DNA from: Chaetoderma sp. LZ-2023a
Lineage: Eukaryota; Mollusca; Caudofoveata; Chaetodermatida; Chaetodermatidae
DNA: 64,000 nt
NCBI GenBank assembly: GCA_034401795.1
Contig: CM067366.1
Location: 74,194,518 to 74,258,517, forward strand
Direction: 5' to 3'
Part shown: positions 1-64,000 of the stretch, one piece after another
Numbering within the stretch: position 1 is the stretch's first letter
Layout: every line of letters starts with the position of its first letter
Notes under the pieces: generated by a model
Told to the model about the DNA's origin: nothing
What the model saw: the letters and a program-made list of their open reading frames with translations, nothing else
The model's database searches: none
Program-made: the position numbers and the translations under genes

Positions 1-154
1 GTGTTAATAGCATGAACACGTAGGTATTAGAGTGTCAGATAGAAATAATACACTTAGTTGTTGTGACTCAAAACTAGCATATGTCTGTCTGTCCGCCCAT
101 CCGTCAATCTGTCCACCCGTTGGACATCTGTCTGTCTGTTTATCCATTCATCTG

Positions 155-158
155 CATG

Positions 159-214
<56 letters not shown>

Positions 215-236
215 CTTGCCTGCCTGCCTGCCTGCC
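155..236. repeat. (TGCC)n microsatellite
   Basis: About 20 tandem TGCC units follow a looser (TGTC)n stretch from about 90. Open frames across it are low-complexity translation only. Confidence 0.95.
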
Positions 237-712
237 TAGCTAAGCGGTTGAAACCGGAAGCTCACTATTAAAGCTGTTCACTAGCAACTTGGATTTACAA
301 TAGAAATAGTATATCTCGGACAAAATCGATTTGTGTTACTTATAATGCCTTTCTCTGGAAATTAGTGTAATCGAGTAGCCTCTATGAGTCAGTTCCCTAA
401 AGACGTATACGCTAATAATTTTGAAGCTTCTTTTTAAAGGAAATCTCACCTTATCTTATACTAACTATCCAAAGATAGAATTTGCCACCCGTAATCCATC
501 CATGACATTTTAGCTTTTTATCACGCTGACAACGAAAGATAATCAGGCTTTAGTAGCTAAATGATGATACAGTTCTACAGCCTATGATGGCTGTCGTGAT
601 TTAGTTTTCAACCAATCAGAAACAGCTTAGCTTGTCTGCCTTGGCATATAGGCTCAGTCATAGAGCTGTCAGCTATAGTTTGGCAGTGCGTCATAAAATC
701 AATGATAAGATA
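237..712. other. No supported feature
   Basis: AT-rich unique-looking sequence. If the exon at 859 belongs to an upstream gene, this is probably intron. No convincing exon, tRNA or terminal repeat was seen. Confidence 0.5.
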
Positions 713-760
713 AGCTGTTGAATATGTTGAAACTAATTTGACTGGAAGTTGTTGCTGCCT
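713..760 (+). repeat. Left-half fragment of the hairpin MITE family
   Basis: Matches one arm of the palindromic core found in full at 17.4, 18.6 and 50.0 kb (TGTTGAATAT..GAAACTAATTTGACTGG..GTTGTTGCTGCC). The complementary arm is missing. It lies about 100 bases before the splice acceptor of the 859 exon. Confidence 0.75.
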
Positions 761-858
761 TTAAACAAAACATCTCCTGTTTCGCAAACTGTGCTATATC
801 ATCTACTGTCACAATATACTAAGTATTGTCATATTCATAATTACCTTTATAATTCTAG

Positions 859-1105
859 ATATGGCGCTCATTATTGGATGGTAGATGTTGACATGAACTG
901 CGGAGATACTGACAATGGCTGGTTTGAGGTGAAGGCGGTAGTCAATGGCGTATGGGAGACTGATATCAACACACGACAAGGACAGTCATGCGGAGGAACC
1001 GCTGGTGGCCAAGCTCCACAGACATCAATTAACCACATGGCACGATGCGGCTACATCAATATATTCACGTTCAGTTCCAATAGATGTACCGTAAATGCGT
1101 TTTAA
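859..1105 (+). CDS. Terminal exon of a secreted-protein gene, amylase-associated module (3' end of gene A)
   Basis: A 3' splice site (pyrimidine-rich tract, TTCTAG at 853-858) is followed by an 81-codon open stretch to TAA at 1103-1105. The exon starts in phase 2, so the first base completes a split codon. The peptide has motifs YWMVDVDMNC, NGWFEVKAVV and HMARCGYINIF, with several cysteines, as expected of an extracellular domain. From memory, this block resembles a C-terminal module seen in some invertebrate alpha-amylases and in stand-alone secreted proteins; that link is unverified, but an amylase exon at 30 kb and a related-looking module exon at 56 kb support it. A poly(A) signal lies 43 bases after the stop. 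Upstream exons lie outside the window. Confidence 0.72.
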
Positions 1106-1148
1106 GAATTTGATAAAAATTCATTGAAATGTATTGATGTATATTCGG

Positions 1149-1154
1149 AATAAA
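1149..1154 (+). other. Poly(A) signal of gene A
   Basis: Canonical AATAAA 43 bases after the TAA stop of the 859-1105 exon. The spacing supports that exon being the true 3' end. Confidence 0.7.
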
Positions 1155-1407
1155 TTGTTTAGCATGAACAGGTAACGATTGTGTTGATATTACTATTGTG
1201 CCAACCCATCACATTAATTACCAACATCAACACAAGTAATGCACCGTGACGCCAAGATGATCTCATTAGCACCGCAAATCGAATCTATCATGCATCAAAT
1301 TGTGATTACCATCCCCTTACAAGATAATAATTCTAGAAGCCACAGCATGCTGATCGCTGGAAGCATCAAGCCATTGACCACTTCTATCATGAGTAATATA
1401 ATGGCGT
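1155..1407. other. Intergenic, no supported feature
   Basis: Sequence between the 3' end of gene A and the next MITE. No open frame, tRNA-like box or repeat boundary was recognised. Confidence 0.4.
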
Positions 1408-1800
1408 AAAGGAGAAATCCGGTTTTAGCTATGCCCCGTCTACCCGTAGCTAATCCCCTCAAACACTACGCCGCGTTGGGATCGATCGATCCCTGAACTG
1501 CCTGACTATCAATTTCCAGAAAACTCTACAGGTAAGCTTTTGAATATTTTGAAACCTATTTGCCTATGTCAGCAACAGCGCCACAGCCCCCAGTCAAATT
1601 AGTTTCAAAATATCAACAGTATCTTTGTTAAATAGTAAAGACATATAATTCATACAACGCTTAGTCTGTCATCAATTTATCGTTCGTAACGAACTTATCT
1701 ACGTCATTCATAATGGCATTGGTTATGACTTCATCCTGCACGTCACGTAGGTGTTATGACGTCATACGATTGATGGATAAACACGGTCCATTGGGAAGCA
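1408..1800 (-). mobile_element. Hairpin MITE, near full length, reverse orientation
   Basis: Read on the minus strand it starts at 1800 with AATGGACC, passes through TATGACGTCAT, the palindromic core (about 1533-1613) and GATCGATCGATCCCAACGCG, and ends with the TAGCTATGCCCC-type terminus near 1410. This is the same block order as the + strand copies at 17264 and 18374. It has no coding capacity. Confidence 0.8.
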
Positions 1801-1824
1801 AGCACAACCTTTCAGTCGCATTGT

Positions 1825-2146
1825 TTACTCAAAGGGAGTTAACAAGACCCTGCCATTTACATAATATGCTTCATTAATATTTTGATCTAGAATATCCAAG
1901 CCGTTTATCATGGAGAACGCTATGTTGAGCCGTGTTGAAACAATTCTACTTGGAACTGATCCTGTTAAATCAGTTTCAGGGTATTCATCAGCGTGGTTGT
2001 AGGTTTGTTCCGAAGCTTCTTTTAATACTTCTTTTAACACAAGAGTCTCAAGGGAGCTGTATCGCCCACCTGGCACAAATGCATTATGATTTCAACTGTA
2101 AAGGCCATCGCGTATAAGTAGAAACCTAAGATTTTGACCAGAGTAG
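1825..2146. other. No supported feature
   Basis: An 83-codon minus-strand open frame (1825-2076) is present. It has no recognisable domain and no clear splice or promoter context, so it is not annotated as a gene. Confidence 0.35.
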
Positions 2147-4106
2147 TAACAAGAACAAGGATGTATCCTACCAATCAGGGGCGCCGAAAGCACGGGGGCT
2201 GCGGGGGCAGCTGTGCCCTTTACCTATTTCTATATAAAAAAAATTAAAATTTAGGTTAGAACTTTAAAAGATGTTTTTTTAGAATATTCAATGCAGACTG
2301 AGCAGTATTGATGTTCGGTTGTAACGTGTTTTTGCATTCCGCCCATAACGTAATATGGGAGTGCTTTTAGGCTGGAGATATCTTTTTTCTGCATAAAATG
2401 GTTCTACACCAGAGAGAAAATACAAACACCTTTCTCTCCCAGCAGCACTAGACATGTAGGCAAATGTCCTGCCATCATTCCTCCACCCTGACTATCACGT
2501 TCTACTCAGAAGTGTAATAGTGACGTGGAGTTACTATGTGTACCCAGGTTTTCACATTCAACTCACAAGTTTAATGGTGAGGCTCTGTGGACTCTGGTTT
2601 CTATGTTCAATTCACAACTCTATAAGTCGCTATTTATGTAGTGGTAGTTACATGTGACATATTCACCACTTTATTATTGATGTGTTTTGTCTATTATCAT
2701 TCTTGTGTTACTTCAAATAAGAACACGTTCCACGCATTTTGCAAGTAAATGTAAAATAGGAATATGACATAATAATGTCCCACTCTCCTTAATGCCTTAG
2801 TGGGTATAGAATAGAATATATGTGCGGTGATGGGCGGCTGGGCGCAGCCAATATGCATGGTAGCTCGTACACAGGGGAGATTCCCGCCGACACTCATGGA
2901 ACATTTACGCGATATTACTAGAATTGACAACACCTCTCAAAATCACATTTTTAAATTGACGCGTGATGCATATGCTGTATGCAAAGGTAGAAAGAATGTG
3001 TATACACATGGCCCTAGTGCGGGCTCGATGTCGGTGGGGGAGTTAAGGAATGAGTCTAAGATTTGTTGTTTCCCCTCCTACAGAGTGGGAGGCGGGTGTG
3101 GTCATGGGGTTGGGACTCTCTAGGAAGAATGTGGAAATTAGATGCGCCTAGAATCCATCTTCTGCATTCTGAGTAATAAAAATCATTCTCTTGGACTTTT
3201 GAATACTGTAATTTGTGTAGGACTATGAGCACCCCGCCCCCACTCACCTTACCAACTCCTACGTTCGTGATACAAGTTTAGGCACGTCAGGCTTTTTTAG
3301 TTCTAGCCATAAGCGATGATGCCCCTGCCCACACGAAAACAAAATCAGTCATTTGAAGGTCTCCTTTGATTAGTCTGAGCCTGGGCAGATGCCTCTCCGA
3401 CACACGCCAATATGGCTATGTAAGAGGATGCGTAATCATAATTTGAATCACTCATTCAATACACGCCAACTGTTGAAAAATTTGTTACTAATTTGACTTG
3501 GTGGCGTTGCTACCTCAGGAAACAATACCTTCCAATAATATTAGTTTTTAAAGGTTCCCCAGAATAGTTAACACCGTAAAGAATTTATTATATTTAGTAA
3601 TCAACTTATTTTATGTCAGCCGTCCGTCATCTGTCTATCCGTGCATCATCTGTCCACCTTTTGTCTTTAAGCGAATTCTCAAGAACAACTGTGTGGATGG
3701 ATTCATAGGATCAGATCCACGGTTGGTCCCGGGAAGTTATTTTAAAAATTACATTTAAAGATCTTTTGTGAAACTGCTTGGCTCATTGTCCTGAAACTAC
3801 AAAACTTCATCTAAGGCAAGAGCTTCACATGTTCAAAATAATTAGTCGAGTTGACTTGCGCCCGTCTTTGATAACCTAGTTTTCACAAAAAACACTTCTT
3901 CTGAAACCGCTGAAGGTATTGGGCCACAATAAACCTTTCCCAGATTGACGTATTTTGGGAAAATACCTTCCCACAAAGTATCGCTCGCAAAACTTCTGGC
4001 TGGCAAACTGGCCAGACGATGCTCGAACAGTATTACTTGACTAATCACTACAAGGTTCAGATACAACACACTTACAGCATTTATATGAAGACGTATACTT
4101 ATAGGA

Positions 4107-4367
4107 TCATAATATTATTGAAGTCATACATCATTGGAAAGGTTATACAATTTTCTAAACATTTATGTATTATTTTTTACATTTAGCAAAAAATTTCACA
4201 AAGCTAGTTATAATTTTGAAATACACCCTATTGGCCACTTGATTTATTAAATCTGGGGACAATGTGTATTTTATATATGCTAATAACTGTAAAAATTAAA
4301 AAAAAACATCCCATAAATGTTTAGAAAATTGGATGAGCTTTGCAATGGTGCATGACTTCAATAATTT
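4107..4367. mobile_element. Foldback (MITE-like) element
   Basis: Inverted arms of roughly 55-60 bases: ATTATTGAAGTCATACATCA with CAATTTTCTAAACATTTATG on the left, and their imperfect reverse complements at 4312-4367. The AT-rich centre has no open frame. The second copy at about 10588-10852 is part of the duplicated block. Confidence 0.75.
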
Positions 4368-4550
4368 TGTGATTGTAGTTTAGGAACTCTTTATGCTAGG
4401 TTGTCTTTTAGTGCAATACTCATCCAAAGCCGGGCAGCTGCTGGCTGAGCAATTTATCTGGGAAAGGTGTATTTAGCAAATAAAATTAGGAATTAGGGAC
4501 CAATCAAACTTTTTTCCATGCAAACTGCACCTTGTAGACGTGCATGTATG

Positions 4551-4592
4551 CGCGCGCGCGCTCACACACTCACACACACACACACACACACA

Positions 4593-4675
<83 letters not shown>

Positions 4676-4680
4676 GCGCG

Positions 4681-4720
<40 letters not shown>
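4551..4720. repeat. Compound (CA)n(CACG)n(CG)n(CA)n microsatellite
   Basis: Alternating purine-pyrimidine tract of about 170 bp with a GCGC-rich middle, a potential Z-DNA former. The His/Arg/Thr and Cys/Val frames across it are artefacts. The duplicate at 11047-11206 differs near its left edge. Confidence 0.95.
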
Positions 4721-4723
<3 letters not shown>

Positions 4724-5984
4724 ATCCGGCCGCCTGTCCACTCACACCCGGCCCCACCCACGCCCCACCCACGCATACCCGCGCCCACTCAGTGTCGCAC
4801 TCGCTCGCTCACGTACTCTCTTACACACACGCACGCATTCACCCATATGTCACATTGTGACCTGGGAGTAACAAAAACTTGAGACCCGCACGTTCCATGT
4901 ATGCGTGCACAGTACACACAGGGAGGTGGCTAAACATCGCTTAGTCACAGTTTCCAATTGACTAGAAGCAGGCATCACATGATCATTGTCCACTATAATG
5001 TGAATTGGGAATAGTACAAGGGACAAAAGAATGCATGAGTTCACTCAACATTGCTCTAATATTTACATATGGATCATAGGAAACTCAGCATGCAGAAGAC
5101 GATTCGCAGAGCCTGCACCTTTCAATGTTTTTTTCTTGTGGTACTTGGGTGGGTGGTTTTGGTATCCCCGAACACCCTTCCATGAGAGGGGTAACACCAT
5201 TTCAGATATGTGTGCCTTTTGTGGAACCTGCCCCCACCTCTCAGTTTTACTTCCGGCGCCCTGCTACCAATTTGGTTAAAATCGGTCCAGTGGTTCTGGA
5301 GAAGACATTTTTAAATTTTGGATTGTGATAGTAGTATGGGAGTAATTGGCGGGGAAAATATCCAAGATGGCCGCTAAATACTACACAACTGGTGAACATC
5401 TGGAGTGATTCTTCGAGATGCGAAATGAACACCAAGGAATCCTGGCTGAAATGAACGAACTCGAGAAAAGCTTCACAACGTTCCCACTTCAACAAAAATA
5501 TAAAAGATATTTCCTTGGTAGCATATGGTATTGCTCCGGCATTGGTCCAATACCGGCCCATGTAGTTATCTGCAGTTACCTTGCATATTTGTAAGACCTG
5601 GTGGTATGGAAATGTTCACATGCAATATCCTCAAACATCAAAACACAATGGACGATATAGCTTTCTGTTTCTATCAACTAGAGATTATTATTACTAAGAA
5701 TTCAGGAAATGGCTTCCCAAGGTATGTACTTCTCATCAGAAATTCGCACGGACACACACCGCGACTTATGGGAGGGTGTGGGGTTTGTGTTCGAACCCAA
5801 CCCAGATCAAAACAGGTTTACACATGCCGCTAAACCTGCTTTGCATACAACAGGAGTTGACCAGTTCACACTATTCGCTCATTCTAGGACAAGACAATGG
5901 CAGCAACCAATTACAATAAGCATACATTATTTATATATTTGCATAAGAAAAGATGACTAATACAGATGAATGCAATCGCTCCAA

Positions 5985-6165
5985 AAACAGCCCCAGTCAA
6001 TTTATTCTCAAAATATTCAACACGTTAGCTGTATAGTTACCATGACATTGTTATTCTGAAAATTCATTAATCAAAGTATACAACTCGATCCCAACACGCG
6101 CAAAGCATGTGCGGGGCTTAGCCAGAGATGGGCGTGCAGAGCTAAAAGTGGATTCATCTATTGCC
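5985..6165 (+). repeat. Right-half fragment of the hairpin MITE
   Basis: Contains the right core arm (CCAGTCAATTT..CAAAATATTCAACA), GATCCCAACACG and the GAGATGGGCGTGCAGAGCTA end block of the family. The left half is absent. The duplicate lies at about 12485-12655. Confidence 0.75.
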
Positions 6166-6263
6166 GAACCTATGTTCATTACAAGTGCTTCTTAGCCTGG
6201 ACGATATGATACAGAGACCACGAGCTTAAACAAGACATGCTACAAATAAAACATTCTCCGAGA

Positions 6264-6440
6264 ATTTCTAGTTAAGCTCCGCCCGCTTTGCGCACTCGTT
6301 TGAACCGATTTTAGCACGTTGATCAATGAATTGTCCAACTCTCAATTTCAAGGTCAATAAGTCAAATTAGTTTTAAAATACTCAACATATTGGTTATTAA
6401 ATTGTTAATTCTTCTATAGACATACACGTCAGACTGTTAC
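6264..6440 (-). repeat. Degenerate hairpin MITE fragment, reverse orientation
   Basis: Reads TTAAGCTCCGCCC, then the core arm GTCAAATTAGTTTTAAAATA and a decayed CGTCAGAC part. Together with 5985-6165 it makes a head-to-head pair of half elements. The duplicate lies at about 12770-12935. Confidence 0.6.
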
Positions 6441-6584
6441 TGCGGGACCTTTGCCTCTTTCGTGTTGGACATGCGTAATTTTATTGTGGCATAAGCAAAC
6501 ACATTTTGATTACGACGTCATGTATTTTTGAAACAGATCGGACTCTTCACGGCATTTAGGTAATTATGGGTATGCAGCGTTTCT

Positions 6585-6812
6585 CACGACATCTTAATTT
6601 TGGAAGTCAGTGACCCCACAACTTGAAATCTGTGAGTCCAAACCTGCAATCTGGAGATCTGAAACGGAAATTTTGGATTCCATGTAGTTTTTCTCATTCA
6701 TGCTAGATTTAGAGAGCACCACGGGCTAATGCCTAACAGCTGTGCATTATGAGGGTCCAATGCCAGATTTTGTGGGTATGTTTGTGCAAATACCTATAAA
6801 ACTAATTAGTAC
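6585..6812. repeat. Interspersed repeat shared with 36395-36650
   Basis: Shares with 36395-36650 a run of conserved blocks: TTTTGGA..GT, TTAGAGAGCACCA, GGGTCC and TGTGGGTATnTTTGTGCAAA, in the same order and orientation. No termini or coding capacity were identified. A third copy at about 13080-13312 is the assembly duplicate. Confidence 0.65.
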
Positions 6813-6871
6813 TTAAAATCATACATGATTTTTAGTGGTCCCATTGGACCCACTACCACAACCCCAAGCTG

Positions 6872-6875
<4 letters not shown>

Positions 6876-6920
<45 letters not shown>

Positions 6921-7052
6921 GGTGGGTGGGTGGGGTGGGTGGGTGGGTGGGTGGGTGGTGTGTGTGTGTGTCGTGTGTGTGTGGGTGGGTGGAGTGGGTG
7001 GGTGGGTGGGTGGGTGTGTGTGTGTGTGTGTGTGGGTGGGTGGGGTGGATGG
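6876..7052. repeat. Compound (GT)n(GGGT)n microsatellite
   Basis: Alternating (GT)n and (GTGG)n blocks over about 175 bp, with many GGG runs and so quadruplex potential on the + strand. The duplicate at 13374-13552 has a different block pattern. Confidence 0.95.
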
Positions 7053-7524
7053 GCGGTGATGTATATACCCTCAAAAGGACCCTCGTGAGAAACCCTAGTG
7101 GTATGTGGAGTTATTTGAGTTCGACGGAACCCAACTGGAGATGGAGTGGGCCATAGTTGACATTCACCAGCATATCTCGAAATCGTTGTTATGCAATATG
7201 TCTGACGAGGAGCTGCAAAGTTCGTGGGAGTATTAGGGAATCCGTTATGGACGTAACCGTTGGATCGATCCTAGAATGAGAGTATCCCCATTCAATGGAT
7301 GAATCTACTTATATAACTAATTGTAATGGCTGTAAAATGCGTGGTATCTGTGATGTGCGTACATGGGCGATGTACTGTGTGACTAACTGGGCACATAAAT
7401 CATTAACTGTCTAGCCAGTTGCAATCAGTTGCAGTTACGGTGAAAACCAGCTACCACAGAATTCCACTATGTATGAGAACCCTTCATCCTGGAAGTCTCA
7501 CCGGCAAAGTAAGACTTTATGTCT

Positions 7525-7690
7525 TTCTGGCGTTGGTGTGGTGGAAGCGTGTGTGGGCTATGATGCTTGACGCTTTCGCCGGTTGTGGGTTCGATTCCCC
7601 GAAAATGCCAAAATACTGTAATGCCACAACTACTCCTATATAAATGACTGTGACTCCGACGTTTTCAACGTGCTGTTAAAGACAACACCG
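7525..7690 (+). mobile_element. tRNA-derived SINE
   Basis: The tRNA-like head has an A-box-like TTGGTGTGGTGGAAG near 7533 and a perfect B box GGTTCGATTCC at 7588-7598. A non-tRNA body follows (ACGTTTTCAACGTGCTGTTAAAGACAA). There is no credible cloverleaf for a functional tRNA. The duplicate is at about 14024-14185. Confidence 0.7.
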
Positions 7691-8094
7691 CTTTTGAAGC
7701 ATCATTTCTGCAGCCTATGTGAGCATCGACGTGGAAATAGGTGCCAGTTCGCGTGACAGAACGTGTTTGATGTCTACTGTGCATGATCTAGCGTGAAGCC
7801 ATATCACCCTAGAATAAATTAGGTTGATGGCAAACACGTTTGTTTTCTAACCCGCCCATGCATATTTTTCCACTGTTGTGGTTGCTACTTACATGGGCTT
7901 TCAAATTCTTTCATCTGCATTCTAATTGTTTCGATAATGTGTACATTGGCTGATGGTGGTATCAATCCTCTACTCACTGTGTTTGCTATTATATCATCAG
8001 GGCACCTCTGGATCAAGATGGGCGATGCGCAAGTCTCACTCATTTTTTGTGAATCCATTTCTATCCTGTCAACGATTAATTTTCCTCTGTTGTA

Positions 8095-8111
8095 ACACAC
8101 GTGTCGCATGC
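8095..8111. other. Adapter- or barcode-like remnant at left contig end
   Basis: The last 17 bases before the gap depart from the sequence expected from the other copy (14593 onward). They are the near reverse complement of the first 16 bases after the gap. Confidence 0.75.
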
Positions 8112-8611
8112 NNNNNNNNNNNNNNNNNNNNNNNNNNNNNNNNNNNNNNNNNNNNNNNNNNNNNNNNNNNNNNNNNNNNNNNNNNNNNNNNNNNNNNNNN
8201 NNNNNNNNNNNNNNNNNNNNNNNNNNNNNNNNNNNNNNNNNNNNNNNNNNNNNNNNNNNNNNNNNNNNNNNNNNNNNNNNNNNNNNNNNNNNNNNNNNNN
8301 NNNNNNNNNNNNNNNNNNNNNNNNNNNNNNNNNNNNNNNNNNNNNNNNNNNNNNNNNNNNNNNNNNNNNNNNNNNNNNNNNNNNNNNNNNNNNNNNNNNN
8401 NNNNNNNNNNNNNNNNNNNNNNNNNNNNNNNNNNNNNNNNNNNNNNNNNNNNNNNNNNNNNNNNNNNNNNNNNNNNNNNNNNNNNNNNNNNNNNNNNNNN
8501 NNNNNNNNNNNNNNNNNNNNNNNNNNNNNNNNNNNNNNNNNNNNNNNNNNNNNNNNNNNNNNNNNNNNNNNNNNNNNNNNNNNNNNNNNNNNNNNNNNNN
8601 NNNNNNNNNNN
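8112..8611. other. Assembly gap, 500 N
   Basis: Exactly 500 N, a fixed-size scaffolding gap rather than a measured distance. Sequence on both sides belongs to the same duplicated block, so the true gap size is probably negative. Confidence 0.97.
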
Positions 8612-8627
8612 GCATGACACGTGTGTT
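8612..8627. other. Adapter- or barcode-like remnant at right contig start
   Basis: Reads GCATGACACGTGTGTT. The reverse complement of 8095-8111 is GCATGCGACACGTGTGT, so the two contig ends carry the same short sequence in inverted orientation. Neither belongs to the duplicated block. Confidence 0.75.
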
Positions 8628-11083
8628 TAACAAGAACAAGGATGTATCCTACCAATCAGGGGCGCCGGAAAGCACGGGGGCTGCGGGGGCAGCTGTGCCC
8701 TTTACCTATTTCTATATAAAAAAAATTAAAATTTAGGTTAGAACTTTTAAAAGATGTTTTTTTTAGAATATTCAATGCAGACTGAGCAGTATTGATGTTC
8801 GGTTTGTAACGTGTTTTTGCATTCCGCCCATAACGTAATATGGGAGTGCTTTTAGGCTGGAGATATCTTTTTTTCTGCATAAATGGTTCTACACCAGAGA
8901 GAAAATACAAACACCTTTCTCTCCCAGCAGCACTAGACATGTAGGCAACTGTCCCTGCCATCATTCCTCCACCCTGACTATCACGTTCTACTCAGAAGTG
9001 TAATAGTGACGTGGAGTTACTATGTGTACCCAGGTTTTCACATTCAACTCACAAGTTTAATGGTGAGGCTCTGTGGACTCTGGTTTCTATGTTCAATTCA
9101 CAACTCTATAAGTCGCTATTTATGTAGTGGTAGTTACATGTGACATATTCACCACTTTATTATTGATGTGTTTTGTCTATTATCATTCTTGTGTTACTTC
9201 AAATAAGAACACGTTCCACGCATTTTGCAAGTAAATGTAAAATAGGAATATGACATAATAATGTCCCACTCTCCTTAATGCCTTAGTGGGTATAGAATAG
9301 AATATATGTGCGGTGATGGGCGGCTGGGCGCAGCCAATATGCATGGTAGCTCGTACACAGGGGAGATTCCCGCCGACACTCATGGAACATTTACGCGATA
9401 TTACTAGAATTGACAACACCTCTCAAATCACATTTTTAAATTGACAGCGTGATGCATATGCTGTATGCAAAGGTAGAAAGAATGTGTATACACATGGCCC
9501 TAGTGCGGGCTCGATGTCGGTGGGGGAGTTAAGGAATGAGTCTAAGATTTGTTTGTTTCCCCTCCTACAGAGTGGGAGGCGGGTGTGGTCATGGGGTTGG
9601 GACTCTCTAGGAAGAATGTGGAAATTAGATGCGCCTAGAATCCATCTTCTGCATTCTGAGTAATAAAAATCATTCTCTTGGACTTTTGAATACTGTAATT
9701 TGTGTAGGACTATGAGCACCCCGCCCCCACTCACCTTACCAACTCCTACGTTCGTGATACAAGTTTAGGCACGTCAGGCTTTTTTAGTTCTAGCCATAAG
9801 CGATGATGCCCCTGCCCACACGAAAACAAAATCAGTCATTTGAAGGTCTCCTTTGATTAGTCTGAGCCTGGGCAGATGCCTCTCCGACACACGCCAATAT
9901 GGCTATGTAAGAGGATGCGTAATCATAATTTGAATCACTCATTCAATACACGCCAACTGTTGAAAAATTTGTTACTAATTTGACTTGGTGGCGTTGCTAC
10001 CTCAGGAAACAATACCTTCCAATAATATTAGTTTTTAAAGGTTCCCCAGAATAGTTAACACCGTAAAGAATTTATTATATTTAGTAATCAACTTATTTTA
10101 TGTCAGCCGTCCGTCATCTGTCTATCCGTGCATCATCTGTCCACCTTTTGTCTTTAAGCGAATTCTCAAGAACAACTGTGTGGATGGATTCATAGGATCA
10201 GATCCACGGTTGGTCCCGGGAAGTTATTTTAAAAATTACATTTAAAGATCTTTGTGAAACTGCTTGGCTCATTGTCCTGAAACTACAAAACTTCATCTAA
10301 GCAAGAGCTTCACATGTTCAAAATAATTAGTCGAGTTGACTTGCGCCCGTCTTTGATAACCTAGTTTTCACAAAAAACACTTCTTCTGAAACCGCTGAAG
10401 GTATTGGGCCACAATAAACCTTTCCCAGATTGACGTATTTTGGGAAAATACCTTCCCACAAAGTATCGCTCGCAAAACTTCTGGCTGGCAAACTGGCCAG
10501 ACGATGCTCGAACAGTATTACTTGACTAATCACTACAAGGTTCAGATACAACACACTTACAGCATTTATATGAAGACGTATACTTATAGGATCATAATAT
10601 TATTGAAGTCATACATCATTGGAAAGGTTATACAATTTTTCTAAACATTTATGTATTATTTTTTACAATTAGCAAAAAATTTCACAAAGCTAGTTATAAT
10701 TTTGAATACACCCTATTGGCCACTTGATTTATTAAATCTGGGGACAATGTGTATTTTATATATGCTAATAACTGTAAAAATAAAAAAAAACATCCCATAA
10801 ATGTTTAGAAAATTGGAATGAGCTTTGCAATGGTGCATGACTTCAATAATTTTGTGATTGTAGTTTAGGAACTCTTTATGCTAGGTTGTCTTTTAGTGCA
10901 ATACTCATCCAAAGCCGGGCAGGCTGCTGGCTGAGCAATTTATCTGGGAAAGGTGTATTTAGCAAATAAAATTAGGAATTAGGGACCAATCAAACTTTTT
11001 TCCATGCAAACTGCACCTTTGTAGACGTGCATGTATGCGCGCGCGCGCTCACACACTCACACACACACACACACACCGACGCA

Positions 11084-11161
<78 letters not shown>

Positions 11162-11166
11162 GCGCG

Positions 11167-11209
<43 letters not shown>

Positions 11210-13370
11210 ATCCGGCCGCCTGTCCACTCACACCCGGCCCCACCCACGCCCCACCCACGCATACCCGCGCCCACTCAGTGTCGCACTCGCTCGCTCACGT
11301 ACTCTCTTACACACACGCACGCATTCACCCATATGTCACATTGTGACCTGGGAGTAACAAAACTTGTGACCCGCACGTTCCATGTATGCGTGCAACAGTA
11401 CACACAGGGAGGTGGCTAAACATCGCTTAGTCACAGTTTCCATTGACTAGAAGCAGGCATCACAATGATCATTGTCCACTATAATGTGAATTGGGAATAG
11501 GTACAAGGGACAAAAGAATGCATGAGTTCACTCAACATTGCTCTAATATTTACATATGGATCATAGGAAACTCAGCATGCAAGAAGACGATTCGCAGAGC
11601 CTGCACCTTTCAATGTTTTTTTTCTTGTGGTACTTGGGGTGGGTGGTTTTGGTATCCCCGAACACCCTTCATGAGAGGGGTAACACCATTTCAGATATGT
11701 GTGCCCCTTTTGTTGGAACCTGCCCCCACCTCTCAGTTTTACTTCCGGCGCCCTGCTACCAATTTGGTTAAAATCGGTCCAGTGGTTCTGGAGAAGACAT
11801 TTTAATTTTGGATTGTGATAGTAGTATGGGAGTAATTGGCGGGGAAAATATCCAAGATGGCCGCTAAATACTACACAACTGGTGAACATCTGAGTGATTC
11901 TTCGAGATGCGAAATGAACACCAAGGAATCCTGGCTGAAATGAACGAACTCGAGGAAAAGCTTCACAACGTTCCCACTTCAACAAAAATATAAAAGATAT
12001 TTCCTTGGTAGCATATTGGTATTGCTCCGGCATTGGTCCAATACCGGCCCATGTAGTTATCTGCAGTTACCTTGCATATTTGTAAGACCTGGTGGTATGG
12101 AAATGTTCACATGCAATATCCTCAAACATCAAAACACAATGGACGATATAGCTTTCTGTTTCTATCAACTAGAGATTATTATTACTAAGAATTCAGGAAA
12201 ATGGCTTCCCAAGGTATGTACTTCTCATCAGAAATTCGCACGGGACACACACCGCGGACTATGGGAGGGTGTGGGGGTTTGTGTTCGAACCCAACCCAGA
12301 TCAAAACAGGTTTACACATGCCGCTAAACCTGCTTTGCATACAACAGGAGTTGACCAGTTCACACTATTCGCTCATTCTAGGACAAGACAATGGCAGCAA
12401 CCAATTACAATAAGCATACATTATTTATATATTTGCATAAGAAAAGATGACTAATACAGATGAATGCAATCGCTCCAAAAACAGCCCCAGTCAATTTATT
12501 CTCAAAATATTCAACACGTTAGCTGTATAGTTACCATGACATTGTTATTCTGAAAATTCATTAATCAAAGTATACAACTCGATCCCAACACGCGCAAAGC
12601 ATGTGCGGGGGGCTTAGCCAGAGATGGGCGTGCAGAGCTAAAAGTGGATTCATCTATTGCCGAACCTATGTTCATTACAAGTGCTTCTTAGCCTGGACGA
12701 TATGATACAGAGACCACGAGCTTAAACAAGACATGCCTACAAATAAAACATTCTCCGTGAATTCTAGTTAAGCTCCGCCCGCTTTTGCGCACTCGTTTGA
12801 ACCGATTTTAGCACGTTGATCAATGAATTGTCCAACTCTCAATTTCAAGGTCAATAAGTCAAATAGTTTTAAAATACTCAACATATTGGTTATTAAATTG
12901 TTAATTCTTCTATAGACATACACGTCAGACTGTTACTGCGGGACCTTTGCCTCTTTCGTGTTGGACATGCGTAATTTTATTGTGGCATAAGCAAACACAT
13001 TTTGATTACGACGTCATGTATTTTTGAAACAGATCGGACTCTTCCACGGCATTTAGGTAATTATGGGGTATGCAGCGTTTCTCACGACATCTTAATTTTG
13101 GAAGTCAGTGACCCCACAACTTGAAATCTGTGAGTCCAAACCTGCAATCTGGAGATCTGAAACGGAAATTTTGGATTCCCATGTAGTTTTTCTCATTCAT
13201 GCTAGATTTAGAGAGCACCACGGGCTAATGCCTAACAGCTGTGCATTATGAGGGTCCAATGCCAGATTTTGTGGGTATGTTTGTGCAAATACCTATAAAA
13301 CTAATTAGTACTTAAAATCATACATGATTTTTAGTGGTCCCATTGGACCCACTACCACAACCCCAAGCTG

Positions 13371-13419
<49 letters not shown>

Positions 13420-13458
13420 GGTGGGTGGGTGGGGGTGGGTGGGTGGGTGGGTGGGTTG

Positions 13459-13489
<31 letters not shown>

Positions 13490-14592
13490 GGTGGGTGGGT
13501 GGGTGGGTGGGTGTGTGTGTGTGTGTGTGTGGGTGGGTGGTGGGGTGGATGGGCGGTGATGTATATACCCTCAAAAGGACCCTCGTGAGAAACCCTAGTG
13601 GTATGTGGAGTTATTTGAGTTCGACGGAACCCAACTGGAGATGGAGTGGGCCATAGTTGACATTCACCAGCATATCTCGAAATCGTTGTTATGCAATATG
13701 TCTGACGAGGAGCTGCAAAGTTCGTGGGAGTATTAGGGAATCCGTTATGGACGTAACCGTTGGATCGATCCTAGAATGAGAGTATCCCCATTCAATGGAT
13801 GAATCTACTTATATAACTAATTGTAATGGCTGTAAAATGCGTGGTATCTGTGATGTGCGTACATGGGCGATGTACTGTGTGACTAACTGGGCACATAAAT
13901 CATTAACTGTCTAGCCAGTTGCAATCAGTTGCAGTTACGGTGAAAACCAGCTACCACAGAATTCCACTATGTATGAGAACCCTTCATCCTGGAAGTCTCA
14001 CCGGCAAAGTAAGACTTTATGTCTTCTGGCGTTGGTGTGGTGGAAGCGTGTGTGGGCTATGATGCTTGACGCTTTCGCCGGTTGTGGGTTCGATTCCCCG
14101 AAAATGCCAAAATACTGTAATGCCACAACTACTCCTATATAAATGACTGTGACTCCGACGTTTCAACGTGCTGTTAAAGACAACACCGCTTTTGAAGCCA
14201 TCATTTCTGCAGCCTATGTGAGCATCGACGTGGAAATAGGTGCCAGTTCGCGTGACAGAACGTGTTTGATGTCTACTGTGCATGATCTAGCGTGAAGCCA
14301 TATCACCCTAGAATAAATTAGGTTGATGGCAAACACGTTTGTTTTTCTAACCCGCCCATGCATATTTTTCCACTGTTGTGGTTGCTACTTACATGGGCTT
14401 TCAAATTCTTTCATCTGCATTCTAATTGTTTCGATAATGTGTACATTGGCTGATGGTGGTATCAATCCTCTACTCACTGTGTTTGCTATTATATCATCAG
14501 GGCACCTCTGGATCAAGATGGGCGATGGCAGTCTCACTCATTTTTTGTGTAATCCATTTCTATCCTGTCAACGATTAATTTTCCTTGTTGTA
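8628..14592. repeat. Right copy of the ~5.95-kb duplicated block
   Basis: Collinear with 2147-8094. It repeats the foldback element (about 10588-10852), microsatellites (11047-11206, 13374-13552), MITE halves (about 12485-12935) and SINE (about 14024-14185). After 14592 the sequence continues as unique DNA, so this contig probably follows 8094 directly in the real chromosome. Confidence 0.93.
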
Positions 14593-14996
14593 CTCTTTGT
14601 GACTGGTTTGCACAGACATCCTCTCATCCTCAACCGCGTCAGCAGGTTTTGGCTCTCAGTTGCCACAGATGGGGAGACTAAATGACCATGTCTTGAAGCC
14701 ATGATTCTTTAGTGTTATGCCTGGGAGTGCCTCGATGTACACGATGCTCCATATTCCATTCCATGTAATATATAACTTACACACCTTCCAAGATACCTCC
14801 AATTGAATTCTAAGAGGAATTTCATGGCTGATAGCTGGAATAGGCCAATCAGTGTATGGTGAACATGACTGGCTGCAATGAAGTACAGCGCACACTATGA
14901 TTGAATGTTTCAAGATATCGCATTCATCATACTCCCCACACCAACCCCACTCACCGAGCACCATTCGCCTACCCATCTTCCCCCCCTTTCTGTCTC

Positions 14997-15000
<4 letters not shown>
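14593..15000. other. No supported feature
   Basis: Unique-looking sequence between the duplicated block and the CT tract. A 106-codon minus-strand frame (14656-14976) shows no domain or codon signal. Confidence 0.4.
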
Positions 15001-15383
<383 letters not shown>

Positions 15384-16700
15384 ATCATGCACACACGCCC
15401 GCCAATACGTACGCACGCACGCACATATTCACGTACACATACGTAAGCGTGCGAACTACCTAGAAAATTGTAATCAGTGGTTGATATAGATTATCAATTA
15501 ACTAGTTATACATACGTTACTATTTAATTAAGTTTTATTATACCCCATCTTGATGTATTTATTAATGTATTGTATTTGTAGGTATGGGAGACACGTATAT
15601 AAGACTTATGTCTTACTGTGCTCCCATTGAACAAAATAAATTCTGTTTAAAACAAATAATGAAAAATGGCGAGACAGTACTGGGAAAGCACACCAGTCTA
15701 AACCAAGGGCGTATTTGAATTACAACGTAATAAGCATGGCCATGACTTTAAGGATCATCTCAAAATCAAAGTCACTTCAAGGTCAAGGTCACTTCGAGGT
15801 TAGATTATTAATTATTATCACGACTCATATGGTATATTGATTGGGCCATAGGTCATCCAATGATTTGATTGCAATTTTAACCCAACAGATATTGGGTGTG
15901 AGGGGTATGTGAAAAGGTAAAAAATTTAAGAGATGCTCAAAGATGACAGGGTGTCCCCCAACAGTTTCTGGCTGTGTATGTCCCAAACATCTAAAAACAG
16001 CAACAAACCATACAGACAACAACTCCACATCCCACTCAAATTCTGCCGGACTATGGTGAATAAACTCCAAATGATGCATAAGCACAACATAACACACCTT
16101 GTTGTTCTATTCCGATAGTTAGCATATCATTGTCGAGCTCTCGTTAAGAAAGGCTTCCAAAATGCTATTACAAATTCCACATCAGGTTCACTCAATATAT
16201 TTATATACCTATTACCCCACGTACACTTAGCCAACCTTACTCCGTTATAATGCTCAAACATCAAGGGTTACTGAGGTTCTTGATGGTCACCCCATCTCGT
16301 GAAAAATCTGAAAAGTTGAAAATAATATGCTCCGAAAAGCAATGGATTACATCTTGTGAAATATCAACTTACTTCCAAACAATTTAACATATAACTCACT
16401 ACATAACACCTTTGCTTGACTCTGCGACAGAAATGTCAGCACGTCATAATATTAACAGTGCACTGAGGCCATCAGGGTAATTCGAGTCTCGAACTGCTTT
16501 TAAAATTTATCAGCAATGGATTGTTAGAGAATCTTCAACTAGCTTTACCGTCTTTTGATTTTCTATAGGCCCTAGTGTAGCATTGTCATCTGCAAAAATA
16601 TTTGCGCCAATACGTGCCTTAGACGATGCGTTGACGAATGCATGATCTAGCTTCACATGCACTGAAGATTCGATGATACAGCTTTTGCTATGGCTTCGTG
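15384..16700. other. No gene; possible LINE 3' tail near 15580-15650
   Basis: A small hairpin (GTATGGGAGACACG..TTATGTCTTACTGTGCTCCCA) followed by AAATAAA resembles the 3' end of some invertebrate LINEs. AAGGTCAAGGTCAC motifs follow at 15770-15795. Nothing else recognised. Confidence 0.3.
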
Positions 16701-16737
16701 CAACATACTCAGAATAATGCGACTAACTAACAGAGGA

Positions 16738-18113
16738 GAATATGTTTTTTTAGATATTTAAGGGGGGTGGGGGGGGGGGGGGGGTGGGGGTTGCGGGGTG
16801 CCAACCTTCTAAAACCCACAGGGCAGTGAATAGAAAACCGAGCTCCGTTGTGATGTCGAGAATTACTCATAGAATAGCATTCTCACGTTGTCTCTAGATC
16901 TGTTCATTAATAAAGGAGCAGCAATTAAAAAATTTAAGTGTGAACCCGTGGAGTTTGTTAAAGAATCGATCATATTGCTTTTGCTGTGACTTCATCCAGC
17001 ATTCTCAGAATAATGAAACTAACTAACGGAGGAGTAGAGATTTTACTATTTAAGGGCGTGCCAACTTTCTAAGACCTAGCAGGGCAATCATGTCGAAAGT
17101 GATGTGTACAATACCATTCTCAAGCTTTATCAAAATCCGTTCGTCAATAACAGAACAGAAGCGATTGTTTTAAATTTAAGGGTGGGTTCTTAAAGCCAGC
17201 AAGGCAGTGACTCGATAATTGGAAAACTTACTGATGTCGAGACGGACACATTTAATACAATGGACCTTTCCAGGTTTATCCGTCGATCATATGACGTCAT
17301 ATGACGTCATAATCAACTAAGTGACGTGTAGAATGACGCAATAAACAAGCCCGTCTTAAACGCTTAATAGTGAGACACGTTGTAGGAATTATATGTTGTT
17401 GCTATTTAAGAAACAATATGTTGAATATTTTGAAACCTATTTGGGGCGCTGTTGCTGCCATAAGCAGCAACAGCGCCCAGTCAAATTAGTTTCAAAATAT
17501 TCAACAGCTTACCTGTATAGTTTTCTGGAAATTGATGGTCATGGATTTCAGGGATCGATCGACCCCAACACGAGCGTGATGTACGTGGAGCTCTGCTAGA
17601 GATGGGAGGGGCATGGATAAAATTGGAAAGATCCATTCTTAAGTTTTATCATGGTCTGTTCGTCAATAACGGATTAAATTTTACGATTTAAGCTAAATCC
17701 TACTCCACCATACTAAATCCCACCAGGGAAGTGAATGTAAAATTGGCACCTTATTAAAATCCAGCGTGGAATCGAATCGAAAAAACCCGGCTCCTTAATC
17801 ATGTCGAGAGTTAACCATAGAATATCTGTCAGGTTTCATTTCTTCAATAACGGAGTAGCGATCTTAAATTTACGGGTAGACGCCCTACTAAAACAGGGCA
17901 GTGAATTGACAATCAGGTAATGATGCAACTCAAGCGTTAGCCATAGAATTTCTCTCTCAGGTTTTATCGAAATACGTTCATCAAAAACGGAGGAGTAGAG
18001 ATTTTAAAATGTTATGGTGGGGCGGGGTGAGTGCCCTTATAAGACTCAAGGGTGATCAATCGAAAATTGTGCCTACCAAGCAGGGCAGTGAATAGAAAAT
18101 CCGTCAACTTACT
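16738..18113. repeat. Degenerate ~150-bp tandem satellite, about 8 units
   Basis: Recurring blocks in fixed order: CCATTCTCAGGTTTTATC, CGTTCGTCAATAACGGAG, TAGAGATTTTAAATTTAAGG, GGGCAGTGAAT and ATGTCGAGA. Units recur at about 16750, 17030, 17130, 17650, 17810, 17930 and 18060. One contains a poly-G run (16767-16790). The array is interrupted by the hairpin MITE at 17264. Confidence 0.75.
17264..17655 (+). mobile_element. Full-length hairpin MITE (copy with clear TIRs)
   Basis: Non-coding element of about 390 bp inside the satellite. The left end AATGGACCTTTCCAGG and right end TGGAAAGATCCATT are inverted repeats. The interior has two ATATGACGTCAT boxes, then a core of about 45-base arms: the left contains GGGGCGCTGTTGCTGCC, and the right contains GGCAGCAACAGCGCCC..TCAAATTAGTTTCAAAATA. 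GATCGATCGACCCCAACACG and GAGATGGGAGGGGCAT follow. The superfamily is unknown. Confidence 0.85.

Positions 18114-18175
<62 letters not shown>
18114..18175. repeat. (CAA)n microsatellite
   Basis: About 20 uninterrupted ACA/CAA units. Confidence 0.97.
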
Positions 18176-18373
18176 GATGGTCAAGGTTTAAACATCCGTT
18201 CCGGATCTAAAAACAGATGTTCTATTTTGATTCGCCAGGTATGGAACGATCAATGCCAGCAATATTAGGTTCGCCTCGCTAGTTTCCACTCTGAGAAGGA
18301 TACATTGTGTTCGGAAACTGCTTGTCCGATTTGGCTCAGATTTTAACACAGTGAATGATGTGACCACACACAA

Positions 18374-18790
18374 CAATTAACCTTTCCACTGTATCCATCG
18401 ATCATATGACGTCATAATCAACTACGTGACATATAGAATGACATCACAATCAATAACGACACTCATGACGTTATGAATGACGTAGATTAGTACGTCACGA
18501 ACGCATAGTTGAAGACGGACTATGCGTTGTTGTACGAATTGTATGTCTTTACTATTTAATAAATATCCTGTTGAATATTTTGCAGCAAATTTGACTGGGC
18601 GCTGTTGCTGCCATAGGCAGCAATAGCATCCAGTCAAATTAGTTACAAAATATTCAACAACTTAGCTTTATAGTTTTCAAGAAATTCATAGTCAGGGCGT
18701 TCGGGGATCGATTAATCCCAACACGTCGAAATATTGGTGGAGCTTAGCTAGTGATGGGCGGGGCATAGCTAAAACTGGAAAGGTCCATTC
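18374..18790 (+). mobile_element. Full-length hairpin MITE
   Basis: Starts AACCTTTCCACTG and ends CTGGAAAGGTCCATT, with core arms at about 18569-18655 around a GCCATAGGC loop. The same internal boxes as the 17264 copy occur in the same order, including GACGTCATAATCAACTACGTGAC and GGGATCGATTAATCCCAACACG. Only about 720 bp separate the two copies. Confidence 0.85.
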
Positions 18791-18799
18791 CACAGCTTT

Positions 18800-19621
18800 T
18801 GGCGCGATCTGGGAAAAAACTCGGAGAAAATGCTAACAAATTTGGTGCAAGGGTCTTTCATCTCTGATTCCTCCTGTTTTAATGTCCTATGCCTATCATA
18901 TAACGTGTGTCGTTACGACAGGTGGATTTTCTCTCAGCTGATGAGAACAACATTCACTGAGCACACATGGGCGGTGGTTTCTGAAGTCAGCCTCACTAAA
19001 TTTACTATAGGGACATAAACGTACCACAACATATCTTCTAGAGGGTTAATTCACCCGTGTTTTGTACATGTGGTTTCTTTTATATAAGACAATCCTTAAA
19101 TTATTGTTGGTATTAACGTTATATTGGTGATAATGAGTTTGATAACGAGTTTAAATATTTATCCTCGCTCCATAATTGGAAGAGGGTATTGGGATCGGGG
19201 ATGTTTGCGTGCGCGCGCGCGTGCGTGCGTGCCCTCGCGCGTGCGCATGCGTCCGGATCTACATCTTTAAAACTCATTATCTGATTTGGCTAAAATTTTA
19301 ACACAACAAAAGAACTTACAGTTCAAGAGGATTTCACGACACTGGATCAAATGCTGGAGCTATGGATATCTCAGAAACTGCTGATTCGATTTTATTCAAA
19401 TATTAACAAAGATAGGGCGTGACTTACACTAGGATTCTACCACTTTGTACTTTATCCGGAAAATAATAAGGACAACTTCGGAAAATTCGAAAAATCCGGA
19501 AACATACAATGTGACAAAAACTGGAGGGCGACAGTTTACACTTTCTGTATGCTCTTGTGGAATTCTATCTTTGATTTCTACAGTAGATCATTTTGTCAAA
19601 GTCTGAGTTTATGGCCTAATT

Positions 19622-19671
<50 letters not shown>

Positions 19672-19974
19672 GTAAATTTCTTTAAGACATGCGTACCCAA
19701 AAGTGTAAAGATAAATGAGCGTTATTTGGATATGTCTGGCGGTGTTCATACTAGAGTGATAATCCGAATTAAGACCGAACTAAATCTGATCGAACGCAAA
19801 TATTCGTTTTCTTGTCATAACTTGTGTAAGTGAGTAAAACCAAAATTTGTGATCGATTGGACTTGCTTCGGATTAGAAAACCTAATATGAACACGGCCTA
19901 AGATCTAATCTTGAATGCATAATGAACTTATTGACCTTTTCGAATGACCTTTGAAGACGTGGTAATCTGATCTC
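18800..19974. other. No gene; duplicated 5'-flanking sequence and simple repeats
   Basis: 18884-18930 matches 36787-36830 (GCCTATCATATAAnGTGTGTC, GTTACGACA), both upstream of the paired signal-peptide exons, suggesting a duplicated promoter-distal region. A GC-alternating tract lies at 19206-19250 and (AAAT)n at 19626-19671. No exons seen. Confidence 0.45.
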
Positions 19975-20133
19975 TCAAAATATCTCTCTCCAACAAAACA
20001 CATGTTACATGAGAATCACATGTTTCTAGGATAACAAATTGACGCAGTCATCCGTAGATAAGAGAAAGTATAACTTTGTCTGGGTTTTTTTAAGCTGGTA
20101 TGAGAGTTGCGTAAAATTGTAGTTTGATGAAAG
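19975..20133 (+). promoter_or_regulatory. Promoter and 5' UTR region of gene B (amylase)
   Basis: Aligns with 37035-37189 upstream of the paralogous exon: TATCTCTCTCCAACAA, AACAAATTGACGCAGTCAT and GAGAGT-GCG blocks match. Where gene C has TATATAAGAGG, this copy reads GTAGATAAGAG, so the TATA box looks damaged. Confidence 0.5.
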
Positions 20134-20179
20134 ATGTTATTCGACTTCGTGGTGTTGGTAGTTTTTGCTGGGGCCATAG
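20134..20179 (+). CDS. Exon 1 (signal peptide) of an alpha-amylase gene (gene B)
   Basis: ATG opens a 15-codon hydrophobic peptide (MLFDFVVLVVFAGAI) ending in phase 1 at a consensus GTAAGT donor (20180). The peptide looks like a secretion signal core but starts without a basic residue. The paralogous exon at 37190 has the same architecture and similar intron sequence. Its phase matches the amylase exon at 30007: the final G plus CG makes an Ala codon just before the mature-enzyme-like sequence. The intron would be 9.8 kb, swollen by a minisatellite, a LINE and an LTR element. The start codon is chosen by paralogue conservation. Confidence 0.65.
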
Positions 20180-20614
20180 GTAAGTTATTTGAACTTAATA
20201 TCATCTTAGATATGTATGTAGGATTTATTGTTTCGTATTTAGCATGTCATAAATATGCATGTCATGTACATGGCAAAATTACGAATGTAATCTCTACAAT
20301 TAACTGTTATATAGCTGTTGTTTAAAATAATCGCCAAATCAAAATCAAACGAATGCCTTATCCGATTTCTCGCCTATCGTATGGAATCCGGCAGCTTAAT
20401 GCCAGTCCAGCCACATCTAAAATGCTGTTATGAGCAATTCTTAATATTCTAAACACATTTCGCCTGAAAGTAGTTGAAGCAGCGACTTTGAGTGCAGTTG
20501 TTGGTAAGATATTTAAGGGAATGATTTATTTCACCTCAAATAAATGACCCGCTGAAACTTATCCCTGTGAGTGAGGGTGGTGATATATATATAGAGGGAC
20601 AGATGTGTGACTCA

Positions 20615-20790
20615 AGTATATGACGTCATTCTCAATTACGTCATATGTAGGCTGACGTTACAATAAATAGTGACGTATCTATACCTGTCATAAAGATCTG
20701 ACAAACTATTCAACAGTTTGCCAACCTGCTGAAGATGCGGGCGGAGTCTTTCTAGAAATGGGCGGGGCATAGCTAGAAATTGAACATTTA
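20615..20790 (+). repeat. Hairpin MITE remnant with deleted core
   Basis: Keeps TATGACGTCATTCTCAATTA, GGCTGACGTTACAATA and the GGGCGGGGCATAGCTAGAAA end block. Most of the palindromic core is gone, leaving CTATTCAACAG. Confidence 0.65.
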
Positions 20791-20870
20791 TTGTCTTACA
20801 GTCGATGTTGTTATTTCGCTGTCTGCAAATCACTGGCTATTTCAACTTTGCATAGTAAATCTCGTCTTAA

Positions 20871-21061
20871 CCCTTTAACACTCATATCAGCCAAAAAAGG
20901 CCTCTGCAGTCGTCTTGAGAAATGCCCATAGAAGAATATTTTATAACCGAGCCTGTCATTCCACAGGCAAATTTTCAAAAATAGTCTTCTCATGCTCTGC
21001 AAATGGACATTTCTTTATGCGAAAATTGTAGGTTTCTTGAACAAATCTGAGGATTAAAGGA
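20871..21061 (+). mobile_element. piggyBac-like MITE (TTAA flanks)
   Basis: TTAA lies on both sides (20867-20870, 21062-21065). The ends are CCCTTTAACACTCATATC and, inverted, CCTTTAATCCTCAGAT. TTAA targets with CCYTT-type ends are typical of piggyBac-family elements. The related copy at 37315-37510 sits in the matching intron of gene C. Confidence 0.6.
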
Positions 21062-21169
21062 TTAAGTCACCGCTTTATTGAGCGCACACATTAAGTCATG
21101 TGATGTGCTATGCATGTTTGATATGCGATTTGCAGCCAAAAGATGGTGGTTTATTAAGACGCGGATCTC

Positions 21170-22050
21170 ATGAACTACCAATGAGACACGAATTCTTAAA
21201 GAACCACCATTGAAAGATATGATCTTAAAGAACAACCATTGAGACACGCGATAATAAAGAACCACCATTGAGACACGCGATCTTAAAGAACCACCATTGA
21301 AACACGCGATTTTAAAGAACACCCATAAGACACGCGATCTTAAAGAACCACCTTTGAGACACGCGATCTTAAAAAAACACTATTGAGGCACGCGAGTTTA
21401 AAGACCCACCATTGAGACACGCGAGTTTAAAGATCCACATTGAGACAAGCGATTTAAAGAACCACCATTGAGACACACGCGATCTTAAAGAACATCCATT
21501 GAAACACGCGATTTTAAAGAACAACCCTTGAGACACGCGATCTTAAAGAACCACCATTGAGACACGCGATCTTTGCGAAACACCATTGAGACACGTGATC
21601 TTAAAGAGCCACCCTTGAGATACGCGATCTTAAAAAAACACCATTGAGACACGCGAGTTTAATGATCCACCATTGAGACACGCGAGTTTAAAGATCCACA
21701 TTGAGACAAGCGATTTAAAGAACCACCATTGAGACACACGAGTTTAAAGATCCACCAGTGAGACACGCGATCTTAAAGAACCACCATTGAAACACGCGAT
21801 TTTAAAGAACAACCCTTGAGACACGCGATCTTAAAGGACCACCATTGAGACATGCGATCTTTACGAAACACCATTGAGACACGTGATCTTAAAGAAACAC
21901 CATTGAGACACGCGATCTTAAAGAAACACCATTGAGACACGCATCTTAAAGAAACACCATTGACACACATGACCTTAAAGAAACACCATTGAGACACGCG
22001 ATGTTAAAGAAACACGGAGAAATGCGATCTTAAAGAAACACCATTGAGAC
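21170..22050. repeat. 29-bp minisatellite, about 30 units
   Basis: Unit CATTGAGACACGCGATCTTA + AAGAACCAC with variants (CGAGTTTAAAGATC, GAAACACC). A second segment at 29326-29445 continues the array after the LINE, so the LINE inserted within it. Minus-strand frames here are repeat translations. Confidence 0.92.
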
Positions 22051-22240
22051 TCCTCCGTAAGTAGCAACTTTGTTGGGAAACTAAGTCATCAAGGATTGTG
22101 GGCTGACATCCGCATACAGTAGCAACTCTGATCATGTCTAACCTTCTTCAAGCAAGAAACGACGCAATCTTCCCAGGAGCTTACCATAGCTACGTGGATT
22201 GTACGTGGTCCGACTGCAACATCAAAGAGACAACCCTTAG

Positions 22241-22798
22241 GTGCAGACTGTGAACACTATAGCATCGATATTACATGCATTCAAGAGAGTAAAGAAACTA
22301 AACACTCAACACTCAGAGCAGAAATTTCAGACAGGCCATAATCTAGTACTCATGGAGAAAAAAACAGGCCACATACCGCGTTTTAAGCTTTGTAATCGGA
22401 CCAAAGGTCTTGGACCATGTCATTAGCTTTAGATACGTCAGTGATCGCGTTGAATTCATCGACCTGGCTATACCAACGCGAAAACGCACCACCACTAAGT
22501 GTCGCATAGTCAATGCGTATGGTCCTACTACCGAAAAATCCAAAGAGAATCCAGCAATATTAGATTCCTTCTATGCAGAACTGAGCTCTGCCATTACAAC
22601 GCCAGCTAGATGGCAAATGTTCGTGTGTGAATATTTCAACTCCAAGCACGGTAAACTCGGCATTGCGGACAAAAGTTCAGGACTTGGCTTAGGCATGGCA
22701 TTGTATGGAGAGGGCACACGCAAAAGCAATGGAGATGCACGGATGGCATTCCTTAGTTCCAATGGCCTATTTGCCACACATACAGCTTTCAAACGCCC
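22241..22798 (+). pseudogene. LINE A endonuclease region
   Basis: Similar along its length to the endonuclease of copy B (61694 to 60852, minus strand), sharing GRKCTTTKCRIVNAY-like and TAFKRPC-like segments. The catalytic GDFN motif, intact as CGDFNNK in copy B, reads CEYFNSK here, and the 5' part is out of frame, so this copy is not functional. The frame stops where the LTR element inserted and resumes after 27219. Confidence 0.75.
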
Positions 22799-22803
22799 AT
22801 GCC
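22799..22803. other. 5-bp target-site duplication, left (ATGCC)
   Basis: ATGCC directly precedes the 5' LTR and is repeated directly after the 3' LTR at 27215-27219. Confidence 0.9.
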
Positions 22804-22944
22804 TGTTATGAGCTCATGTGAGCTAGTAATTCTATAACTCTATGGCAATTGTCTGTCAATCCGTATTTCATACTCATCCGTGTTTCATATTGACCCACGG
22901 AAAATAAGTATTGTAATCGAGCATGGCGAGTCTGATACACAACA
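22804..22944 (+). repeat. 5' LTR (shortened)
   Basis: 141 bp. It matches the 3' LTR except for about 80 bp missing after GAGCATGG, and a few substitutions. Starts TGTTATG and ends ACAACA. Confidence 0.9.
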
Positions 22945-22983
22945 GTGTCGACGCGGTATTGAACCCTGTGCAAGTAAATAATT

Positions 22984-25900
22984 ATGGATAGAAATGCGGT
23001 AGCGAAATTTGAATGCTATGCCGAACCGGCTACACTAGGGTCAATGTGGAAAAGATGGTTGATGTCATCCGAACTGTACACAGATGGAAAAGGTTTGATC
23101 ATCAATGAAGGTACGAATAATGATACTAAACAACGTCGTCGAGCATTATTACTACATCTAGTTGGAACTGATGTTCAGAACATTTTTGCCACATTAACAA
23201 ATACTGGTAACGCTACAGATTATGCAATGGCAGTAGCAGCATTAAACACATATTTCGTTCCACAAGTAAATACATCATTCGCCCGCCAAACCTTTCATCA
23301 AGTTACACAAAATCTAGACGAAACAGTTCAACAATTTGTCACACGGTTAAGGCAAGCTGGCAAAGACTGTAATTTTGCAGCTGATACAAATAATCAGATT
23401 CGGGATGCGATTCTAAGTAAATGTACGTCGGATTATGTTCGTCGAAAACTGTTAGAACAAGGACAGGACTTAACGCTTGTGCGTTCATTGGAAATAGCTT
23501 CACAATGTGAACTGATTGAGGAACAAATATCCACTCTCTCTTTGGCAAAGAGGGAGAAAAAGGAAACCGAAACTGAAGCCATAAACTTAGTCTTCCAAAA
23601 ACGGGACAAACGTGCAAAAACCAGTAAACCAAAATGGGACAAATCCAAAACAGATAAACATTGTTACAGATGTGGTCTTTCCGATCATTTCGGTCGTGAT
23701 CCAAAATGCCCTGCTCGCGGAAAATTCTGTCATAAATGTTCTGGCCAGGATCATTTCGCAAATCAATGTAAAACGAAAAGTCAGGTAAAACAAAACCACG
23801 TACGTCAAGTCGAAGAACAAAATGACTATGCGTTTGTAATAAATGACAGTTGTTGGCCAGAAAAACTAAAAATTGGAGTCGGTGGCGTAGAACTGGAAAT
23901 GATAGTCGACACAGGTGCCTCGAGTAATATAGTTGACGAAAAGACTTGGGAACATCTTAAATCAAAGAAAATTCAATGTCACTCTCAAGCAGTCACAGGT
24001 GATCGTAAACTATATTCATATGCGTCCAATCAACCATTATCAGTAAAAGGATCTTTCACGTGTAAAACTACAATCTGTAATCAGACTACAAATGCGGAAT
24101 TTCTCGTAATCAGAGGACATGGAACACCACTTCTTGGAAAGGGAACATCAGTTGCGCTTCGTGTACTCAAAATTGGAGTAGATGTTGCAGCAGTGGATGG
24201 CCTTAAAACTATGTTACAAAATCAGTATCCCAAAGTATTCAGTTTAGTGGGTAAGCTAAATACAAAACAAGTTAGTATTCACATTGATTCTGATGTCGAG
24301 CTTGTAGCACAACTGTTAAGACGGATACCGTTCAATCTTCGAGATGCTGTAGAAGCGAAAATAAAAGAACTCTTAGATGCTGATATTATTGAGCCAGTGG
24401 ATGGCCCAACTCCATGGGTTAATCCAGTTGTTATAATCCCTAAGAACAATTCAGAGATCAGGCTTTGTCTGGACATGTGTCGTGCTAACAGAGCTATAAT
24501 TCGAAGTCGGCATGCGATCCCAACAGTCGATGAGTAGCTACAAGGCATGAACAAATCAGTCATGTTCAGCAAGTTGGATTTGAGATGGGGATATCACCAG
24601 CTAGAGTTAACGCCAGAGTCGTGTGCAATAACAACATTTGCGACCCATGTCGGTCTTTATAGGTACAAGAGACTCATTTTTGGTGTGTCATCTGCCAGTG
24701 AACAGTATCAACACGAAATTGCCACTGCATTAGCGGGAATAGCCAGTGTTGAAAATATATCGGATGACATTATCGTACATGCCGCAGATGAGAAAACCCA
24801 AGATGAGCGTGTGCATGCAGTGCTTAAACGGTTAGAAGAGTGTGGACTGACACTAAACCCTGATAAATGTCAATTTAAGATGGATAAACTGGTGCTTATG
24901 GGAATTCTGTTGACAGAAAAAGGTATCGGTCCAACCGAGGAACGTGTAAGCGCAGTAGTCTGAGCCAGAGAGCCAGAAAATGCTTCAGAGATCAAAAGTT
25001 TCCTAGGACTAGTAGGTTATAGCAATCGATTCATCTCTCAGTTGCAACACTCACAAAACCGCTTCGGAGGATAACACGCAAGGACATTCCATGTGAATTT
25101 GGCCCTGAGCAGAGGAAATCCTTCACAGCCCTTAAAGAGAGCCTCGTGAAGGCCGGTAAACTGGCATACTTTGACAAAAACTCACCTACTAAGGTAATTG
25201 CAGATGCGAGTCCAGTGGGACTAGGAGCTGTCCTCGTGCAGGAACAACTCAGTAAAATGGTTCCTATATGTTACGTGAGTCGTGCTTTATCAGACTGTGA
25301 ACAAAGGTACTCCCAAACAGAACGAGAGGCCTTAGCACGTGTATGGGCTTGCGAGAGACTCTATCCTTACATATATGGTAGACGATTCGATTTAGTGACT
25401 GATCATAAACCGTTGGAAGCAATATACGGGCCTTGTTCTAAACCATGTGCGTGTGTGGAGCGCTGGGTCCTGAGTCTCCAACCTTTCAGGTTATCCATAT
25501 TTCGGGGAAGGATAATATCACAGATTCACTTTCACGTCTCCTATGTGTTAAATCATGGCACGATGAACTTGCAAAGGAATCGGAGGAATATGTTCGGTTC
25601 ATAGCCATCAATGCTACGCCTAGAGCGCTAACTACTCATGAAGTCGAAAAAGCTTCAGCGGAAGATGAAGAACTAAAAACTGTCCGTGAAGCCATTGAAA
25701 CAGGACATTTTGAAAAGTGTAAAATCTATGCCCCAATCATGAATGAGCTATGTGTAATCGGATATCTTATACTACGCGATTCACGAATAGTGTTTCCAGC
25801 AGTACTTCGTCCCAGAGCATTATCATTAGCCCATGAATGACACTTAGGAATTGTAGGTACTAAGCAAAACTTGCGTTTGAAAGTCTGGCGGCCCAAAATG

Positions 25901-26756
25901 GATAAGGATGCAGAAAGACACTGTATAGCATGTCACGGTTGTCAGTTAGTAGCACGCCCAGATTTTTCAGAACCACTGAGACCCACACCACTTCCGGATG
26001 GTCCATGGCAAGATCTCGCTGCAGACTGATTAGGTCCATTACCAGCAGGACACTTTATACTCATCGTAGTTGATTATTATTCACGGGACTACGAATACAA
26101 TGTGCTCGACAACTGCATCTAAAGTCATTGATAGTCTTGAGTCAATATTTAGTCATCATAGATTACCAGTATTGATTGGAAACGTGAACTTCAGAAATAT
26201 GTCACAGTATTTCGCGGACTTGATCACACAACAATCGGGAAGAGTCCAGCAGAGTTACTCTTTAACCGGAAAATAAGGGGAAAGCTTCCTGACTTTAGTG
26301 TTTCGGGTAAACCAGATCTGGAGGTTCGTGATCGTGATGCGGAACAAAAGGGAAAGTCAAAGATATACACGGATGAACATCGTAGGGCTAAGTATTCAAG
26401 TTCTCATACAACAGGAGAAGGTCAACAAATTTAGCACACCATTTAAAGGAACACCATACACTATAGTGAGTAAAAACGGAAACAGTGTGGTAGTAGAACC
26501 GCCATCAGGAGCACAATATTCTAGGAACACTTCGTTTGTGAGGAGATATGTATCAGATCCTCAGAGTCCATCTCCAGTCATGTCACAGACAGTAAACCCA
26601 GATCATAATCCGACAATGCTAGCACCAGAGACATCTGTTAGTCCAGTATCGGGGTACAGCCATTCTACAACTCCGAGCTCTAACATTATAACAAAGACTC
26701 GTCCACGTAGACAGATAAGAATGACACAAAAACTCTTAGATTATGTGACTGACTAA
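22984..26756 (+). pseudogene. gag-pol of the Ty3/gypsy element (inactivated)
   Basis: Starts ATG at 22984. The gag-like region is followed by paired zinc knuckles near residues 225-260 (CYRCGLSDHFG and CHKCSGQDHFANQC), an aspartic protease DTGAS at 23908, then reverse transcriptase up to SDD near 24763 (the FLDD/YxDD position). RNase H motifs (DASPVGLGA, TDHKPLEAI) lie at 25200-25420 and an integrase zinc-binding CxxC segment near 25925. Damage includes in-frame stops at 24535-24537 and 24961-24963, a frameshift near 25050 and another near 25500, and loss of most of the integrase catalytic core near 26090-26190. It cannot be autonomous. A Mag-like clade is possible but unproven. Confidence 0.88.
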
Positions 26757-26979
26757 ATAACAGTTAACGGACATTATTAATTAATCATTGCCATAGTAAT
26801 AATTAGTATTCTAAATGATGATTATCTTAATAAGCTTACATAGGTAATCATGGTTTCAGAGGTCAGATGATCGATACAAAGTTGATATGTCAATTTCAAA
26901 ACCAACCATAATTTGAATCATTGAGATTATGATTACGTTATATTTACTGCTTATGTTTCAAAGCATGTTCCACTCTTTT

Positions 26980-26993
26980 AAGAAAAGGAGGGA
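26980..26993 (+). promoter_or_regulatory. Polypurine tract
   Basis: Purine run AAGAAAAGGAGGGA abuts the 3' LTR start, the position of a plus-strand primer. Confidence 0.8.
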
Positions 26994-27214
26994 TGTTATG
27001 AGCTCATGCGATCTAGTAATTCCATAACTCTATGGCAATTGCCTGTCAATCCGTATTTCATGCTCATCCGGGTTTCATATTGACCCACGGAAAATAAGTA
27101 TTGTAATCGAGCATGGCTTTAATAATAGATTAGTTTACGGCAAGTTTAACATTGGTTTTGTTGATTAAATTCGTTACTCCCACAGTCCTGTAATACAGAG
27201 TCTGATACACAACA
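26994..27214 (+). repeat. 3' LTR (full length)
   Basis: 221 bp, TGTTATGAGC to ACACAACA, followed by the ATGCC duplication. About 80 bp in its middle (TTAATAATAGATTAG...) is absent from the 5' LTR. Confidence 0.9.
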
Positions 27215-27219
27215 ATGCC

Positions 27220-29248
27220 GTCACCCGACAACATGGACCAGACACATTGCTGATCACAAAACCCCAAAAGGTTCTAAGGATACAACAGCTGTCTTCAACC
27301 AAATATACATCATACTATGCATGGCAGAAGCAAAACCCCCTACGTCGGGATGTTCATTCGTTACACGCCGCCAGATGAACGACCTCTACGTAATATATAA
27401 ACGCCATACCAGGCAAGAGGGTAGAGTCACCTACAACCTACTCAAGTTCATCAGCGACACTGACACTCAAATGGCATACAAAAAGGCCCTCGGGGAGAAG
27501 ATAGCCAATAAGCACCGATTCAAACGAAGCTCTAACCAAAATACTGAAATCTATGGAATCATCAGCTACCAGCACCGTAGGTGATCTTAAAACAACCGGA
27601 CTAGGTATACTGACGACTCTCTAGTAGCAAAACCGTCAGCAGAGCGGAAAGCATTGTGGCTGCGCATCTATCAAAGTGGCCAAAGTGAAGACCACACCAA
27701 ACCGCGCCACATTAGCGAACGCTTAAATGATCTTTGTATTCAGCAAGAAGATTCCCTAGCAGATGAAATCACTGCCACGGAATACTGTCAGAAAATGTTT
27801 CGGGCAGCCAGACTCATGAGAGTTACTGACTATGCACCACAACTCACTGTATACAACTCTGAAGGACACTTTATCGGGACTGACCAGGACAAGCCGAGGC
27901 GATTCGAGAATGGTTCAAGGAACAGTTCACTGACCACGATGACTAGTCCTTGCAGCCGTTATCAGGAGACCACAGGCCATTACTAACACCAATTAAAACA
28001 GTAGAAGTTGCGAAGGTACTTAAAGCTCTGAGAAATGGATCGATTACTCTACCAGATCATGTCAAAGTGGCTTCAAATGTGGACGCAGCTACGCAGATAT
28101 TGTATGGGCTCAACGCATGCTTGTACCAGTAGTCATGTCCAAACACCGGAATTTCCACAAAATGGGCATTGACATGCCACGAGCCTTCGACACAATTAAA
28201 CGCTCAAAGATCCTAGATGTATTACGCCAGGCCAGTTGCCATGAAGATGAGCTATGACTAGTGAGACTACTGCGTACAGACACCAAATTGAGAGCACGAG
28301 TCAAGTCCATGAAGTCTGTAGAGTTTGTGACATAATCGGCTTCCCACAGAGTGATAGTCTATCCCTTGTGCTTTTCATCTGTTACCTTGCTGCTACATTG
28401 AAATCCGTGCGCGAAAACTCCACAAGACCAAACCCCCAGTGTCAATACTGGGTATGCCGCTACAGGCGGAATATACCGACGATGTGGACTTCATAGACGA
28501 GGAACAGTAACTCCTTGACGAACTTCTCCCATTAGCTGCAAGCAAACTAAAAATTGAGAATCTCTTTATGAATGAATCCAAAACAGAATTCACACACATA
28601 TACTTATCTACAAAGCATGAAACTAAAGAATATGAGCATCCATTTCGTTGCGGCGAACCAAGGAGGAAAAGTAAAATCAGGGGCTCACCGCTTTGCAGTA
28701 CCTCTGACATTGCCGCATAATGCGTCATGGGGAACATAGCTTTCCAGTCCTTCTTGAAGCTATGGATTCGTAGTTCAAGAAGATGCCCTTGATAAAAAAA
28801 GACTACGTTTACACAATGCAACCTGCGTATCCTTGATGCTGTATAACCGTAGCAGCGGAGCAACTTCAAAGGCAGCTAATGACAAACTCGATGCATGCCA
28901 CAACGCAAACGCCTACGCACCATCAATGGACATCGATGGCCAGACAGCATAATTTCCAATGATGCACTATTCAGGATGTGTAATACGTCGCAGTTGTCTG
29001 TAAAACTCGCCCAGCAAAGATGGTCCATGTTTGGCCATGTGCTAAGTATGCCACGGGACACACCAGCACAGAGAGGGTTGGAATTCGCCCTACTCGGAGC
29101 GAGCAAATACAAAGCCAGGAGAGGATGTCATTGCACAAATCTACTAAGCGTGCTACGAGGTGACCTCAAGAAAGCAGGTCTCGGTACAATCAAGTCAAGA
29201 ATGAACCTGAGGAAGCTCAGGATTTCGGCTGAGGACAAGACACAATAG
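27220..29248 (+). pseudogene. LINE A reverse transcriptase and C-terminal region
   Basis: Picks up the coding sequence left at 22798. Recognisable pieces are MSRAFDTIKRSKI-like (28170-28210), the GxPQxDSLSLVLF palm motif (28340-28375), YTDDVDF at the catalytic YxDD position (28475-28495), and a C-terminal RWSMFGHVLSMPRDTPAQRG block (29017-29080) typical of LINE ends. Compared with copy B it lacks about 230 bp around 28040, where NGRASGPD..QSGFK-type sequence should be. Frameshifts and stops occur throughout. Not functional. Confidence 0.8.
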
Positions 29249-29325
29249 GCAGAAGCGAAGAAGGACTGATTGCAGCTGTAGGATGTTTCTACTACTACAG
29301 ACGCAGAATACAGTAATCAGACATA

Positions 29326-29445
29326 CATTGAGACATGTGATCTTAAACAACCACAATGGAGACATGTAATCTTAAAGAACCACCATTAATACACGTGATC
29401 TTAAAGTACCACCATTGAGATAGGTAATGCTAAAGAACTGCCATT
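29326..29445. repeat. Continuation of the 29-bp minisatellite
   Basis: Four to five diverged units (CATTGAGACATGTGATCTTA) directly after the LINE 3' end. They show that the array was split by the LINE. Confidence 0.85.
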
Positions 29446-29534
29446 TCGTGTTCGGTGCAGGTTTGACATGACCTATCTTAATCCCATTACAAAGTATCGA
29501 GAACTCTGTTGCAATAGTCCTTCTCATGTTCATG

Positions 29535-29547
29535 CCTGCCTGCATGT

Positions 29548-29593
<46 letters not shown>

Positions 29594-29640
29594 ACCTACC
29601 TGCCTGTCAGTCTGTCGGTCTGTCGGTCAGTCAGTCGGTC
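29535..29640. repeat. (TGCC)n and (GTCx)n microsatellite
   Basis: (TGCC)n at 29535-29610, then CTGTCGGTCAGTCAG-type repeats. Resembles the tract at 155-236. Confidence 0.93.
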
Positions 29641-30006
29641 CAGAGGACTACTGGAGATATCGTGATCAGGTTGAGTGAGACGTTACGACTAGGTCCCGAA
29701 GAATCGGGTAAATGATCAATGGCAAATGCCATCTAAAAAGGCGTATATTGTGATAAATACCGTTCACCTGGTAGGATCTACACCAAATTTGGGCTGTAGC
29801 TTGCTGTTGGCGTTTGGAAGGAGCACCATGATTGATCTTTATGATCAGAAGGCCAAACGTTAAGGGTCCTGATCATCTAGAATGACAGGCTGGTGAGACT
29901 TGGTAATTCGTTGGATATGTGAAGTTGTGGAAGGTGAGTGCTACATACTAGTGGATAAAAGTGGATCCGACAGAGTAGAAACAATTTTGTTTTAATCTGC
30001 TTACAG

Positions 30007-30139
30007 CGCCACTAGAGGCACGATTCGATCCACATTGCGATGGTAAACAAGTAATAGCCCGGCTCTTCAGCTGGGCATGGGATGATGTAGCAAACGAATG
30101 TGAGCGGGTCCTTGCACCGAAAGGATACTGCGGCGTACA
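30007..30139 (+). CDS. Exon 2 of an alpha-amylase gene (gene B), N-terminal catalytic domain
   Basis: Acceptor TTTTAATCTGCTTACAG precedes an exon encoding 44 residues with the hallmark start of animal alpha-amylases: FDPHCDGKQVIARLFSWAWD followed by DVANECERVLAPKGYCGVQ. In the GH13 family this leads into VSPPxE of the first beta strand. The reading phase joins exactly to the exon ending at 20179. The 3' boundary is less clear: CA|GTTAGA at 30140 would keep the Gln codon split, with a weak donor. The usual FEWKW is FSWAW here, so the copy is diverged. No later amylase exons (catalytic Asp, Glu, Asp regions) were found downstream. The gene is truncated, a pseudogene, or continues where I could not detect it. 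Confidence 0.85.
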
Positions 30140-30342
30140 GTTAGATATAGGCCTACATAGGCATTATTATGCAAAATATCACCTGTCTATAGCAGGCACC
30201 TGCTGCTATGGTCACAATATGATGTTTTGTTAAAGATAGGCGGCCGTAACACCATCCGTCTAAAACAACCACCATCTCATGTCTCTAAAGCCAACAGGCA
30301 ACTGGTCGCAGACATAAATTCGAGTTCATATAAAATCTCAAC

Positions 30343-30597
30343 CGATCATTAACAGTCACAGATTAGTGCATATAGACGCCGATAGCGATCATTAACAGTC
30401 ACAGATTAGTGCATATAGACGCCGATAGCGATCATTGACAGTCACAGATTATTGCATATAGACGCCGATAGCGATCATTAACAGTCACAGAGTATTGCAT
30501 ATAGACGCCGATAGCGATCATTAACAGTCACAGATTATTGCATATAGACGCCGATAGCGATCATTGACAGTCGGCCGTCGCAGATTATCGCATATAA
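30343..30597. repeat. 43-bp minisatellite, 6 units
   Basis: Unit CGATCATTAACAGTCACAGA + TTAGTGCATATAGACGCCGA + TAG. Units differ by one or two bases, and the last has an inserted GGCCGTCG segment. Starts about 200 bases after the amylase exon. Confidence 0.93.
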
Positions 30598-30599
30598 TA

Positions 30600-32500
30600 T
30601 AAAAGAAATTCTCTTCAACATCGTAGGCTCTATAGGCCTACAATAACTACGCAGCAGGTTTGAAAAAGACGGTGTACAGAAAAACACGATTCTGCTGGCC
30701 ATTTCATAGATAAGATTAAGAAGTTAACATATATATCCTTAATATTCTCCAATTAAACTTTTGAAAACTCAACACGCTTTCCTTAAATTCTGAATTATAT
30801 CATCAGTGTCGATGGGACGCAGGCCGAATTGAATTTTGGAATTGTAGAAATAGATATTTACATATATTAGCAGCCAGGCATCAGAAAATGTATGCATTCC
30901 TAACAATATTCAGCCAGTGTTTCAGAAAGGCACATGCTCCCGTATACACGAAGTGAGATAAGCATGCACAAACAACAAGATAATGTATGTAGAACTGTCA
31001 CACAGATATGACAAGTCTTGTTTTATCTCTCAAATTAACCTTTCATTTGATTTATTTGTGGTACGCTAAAACATTAGTCGGATTCACTTTCAAACAATCA
31101 TATAATTTAGGGTTACTGTATGTCTACATTTGCATAAGTTCAACTTTCAAGATATTTAAATGATACCGGTAGTTAATATAATAACGCAATAAAGGCAATA
31201 TATATATCATATCATTTATCGAGGACATAATTTATTAGATTTCTTCTGCATGCCAAGCTATGGCTATTTGCTTATCTACACGAGGGCATATAATCTATGT
31301 TATCTGGTCTCTCTTAATTCCGCATCGTGCCATCTCGCGTTTACGAACTTTTCCCGTACCGATGACTAATAGGTACACCGACATTGTTATATTATATTAT
31401 TGTATTCATGTATTACTTTTATGTAACAGGTACTGATGACTAATAGGTACCTTTCGGTCATTTGAGCCCGCATTTTTATAAGTTTATTCTTTTAATGTAT
31501 ATATTATTCTAATTTTTGGGCCCATATCGCTGTCAAGGTCGTATGACCTTCTATTTTACTGTTTGTGATAAGTTATGGCAGTTGCCATCCTAGTTATGTG
31601 TTTTTCTTATTTTATATAAAAAATTGGAACAGCAGTTCGCTAGGCTACACAATACAGCAACAACAACCGCACCAACTCGTTCTCCCACAGCATCACTTTT
31701 TCGCTGAGGTCGCTGATCATGTTGTCATTGCACGAACATGACATGCGGTGGACTAAACCCTTTTTTATTATTTGATATATTATTTAACTGGAAATATTTC
31801 CAGCCATTGGCAGCAACATCCCCGGCAATTTAGTTTCAAAATAGTCACCCGAATATTCATTACATTATAAAGTTCAGAGTCCGTGTATCCCCCCCCCCCC
31901 ACCCCCGCCCCAATTTTGAAATCTAGATGCTGTGGTTTTTCAATCAATGGGTGGTTTCTGAACCCCAGAACACCCCTTTAGATGCGCCAATGGACGACAG
32001 CGATGGAACAAGAGTTGGGTGGAACATGATACTGATTCTGATAGTGATAGTGACAATGGCAACTGAGCAACCCCTCCATGCTGGCTCCATTCCATGATTC
32101 CAATCCCTAATTGTTACAGTATTTTGTGTGGGTTGGGGTAGGTGGTAAGGAGGGGGGGGGGGGGGGGGGGGCTGTATATCACGCAAACAAATATATTATC
32201 CAGTCTGAGAACAAATTGAGTTATTAACTTATTTTGCAACGTCTGACAGCAGCTAGCAAATTATCAGTATATCCTGCAATACATCCCAGATTGTGAGATA
32301 CAGTCGACCTCTCAGTCTCTTGAATATATTGCAAGATATAATAGGCACATCTCTGGTCTGTTGTCATGCGATAAAGTAATCAAATGTGTTTTCTGCAACA
32401 TTTAATTACGACAAAATTATCAATTATTTTGTCAAAGTTTATTTTCTGTAAAGGTTCGTTCTCGATGTACAAAAGGCAGTTTAGTCTCGGTTGAGTCATA
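30600..32500. other. No supported gene
   Basis: AT-rich, with a short duplicated motif (CCGATGACTAATAGGTAC at about 31360; TACTGATGACTAATAGGTAC at about 31430), a hairpin MITE half at about 31785-31850, and homopolymer runs (poly-C 31890, poly-G 32152-32170). No amylase exon or other coding signal was found. Confidence 0.4.
31785..31850 (+). repeat. Right-half fragment of the hairpin MITE
   Basis: GGCAGCAACATCCCCGGCAA and TTTAGTTTCAAAATAGTCA match the right core arm with mutations. Confidence 0.6.
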
Positions 32501-32539
32501 CACGTTCTCTTTTCTTTCTTTATTAACTTTAACATAGAG

Positions 32540-32875
32540 AATATGCGTTAGTCTGATACATTTGAAACCACCAAACTCATATGCATCCGCATGGCATCTT
32601 CAACACTTGGGAATGTAGAAACAAGCTGATTATCTGTAAGAATGCCATTTAGCGTTTTCACTGATAGGTTTTCAGTGACTCTGGGCTTTCGTTTAGCATC
32701 TTCTTTGCAGATATGCAATAAAGATGGAATTCATTGACGAAGCACTCTTCAAAATCACGTGTGTACTGTTCTTGCAATGACACAGCCTTTTCAATGATGA
32801 GTTCTTTAGGCATATCCAAATATTTAGTTAGAAGACCAAATCTATCCCACACAACTTCATATGCACGCATGCGGG
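32540..32875 (-). pseudogene. hAT-like transposase C-terminal fragment (tentative)
   Basis: On the minus strand, a 70-codon frame (32870 to 32658) and an adjoining frame-shifted stretch read LTDNQLVSTFPSVEDAMRMH, then a hydrophobic run. This resembles the FPxxxxALRIxL segment near the dimerisation region of hAT-type transposases and related domesticated proteins. Terminal repeats were not found. The assignment rests on one motif. Confidence 0.35.
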
Positions 32876-33500
32876 CTAAGTATAGTCGTCCTCAAAAGGC
32901 AAAGCTATGAGCAGCTATTCGTTTGTAACTTTGCAATTTGCCAGTCGGAAGTTCAACAGGACAGAAGATAATAGAAAGCTAAGAAACTCCTCTCAAATTT
33001 CCGACTGGTGTATATAGTTCCGACCGGGTGGGGCAGTCGATCCAACACACCCACCCCCCCACCCCACCCCCAGGCCACATCCATGCTACGCAACTGCTTG
33101 AACTGGTGAATTTTACAAACATGACCCAGAATTATGTGTATATATGTGCTAATGTACGATTGACAATGCAGAATCCAGGGCCGTAGTTACCGGTTTAACT
33201 TAAAATCCCGACCGCAGTACAGATATAGGCCTAATGACTCTGTTAAACTGCTTATGTGCGTGTTGGCAGATGATTCAGACAACTCTGATTAGATGGTTGT
33301 TTGTTTTGACTATTACATATCCTGCATCCTGAGTTAGATGACAGATTTTCAATGAAGGGAAGAAACTAGATGTATCATGTAGGCTAAGAAATTAACATAT
33401 TGGCTATCCATGATCAAAGAATAAAGATATAACACAAGACAGTGAGGGGCTGAGGGCATTGGCCATTGATATATTATAGTATATATATACGCTATATACG

Positions 33501-33669
<169 letters not shown>

Positions 33670-33994
33670 CTTTAAAGCTACATATTGTTATTATAATATA
33701 ATTAAAATGGTCGAAATATTTTGTATTGCAACTTTTAGAGGACACCCCCACCCCACCCCACCCACCCCACCCCATCCCTACCACCCCTTGCATAAACCCG
33801 GCTCTGAGCTGACTAAAATAGATAAAACCATTTTAGGGCTATGCCCGTTTCTTGCTAAGCTCCGCCCATACCTTGCATGTGGTCTGATCAATTTATATTA
33901 GTATGTGGGCCAGGAGCATGCACCCCCCCCCCCTCCCCCGCCCATCCACCATCACTTCCTCAAGATCTACTACCATTATTTCTTTCCTTATTAC

Positions 33995-35110
33995 CTTCTA
34001 AGTAAAGGATCGGGACATGTACACATGAAAAAAAAATTGTCATGTTCCTTATTTTCTAGGCATAAATCTAAACCGCATCATGGTCGTCAAAATTTGTCAT
34101 TTTTCGGGGATGGGGAAACAAAGATTGAGGAAACTTGTTTTTTATTGTTTATTATTAATAAATGACAGTCAAAATATTGTTTGTGGTTTGCTGTTCTATT
34201 TCCTGTATGCTTAATTCAAATCAGTCGGATTATTACGTCACCAGAGGTCAAAAGGTCACTAATTCCGGGCATTGCTTAAATTCTGACAAATGTGCATTAC
34301 TGTAACTGGCAACGCACTTACAAAGAATTATTTTGGTGCTATTAGCCTAAGTAATAACCTTGCAAAAATCTAATGAGACTAATAGGTAGAAACAAATACA
34401 TTATGAATGATCATTTATTACTTCACGTTATATAGGTGCAAAGTTATGTCATGCCCTGTTTCAGTTCCCCATAATGGCATTTTGTAAACTTGTACTTTCA
34501 ATAGTCCATGAAATAAATTAATATCGACCTTTAAAAAATGCCACCTTTTAAGCTAACAACGCCAAAATATGTTTTCTAAGTGTTTTGTAAGTCACAACAA
34601 TGCACAATTGCTAGGTTTTCAGCAGCAGCTGAAATTAGTGACCTTTTGACCTCTGATGCCCATCGGATTTGCATATAATATATATTAAATTGCAGAGGAC
34701 ACTAGAGGAAGCATTTCGAGGGGGTTCATTTATTATTCAACATTATTATATTATGTTCGTTTCATTTTTCACTTTCCAATAATTTCATGTCTACCCCTTT
34801 TCGGCAAGGAGATTCTATCTGTTGTTGTAGTAACAGTATCTCATGAAATAAATCAACTATGAGTCTTTAGATTTGTCGGAATGTGTCTATTATTAACCAA
34901 CAGCACCAAATATTCCTTTGTAAATGCGCTACCAATTACATCAATGCACATTGTCAGAATTAATGCAACTTTCCAAATTGTTGTTTCCCCATCCCCTAAA
35001 ATAGATTTTGAGGACTATGATACGGTTTTGATTTATACCTAGAAAAAAAGGATCGTGACAATTTCTTTTCTGAGAACATGTTCAAATCTTTTACGTAGAA
35101 GCTAATGCAT
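33995..35110. repeat. Long imperfect inverted repeat (foldback)
   Basis: 34025-34135 (TTTTCTAGGCATAAATCTAA, GGGGATGGGGAAACA) pairs with 34970-35060 (TTGTTTCCCCATCCCCTAAA, TTTATACCTAGAAAAAAAGG). 34235-34345 (CCAGAGGTCAAAAGGTCACT, ACAAATGTGCATTACTG) pairs with 34545-34665 and with 34890-34970. C-rich DNA lies outside the left arm and G-rich DNA outside the right. No open frame. Confidence 0.7.
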
Positions 35111-35144
35111 AAAAAAAATCATGTTGGTGCTTGATCCTGAGGGG

Positions 35145-35262
35145 GTGTATATGGGGGTGGTGGCAGTGGGGTATGGGGTGGGGTGGGGTGGGGGTGGGTG
35201 TGGTGGGGTGGGTTGGGGTGGGGGTGGGGGGTGGGGGGGTGGTGGTGTGGGTGGTGGTGAGA
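35145..35262 (+). repeat. G-rich (GGGGT)n tract
   Basis: Dense GGG and GGGG runs separated by T, TG or GT over about 115 bp on the + strand. Strong G-quadruplex potential. Confidence 0.85.
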
Positions 35263-35337
35263 GTTCTTATAACCCCAGCCTATATACTTTGAACCCTGAA
35301 TTCACAGAATCTAAATATCAAGGGAAACTAACACAGG

Positions 35338-35442
35338 TAGGCTGTTGAATATTTTAAAACTAATTTGCCTGGGCGATGTTGCTGCCTACGGCACAAACGG
35401 CGCCCAGTCAAAGTAGTTTCAAAATATTCAACAGAATGTTTA
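35338..35442 (+). repeat. Hairpin MITE core
   Basis: Both arms present: GGCTGTTGAATATTTTAAAA..GGGCGATGTTGCTGCC, a TACGGCACAA loop, then CGGCGCCCAGTCAAAGTAG..AAAATATTCAACAG. Confidence 0.8.
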
Positions 35443-35449
35443 GTAAATA

Positions 35450-36390
35450 GTATATCCATCAAAGGCATACCATTCGTACACTTGACGAACCCTTAAATGT
35501 TTATAGCGGGGCTAGATACGTTGACCTTTCATTTGGATTGTAAAGTCAGCCTACATGTGACGTCATATACTTTAGTGTCAGAACGGAAATCTCTATTGTA
35601 GAAGACTGGCGTAAAAGTTATTTCCACACATTTCCCGTAGGATTTTTAGGTCTATGAACACGACATTAACTTGAAGCTCAGAGAAAAAAGATTATTATAC
35701 AAACAAAGACGATTTATAATGCAAATAACATATATACTCGAACTGTCAATAAGTACACTTTACGAGCACGTATCATCTAGTCACCTCTCTCCAGAAGCAC
35801 ATTACATACTTCGTTACAGATATCATTAAAAGATCGAAAATACAACTGGGCTTTTGGTATGTTATTACCTGATCAAAGTGGATGTGGAAAATACAGTTCA
35901 ATCCAGGTGCACGACATAAACCGGCCTGGTATGTTGAACTTGCTCACTTGATTAGTGGAATGGCCATTAAAATGTCAGCGTACGGATGAGTGGGGGTGGT
36001 GGTTGTGGTGGTAGGCCCTAATGAGGTTACATGAGCGGTCAGTCAGTCGCCACAAGTTGAAATGTCGCGATCTAACGCTTGCACTACCGAATTGTCAGCA
36101 TGCCTTTTTCGTCTGAAATATGTTACTGACAGCGTTCAATGTCTCAGAATTTTGACAGATTGACAGACAGACAGTCTTTTATGTCATATTAGCCGTGTGT
36201 CGCAAAAATAAGAACCATTGTTGTTCTCCTAGACAGCGACAGCTTTCAGCACCAATATGTACAGGGTGGACATCAAGATGCGCACCTAGATGGGCGTTAA
36301 AATGCGTAGCCTCGTAAGGAGAAAAGGACAAGGTCACACGGTGTACGATAATTGACCTGACAATTAATGAACAATAACTGCCTCCAGGCA
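35450..36390. other. No supported feature
   Basis: Unique-looking sequence. No convincing exon, RNA gene or terminal repeat recognised. Confidence 0.4.
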
Positions 36391-36394
36391 GTGC

Positions 36395-36650
36395 TTCTCA
36401 TGGCATTTAAATTTTGGAGGTTCCACGGATCCCACACCTAGAAACCTATGGGTCCCAACCTGAAATCCGGCTATGGGTTGGGGTGGAGGGGTGGGGGCAA
36501 ACTGAAATTTGGGATCCCAATGCATATTTTCTCATCCATGCAAAAATTAGAGAGCACCATAGGTGCACAACTATGAGCTATGGGGGTCCCATGCTTGATT
36601 GTGTGGGTATCTTTGTGCAAAAAAAATCTATAAAATATTGAGTTGTTTCA
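36395..36650. repeat. Interspersed repeat shared with 6585-6812
   Basis: Shares TTAGAGAGCACCA, GGGGGTCC and TGTGGGTATCTTTGTGCAAA with 6585-6812 in the same order. Non-coding. Confidence 0.65.
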
Positions 36651-37109
36651 ATACAAGAACTGTTGTGAGCGTACATTGCTATTACACAACTGTGATCATG
36701 ATCACAAGAAAAATAAGGAAGATCATACATGTTTTGAAATGGAAGCCAATGGTATGCAATATCTGATTGCTCTTATTTTAATGGAGACCTATTAGGCCTA
36801 TCATATAAAGTGTGTCGTTACGACATGTAGATTACGGTCAAAAGCATTTTTCCAATTATCGAACCCAAAATCGAAAGTGGTATCTGGGATCAGTTTGACC
36901 TAGGCCTAGTACAAAATAGTTTCTAACGGTTGAACGTACCCATGCCTGGCTTGTCGTTTCTCATGACATTGCATATGTTTGGAACTCGTTCACCTTCTAG
37001 AATAAACAAATTTAGAGTGCCAATCTAATTTTTTCAAATATCTCTCTCCAACAAGACAAATGTCAAATAATCATGCGTTTCAAAGATAATAAATTCAGCC
37101 AGTCATGTC

Positions 37110-37117
37110 TATATAAG
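37110..37117 (+). promoter_or_regulatory. TATA box of gene C
   Basis: TATATAAG, 73 bases before the ATG at 37190. That leaves room for a start site near 37140 and a ~50-base 5' UTR. The flanks align with 19975-20133 upstream of gene B, where this box is mutated. Confidence 0.6.
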
Positions 37118-37189
37118 AGGTATGTTTACGTAATACTTTTGTGTCGTCTAATTTGCTGAGTGTTGCGTCGAACTCCAGATTGACTAAAG

Positions 37190-37238
37190 ATGCTATTCTT
37201 CGTGGCGTTGATAGCTTTAGCTGGGGCCGTGCCCATAG
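37190..37238 (+). CDS. Exon 1 (signal peptide) of a secreted-protein gene (gene C)
   Basis: ATG opens MLFFVALIALAGAVPI, a compact hydrophobic signal sequence, ending in phase 1 at the donor GTAAGT (37239). The upstream 150 bases, the exon and the first ~70 intron bases are paralogous to the amylase exon 1 at 20134. A 6-base insertion adds Val-Pro. The next phase-compatible exon with a good acceptor that I can find on this strand is at 56215 (G + AT gives Asp). That would make a 19-kb intron filled by a LINE with a nested DNA transposon. An undetected amylase exon is the alternative. Confidence 0.65.
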
Positions 37239-37314
37239 GTAAGTTAGAAGAACTTAATATCATCTCGGATGTGGACATAGGATTTCTTGTTTTGTATTTG
37301 TAATATTTAATTAA

Positions 37315-37510
37315 CCCTTTAACACTCATATCAGCCAAAAATGGCTTCTGCAAGAGAAGACTATTTTAGAGAATTTACCTTTGGAATGACTGGCTCGATA
37401 CCCGGGCCATTCCACTGGTAAATTGTCAAAAATAGTCTTCTCTTAGTCAGCAAATGAACATTTTCTGAGAAAGTTTAAATTTTATTGAACAAATTCGAGA
37501 ATTAAAGGGG
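37315..37510 (+). mobile_element. piggyBac-like MITE, second copy
   Basis: TTAA at 37311-37314, then CCCTTTAACACTCATATCAG, as in 20871-21061. Internal matches include AAAAATAGTCTTCTC and GAACAAAT. The right end reads TTAAAGGGGTAA, so the right TTAA has mutated. Confidence 0.6.
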
Positions 37511-37861
37511 TAAACTCAGACATATTCACATGCATGCCATAAGCACGTCAAAATTATGAACACAAGGGTAGACGTATAATCTTTAAAATTAGGTTATGAT
37601 AATTATTTCATACCTATGTAGTGATAAGGTTTTATTTTAGCAACATTCCTATAATCAACTATCCCGTTGATTTTCACTGCTAGCTGCTTTCCTGATACTA
37701 GAATATTATTAGATCAACCATTATCACCCATCTCCTTGGAAATGGAGGGATTCGATCTGTCCCGAGTTCGTTAATACGCCAAATGTTACCTGACGTCACA
37801 ATCAAAATGACGTAAATCTGTCTGTCTTGAAGGTGCCAACAGTCCATGACGAGGGCGAATG

Positions 37862-37925
37862 TATCATATGCCTTTGATTAAGTTATAATTTAATAAACAT
37901 TATGTTGAATATTTTGAAATTTTGA
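37862..37925 (+). repeat. Left-half fragment of the hairpin MITE
   Basis: AATAAACATTATGTTGAATATTTTGAAA matches the approach to the left core arm, then stops. A CGTCACAATCAAAATGACGT block lies just upstream (37794-37812). Key run limited to TGTTGAATATTTTGAAA. Confidence 0.65.
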
Positions 37926-37957
37926 ATTCAATCACTGTGATATTTATTAATATTACA

Positions 37958-37983
37958 ACAACAACAACAACACCAACAACACC

Positions 37984-38024
<41 letters not shown>

Positions 38025-38066
38025 ATAATAATAATAATAATAATAATAATAATTATTATCATTATA

Positions 38067-38156
<90 letters not shown>

Positions 38157-38157
38157 G
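37958..38157. repeat. Compound (CAA)n(AAT)n(ATT)n microsatellite
   Basis: (CAA)n to 38022, (AAT)n to 38052, then (TTA)n to 38157 with a few C substitutions. The (AAT)n and (ATT)n parts can pair with each other. It lies directly 5' of the CR1-like LINE. Confidence 0.95.
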
Positions 38158-38342
38158 TTATCTGTGTATTTCTGCAACACTTGGTCAATCGAATCTAAGA
38201 GAGAGAATTGTGAAAGATATCGGAGTTTTTGTTTTTGTTCAGTATATTTAGTACTTTCAAAGAGATAGTGTTTATATTTTCTTTGATCATGTCTATGCAA
38301 TGAGACCTATGCCTCGTAACGTACTCTCACCACGTGTCAAAT

Positions 38343-38470
38343 CCAGATAAACAAACACTAATTATAGGATCATCTATAATAAAGAGAATTAACGAAAACG
38401 GCTTGGATACTCGTGTACAAGTTATGTGCTGTAGAGGCGCCCATATACTGGACATTCTGGAGGTCCTATA
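38343..38470 (+). pseudogene. LINE C ORF1, 5' piece (esterase-like)
   Basis: Reads LIIGSSIIKRINENG, DTRVQVMCCRGAHILDILEV, with GxS near the start as in the SGNH hydrolase-like domain of CR1/L2 ORF1 proteins. It is cut by the transposon at 38471 and continues in the same frame from 45200 (one TSD copy removed). An upstream frameshift separates it from its probable N-terminus. Confidence 0.75.
38464..38470. other. 7-bp target-site duplication, left (TCCTATA)
   Basis: Identical to 45193-45199. Keeping one copy joins the two LINE halves in frame. Confidence 0.9.
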
Positions 38471-38795
38471 GTCAGGAGGCACATTGACGAAAATGTGCCT
38501 GGAAAAATCTTTGCTAAACTTTTTGAGTAGAATTTGGAAACTGGTCCAGATGTTTAACAGATAGGTCTGCGATCATAAAAATCATTGTTTCCACCTCTGC
38601 ATTTTTTGTATGGCGGCCATCTTGGATTTCAAAATGGCCGCCTTTCGAAAGTGAATTTTGACTATAACTGTCATTCTAGGCAAGATAGAAGCAAGATTCT
38701 ACTGTTTAATCCCATATATTGGAGGCCTGAGAGTTCAGCATTCATATTTGTTATCAAGTAGGATGGTGACTCTCTTGACACTGTCTTGAATAGAT
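38471..38795 (+). repeat. Left terminal inverted repeat
   Basis: About 220-320 bp related to the reverse complement of the right end. It contains the internal palindrome GGCGGCCAT(13)ATGGCCGCC at about 38613-38643. Confidence 0.85.
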
Positions 38796-38827
38796 AATAA
38801 TAATAAAAAAAAAAATAATAATAAAAA

Positions 38828-39129
38828 AATTTCATAATCGGCGACCATTTTGTATTCCAAGTGGGTCACCATCCTACTGGATAACTAATATGAATACTGA
38901 ACCCCTCGGCCTCCAACTTTATGTCATCATGCTTCTATCTTGTCTAGAAGGTGAGTTACAGTCGAAACTCTGTATCAAACGGCAGTCATCTTGAAATCCA
39001 ATATGGCCGCCATGCCAAAAATGCGTAGGAGAAAACAGTACTTTTTATGACAGCGGATCTACCTGCTAAGCATCTGGGTCAGTTTCTAAGTTCTACTCAA
39101 ATGGTTTAGCAAAAATCTTTGCTGTGGTT
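38828..39129 (-). repeat. Inverted second copy of the left TIR
   Basis: Its reverse complement runs GCTAAACCATTTGAGTAGAA, GGCATGGCGGCCATATTGG, AGACAAGATAGAAGCATGAT and AGTAGGATGGTGAC, following 38500-38770. The terminal GTCAGGAGGCA is missing. The left end can therefore fold into a ~300-bp stem. Confidence 0.8.
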
Positions 39130-39400
39130 TGTCTCGCCTGCGAAGCAGAAAGCGAGACATAGGTATCACTTTTCCGACCGCGATGATGACAACAACGACA
39201 ACAATGTTAAGTCTTTGCATTTAGCTGTGCTTTACTGAATATCTCTCAGAAGTCCTTCATCCGATTTCAACAAAACTTGGATACATGGTTGCCTATAATG
39301 TTCTGAAGGTGCACAATTAATTTGTGGTCAAAATGTCAAAGGTCATGATGACCTTGCTGAAAGTCTTTAGGTTTATCGACAATGAGCGGCATGCGAGACA
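39130..39400 (+). mobile_element. MITE-like insertion inside the transposon
   Basis: Ends TGTCTCGCCTGC and GCATGCGAGACA are inverted repeats. The body is non-coding and contains GGTCAAAATGTCAAAGGTCA. It lies between the left repeats and the transposase frame. Confidence 0.6.
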
Positions 39401-39495
39401 TTTGGTTCCTAGGAACTCTTGTTTAAAATCGAATTACAGTCTTTGAGGATATTTTCATAGTATTTAACTCAGATGTACTATGTTTGTTTTTCAGG

Positions 39496-42400
39496 ATGAA
39501 TGAAAATATGGATACGATTCAAACTGCAACAACGCTTAGCACCAGGGAACGGGTGACTCCCTCTGACATTGAATGGGAAAAATGCTTCATTTGTCAAGAA
39601 ACAAAGTACCCCAAGAAGAACAGTAAACTATCAAAGGGGACACCCGATGGTAGTGCACGTTTACTTGAATGTGCCAGTCAGCGAGAAAAGTTCAATGATA
39701 TTAAATATTTAGATACTCTAGATCGTTTGAAAATAGTGGACCTCAAAGCGTGTGAGAAAGATTCCCTTTGGCATCGATCTTGCTATAGTGACTTCACAAA
39801 CCAGGGACATATAGACCGACTAAAGAAACGATGTCCGGGAGATATTCCTCCAGCGTCCACTGTAGAAGGAAACACTTCAGCTGGCGAAACATCTACCGAA
39901 AGATGTTCGAGAAGATCGGTTGAATCGTCAGTTGACTGGGAAGTGTGTATATTCTGCCAGGCGCACATTGCTGGTGTTAAATTAAATCAGGTTCAAATAC
40001 TGAGAACATCTGCCAGAATACTTAAATGTGCCGAGAATGATAGACTGTTGGGATGCAGATTCACTGGTATACATGACCTGATAGCAGCCGAAGGGAAGTA
40101 CCATCTAAAATGCTATTCCAAGTTTCTGCGAGACCATTCCAGACAAGACAGCAGTGACGACCAGGAAACTAGTCCACATGTGATTTGCTTTGAAAGTGTA
40201 ATGACTGATCTACGTAGAGATATTGCTCGAGGACATGTTTACTCATTAAGAACTATATGGAGCAAGTACACAGATTTGCTCTCTGATTTTGATATAGAAC
40301 CTGACGTGTACAGGAGCAATAAGTTCAAAGAGCGTATTCAAAACCAATTAAGAGACCAAGTGTCATTTGTCCAACCGTTGAATCCTACAGAGTCCCAGTT
40401 GATAATTCCATCAGAATTAGCAGATGTAGCATTACACTCGACAGTAGCAGATCTTCTGGACGGGGAGGCGAGGCAACAAATTAGAACAGACAATATCTCC
40501 AGAGAAGTAGACTACGAGAATGAGATGTTAAGCTGGCTCTTCCGAGTAGCAGTCAAAGTACACAGTGACATTAAACATATAACAGGACATGAATATATCG
40601 GTGGTATTGACGTTGATCATGCTAAGGCAGTCATTCCCGCAAGCTTGTACCTGTTTATTCGGCTTCTATGCGAAGGAGAAATGGCTCTGGAGGAAGACAG
40701 TGAGACGGGAAATCGTGTCAGGGGCAGAATCCTTAGTATCTGCCAAGACATAGTTTACATGGTATCTGATGGCCGAAAGCTTACACCTAAGCATATTGGT
40801 CTGGCTCTAACTGTTCATCAAGCTACCCGATCCAAAGAACTTATTCAGTTGCTCCATGCAGCCGGACATTGTGTGTCTTATGATACAGTTCGTAGAATAG
40901 ACAATTCCATTGCCAATGATACACTTAAAAGCTATCGAGATCATGGGGAAATCTTTATCCCTCGTAACTTCACTCCGTCTAGTAATCTGGGTTATGTTAG
41001 ATTTTCCGACGACAATATTGACATAAATGAGGAGACTCTGAGTGGGATGGGAACATTCCATGCGACCCAGTATGCTGCGTTGAGGAGAAAGGCGCCACAA
41101 GAACCAACTGCCCAGATGCAGATAGAGCTGAGTTCATCTAGGGTACTTGATTTGAAAGTACCATCAGAACTTCATGAGCTTCAAGATGCACACATGAGTA
41201 CGGATAATCCAGAACCAACATTTCAGTTAACAATTCCACATGCTTTCTATGAGCCTGATAAAGAACAAATTAAAAAGGCAATTTAATTGGACATGGCATG
41301 GATACTTTCTCCTCAAGTAAATCCTGATAACCAAGTAATTCTTGGATGGAGTGGATTTAACCAACATATTGTGAAGAATAATCCACCCGAAACTGAGATT
41401 CATCCTCTACCGATAATTAATGCACCAGCCCATGATTTTGACGCTATATGGACAGTTATGAAGAGAACTGAAGCAACGACAAAGCAACTGCAGGAAAAAT
41501 ACACAATTATCACGTTCGATGAACAACTTTACAGTAAGGCCAAGATGTTGCAATGGGCAAAAGCTGACAACTGCGAGGATTTTGTCATTATGCTTGGAGG
41601 TTTCCACACACAAATGAACTTTTCAACAGTAATCGGTCAGTACATGGAAAGTTCAGGACTCACAGACATCTGGGTAAAGAGCGGCATCTATGGAGAGAAT
41701 ACAGCTGAGAATATTCTTAAAGGAAAGATATGGTACAGAGTTATCCGTGCTCATAAGTTGACAGTTGATGCTTTGTGGCGAATTCTCTGGCCTCACTTTA
41801 CTTTATGGGTGGAACAGAATGGCAAAGTCCTGGACGAGCAGCTTACAGAGTTCACTAGTGAAATAGCAGAAGGTTTCATGCAAAATGATAACGACATGAT
41901 TGAAGCATCTCTTGATGGATTTCTGTGTCGAGTAGAACAGGCAACAGCTCTTCTTGAAGAATTTGACAAAGAAAGATGCGACAATGCCACTTTCAAGTAC
42001 TGGAGAACGTACATGCACATGGTGGCAATTCTGCTCAGATTTACACGTGCTATTCGAGATGGTGACTGGTTGCTCTATCTGTCAGCATTTGCCGAGATGT
42101 TGCCATGGTTTGCTGCTTTTGATCATGTAAATTACTTCAGATGGGGTGCTATCTTCTTGGCTGATATGAAACTTCTGCAACATACAGCCCCAGAAGTTTA
42201 CCAAGGATTCCTGAATGGTGACTTTGTGACTAAAGAGACATCTAGTAGGTTTAATCAGATTTCGGATGACCAAGCACTAGAACACGTGAACAGAGTTGGG
42301 AAGATAGCTGGATGTTTGATTGGCATCACATGAACCGATTCAGCAAGAGACCGTTGGTGTCTCACATACAGTGAGAGAGCACGACTATCAGAAAGCACCA

Positions 42401-44256
42401 AGGCAATGTTTGGGATATCAAATGTTGCCGATGAAGATGAAGAGACACAGCACAAGGACTTTGGCCCAAAGCGCATGATAAGAGATGAGACAGATGTAAA
42501 TGAACTGGTTGATTTATTCAAACACTTCAATGTTTTTGATCGTGATTCTCAAGATCTCATTTCAATTACCACTGGTGATGTTGCAGGTGCAGATGTGAAG
42601 AATGATTTACTCTCAGCAGAGAACATTGGGATGGATCTTGTCAATAATTTTGTGGAACATCGATTGATCAGCAAGACGGTAAAGTTTCATGATCGTATCA
42701 CTCAGCGAAAGCTGAAAACTTTTGAAAATATGTACTCAGTAAGTGTCTGTGTTGACAAACAGAGAGCTGTTAGTATTAAGGCTGACCGAGACCTCTTCCG
42801 ACGGGTGATCGTTGCTCTTGAATCAGGGCGCGAAGTTGACATCGATACATTGCTGGAGCATGAGCTGTCTCCTGTACCACTTTCTTTGGCCAATATAGAT
42901 CAGACCCTGAGATATCCAATGAATAAAGCAGACCTTGGTAAAATCTTGGAGCAAGGCCTAGCCGAAAATCAGCCACCAGTCAATCTTGAATCAGTATGTA
43001 CCATTGTTGATGGAATGGCAGTAATTCAATCTCTTGGTAATAAGTCTGAAGAAAAGACATTCGGGGAATGGAGTGATAATTTCCAAAAGGATGTGAATTC
43101 GCAGTTTTCTGAATCCTGTAAAAGGGTTGACATCGTCTTCGACAGGTACCAAGAAATGTCAGTTAAGGAAGGAACTCGCGTCAAGCGGTCTCGTGGTAAG
43201 GGCAAAGGAATCAAATGCATGGTACAAAGCAAAGATCACAAAATTTCATCCTGGGACCGGTTCATCGCACTCGATGAGAATAAAGCAAGCCTTGTGAACT
43301 TCCTTTGTACTGAACTTAGATATACTCACCAGTCAGTAGCTAACAGAGAACTCGTACTCAGTGGTGGATTTACAGACCCAAAGGAAGCTTGGTCATCTAC
43401 TTGTAGGGACACGTCAAACCTCAGTTCAATCCAGGAATAGGCGGATACCCGCATTATATTACATGCACAGAATGCCAAGTCATCAGGATTTAAGCAAGTA
43501 AATGTAATTTGCCGTGACACGGACGTTTTAGTGCTCTTAGTCGCGCACCTGCCTAGACTATGTGAACATGCTTGGATGCAAGCTGGAACTGCCAAACGGA
43601 AACGATACATCCCAATACATAGGATTGTCATAAGTGCTGAAACGCGTATGTCACTTCTCGCTTGCCATGCTATATCCGGATGTGACACGACTAGTCAGTT
43701 TGTAGGCATCAGGAAACAAACAGCTTGGAAGGTCTTACTCATGTGTCCTCAACTTCTTGAACAGCTAGGTGATGACAAAATTCCTACCAATCAAGTACTC
43801 GATGACGCAGAAGCATTTGTATGTAAACTCTATGACACGTCCACGACATCAAGGTCAATACAGGAAATTCGGAGTGCATCATTTCGTGCACAACGAAGCA
43901 TTGACTCTCTACCACCAACACAAGATGCACTACATCAACATATCAGAAGAGCACACTATCAGACTTACATCTGGAAAAGAGCAGTGGAACCTTGCCCATA
44001 TCTACCCCTACCAGAAGACAGTGGGTGGCTTCTAGCACCAGACAAGAACAATTTGATACCGAGACTCCTCACATCAGAACCAGTTTTGGCAGCATGTCTG
44101 GATTTGACAACTTGCGGTTGTTCTGCATCAGAGAGGCGTTGCGCAACACGAAGATGCAAATGCACTAAGTTGAACCTCTCATGTACAAAGGCGTGTGCGT
44201 GTAAATCCATGTGCCGTAATCCCACAGCATTAGATAACCATGATGACGGAATATGA
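39496..44256 (+). pseudogene. Transposase-PIN nuclease-CXC fusion, three in-frame stops
   Basis: One frame of 1586 codons runs without frameshift from ATG 39496, just after an acceptor-like TTTGTTTTTCAG. Only three stops break it: TAA 41284 (codon 597), TGA 42331 (946) and TAG 43438 (1315). N-terminal duplicated metal-binding-like motifs: CFIC at 30 to HRSC at 93, and CIFC at 151 to HLKC at 203. The middle has acidic and His blocks suggestive of a transposase core: DDNIDIN at 505, GGFHTQMNF with H704, and SDDQALEHVNR with E929. An XPG/FEN-like PIN segment follows: ADTRIILHA at 1316, CRDTDVLVLL with D1341 and D1343, SGCDTTS with D1397. The C-terminus (1540-1577) is a CXC-type cysteine cluster. 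Domain names rest on motif memory. Confidence 0.8.
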
Positions 44257-44551
44257 GTGAAACATTCAGAGTCTACCTGTATGATATATCTGCCGCTAAA
44301 TGTTTCAATCAGTACGAGAGTAATTATTTTTTACTAAACTGAATTTATTGCCAATAGTAGGTAGTGTGTAGCCAACTAACTCAGAAATGTGGGAGTGAGC
44401 CCAAATTCCTAGCCATGCTTAGAATACAAGACATCGTCAAAATTAGCATTAACCATCCTGAAATCGTAGATGGTTGCCATTGTAATTGATAAACAATATG
44501 CATATAAGACTCATAATTCCCGACTAGTGTCTTTGTTATAAGTGTCTTCAT

Positions 44552-44699
44552 TGTCTTGTCGTTGTTCGTGCCCGCGGTCTTCGGGGATATAAATAGACAA
44601 GGCGTGAGAAAGAGGTGAGCTGCTTTTTGTTGTCTTGTCATTGTTCGTGCCCGCGGTCTTCGGGGATATAAATAGACAAGGCGTGAGAAAGATGTGAGT
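44552..44699 (+). promoter_or_regulatory. Tandemly duplicated TATA-containing segment
   Basis: A ~70-bp block occurs twice with a 79-bp period. Each copy has TATAAATA (44588-44595 and 44667-44674) after CCGCGGTCTTCGGGGA. Read on the + strand it would fire outward through the right TIR into the LINE. Promoter activity is inferred from motif only. Confidence 0.45.
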
Positions 44700-44749
44700 T
44701 ACTCGCTGTCCTGTCAACTTTTAAAATGTGTGTGCTGTGCTTGGTAAAA

Positions 44750-45192
44750 CTAGGTCCTGAATCACGGCCATATTGAAATCCAAGATTGTCATCAACTTGA
44801 CATGTGGATATAGACCCCAGACCTTTGCTTGCGACATGCTTAGAAGGCGTGATATTGTCAAAACAATGTTCTGAATGGTGGCCATATTGAAATCCAAGTT
44901 GGCCGCCATTATACGATATAAGAAATAGAACCATTGGAATTCTCAAGGGCAAAAATGCTGGTATAGACACCGGAACTATGCTTCTAGCTGTCGTAGAAAC
45001 CGAGATATTGTCAAAACAGTGTTCCATAAGGCGGCCATCTTGAAATCAAAGATGGCCGCCATACCAAAAAAATGTCGACGTGGAAACAGGTCTTTTTACA
45101 ATCAGGGACATATTTTCTGAACACTTGGCTTTGTTTCCACATTCTACTCAAAAAGTTTAGCAAAAAATTTTTTCCCATACCTGCCTCCTGAC
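44750..45192 (-). repeat. Right terminal inverted repeat with internal direct repeats
   Basis: The outer ~220 bp mirror the left end. Inward, a ~145-bp unit (GATATTGTCAAAACAnTGTT, GGCGGCCATnTTGAAATC) is repeated about three times at 44770, 44870 and 45010. Confidence 0.8.
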
Positions 45193-45199
45193 TCCTATA
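45193..45199. other. 7-bp target-site duplication, right (TCCTATA)
   Basis: Identical to 38464-38470 and adjacent to the TIR end TGCCTCCTGAC. Confidence 0.9.
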
Positions 45200-45805
45200 C
45201 GCTATAGACCTCCAGAACTATACCAATATAATAGTGATGGCGGGAACAAACAATCCGGACAGCCCTATCGGTGACGCGCTCAGCGATATGGAGAATTTAG
45301 TGCGTTCCATTCACTCACTGGCACCTCAGTGCAATTTGTATATTTGCCAGCTGTGTCCCCGTGGAGACAATCCTAAGCCGCACGAATTCACCAGGCAATT
45401 CAACAGACATCTGGATGTTCGGGCTCATTTCCTGGACTTCACACTGATTGAATCGGCAGAACTATTCTATTCGCATAGCAGGCCAGGTGTAATAGACAAT
45501 TCTCTGTTTTTTGCAGACAAGCTGCACATCAACGAAAGCGGATCAACCATACTAGTCCATTGTATCAACGAGTACATAAACATTCTGAGAAACTCGGAAT
45601 GTAAATTTTGCGCAGAGCCAAACCATAAGTCGTCAATATGTCGTCACGGTCGGCCTGTTCAGTATTACAAATGTAACGGTTACGGACACAAAGAAAATCG
45701 ATGTCCTGGACACTAATGGTTCGGCCAGGAAGAAGTGCCAACGCTAAGCAAACACTGCAAATTAAATAGTCGTGATGCTACATGGCCAAATTACTTGAAC
45801 TCGGA

Positions 45806-45869
<64 letters not shown>

Positions 45870-46061
45870 TCTGTCTATCGTACACTACCTACTTACAATG
45901 TGTCAATCAGTAACAGATTCGATTTGTTAAATGATATTGCTGATGACGCAATTAGTAATACCGCAATAGAGGATGGCCACACAGTTACTCATTCATCATC
46001 AAATCCTATTGTCTTAGCAACTGCTACTGCTAATTTTTCTGATGCTCAGGACACCGATGGC

Positions 46062-46116
<55 letters not shown>

Positions 46117-46139
46117 TTGCTCATGACACAATGCCGTAA
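45200..46139 (+). pseudogene. LINE C ORF1, 3' piece (esterase end, zinc knuckles, poly-Asn)
   Basis: Continues the esterase-like frame: NYTNIIVMAGTNN, then ADKLHINESGS with the Asp/His pair expected near the end of SGNH hydrolases. CCHC-like knuckles follow (CKFCAEPNHKSSIC and an altered YKCNGYGHKENRC). A TAA at 45714 interrupts the same frame, which resumes through a (AAT)n-encoded poly-Asn tract and NRFDLLND, a motif common in CR1/L2 ORF1 proteins. A ~175-bp segment ending in a second (AAT)n is duplicated at about 45950-46115 and 46135-46295. Confidence 0.75.
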
Positions 46140-46234
46140 TAGAGATTGACCACGCAGTTACTGATTCATCATCAAATCCTATTGTCTTAGTAACTGCTAC
46201 TGCTAATTTTTCTGATGCTGAGGACGCCAATGGC

Positions 46235-46295
<61 letters not shown>

Positions 46296-46318
46296 TAGCG
46301 AATAATAATGATAAGTTT

Positions 46319-47023
46319 ATGGAATACGTTAATACTTTCAGGTATATGGTTCAAGTACATTTCCTTAATTTCATCAATATTATATCATATTGCTTTGTTG
46401 AAGATGAAAATGATATACTCTCACACCGAATTGCTAGGGACCCGCTTGACCAATGGAAATGTAGTCCCAATTTTGTCAAATTAACAAAGCGGTATGATTT
46501 CCCATCATTCAATATAAATACAAAAGGCTTACGCATAGGACATCTACATGTACAACACCTAATGCCCAAAATAAACCAATTGAAAATAATTATGGAAAAA
46601 ACTACAAAGGAAATTGAAATCTTTGGTACAACAGAAACTGTTTTAGGAATTAACATTACAGATAATCAAATAGCTATCAACGGATATAACATGGAAGGAA
46701 AGGATCGGCCAAATCGCGGCGGCGGTGGCATCGTAATTTATATTGAAGAAAATCAGTCCTATTGTAGAAGGCTAGAATTAGAAACAGATGACTTGGAGGC
46801 ATTATGGCTCGAGGTCACGCCCTATAAAACAAAACCTTTCGTGCCTGGTTATATTTATAGACCACCAAATTCACCAGCGAGCTGGATCGATGAATTCGAA
46901 TCTTTGCTTGAGGCGGCCTATTTACATAACACGGATATTGTTTTAAGTGGCGATTTTAACATTTGGTTTCAAGTTACTATGGCAATCATTAATGGATACA
47001 TTTCATCTACAACAACTAATTAA
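46319..47023 (+). pseudogene. LINE C ORF2 endonuclease domain
   Basis: RIGHLHVQHLMPKINQL, FGTTETVLG, GGGIVIYIEE, YRPPNSP and SGDFNIWF follow the order of AP-type endonucleases of LINEs. The usual TET/SET and GDFN signatures are visible. The frame is lost after GDFN, then fragments continue to about 47225 (IEHVYVTDKSKITSVS; the DHLPVF-like catalytic segment lies in another frame). Inactive. Confidence 0.8.
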
Positions 47024-47429
47024 CACGCCCACTAGAATCACAGAAACGACAGCCACCATAATAGAGCATGTATATGTCACCGACAAAAGTAAAATCACTT
47101 CAGTAAGTGTATACCGTATATATAGTAGTCGAGTTAGCCCTAGCAGACCACCTTCCTGTATTTGCTGTGCTGAAAAGCGTCACTCACAAAACTCACACTC
47201 ACCATACTATAAAATACAGATGTAAGAAAACTTTGATAATATTAAATTCCTTACAAATTTATCACAATATAATTGGGAACTGATTAATTTAATTAGTGAC
47301 CCAAATGAAGCTCTTAAAATATGGCATGAAACGTTCCTCACTATTCTCAATAACCACGCCCCTATCATCGAGCGCAGAGTAAAAAAGTATTGTCAACCTG
47401 AATGGATTAACGAGGGTATTTTAAAAGCC

Positions 47430-48662
47430 ATGAAAGATCGCGATTATTTCAAAAAAGTAAAAGATATGGTCAAATACAAAGAGTTTAAAAATAAAGTAAT
47501 GTCCCTAATAGAAAGCTCTAAGCGAAACTATTTCGGTAAACAGCTTGCTGAAAGGAAAAATAATCCTTCTAATATATGGACCATTATGAGAAACATAAAC
47601 CCAAAATCTAGTAAAATGTTATATACTACCGAAGGTAATGACATTAGAGACATAGCGCAACATTGCGAGATGTTCAATAAATATTTTAGTACAGTCGCTG
47701 CAGATCTCGCAAAATTAATAAACGGCCCAAATCACGCGATATCGAATGATCTTAAAATGCATGTTACCAGTAGAGTGTCAAATGAAATCGAGTTTAGAAT
47801 ATCTCTAATAACAGTAGATTACGTTTACAAAGAACTTACAAATTTAAAAACGAATAAGTCATCAGTTACAGCCATTATTAATAAAAGTATAGACGCAGGT
47901 GTATTTCCAACTCTGTGGAAATGCGCTAAAATAAAACGTTTACACAAGTCAGGTAATAAAAGCGAGATCAGTAATTACAGACCAATTTCAATTCTACCAA
48001 TTTTGTCCAAAATCATTGAAAGACACGTCCATAATAATTTATATACATTTCTAAGTACATATAATTTACTATATGAATCTCAGTCCGGCGTCCGGCCAAA
48101 GCATTCTTGCGAAACCGCATTATTAAAATTAATAGAAAAATGGCGATTCGCAGTCGATAATGGCGAGATCGTAGGAGCTATTATGACAGATTTCAGGAAA
48201 GCTTTTGACCTTGTAAATCATGATATACTGATACAAAAATTAGCCATCTATAAATTTGATTCACTTACGCCAAATTGGTTCGCATCGTATTTGGAAGACA
48301 GACAGCAATACGTGTCTATTTCAGACAAGATTTCGGTTTTAGCGGTAACAGTAGGCGTCCCTCAGGGTTCTGTGCCAGGACCTCTGCTATTTATCCTTTA
48401 TGTAAATGACCTACATATGGGCATTAACAGCAATGTAGACTTGTATTGCGATGATACAACTATGCATTGTAACTTTGACAATGTACGAAATATAACTGAA
48501 CAACTGTCTGGGGATATGGCGTCTGTCCAAAACTGGTGTGAAAATAATAAAATGATTATAAATTCTGACAAAACCAAATTATTAATGATATCCACTAAAC
48601 ACAAACTTAATCAGATTAATGATGCAGAAATTAAAATACATATATATATAACGGAGAATTAG
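47430..48662 (+). pseudogene. LINE C reverse transcriptase
   Basis: 410-codon frame with all palm motifs in order: NYRPISILPILSKIIER, QSGVRPKHSCETALL, TDFRKAFDLVNHDIL, GVPQGSVPGPLLFILYVNDL, LYCDDTTMH (YxDD, Cys replacing the usual Ala) and NSDKTKLLMI. The first Met is internal, since similar coding sequence precedes it at 47228-47429. This is the best preserved LINE domain in the window. Premature ends on both sides and the broken endonuclease make the whole element inactive. Confidence 0.88.
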
Positions 48663-48679
48663 GTATTGTAGACAATGCA

Positions 48680-49246
48680 AAACCTTTAGGCGTACATATA
48701 AACGGGAATTTATCTTGGCAACAACACTAAACAAAATATGCAGCAAAATAGCCTCCCTTGTACACATGCTAAGGAAAAACAAACAGTACATGAATATCGG
48801 GGAACGCAACTTATTTTACAAAGCATACATACTATCACATATTGCTGTCTTGTTTATTATGTAGGTACACCGACTTTCTTAAGTAAATTATCTTAGAAGT
48901 CCCATATAGAACTCCATCAAAACAATTATATGCCACCCTAAAGTGGACGTCGTTAACTCAGAGAATGGCTATAAAAACAAATATAATGACATACAAAGCA
49001 CTAAACAACCTCACACCTAAATATATTAAAAATATGTTTACACCCATAGACGAAGCACATACACTAAATCTGCGATCAAAAACTTATGGGCACTTAAAGC
49101 CTCCAAAAATACGAACAGACTATGGTAAGAACAGCTATACATACTGTGCAACACAAATGTGGAAATCACTACCTCAAAAGATTACACAATCGACAACGCT
49201 TTCATCTTTCAAATCCAACATATGCACTCATCTAAACGTGGGTTAA
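48680..49246 (+). pseudogene. LINE C ORF2 C-terminal region
   Basis: Frame-shifted continuation: AYILSHIAV near 48830, then 48965-49246 with MTYKALNNLTPKYIKNMFTP, RSKTYGHLKPPKIRTDYGK and QMWKSLPQKI, a block typical of the end of CR1/L2 ORF2. Followed by a 3' UTR with (AAT)n. Confidence 0.8.
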
Positions 49247-49383
49247 GTAAGCGGCCCAAAATTTGCGTAAATGTGTGTGCATGCGTACGTGCCAGTGTGC
49301 TGTTTTGTGAGGTAGAGTGTAAGTTTGTCCGCGTTGTTGAGAGAAACTGTCTATGATTTAGAGTGTATATGCGAGTCCCAAAA

Positions 49384-49384
49384 A

Positions 49385-49416
<32 letters not shown>

Positions 49417-49439
49417 TAATAATAATAATAATATTGATG

Positions 49440-49506
<67 letters not shown>
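49384..49506. repeat. (AAT)n microsatellite in the LINE 3' UTR
   Basis: About 40 AAT units with small interruptions. Same motif as the tracts inside ORF1. Confidence 0.95.
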
Positions 49507-49507
<1 letters not shown>

Positions 49508-49647
49508 TACTGTCATATCGGAATTTAAACTAATAGTCGGTCAGAATTTCTTTGTGTGTACATAGCTGTATAAATTTGTATATATGTTAATGAGGGGCTC
49601 TGTTAGATCAGGCCGTGTACTTGAAGATTTACCCTCAATAAATAACG

Positions 49648-49649
<2 letters not shown>

Positions 49650-49681
<32 letters not shown>
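49650..49681 (+). repeat. (ATT)n tail marking the LINE C 3' end
   Basis: CAATAAATAACG followed by (ATT)n. Terminal short repeats rather than poly(A) are typical of CR1/L2-type LINEs. Confidence 0.75.
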
Positions 49682-49811
49682 GCAGTTGGGTTTAGTCATA
49701 GGTAATGAAGACCCAATGATGATCTTTTTAATCTGGAAAGATGGAAAATAATCGTATTAACCCGCTCGCACAAGAAATCAACTGAGCAATTCTAGTTAAG
49801 AGGCATATTCA

Positions 49812-50222
49812 CCTTTCCAGAGTATCCACCCACCATCTGACCTCGTATGACGTCATAATTAGCTCAACGCGTATATGATGACGTCACAATCATTACGTCA
49901 TAAAGGGTTCCATATAGACCGTCATCAAATCTCAACACACAGTCCGACACGTTATATGAATTGTATGTCTTTGTAATTCTTTGCTATTTAATAAACATGC
50001 TGTTGAATATTTTGAAACTAATTTGACTGGGCGCTGTTGCTGCGTTAGGCAGCATCAGCACCCAGTCAAACCAGTTTCAAAATATTCAACAGCTTAACTG
50101 TGTAGTCTTTTGGAAATTGATAGTTAGGGTGTTTAGAGATCGATCGATCCCAACACGAGCGAGTTGTGGGTGAAGCTTAGATAGAGATGGGCGGGACATA
50201 GCGAAAACCGGTCAATTGGCTA
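49812..50222 (+). mobile_element. Full-length hairpin MITE
   Basis: Starts near CACCTTTCCAGAG. Two GACGTCA boxes, the TTTGCTATTTAATAAACATG lead, core arms at 50000-50092 (loop GCGTTA), GATCGATCGATCCCAACACG and the AGAGATGGGCGGGACATAGC end block are all present. Confidence 0.85.
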
Positions 50223-50399
50223 TGCTATGGCCAGTAGAGTAGGAGCCTACCGAATGATACACCGTGGCTAAGTTAGATGGTTCCACATCTAGATCGTCGG
50301 TCATACCAGGGGAACCGGAAGAGGTATGGAAGACCTTACGTCATTTAAACAGCTAAAAAATAACTTAACATGTTTCCAAAACGAAATTAAACGTATTGT

Positions 50400-50497
50400 T
50401 CAAAATGTTGAATAATTTGAGCACAATTTGTTTGGAAGCCATTGTTGCTTAAGGCAGTAATGGCTTCCAATTAAATAAGGCCAAAATATTCAACAGA
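50400..50497 (+). repeat. Diverged hairpin MITE core with compensated arms
   Basis: Left arm GTTTGGAAGCCATTGTTGC and right arm GGCAGTAATGGCTTCCAATT are complementary to each other but differ from the family core (GACTGGGCGCTGTTGCTGCC). The outer GTTGAATA / TATTCAAC parts are kept. Confidence 0.8.
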
Positions 50498-50499
50498 AC

Positions 50500-51200
50500 A
50501 TTTCTTACATCGTGTTCAAACCCGTACTAATTAACATATTTCTGTTTTGTTTTGTTAACATGTTACCTGCTAGTGTTTCCAACTTTTACAGGCCTACTCA
50601 TGCTGCGTTTAACAAATTAAGAAAGGATCTCAACAAAGTATTATTTCTTACCAGTTTACCACACAATTTTAGTAGCTGTAATTGTCGAGTTCTAAATGGG
50701 ATCTTATTAAGTTGGTGTAATGAATTTGATACGAAATGGCAACAAGTTTGAGATTATATTTATTACATACGCTTTTATTTCACATTTCCATTCCATCTCT
50801 TGCAAAAAGGTTTTCGGACCAGCAGACTGCCATGGGTCAGAACTCGCAACAAAAATGGTGATAAACAGATGCCGGTATCTTATAATTTCTTTTTTCTTTG
50901 AATGATTGTTTTGAACTTTTGATTTTTGAAGCGGTTCATAGAAATGTATCATCACAGCTCATCAGGGCCGAACGTAAGGCAGTGCAATAAGTGCACTTGC
51001 ACAGGGACCCCACATATTCAGGGACCGCAAAATATGAAACAAATAATTTTTTTGGTCTTGATTTTTGGGGCCCTGTATAACTTCAAGTTACATGCATAAA
51101 TGTCACCTATACTACAAATCATAAATAAGCTTATCAAACACAGTGTATTAGTTGGGCGTGAATTTAGTTCCAACGAATGCCTGTTGTAATAGTGGGGTCG
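50500..51200. other. No supported gene
   Basis: A 79-codon + frame (50512-50751) begins with a hydrophobic stretch but has no recognised domain, paralogue or splice context. The rest is AT-rich. Confidence 0.35.
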
Positions 51201-51204
51201 CCCC

Positions 51205-51362
51205 ACTTCTCCGACAGCCCGATGTTCCGACAACTCATTATTCCGACAGCCCAATATTCTGACAGCCCAACATTTCGACAACCCATTATTCCGACAGTCC
51301 AATATTCCGATAAAAACATTTGTTGAAAACCCATTATTCCGACAGCCCATTATGACGACACG
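51205..51362. repeat. Minisatellite (TTCCGACAGCCCATTA-type, ~16-17 bp)
   Basis: About nine units such as TTCCGACAGCCCAATA with substitutions and one insertion (AAAACATTTGTTG). Confidence 0.85.
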
Positions 51363-51544
51363 TACGGTAATAACGCAGTTGCTGTAACGAGATGCAATTG
51401 CTTCTAGTTATTAAACTCTTTAATTGGGAGATGGATGCGTGTTGCGACGTGCGTACGAGCGGATGCACTCACGTGCGTGAGTGTGGCTGAGGTGCGGAGG
51501 GTGGTGTTGCATCGCACCCACATACACGTGTGCACATACATATA

Positions 51545-51725
51545 GTGTGCTCTGCTGATCTTGTACATTTGACACGGAACTCATATAGATGACGACATAT
51601 TAAATGAAATTCAATAAATAGCTTCGTTCTTTCCTCATTATATCTGGAACATGGTGATGTCATAATGAAATGATTTTCATCTTCGACCATGTCAGGACAA
51701 ATGCCAGATGACTTTATTGCGGCGC
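51545..51725 (-). pseudogene. LINE C-terminal fragment
   Basis: Minus-strand residues CPDMVEDENHFIMTSPCSRY and NEERTKLF match the Cys/His C-terminal segment common in LINE ORF2 proteins. Only about 50 codons survive, and the rest of the frame is unrelated. Confidence 0.6.
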
Positions 51726-51739
51726 ACACGAGAGTAATA

Positions 51740-52085
51740 ATTATTGCGTCACGTATAGGCTGACGTTACAATCAAAATTGACAGAAATACTCCGTCATGA
51801 ACTTGGAATAAACTGTGAGTTCTATGAATTGTATATTTTTACTATTTAATAAACATTCTGTTGAATATTTTAAAGTAATTTGACTGAGAGCTTTTGCTGC
51901 CATTAACAGTCAAATTAGTTTCAAAGTATCCAACATGTTATCCGTATAGTTAACTAGTTACCATCAAATTATGATTATGGGAATTCAAGATTCAAAGTAT
52001 AAAAATAGATACTACAACGTGCAAGAAATTGGTGGAACTTAGCTATAGAAGGGCGGGGCATAGCTAAAAGTGGATTCGTCCATAT
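51740..52085 (+). mobile_element. Hairpin MITE, near full length with shortened right arm
   Basis: TTGCGTCACGTATAGGCTGA, TTACTATTTAATAAACATTC, left arm CTGTTGAATATTTTAAAG, a deleted loop region, right arm CAGTCAAATTAGTTTCAAAG, and GGGCGGGGCATAGCTAAAAG at the end. Confidence 0.75.
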
Positions 52086-52089
52086 GAAG

Positions 52090-52904
52090 AAGCGTAATAT
52101 TTTTTGCCTCTTTTTGCCTCTATTAGCCAGCCATTAATTCATCTTGTGGGGGCATTCATCTTGTCGGATTTGTGTAATTACATGGAAATATCACTCGAAA
52201 ACAGAAGTTCTACTGACAGCATATAACCTAATTGAAACATCCAGGATATGTTAATTATAAATGTTACACAGGGGAGACCGTCAGAAGATTTTGGGTCGAC
52301 CAATCAGTGACGAGATTATAATCAGTATTCGGAATTCCCTTCAACTTCATTTGCATATGACCAATCAGAAGCTCACATTTTGTCTTTTTAAAGCCGGCTG
52401 AGTTTTCAACTACCTTGTATTATGAATTCACTGACAAGCTGACGTAAGAAAATTTAGAAACTTATCTGCCGTTAAAGGTGCCTATTCACATCAAAATGCT
52501 TGAAAATAAAATTGTTAAAGTTGTATACTCATAGATGATTAATTTATCTACTTCAATGTAATGAAACGAAATAAATCTTAGCATATGATGGTTTCATTTC
52601 GTATAAATTAATATAATCTTTTTAGTTGTGATGTTGAATTAGTAACTCATGTCTCTAATTCAATTTCACAACTTAAAAAAAAAATGTATTAATACGTAAT
52701 GAAATCATCATATACTAAGGTTTTATTCGCTTCCTTGCATCTAAACACATAATTTAAGCCTCTAAAGGTATATAATTTTAACAACATAATTTTGCGGTAT
52801 TTTGCTGTGAATATGCACCTGTAAATTAACTTGTACTCAATAATCTTAACGATATTCTAACAATATAATGATAAAGCGCAGCTGTAATTAGATAACTAAC
52901 TATT

Positions 52905-52906
<2 letters not shown>
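52090..52906. other. No supported feature
   Basis: AT-rich. 52570-52730 contains loosely mirrored GGTTTCATTTC / GAAATCATC segments, possibly a decayed foldback. No coding signal. Confidence 0.35.
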
Positions 52907-52935
<29 letters not shown>

Positions 52936-52936
52936 T
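52907..52936. repeat. (TATG)n microsatellite, SINE tail
   Basis: Seven TATG units directly before the reversed SINE. Read on the minus strand they follow its 3' end. Confidence 0.9.
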
Positions 52937-53125
52937 TTTATTTTATTGACGCACTGGCAACGTGCGGCTTCAATTTCTATGTGCTAACTTAGCCGACAGC
53001 CATGCACCCATTAGTTTAATTTGTTGATCACCATCTCCCGGTCGGGGGGATCGAACCGCCATTCTGCAACCCCGCATAGCATCAGCAACCAGACAGCTTT
53101 CCACTGGACCACCGCGCCAAGACTA
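52937..53125 (-). mobile_element. tRNA-derived SINE, copy 1
   Basis: On the minus strand: A box TGGTCCAGTGG near 53110, B box GGTTCGATCCC near 53050, then a body ending TGCCAGTGCGTCAATAAAAT. Nearly identical to copy 2. Confidence 0.8.
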
Positions 53126-53279
53126 AGAGTCAAGGTTTGGCCGACCAGCTTTCACATGTCTGATATACTGACACACTGACGATTCATATGGGACTATCTG
53201 TGGATGCACCTGCCACGATTCAATCCTAGGTTTTTATGCCTATTGTACTCTGACTCCAGCACGGCTCTGGGAGTATATG

Positions 53280-53470
53280 TATTTTTATTTTATTGACGCA
53301 CTGGCAACGCGCGGCTTCAATTTCTATGTGCTAACTTAGCCAACAACCATGCACCCATTAGTTTAATTTGTTGATCACCATCTCCCGGTCGGGGGGATCG
53401 AACCGCCATTCTGCAACCCCGCATAGCATCAGCAACCAGACAGCTTTCCACTGGACCACCGCGCCAAGAC
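53280..53470 (-). mobile_element. tRNA-derived SINE, copy 2
   Basis: Same structure as copy 1. A ~125-bp segment between them (53157-53279) recurs at 54772-54897, again next to SINE sequence, so a composite unit of SINE plus flank has been duplicated. Confidence 0.8.
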
Positions 53471-53979
53471 TAAAAAGTCAAGGTTTGGCCGACCAGCTTT
53501 CACATTGTAGATATGGGATTGTCTTGTGGGAAGTCATGACCCCGCTGGACATCTTATATGTACAGGTAAGTCCCGAGTGTAAAATCACAACAAAAAAATT
53601 CAGATGTGAATACCAGGTGAGCTAATAGACTATGTCACCATGTATATTAAGATGTACCGATCAGCGGCTATGTTTAGATACGTTACTAGCAATGATCATC
53701 ATCTATACTTAGATGCATTACCAGCATCTTATTATTTGGATATATATTATCAGCACTGGATAACTGGCACCGTCTATAGCGTCCTTGTAAGAGGAATATA
53801 TACATCATCAAAGTATGTATACATTATCAGCGTTGGATATGTATACATTATCAGGGAATGTATACATTATCAAACTGACAAAATGATTAGCGTCAAGCTG
53901 GAATCAGATTAGATATGATATACGGACGTAGTTAGTTAAGATAGCGATCTATATTCTCACGAAAGCTTGAGAAGATGGG

Positions 53980-54141
53980 CCGAAAAGTAATCAGTCAGGC
54001 TAAGAGGAATGGTAACTTGTTTACCGATCATTCGTCATCTGACAGATTCATAGGCATGAGCCGAAAAGTAATCAGTCAGGCTAAGAGGAATGGTAACTTG
54101 TTTACCGATCATTCGTCATTCTGACAGATTCATAGGCGTTA
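53980..54141. repeat. 81-bp tandem duplication
   Basis: CCGAAAAGTAATCAGTCAGG through CAGATTCATAGGC occurs twice, starting at 53980 and 54061, nearly identical, so recent. Confidence 0.92.
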
Positions 54142-54234
54142 GGTCCACAAATCGAAACTTGTTATCAAACAAGCATACATCATTCTGTCATGGGAGGCAG
54201 CTGGAATTCTAGGGAACAACAGGGTATAGAAACT

Positions 54235-54500
54235 GAGATGATATAAAAGGGGGACTTTAACTTTCAGTCGGGAGTCGGTCCGCCTCGCACCTTGTGAAAC
54301 TCTTGCTGAATGGTTTTAAGTAAGCAAGAGCTGGTCTAAGTTTGAGCAGCTAAGTTTGAGAAGCTAAGTTTGAGAAACTTGGGAAACGTAGATTGAAAAA
54401 TAATTATTGTTGTAAGATACGTAAACCGGTTACAGTAAAAGTGACCAACTTTGTAGGTTATTGTATAGTTAAAGATAGCGAATAAAACGATCACCTTGTG
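54235..54500 (+). promoter_or_regulatory. Possible promoter or solo-LTR-like segment
   Basis: GATATAAAAGGGGG near 54240 resembles a strong TATA box, and GAATAAAACG near 54479 a poly(A) signal about 240 bases on. That spacing is LTR-like, but no terminal TG/CA with a target duplication was established. GCTAAGTTTGAGAA is repeated three times in between. Confidence 0.3.
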
Positions 54501-54771
54501 GTATATACAAGGCAAAGGTTTGGAATATATTGTTGTTATTCTGGAGAACACGGAAGACCACCGTGTCGAATCTATCGTCTGAAGCACGCAGTTTAGATCA
54601 GGCCCAGGCACTAAGATAAATATCGTTAGGTCTTGCTACCTACGAGGCGAGCTAGTGTCACGCTCCGCCTTCCTCGGTGGAATTGGTTGTCGCAGCAACC
54701 ACCCGTCAAAGTTTCATCGAAGAGGGCAGGGCACACGTCATCAACAAGGGTAGACAACCCGAAATCTTCAA

Positions 54772-54990
54772 CATGTCTGATATAATGACACACTGACGAT
54801 TCATATGGGACTATCTGTGGATGCACCTGCCACAATTCAATCCTAGGCTTTGTACGCCTATTGTACTCTGACTCCAGCACGGCTCTGGCAGTATATGTAT
54901 TTTTATTTTATTGACGCACTGGCAACGTGCAGCTTCAATTTCTATGTGCTAACTTAGCTGACAGCCATGCACCCATTAGTTTAATTTGCA
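54772..54990 (-). repeat. Composite SINE-flank repeat, copy 3 (partial)
   Basis: 54772-54897 matches 53157-53279, followed by the SINE 3' body to about 54989. The tRNA-like head is missing. Confidence 0.75.
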
Positions 54991-55009
54991 TGATCTATAA
55001 AGGTGCTCT

Positions 55010-55265
55010 AATAAGACAGGTTTTACTGTCTAGGGTGACTATACGTGTATGTGCATGATTTATAAGATGGTCTAATAAGACAGTTTTTACAGTCTATAGT
55101 GTCTGGTCTAAGGTGGTTCAATAAGAAAGGCTTTACTGTCTATGGTGACTAAGTGCATGTGGTCTATAAGTTGTTCCAATAAGACAGCTTTTATAGTGTA
55201 TGGTTCCTGGTCTAAGGTGGTCAAATAAGACAGGTTTTATGCTCTAGGAGGACTAAGTGTATATG
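55010..55265. repeat. ~58-62-bp tandem repeat, about 4-5 units
   Basis: Recurring CTAATAAGACAG, TTTTACTGTCTA and GGTGACTAAGTG blocks with substitutions. Confidence 0.75.
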
Positions 55266-55309
55266 GTGTAGGTACGGGTATGGTATGACAGGTCATGGTA
55301 GCGTAAGCT

Positions 55310-55660
55310 ATGTCTAAGTCTAGGGTAGCCTATGCGGGCTGGCTGGCCCTAGATTAGACTATGGAAGCTATGCCGAGGCTAGCCTATGCTAGACTAATCC
55401 TAAGGCTATGCTATGTTAGACATACTAGTCTATGCCATACTAGTCTATGCTATATACTAAGCTAAGTAGGCTAAGCTATGCTAGTCTAGGCAAAGCTATA
55501 CTAATCTAATCTAAGCTACGCTAGTCTAGGCTAAGCTATGCTATGCTATACTAATCTAGGCTAAGTTAATCTATACTAGTCCAAGATAAGCTATGATCGA
55601 CTAGTCTAAGCTACGCTATACTATAATAGTCCAGGCTAAGATATGCTAGACTAGTCGAGA
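55310..55660. repeat. Cryptic simple repeat of CTANG / CTAAG words
   Basis: Dense 5-base words (CTATG, CTAGT, CTAAG, CTAGG) with a near-constant CTA phase over about 350 bp but no fixed longer period. Confidence 0.75.
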
Positions 55661-55984
55661 ATTGCCGCGTTATCTCAGTCCTCGCACAATCTAAAAATAG
55701 AGGCGTGCCTTCTTCGATACTTTTCTCGATCTCGTATCGAAGGAGATCTCACGAGATACAAATGAGTACTGGTCCAGTAACATGCACTATCAGGAGAGAT
55801 GTAAGCGATGGAGTAGATTTGTTTGCAAAGGTGAGGTGTCTGGTAACGTGCACTTAGTATAGATGCAGATACAGAAAAAATACTTTCGCTAAGCATTTTG
55901 AGTAGACGAGTCTAGAAGATCTTCACCTACCCCCACCTCACCTCACATGGCTTACGCCCCTGGTTGGTTGTGTAGGATTTGATA

Positions 55985-56100
55985 TGTTATAAAACTTATT
56001 CTGTTGAATAAGTTAAAATTAATTTGATTGGAATACATTTTTTCCTACGGCGGCAACAGTTTTCAGTCAAATTAATTTCAAATTATGCGACAGTTTTTCT
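55985..56100 (+). repeat. Degenerate hairpin MITE core
   Basis: Left CTGTTGAATAAGTTAAAATT, right TCAGTCAAATTAATTTCAAA and GCGACAG. About 110 bases before the acceptor of the 56215 exon, as with the fragment before the 859 exon. Confidence 0.65.
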
Positions 56101-56214
56101 GTATGGTAGCATAGATGATGGGATATGGGGGAGTTTATCGTTGAAAGATTTAAGAGGTAGATTGTCAACGTATCCACTGCAGCTATAGTCTATATATTTA
56201 AAAATATTTTACAG

Positions 56215-56409
56215 ATGTGCCCGCAGGAAATTTGACAAGAATTACGCCTCGTCCGCCGCCCGTTGAATTGACCACCCATCACCACGTAGTTCAAACCTCA
56301 CCGGATATAGTCAATGGACAACGCAGGACATTGATCTTCGTGTACAGACAGACTACCATGGGTCAGAACGTGTTTATTCGTGGTGGTATTGAGCATGACA
56401 GAATACCAG
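56215..56409 (+). CDS. Internal exon of a secreted module gene (probable gene C exon 2)
   Basis: Acceptor AAAAATATTTTACAG is followed by a 195-base open stretch ending at CAG|GTTCGT (56410). Both ends are phase 1. Joined to the exon at 37190 it gives a signal peptide followed by Asp, VPAGNLTRITPRPPPVE, a linker, then QRRTLIFVYRQT and GQNVFIRGGIEHD. From memory, the RxTxIFxxRQT..GQxxFIRGGIDH pattern begins the same secreted module whose end (YWMVDVDMNC) is encoded at 859-1105. No downstream exon was found before the LINE at 56995, and the donor is weak. Direct joining across 19 kb is inference. Confidence 0.6.
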
Positions 56410-56999
56410 GTTCGTGTTTGTTATTAATTTCAAGAACTATCTATGCCTGTAAGCATATTTTCAGTAGCATGGATTTCATGGAATAAGTGGTGCGGGCGAT
56501 GAATGATTCGGTCACATTTCGGTGGAGGGTCTGGGAGAGGTCTTTCCGAACATCATGTAACATAAATTAAGCATTCTGGGAAGTAAGTAAGCTCATATGC
56601 CATGTTTCGTATCTACTCGGGTGGCAACAGGGCCAGACTGCCATACATGAAACCAATATTTTGGAGAAATATTTTAAGGAAATACATATTTGCCCAGAGT
56701 ACTTAGTCAAAATTCGATCACTCAGAATGCAAGAAATTGCCTCTCCGGACATCCGATTTTTAAATACTCTTTTGAAAATACTCATTTCCCTAAAATTCTA
56801 CACAAACTGTGTCAGATACATTTGCCCAAATTGGGGAAATGTTCCACGATTTGCCCCCGCTAAAAAATCATAGAATCGCCGCTGAGTAACCGCATGCATT
56901 CTAAGTGAGCAAGTGAGCTATTCTGCCTTTCATCTATAACGCATTCAGGATCACCACCCCAGATAATATTCTCCGGATTATAACACGTATGATGTATGA

Positions 57000-57700
57000 T
57001 TACTGTATTCTGCGGCTGTGGTTGTAGAAACATCATACAGCTGCAATCAGTCCTTCATCGCTTTTTCCCACTGTGTCTTGTCCTAAGCCAAAATACTTAG
57101 CTTCCTCAGATCCATTCTTGACTTGAGTGAGTGTACCTAGTCCTGCTTTCTTGAGGTCACCTCGTAGCACGCTTAGCAGATTTAATGCAATTACGTCCTT
57201 TCCTGGCTCTGTATTTGCTGGCTCAGAGTAGGGCGAATTCCAAGGCTCTCTATACTGCTGTGTCTGCTGGTGTCCTTAGCACATGGCCACATATGGACCA
57301 TCTTTGCTGGGCGACTTTTACAGACAGCGTAGACGTATTACACATCTTGTATAGTGCATTATTGGAAAATATGCTGTCTGGCCATCGGCGTCCGGTGATG
57401 GTGCGTAGGGGTTTGCGGTGGCAGGTGTCGAGTGTGTCTAGAGCTGCCTTTGGAGCTGCCCAGCTTTTACAGTTATACAGCATCAAGCATACGAAGGTTG
57501 CAATGTATAAACGCTGTCTTTTTATCAAGGGCATCTTTTATCTACGAATCCATAAATTCTAAAAGGACTGGAAAGCTATGTTCCCCATGATGCAGCGTGC
57601 AGCAATGTCAACAGTACTGCAAAGCAGTGAGCTATGGATTTTACTTTTCCTCCGTGGTTCGCCGCCACGGAGTGGATCATCATTTTCGTTAGTTTTATGC
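57000..57700 (-). pseudogene. LINE B C-terminal region
   Basis: Minus-strand frame 57534 to 57250 reads YNCKSWAAPKAALDTLD, KPLRTITGRRWPDSIFSN and QRWSICGHVLRTPADTAV, the same end block as copy A at 28890-29080. Frameshifts separate it from the reverse transcriptase part. Confidence 0.75.
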
Positions 57701-57705
57701 TATGC

Positions 57706-60850
<3,145 letters not shown>

Positions 60851-60851
60851 C

Positions 60852-61694
60852 CTAGGTGTCATTGATGCGCTTGGGTAAGTTATAGGTGACTCTACCCTCT
60901 TGCCTGTTATGGCGTTTATACATTAGGTAGAGCTGGTTCATATGGAGGCGTGTAATGACTGGCTTGTGGTCATAATTGAGGTCTGTGACTCCATATGAAC
61001 GAGCATCCGGAAGTAGGGGTTTTGCTGCTGTCTTGCATAGTATGAAATCTATTTGGTTGAAGACAGCTGTTGTAGCCTTAGAACCTTTTGGGGCTTTGCG
61101 ATCAGCAATGTGTCCAGTCCATGTTGTCCAGTGACGGCATGGGTGTTTGAAAGCCGTATTTGTGGTAAATAGGCCATTGGAACTAAAGAATGCCACCAGC
61201 GTATCTCCATTTCTGTTGCGTGTGCCCTCTCCATATGACCCCATGCATAAGCCAAGTCCTGAACTTTTGCCCGCAATACAGAGTTTACCCAACTTGTTGT
61301 TGAAATCTCCACACCTGACCAGTTGCCATCTAGCTGGGATAGTAATGACGGAGCTCAGTTCTGCATAGAAGGAATCTAATATTGCTGAATTCTCTTTGGC
61401 TCTTTCCGTAGTTGGCACATATGCATTGACTATGCGACACTTAGTGGTAGTGCACTTTCGAGTTGGTGTAGCCAGGTCGATAAAAGCAACACGATCACTG
61501 ACGTATCCAAAACTAATGACATGGTCCAATACCCTTGGTCCGATTACGAAGCCTAATCCCCGGTGAGTGGCCTGTTTTTGCTCCATGAGTACTAGATTAT
61601 GGCATGTCTGTAGTTGCTGCTCTAAGTGTTTGGCTACCATAGTCTCTTGAATGTATGTAATATCGAGTTTATAGTGTTCACAGTCTACACCCAA
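60852..61694 (-). pseudogene. LINE B endonuclease domain (largely open)
   Basis: 280-codon frame: LDITYIQETM (the QET Mg-binding position), KCRIVNAYVPTTE, CGDFNNKLGKL, NGLFTTNTAFKHPC, WTGHIADRKAPKGSK and YDHKPVITRL in the order of AP-type endonucleases, with catalytic-type E, D/N and D-H residues present. It is better preserved than copy A, where GDFN is mutated. The first Met is arbitrary. Downstream frameshifts still inactivate the element. Confidence 0.82.
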
Positions 61695-61900
61695 GGTTTG
61701 CCTCTTTGATGTTGCAGTCAGACCACGTACATTCCACGTAGCTATCGGAAGCTCCTGGGAAGATTGCGTCGTCCGAGGATGTCGAACACCGTTTCTTGTT
61801 AGAAGATGGTAGACATAGTCAGAGTTGCCTCTGTATGCGGATGTCAGCCCGCAATCCTTGATGACTTAGTTTCCTAACAAATTTGGTACTTACGGAGGAG

Positions 61901-62690
61901 ACCGGTGTGAAGGTGTCATCTTTCTCCTCCAACATAGAATAGGCTGGTTTCAGAATTTTAGGCAATGGTTTAACATGCCTATTATATGTAAAAAAAAAAT
62001 GGTGCCGATTAAAAGAAAGAGCTGTCTTATTGACAAAATTGCCGCTTAGGCCACTTTTTTTTGGCAAGATATGGTCTTTTTAGGCCAAATTCCGTTTGTC
62101 CGTATGTGGGTGTTTTGATGATGTACATCTATGTTTAAAGGGTACCGAATCACATAAGATAGGTTGTGTGTATTTACAATATAATAGCAGTCTGCCATTT
62201 TGGTGACATTTTGGCCAAAATGTGACCAAAATCAGAGATTTTTTAATGGCCGGCTCCATGTTATTTTCTATCTGAATCTTTTAAACAAACTATTTTGTGG
62301 CCACGGTTTGGCCAAGGAATAATAATCTGAACAATGGGGCCAGCTTGGGCCATTTTCTTTGCCAAAACCAGTTGTTTGCCATAGGAATAGTAATAAGATT
62401 TCACTCGACATGGATAACTTATAAAATTCATGGAAATCAAATGTATGACATCTTCATGATCATCGCTGTCATATTCTCATCCTCTGAGTCATCATCATCT
62501 CCATCTACAACATATTCTGGTTCAGTGGTTTCAGAAAGCATAGTTGGCACATCTGACTGCCGGTAAATCAAAGTGGTATAAAAACTCCATTAACTGATTT
62601 CCAGTCATGATCTGTGGGTTGAATGTTCTCTAGTTGATCTCTTAGATGGACATGCCTCCAGAGATATGCCACATAGTCTTTTAGTTTGAC
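61901..62690. other. No supported gene
   Basis: AT-rich, with repeated TGGCCAAA / TTTGGCCA words between 62040 and 62350, possibly a decayed repeat. No exons recognised. Confidence 0.35.
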
Positions 62691-62694
62691 GTAA

Positions 62695-63205
62695 AATGGT
62701 AACAAATCGAGGTCATGGGTCACTTAGTGCATACTGGAATACAGATTCTCGTCAATAACTCTACAATGCAAGAAGGTAGAATCACCAAATCGGTAACATA
62801 CATGTACATACATACATTTGTGGTTGGCTAGAACTAAAATTTTGTTTCAGGGCAAAAGTTCAAATATCTAGGTCACAGGGTCACTAAGCGCATCCCGAAA
62901 CACACATTTTAGCCATAAATCGGGTACACAAGTTTTTAGAATCACCAAATTTGCTACACCCATTCATATTGTAGGTGGGTAGAAGTTCTCTGAGTTTCAG
63001 GACACCCCATCAGATATGTAGGTCACTGTGTCACAACGTGTATACTGAAATACACATTTAAATTGCTCACAACTCTGGAATGCAAGAGGTTAGCATCACC
63101 AGATTTAGCACATGCCTACGTATTGCAACAGCTTATGATTGCTTCGAGTTTGAGGTCAACGGATCAACTATCTAGGTCATGAGGGTCACTACGTGCATTG
63201 ACAAG
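62695..63205 (+). repeat. ~155-bp direct repeat, about 3-4 units
   Basis: Units recur at about 62712, 62875, 63028 and 63178 with shared words GGTCAC..G..GCAT, CTGnAATnCACATTT, GAATCACCAAATTTG and CTAGGTCA. Confidence 0.7.
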
Positions 63206-63279
63206 ACAGGGTGCAAAGGCGTGAGTTAACATCTACAATGGTTAATTATGGGTCTTACTTACGTTCCCGATTTATGGCT

Positions 63280-63540
63280 AAATGCGTATTTTGTGATGCA
63301 CTTATTGACCCGTGACCAAAATATTTGGACTTTTGACCAGAAACTAAATTTTACATCTGGACAACCGCAATGTGAATGTATGTTACCCATTTCGCCATTC
63401 TATCGTCTTGCGTTGCAGAGTTATTGACGAAAATGTGTGCTTGACCCCGATCTTTGATCTTTTAACCGCAAACTAAGTTTTTAGCCACTGATAGTATGAA
63501 TGTATGTTCTAAATGTGGTGATTCTACCTCATAGGATTCC
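63280..63540 (-). repeat. Inverted units of the same repeat
   Basis: TTATGGCTAAATGCGTATTTTGTGATGC and GTGGTGATTCTACCTC are reverse complements of words in 62695-63205, so the whole block is a large imperfect inverted repeat. Longest word used here as key: ATGCGTATTTTGTGATGC. Confidence 0.65.
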
Positions 63541-63557
63541 GAAAATATGCCTCGGAT

Positions 63558-63605
63558 AAACAGACGGACGGACGGATGGACAGCAAGTTGAACGGACAGA
63601 CGACG
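63558..63605. repeat. (GACG)n-type tract
   Basis: CAGACGGACGGACGGATGGA followed by ACGGACAGACGACG. Similar tracts are common in dispersed repeats of marine invertebrates (from memory). Confidence 0.7.
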
Positions 63606-63609
63606 CCAA

Positions 63610-64000
63610 TCGCAATGTTCACACCGGCCTTCGGCAACGAAAAGTTTATCTAAAATATACATATATTTGTTCAGAAAAATGAAGGGAATTGTCTCATTTA
63701 AAATGCCAGCTAACAGCATCAAGATTTCAAAATCTTTCATGGGAGGACTCCAGAACACCCCCGCCTGGTGTTAGAGCAACGCCCCTTCTACCCGACTCCT
63801 CATCAAAACACCCCCTACACAATGCTTTAGCTACGCTACTGAATAAAACACGTGGAATTAATGTTTTCTCTGATTATTATTTTCTTCATCATGCAACATT
63901 CTCTTTAATTTCACAAAGCTATGTCAAATAATTCAGAATGTGGAAACAGGTCTGGAAAAACGGTCATCGAAATAGTCAGTCATGTAAGAATGCTATAGAT
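63610..64000. other. No supported feature
   Basis: Two short open frames overlap here on opposite strands. Neither shows a domain, splice context or promoter. Confidence 0.35.

Follow-up and report, generated by a model that had tools for sequence, protein, structure and literature searches.

Transposons of the Academ superfamily have been described in two forms that differ in their target sites: according to a 2023 paper, AcademH makes duplications of 9 or 10 bp and AcademX of 3 or 4 bp, and these lengths are linked to whether a helicase (AcademH) or a nuclease (AcademX) is encoded (PMC10045372). In bivalves, Academ elements are reported to be abundant and to average 5565 bp in length (PMC10294476). 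The locus analysed here lies in a stretch of 64,000 nucleotides from the genome of Chaetoderma sp. LZ-2023a, referred to below as the window, and contains a DNA transposon whose family we assign, with a probability of roughly 0.87, to the Academ type. It is AcademX-like and recently mobile, encodes one nuclease-bearing protein and makes 3-bp duplications. It is classed here as a new family within the known Academ kind, placed by its nuclease and its duplication length, with AcademX compared by description only.

The sequence-only reading of this locus had proposed a complete transposon with proven boundaries, inserted into a LINE and flanked by an exact 7-bp duplication, TCCTATA. These letters do flank the element on both sides, and an 11-bp tip (GTCAGGAGGCA) at position 38471 recurs inverted at 45182–45192. 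In simulated 64-kb sequences (order-2, n = 30), an inverted 11-bp tip pair 1–15 kb apart together with a 7-bp flank repeat occurred 0.03 times per sequence (1 in 30). The window holds two such pairs, and all four letters are present in the tip only for the pair at 38471 and 45192, the tip of the second pair being of low complexity. The long inverted repeats with a shared tip were also recovered, as a gapped inverted match of about 300 bp (76% across the 195 aligned columns that run inwards from base 33), although the tips start further out than proposed, at TAGTCAGG (see below). The foldback in the left end (Table 1) is present in 11 of the 14 fetched sister stretches, and the alignments of the other three stop short of the left end. 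Also inside the left end, positions 39130–39430 begin with TGTCTCGCCTGCGAAGCAGAAAGCGAGACA and resemble a separate small repeat; the full-length sister copies align straight across it.

Table 1. Coordinates of the transposon and its parts in the window
Feature	Position	Strand	Details or evidence
Whole transposon, corrected boundaries	38469..45194	+	6726 bp; tips TAGTCAGGAGGCA (left) and TGCCTCCTGACTC (right); last two bases TA in the other copies
Left 3-bp target-site duplication, CTA	38466..38468	.	Sister-copy ends
Right 3-bp target-site duplication, CTA	45195..45197	.	Sister-copy ends and uninterrupted empty site in 12/12 fetched LINE copies
Left terminal inverted repeat	38469..38777	+	About 300 bp, gapped
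Right terminal inverted repeat	44895..45194	-	About 300 bp, gapped
Left-end foldback (outer inverted repeat recurring head-on inside the left end)	38503..39120	.	71% over the stretch
79-bp unit, 1.9 tandem copies, right subterminal region	44551..44698	.	
Putative transposase frame, 1586 codons and final stop	39496..44256	+	In-frame stops at codons 597, 946 and 1315
DUF6589 (PF20231) match	41380..42297	+	Pfam
D-D-E candidate D506, upstream of the DUF6589 match	41011..41013	+	Alignment conservation
D-D-E candidate D675	41518..41520	+	Alignment conservation
D-D-E candidate E929	42280..42282	+	Alignment conservation
Predicted FEN1/EXO1/XPG-fold nuclease domain, residues about 1143–1506	42922..44013	+	Predicted fold and conserved acidic residues
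C-terminal cysteine cluster	44113..44220	+	Sub-threshold Tesmin/TSO1-like CXC match, E 0.91

The interrupted LINE extends over about 38300–48662 and comprises a weak GDSL-like ORF1, a weak endonuclease match and a reverse transcriptase; it is the right half of ORF1 that gives the GDSL-lipase match, under the curated cut-off, and the reverse transcriptase lies downstream. As claimed in the earlier reading, removal of the element together with one TCCTATA joins the two halves of ORF1 in frame (GAHILDILEVLYAIDLQNYTNIIVMAGTNN). Other copies of the LINE in the same genome were collected by scoring 40 matches of 70 candidates, and the junctions were fetched for the best 12 after the window. The site is uninterrupted in all 12, with the letters TCCTATA in ten and one base different in the other two; two of these copies, L055 and L056, lie 56 kb apart, show no difference over the stretch displayed and may not be independent. 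The same empty site results from a 7-bp duplication TCCTATA, from a 5-bp duplication CCTAT with the tip AGTCAGG, and from a 3-bp duplication CTA with the left tip TAGTCAGG and the right tip GAGTCAGG. What the restored LINE frame proves is therefore the insertion itself; it cannot decide how long the duplication is, and calling the boundaries proven claimed too much.

Several other features were recorded in the window. A Tc1/mariner-like transposase (58257–59288, minus strand; HTH_Tnp_Tc3_2 and DDE_3) is flanked by inverted tips that contain CACCTGTGCA within a TATATA context (57928–59595), and remains of an LTR retrotransposon with gag, aspartyl protease and RNase H matches occupy 22978–25604. 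An endonuclease-like frame with a weak Exo_endo_phos_2 match at 60852–61865 on the minus strand may belong to a second LINE, and positions 8112–8611 are a run of 500 N.

Sister copies were obtained by searching the 2.44-Gb assembly of the same genome with window bases 38471–38640, scoring 40 of 86 candidates. Fourteen left ends at 96–100% were among the scored matches, consisting of the window copy and 13 others that are 96–98% identical, and the right ends of the family lie among the weaker matches. End-to-end pairing yielded 13 insertions, the window copy and 12 others; one left end and one right end without a partner were excluded from this count. TA stands before GTCAGG in all 14 left ends, and CCTGAC is followed by TC in the window copy, against TA in the 12 other pairs and the partnerless right end. 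Both tips read TAGTCAGG in each of the 12 other pairs. With the element starting there, the duplication is exactly 3 bp in every one of them and reaches 4 bp in none (ATA, CAT, ATC, TTA, TTA, TGG, AGG, TCA, ATA, CAA, GTA and TGC). Seven other registers were tried and gave 3-bp and 4-bp matches in 0/12 copies each, and 2-bp matches were found at register 0 in 12/12 (TA itself), at register 1 in 3/12 and at registers 6 and 7 in 1/12 each. Matches of 5 bp appeared at register 1 in one of the 12 other copies, as well as in the window copy, and at register 7 in one; we took these as chance and rejected a 5-bp duplication. For 13 of the 14 sister stretches that were fetched, the alignment runs as far as base 6725 of the 6726 of the window element, the last base being the differing one; in seven of them it is in one piece from base 1.

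In the window copy, the real duplication is CTA, and the element begins two bases further out on each side than proposed. TCCTATA is seen twice because the host carries TC before CTA and TA after it, while the element itself starts with TA and ends with TC. This TC arises because the last base of the element differs from that of the other copies, and only CTA was duplicated. The claim of a complete transposon in a LINE thus stood, its boundaries were shifted outwards, and boundaries and duplication lengths at odds with the sequence-only reading were found in all 12 other paired copies, the outcome that this reading had itself named as refuting it.

An unassigned superfamily making 7-bp duplications, as had been suggested, would account for TCCTATA standing on either side of the window copy. 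Such duplications would also have drawn attention to Galileo, which makes 7-bp duplications, to the P superfamily with 7–8 bp and to Dada with 6–7 bp. None of the 12 other paired copies shows a 7-bp repeat: their right flanks start with TA, their tips are TAGTCAGG and they duplicate 3 bp, and one differing base at the right tip plus matching host letters explain the window. We therefore rejected the 7-bp duplication and give such a superfamily practically no credence. P/Galileo, hAT7 and Dada had been considered only for that length and were set aside with it, since the duplication is 3 bp. The earlier doubt about Academ, which was held against it for making 3–4 bp, loses its ground as well, because the family does make 3 bp. 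Alternatively, the duplication might be the TA dinucleotide, the element starting with GTCAGG and the outer 3-bp match being incidental. TA indeed adjoins GTCAGG in 14/14 left ends and recurs on the right side of the 12 other paired copies, but the outer 3-bp matches (12/12) would then have no explanation, and the window copy would have no duplication, since its left side shows TA and its right side TC. TA as the whole duplication was rejected for the former reason, and we regard this alternative as very improbable. A palindromic target was also dismissed: the target in the window, CTGGAGGTCCTATACGCTATAGACCTCCAG, comes close to a palindrome, but most LINE copies have these letters as well. By one simple count, which misses bulged palindromes like that of the window, the palindrome arms measure 2–6 bases in the 12 other targets and 5 in the window.

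The 1586-codon frame noticed earlier is real, though broken by three in-frame stops. When its four pieces were searched against Pfam, DUF6589 was matched in the second piece with an E value of 4e-10, and nothing else in the long frame scored above the cut-off. A whole-frame search retrieved 68 relatives, including full-length ones, many of about 1535–1616 aa. The named hosts of relatives are the corals Porites, Acropora, Oculina and Pocillopora, the whelk Nucella (a gastropod) and the firefly Aquatica. Databases list the proteins from these hosts under labels like 'hypothetical protein' and 'Tesmin/TSO1-like CXC domain-containing'. Across an alignment of 45 rows, D675, H704 and E929 never vary, and all 43 rows that have a letter at position 506 show D506. 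The residue at position -3 of H704 is an invariant glycine (G701) rather than C or D, and D506, D675 and E929 are our putative D and E assignments. The DUF6589 core is probably a DDD/E transposase. The C-terminal half of the alignment contains five further invariant residues (D1172, D1216, D1317, D1341 and D1343), as well as E1315 in 44/45 rows, where the window copy has a stop, and D1397 in 44/45. The XPG-like nuclease that had been recognised in the frame is borne out by these conserved acidic residues together with a predicted FEN1/EXO1/XPG fold. A search of PDB sequences with the family profile gave one match only, at an E value of 0.31. A tree built from the nuclease part places the window copy in a group of eight with 100/100 support, which includes P0079 of Porites evermanni.

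Fifteen copies, compared over up to 2.4 kb, differ by 0.4–0.8% from the majority letter of each column, which indicates that the family moved recently. By tblastn, neither the window nor any of the 14 fetched stretches, which include partial ones, gave an uninterrupted protein frame. All copies that were read from this recently mobile family are broken. Another eight stretches of the genome (L047–L054) gave weaker matches to the inverted repeats, and the protein was also matched in five of them. Inspection of the tips in three of the eight yielded one weak 3-bp candidate only. Related subterminal repeats are present in L047–L053, several with outer letters like AGATGCAGATAC, and these seven probably represent related families.

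Outside this genome, L002, a record under the title of a Bathymodiolus thiotrophic symbiont, contains a distant relative with the tips TAGTAGGGTGCCC and, by eye, an adjoining TTA repeat in the same register; this is a single copy, and its 3-bp repeat could be chance. Transposon sequence of animal type occurs both in this record and in one titled as a Planctomycetota MAG (L001), and is probably eukaryotic contamination in both. The name of the protein P0188, too, comes from a Sedimenticola MAG. In genome contigs, relatives numbered 0 of 3 with a single protein and 2 of 22 with the profile. In viral contigs, the protein profile gave 0 confirmed relatives among 47 pattern matches, and the 23-base pattern of the inverted repeats gave none.

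A model for the movement of the family can start from the features with direct support, which are the ends, the 3-bp duplications, the empty sites, the many copies, the conserved acidic residues and the predicted nuclease fold. One long protein would bind and act on the long inverted ends, and its DUF6589 core, as a putative DDD/E transposase, would cut at TAGTCAGG. The ends would then be joined to the target with a 3-bp stagger, and fill-in would produce the 3-bp duplication. Trimming or cutting of a strand, either at the ends or at the gap, would most likely fall to the FEN1/EXO1-like domain of this protein, and the movement as a whole would be of the cut-and-paste type.

Because the likeness to Academ rests on description, not on sequence, the family could instead belong to a separate superfamily outside Academ, which combines a DUF6589 transposase, a FEN/EXO1-type nuclease and a cysteine cluster and also makes 3-bp duplications. 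It fits this alternative that our literature search found the term DUF6589 in no paper; a further search found no paper joining Academ with XPG and a transposase. On the other hand, a nuclease and a duplication of 3–4 bp are the very combination reported for AcademX (PMC10045372), and the abundance of Academ in bivalves and its mean length there are further points for an Academ assignment (PMC10294476). We consider a separate superfamily unlikely. A bolder version, in which the DUF6589 core, the FEN/EXO1-type nuclease, the cysteine cluster, TAG tips and 3-bp duplications mark a widespread animal superfamily distinct from the catalogued Academ, with the nuclease as an obligatory strand-processing step, appears distinctly unlikely to us.

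The new superfamily that had been claimed dissolves on reading the other copies, and the case illustrates that a duplication length taken from one insertion is unreliable. The family should be useful for asking what the nuclease does, as it is young, has many near-identical copies and clean empty sites, and fuses a transposase to a domain of predicted FEN/EXO1 fold.

Among known systems, Galileo of the P superfamily resembles the present element in its long, internally repetitive inverted ends, which recall Foldback (PMC3573991), but the 7-bp duplication of the window is only apparent and a P-type match was absent from the Pfam results. Only this apparent repeat is shared with hAT7, a fungal hAT with 7-bp duplications (PMC12730594), whereas the family described here duplicates 3 bp and gave no hAT match in Pfam. 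The nucleases EXO1, FEN1 and XPG are similar in the predicted fold of residues about 1143–1506 and in the conserved acidic residues; they differ in that the present domain is fused to a transposase core and, where it matches EXO1, is about 14% identical to it. Those known so far are host repair enzymes, and XPG is also the type to which we presume the AcademX nuclease to belong; the sequence-only reading had linked an XPG-like nuclease to Academ. AcademH is part of the same named superfamily, but is reported with a helicase and duplications of 9–10 bp (PMC10045372), compared to 3 bp in the present family, in which Pfam matched no helicase in the four frame pieces at E values up to 1 and the element has no other frame of more than 135 aa. 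Compared by description rather than by sequence, AcademX differs in none of the features tested: it likewise is a nuclease-encoding DNA transposon of similar size, and the 3 bp observed here lie within its reported 3–4 bp (PMC10045372, PMC10294476).
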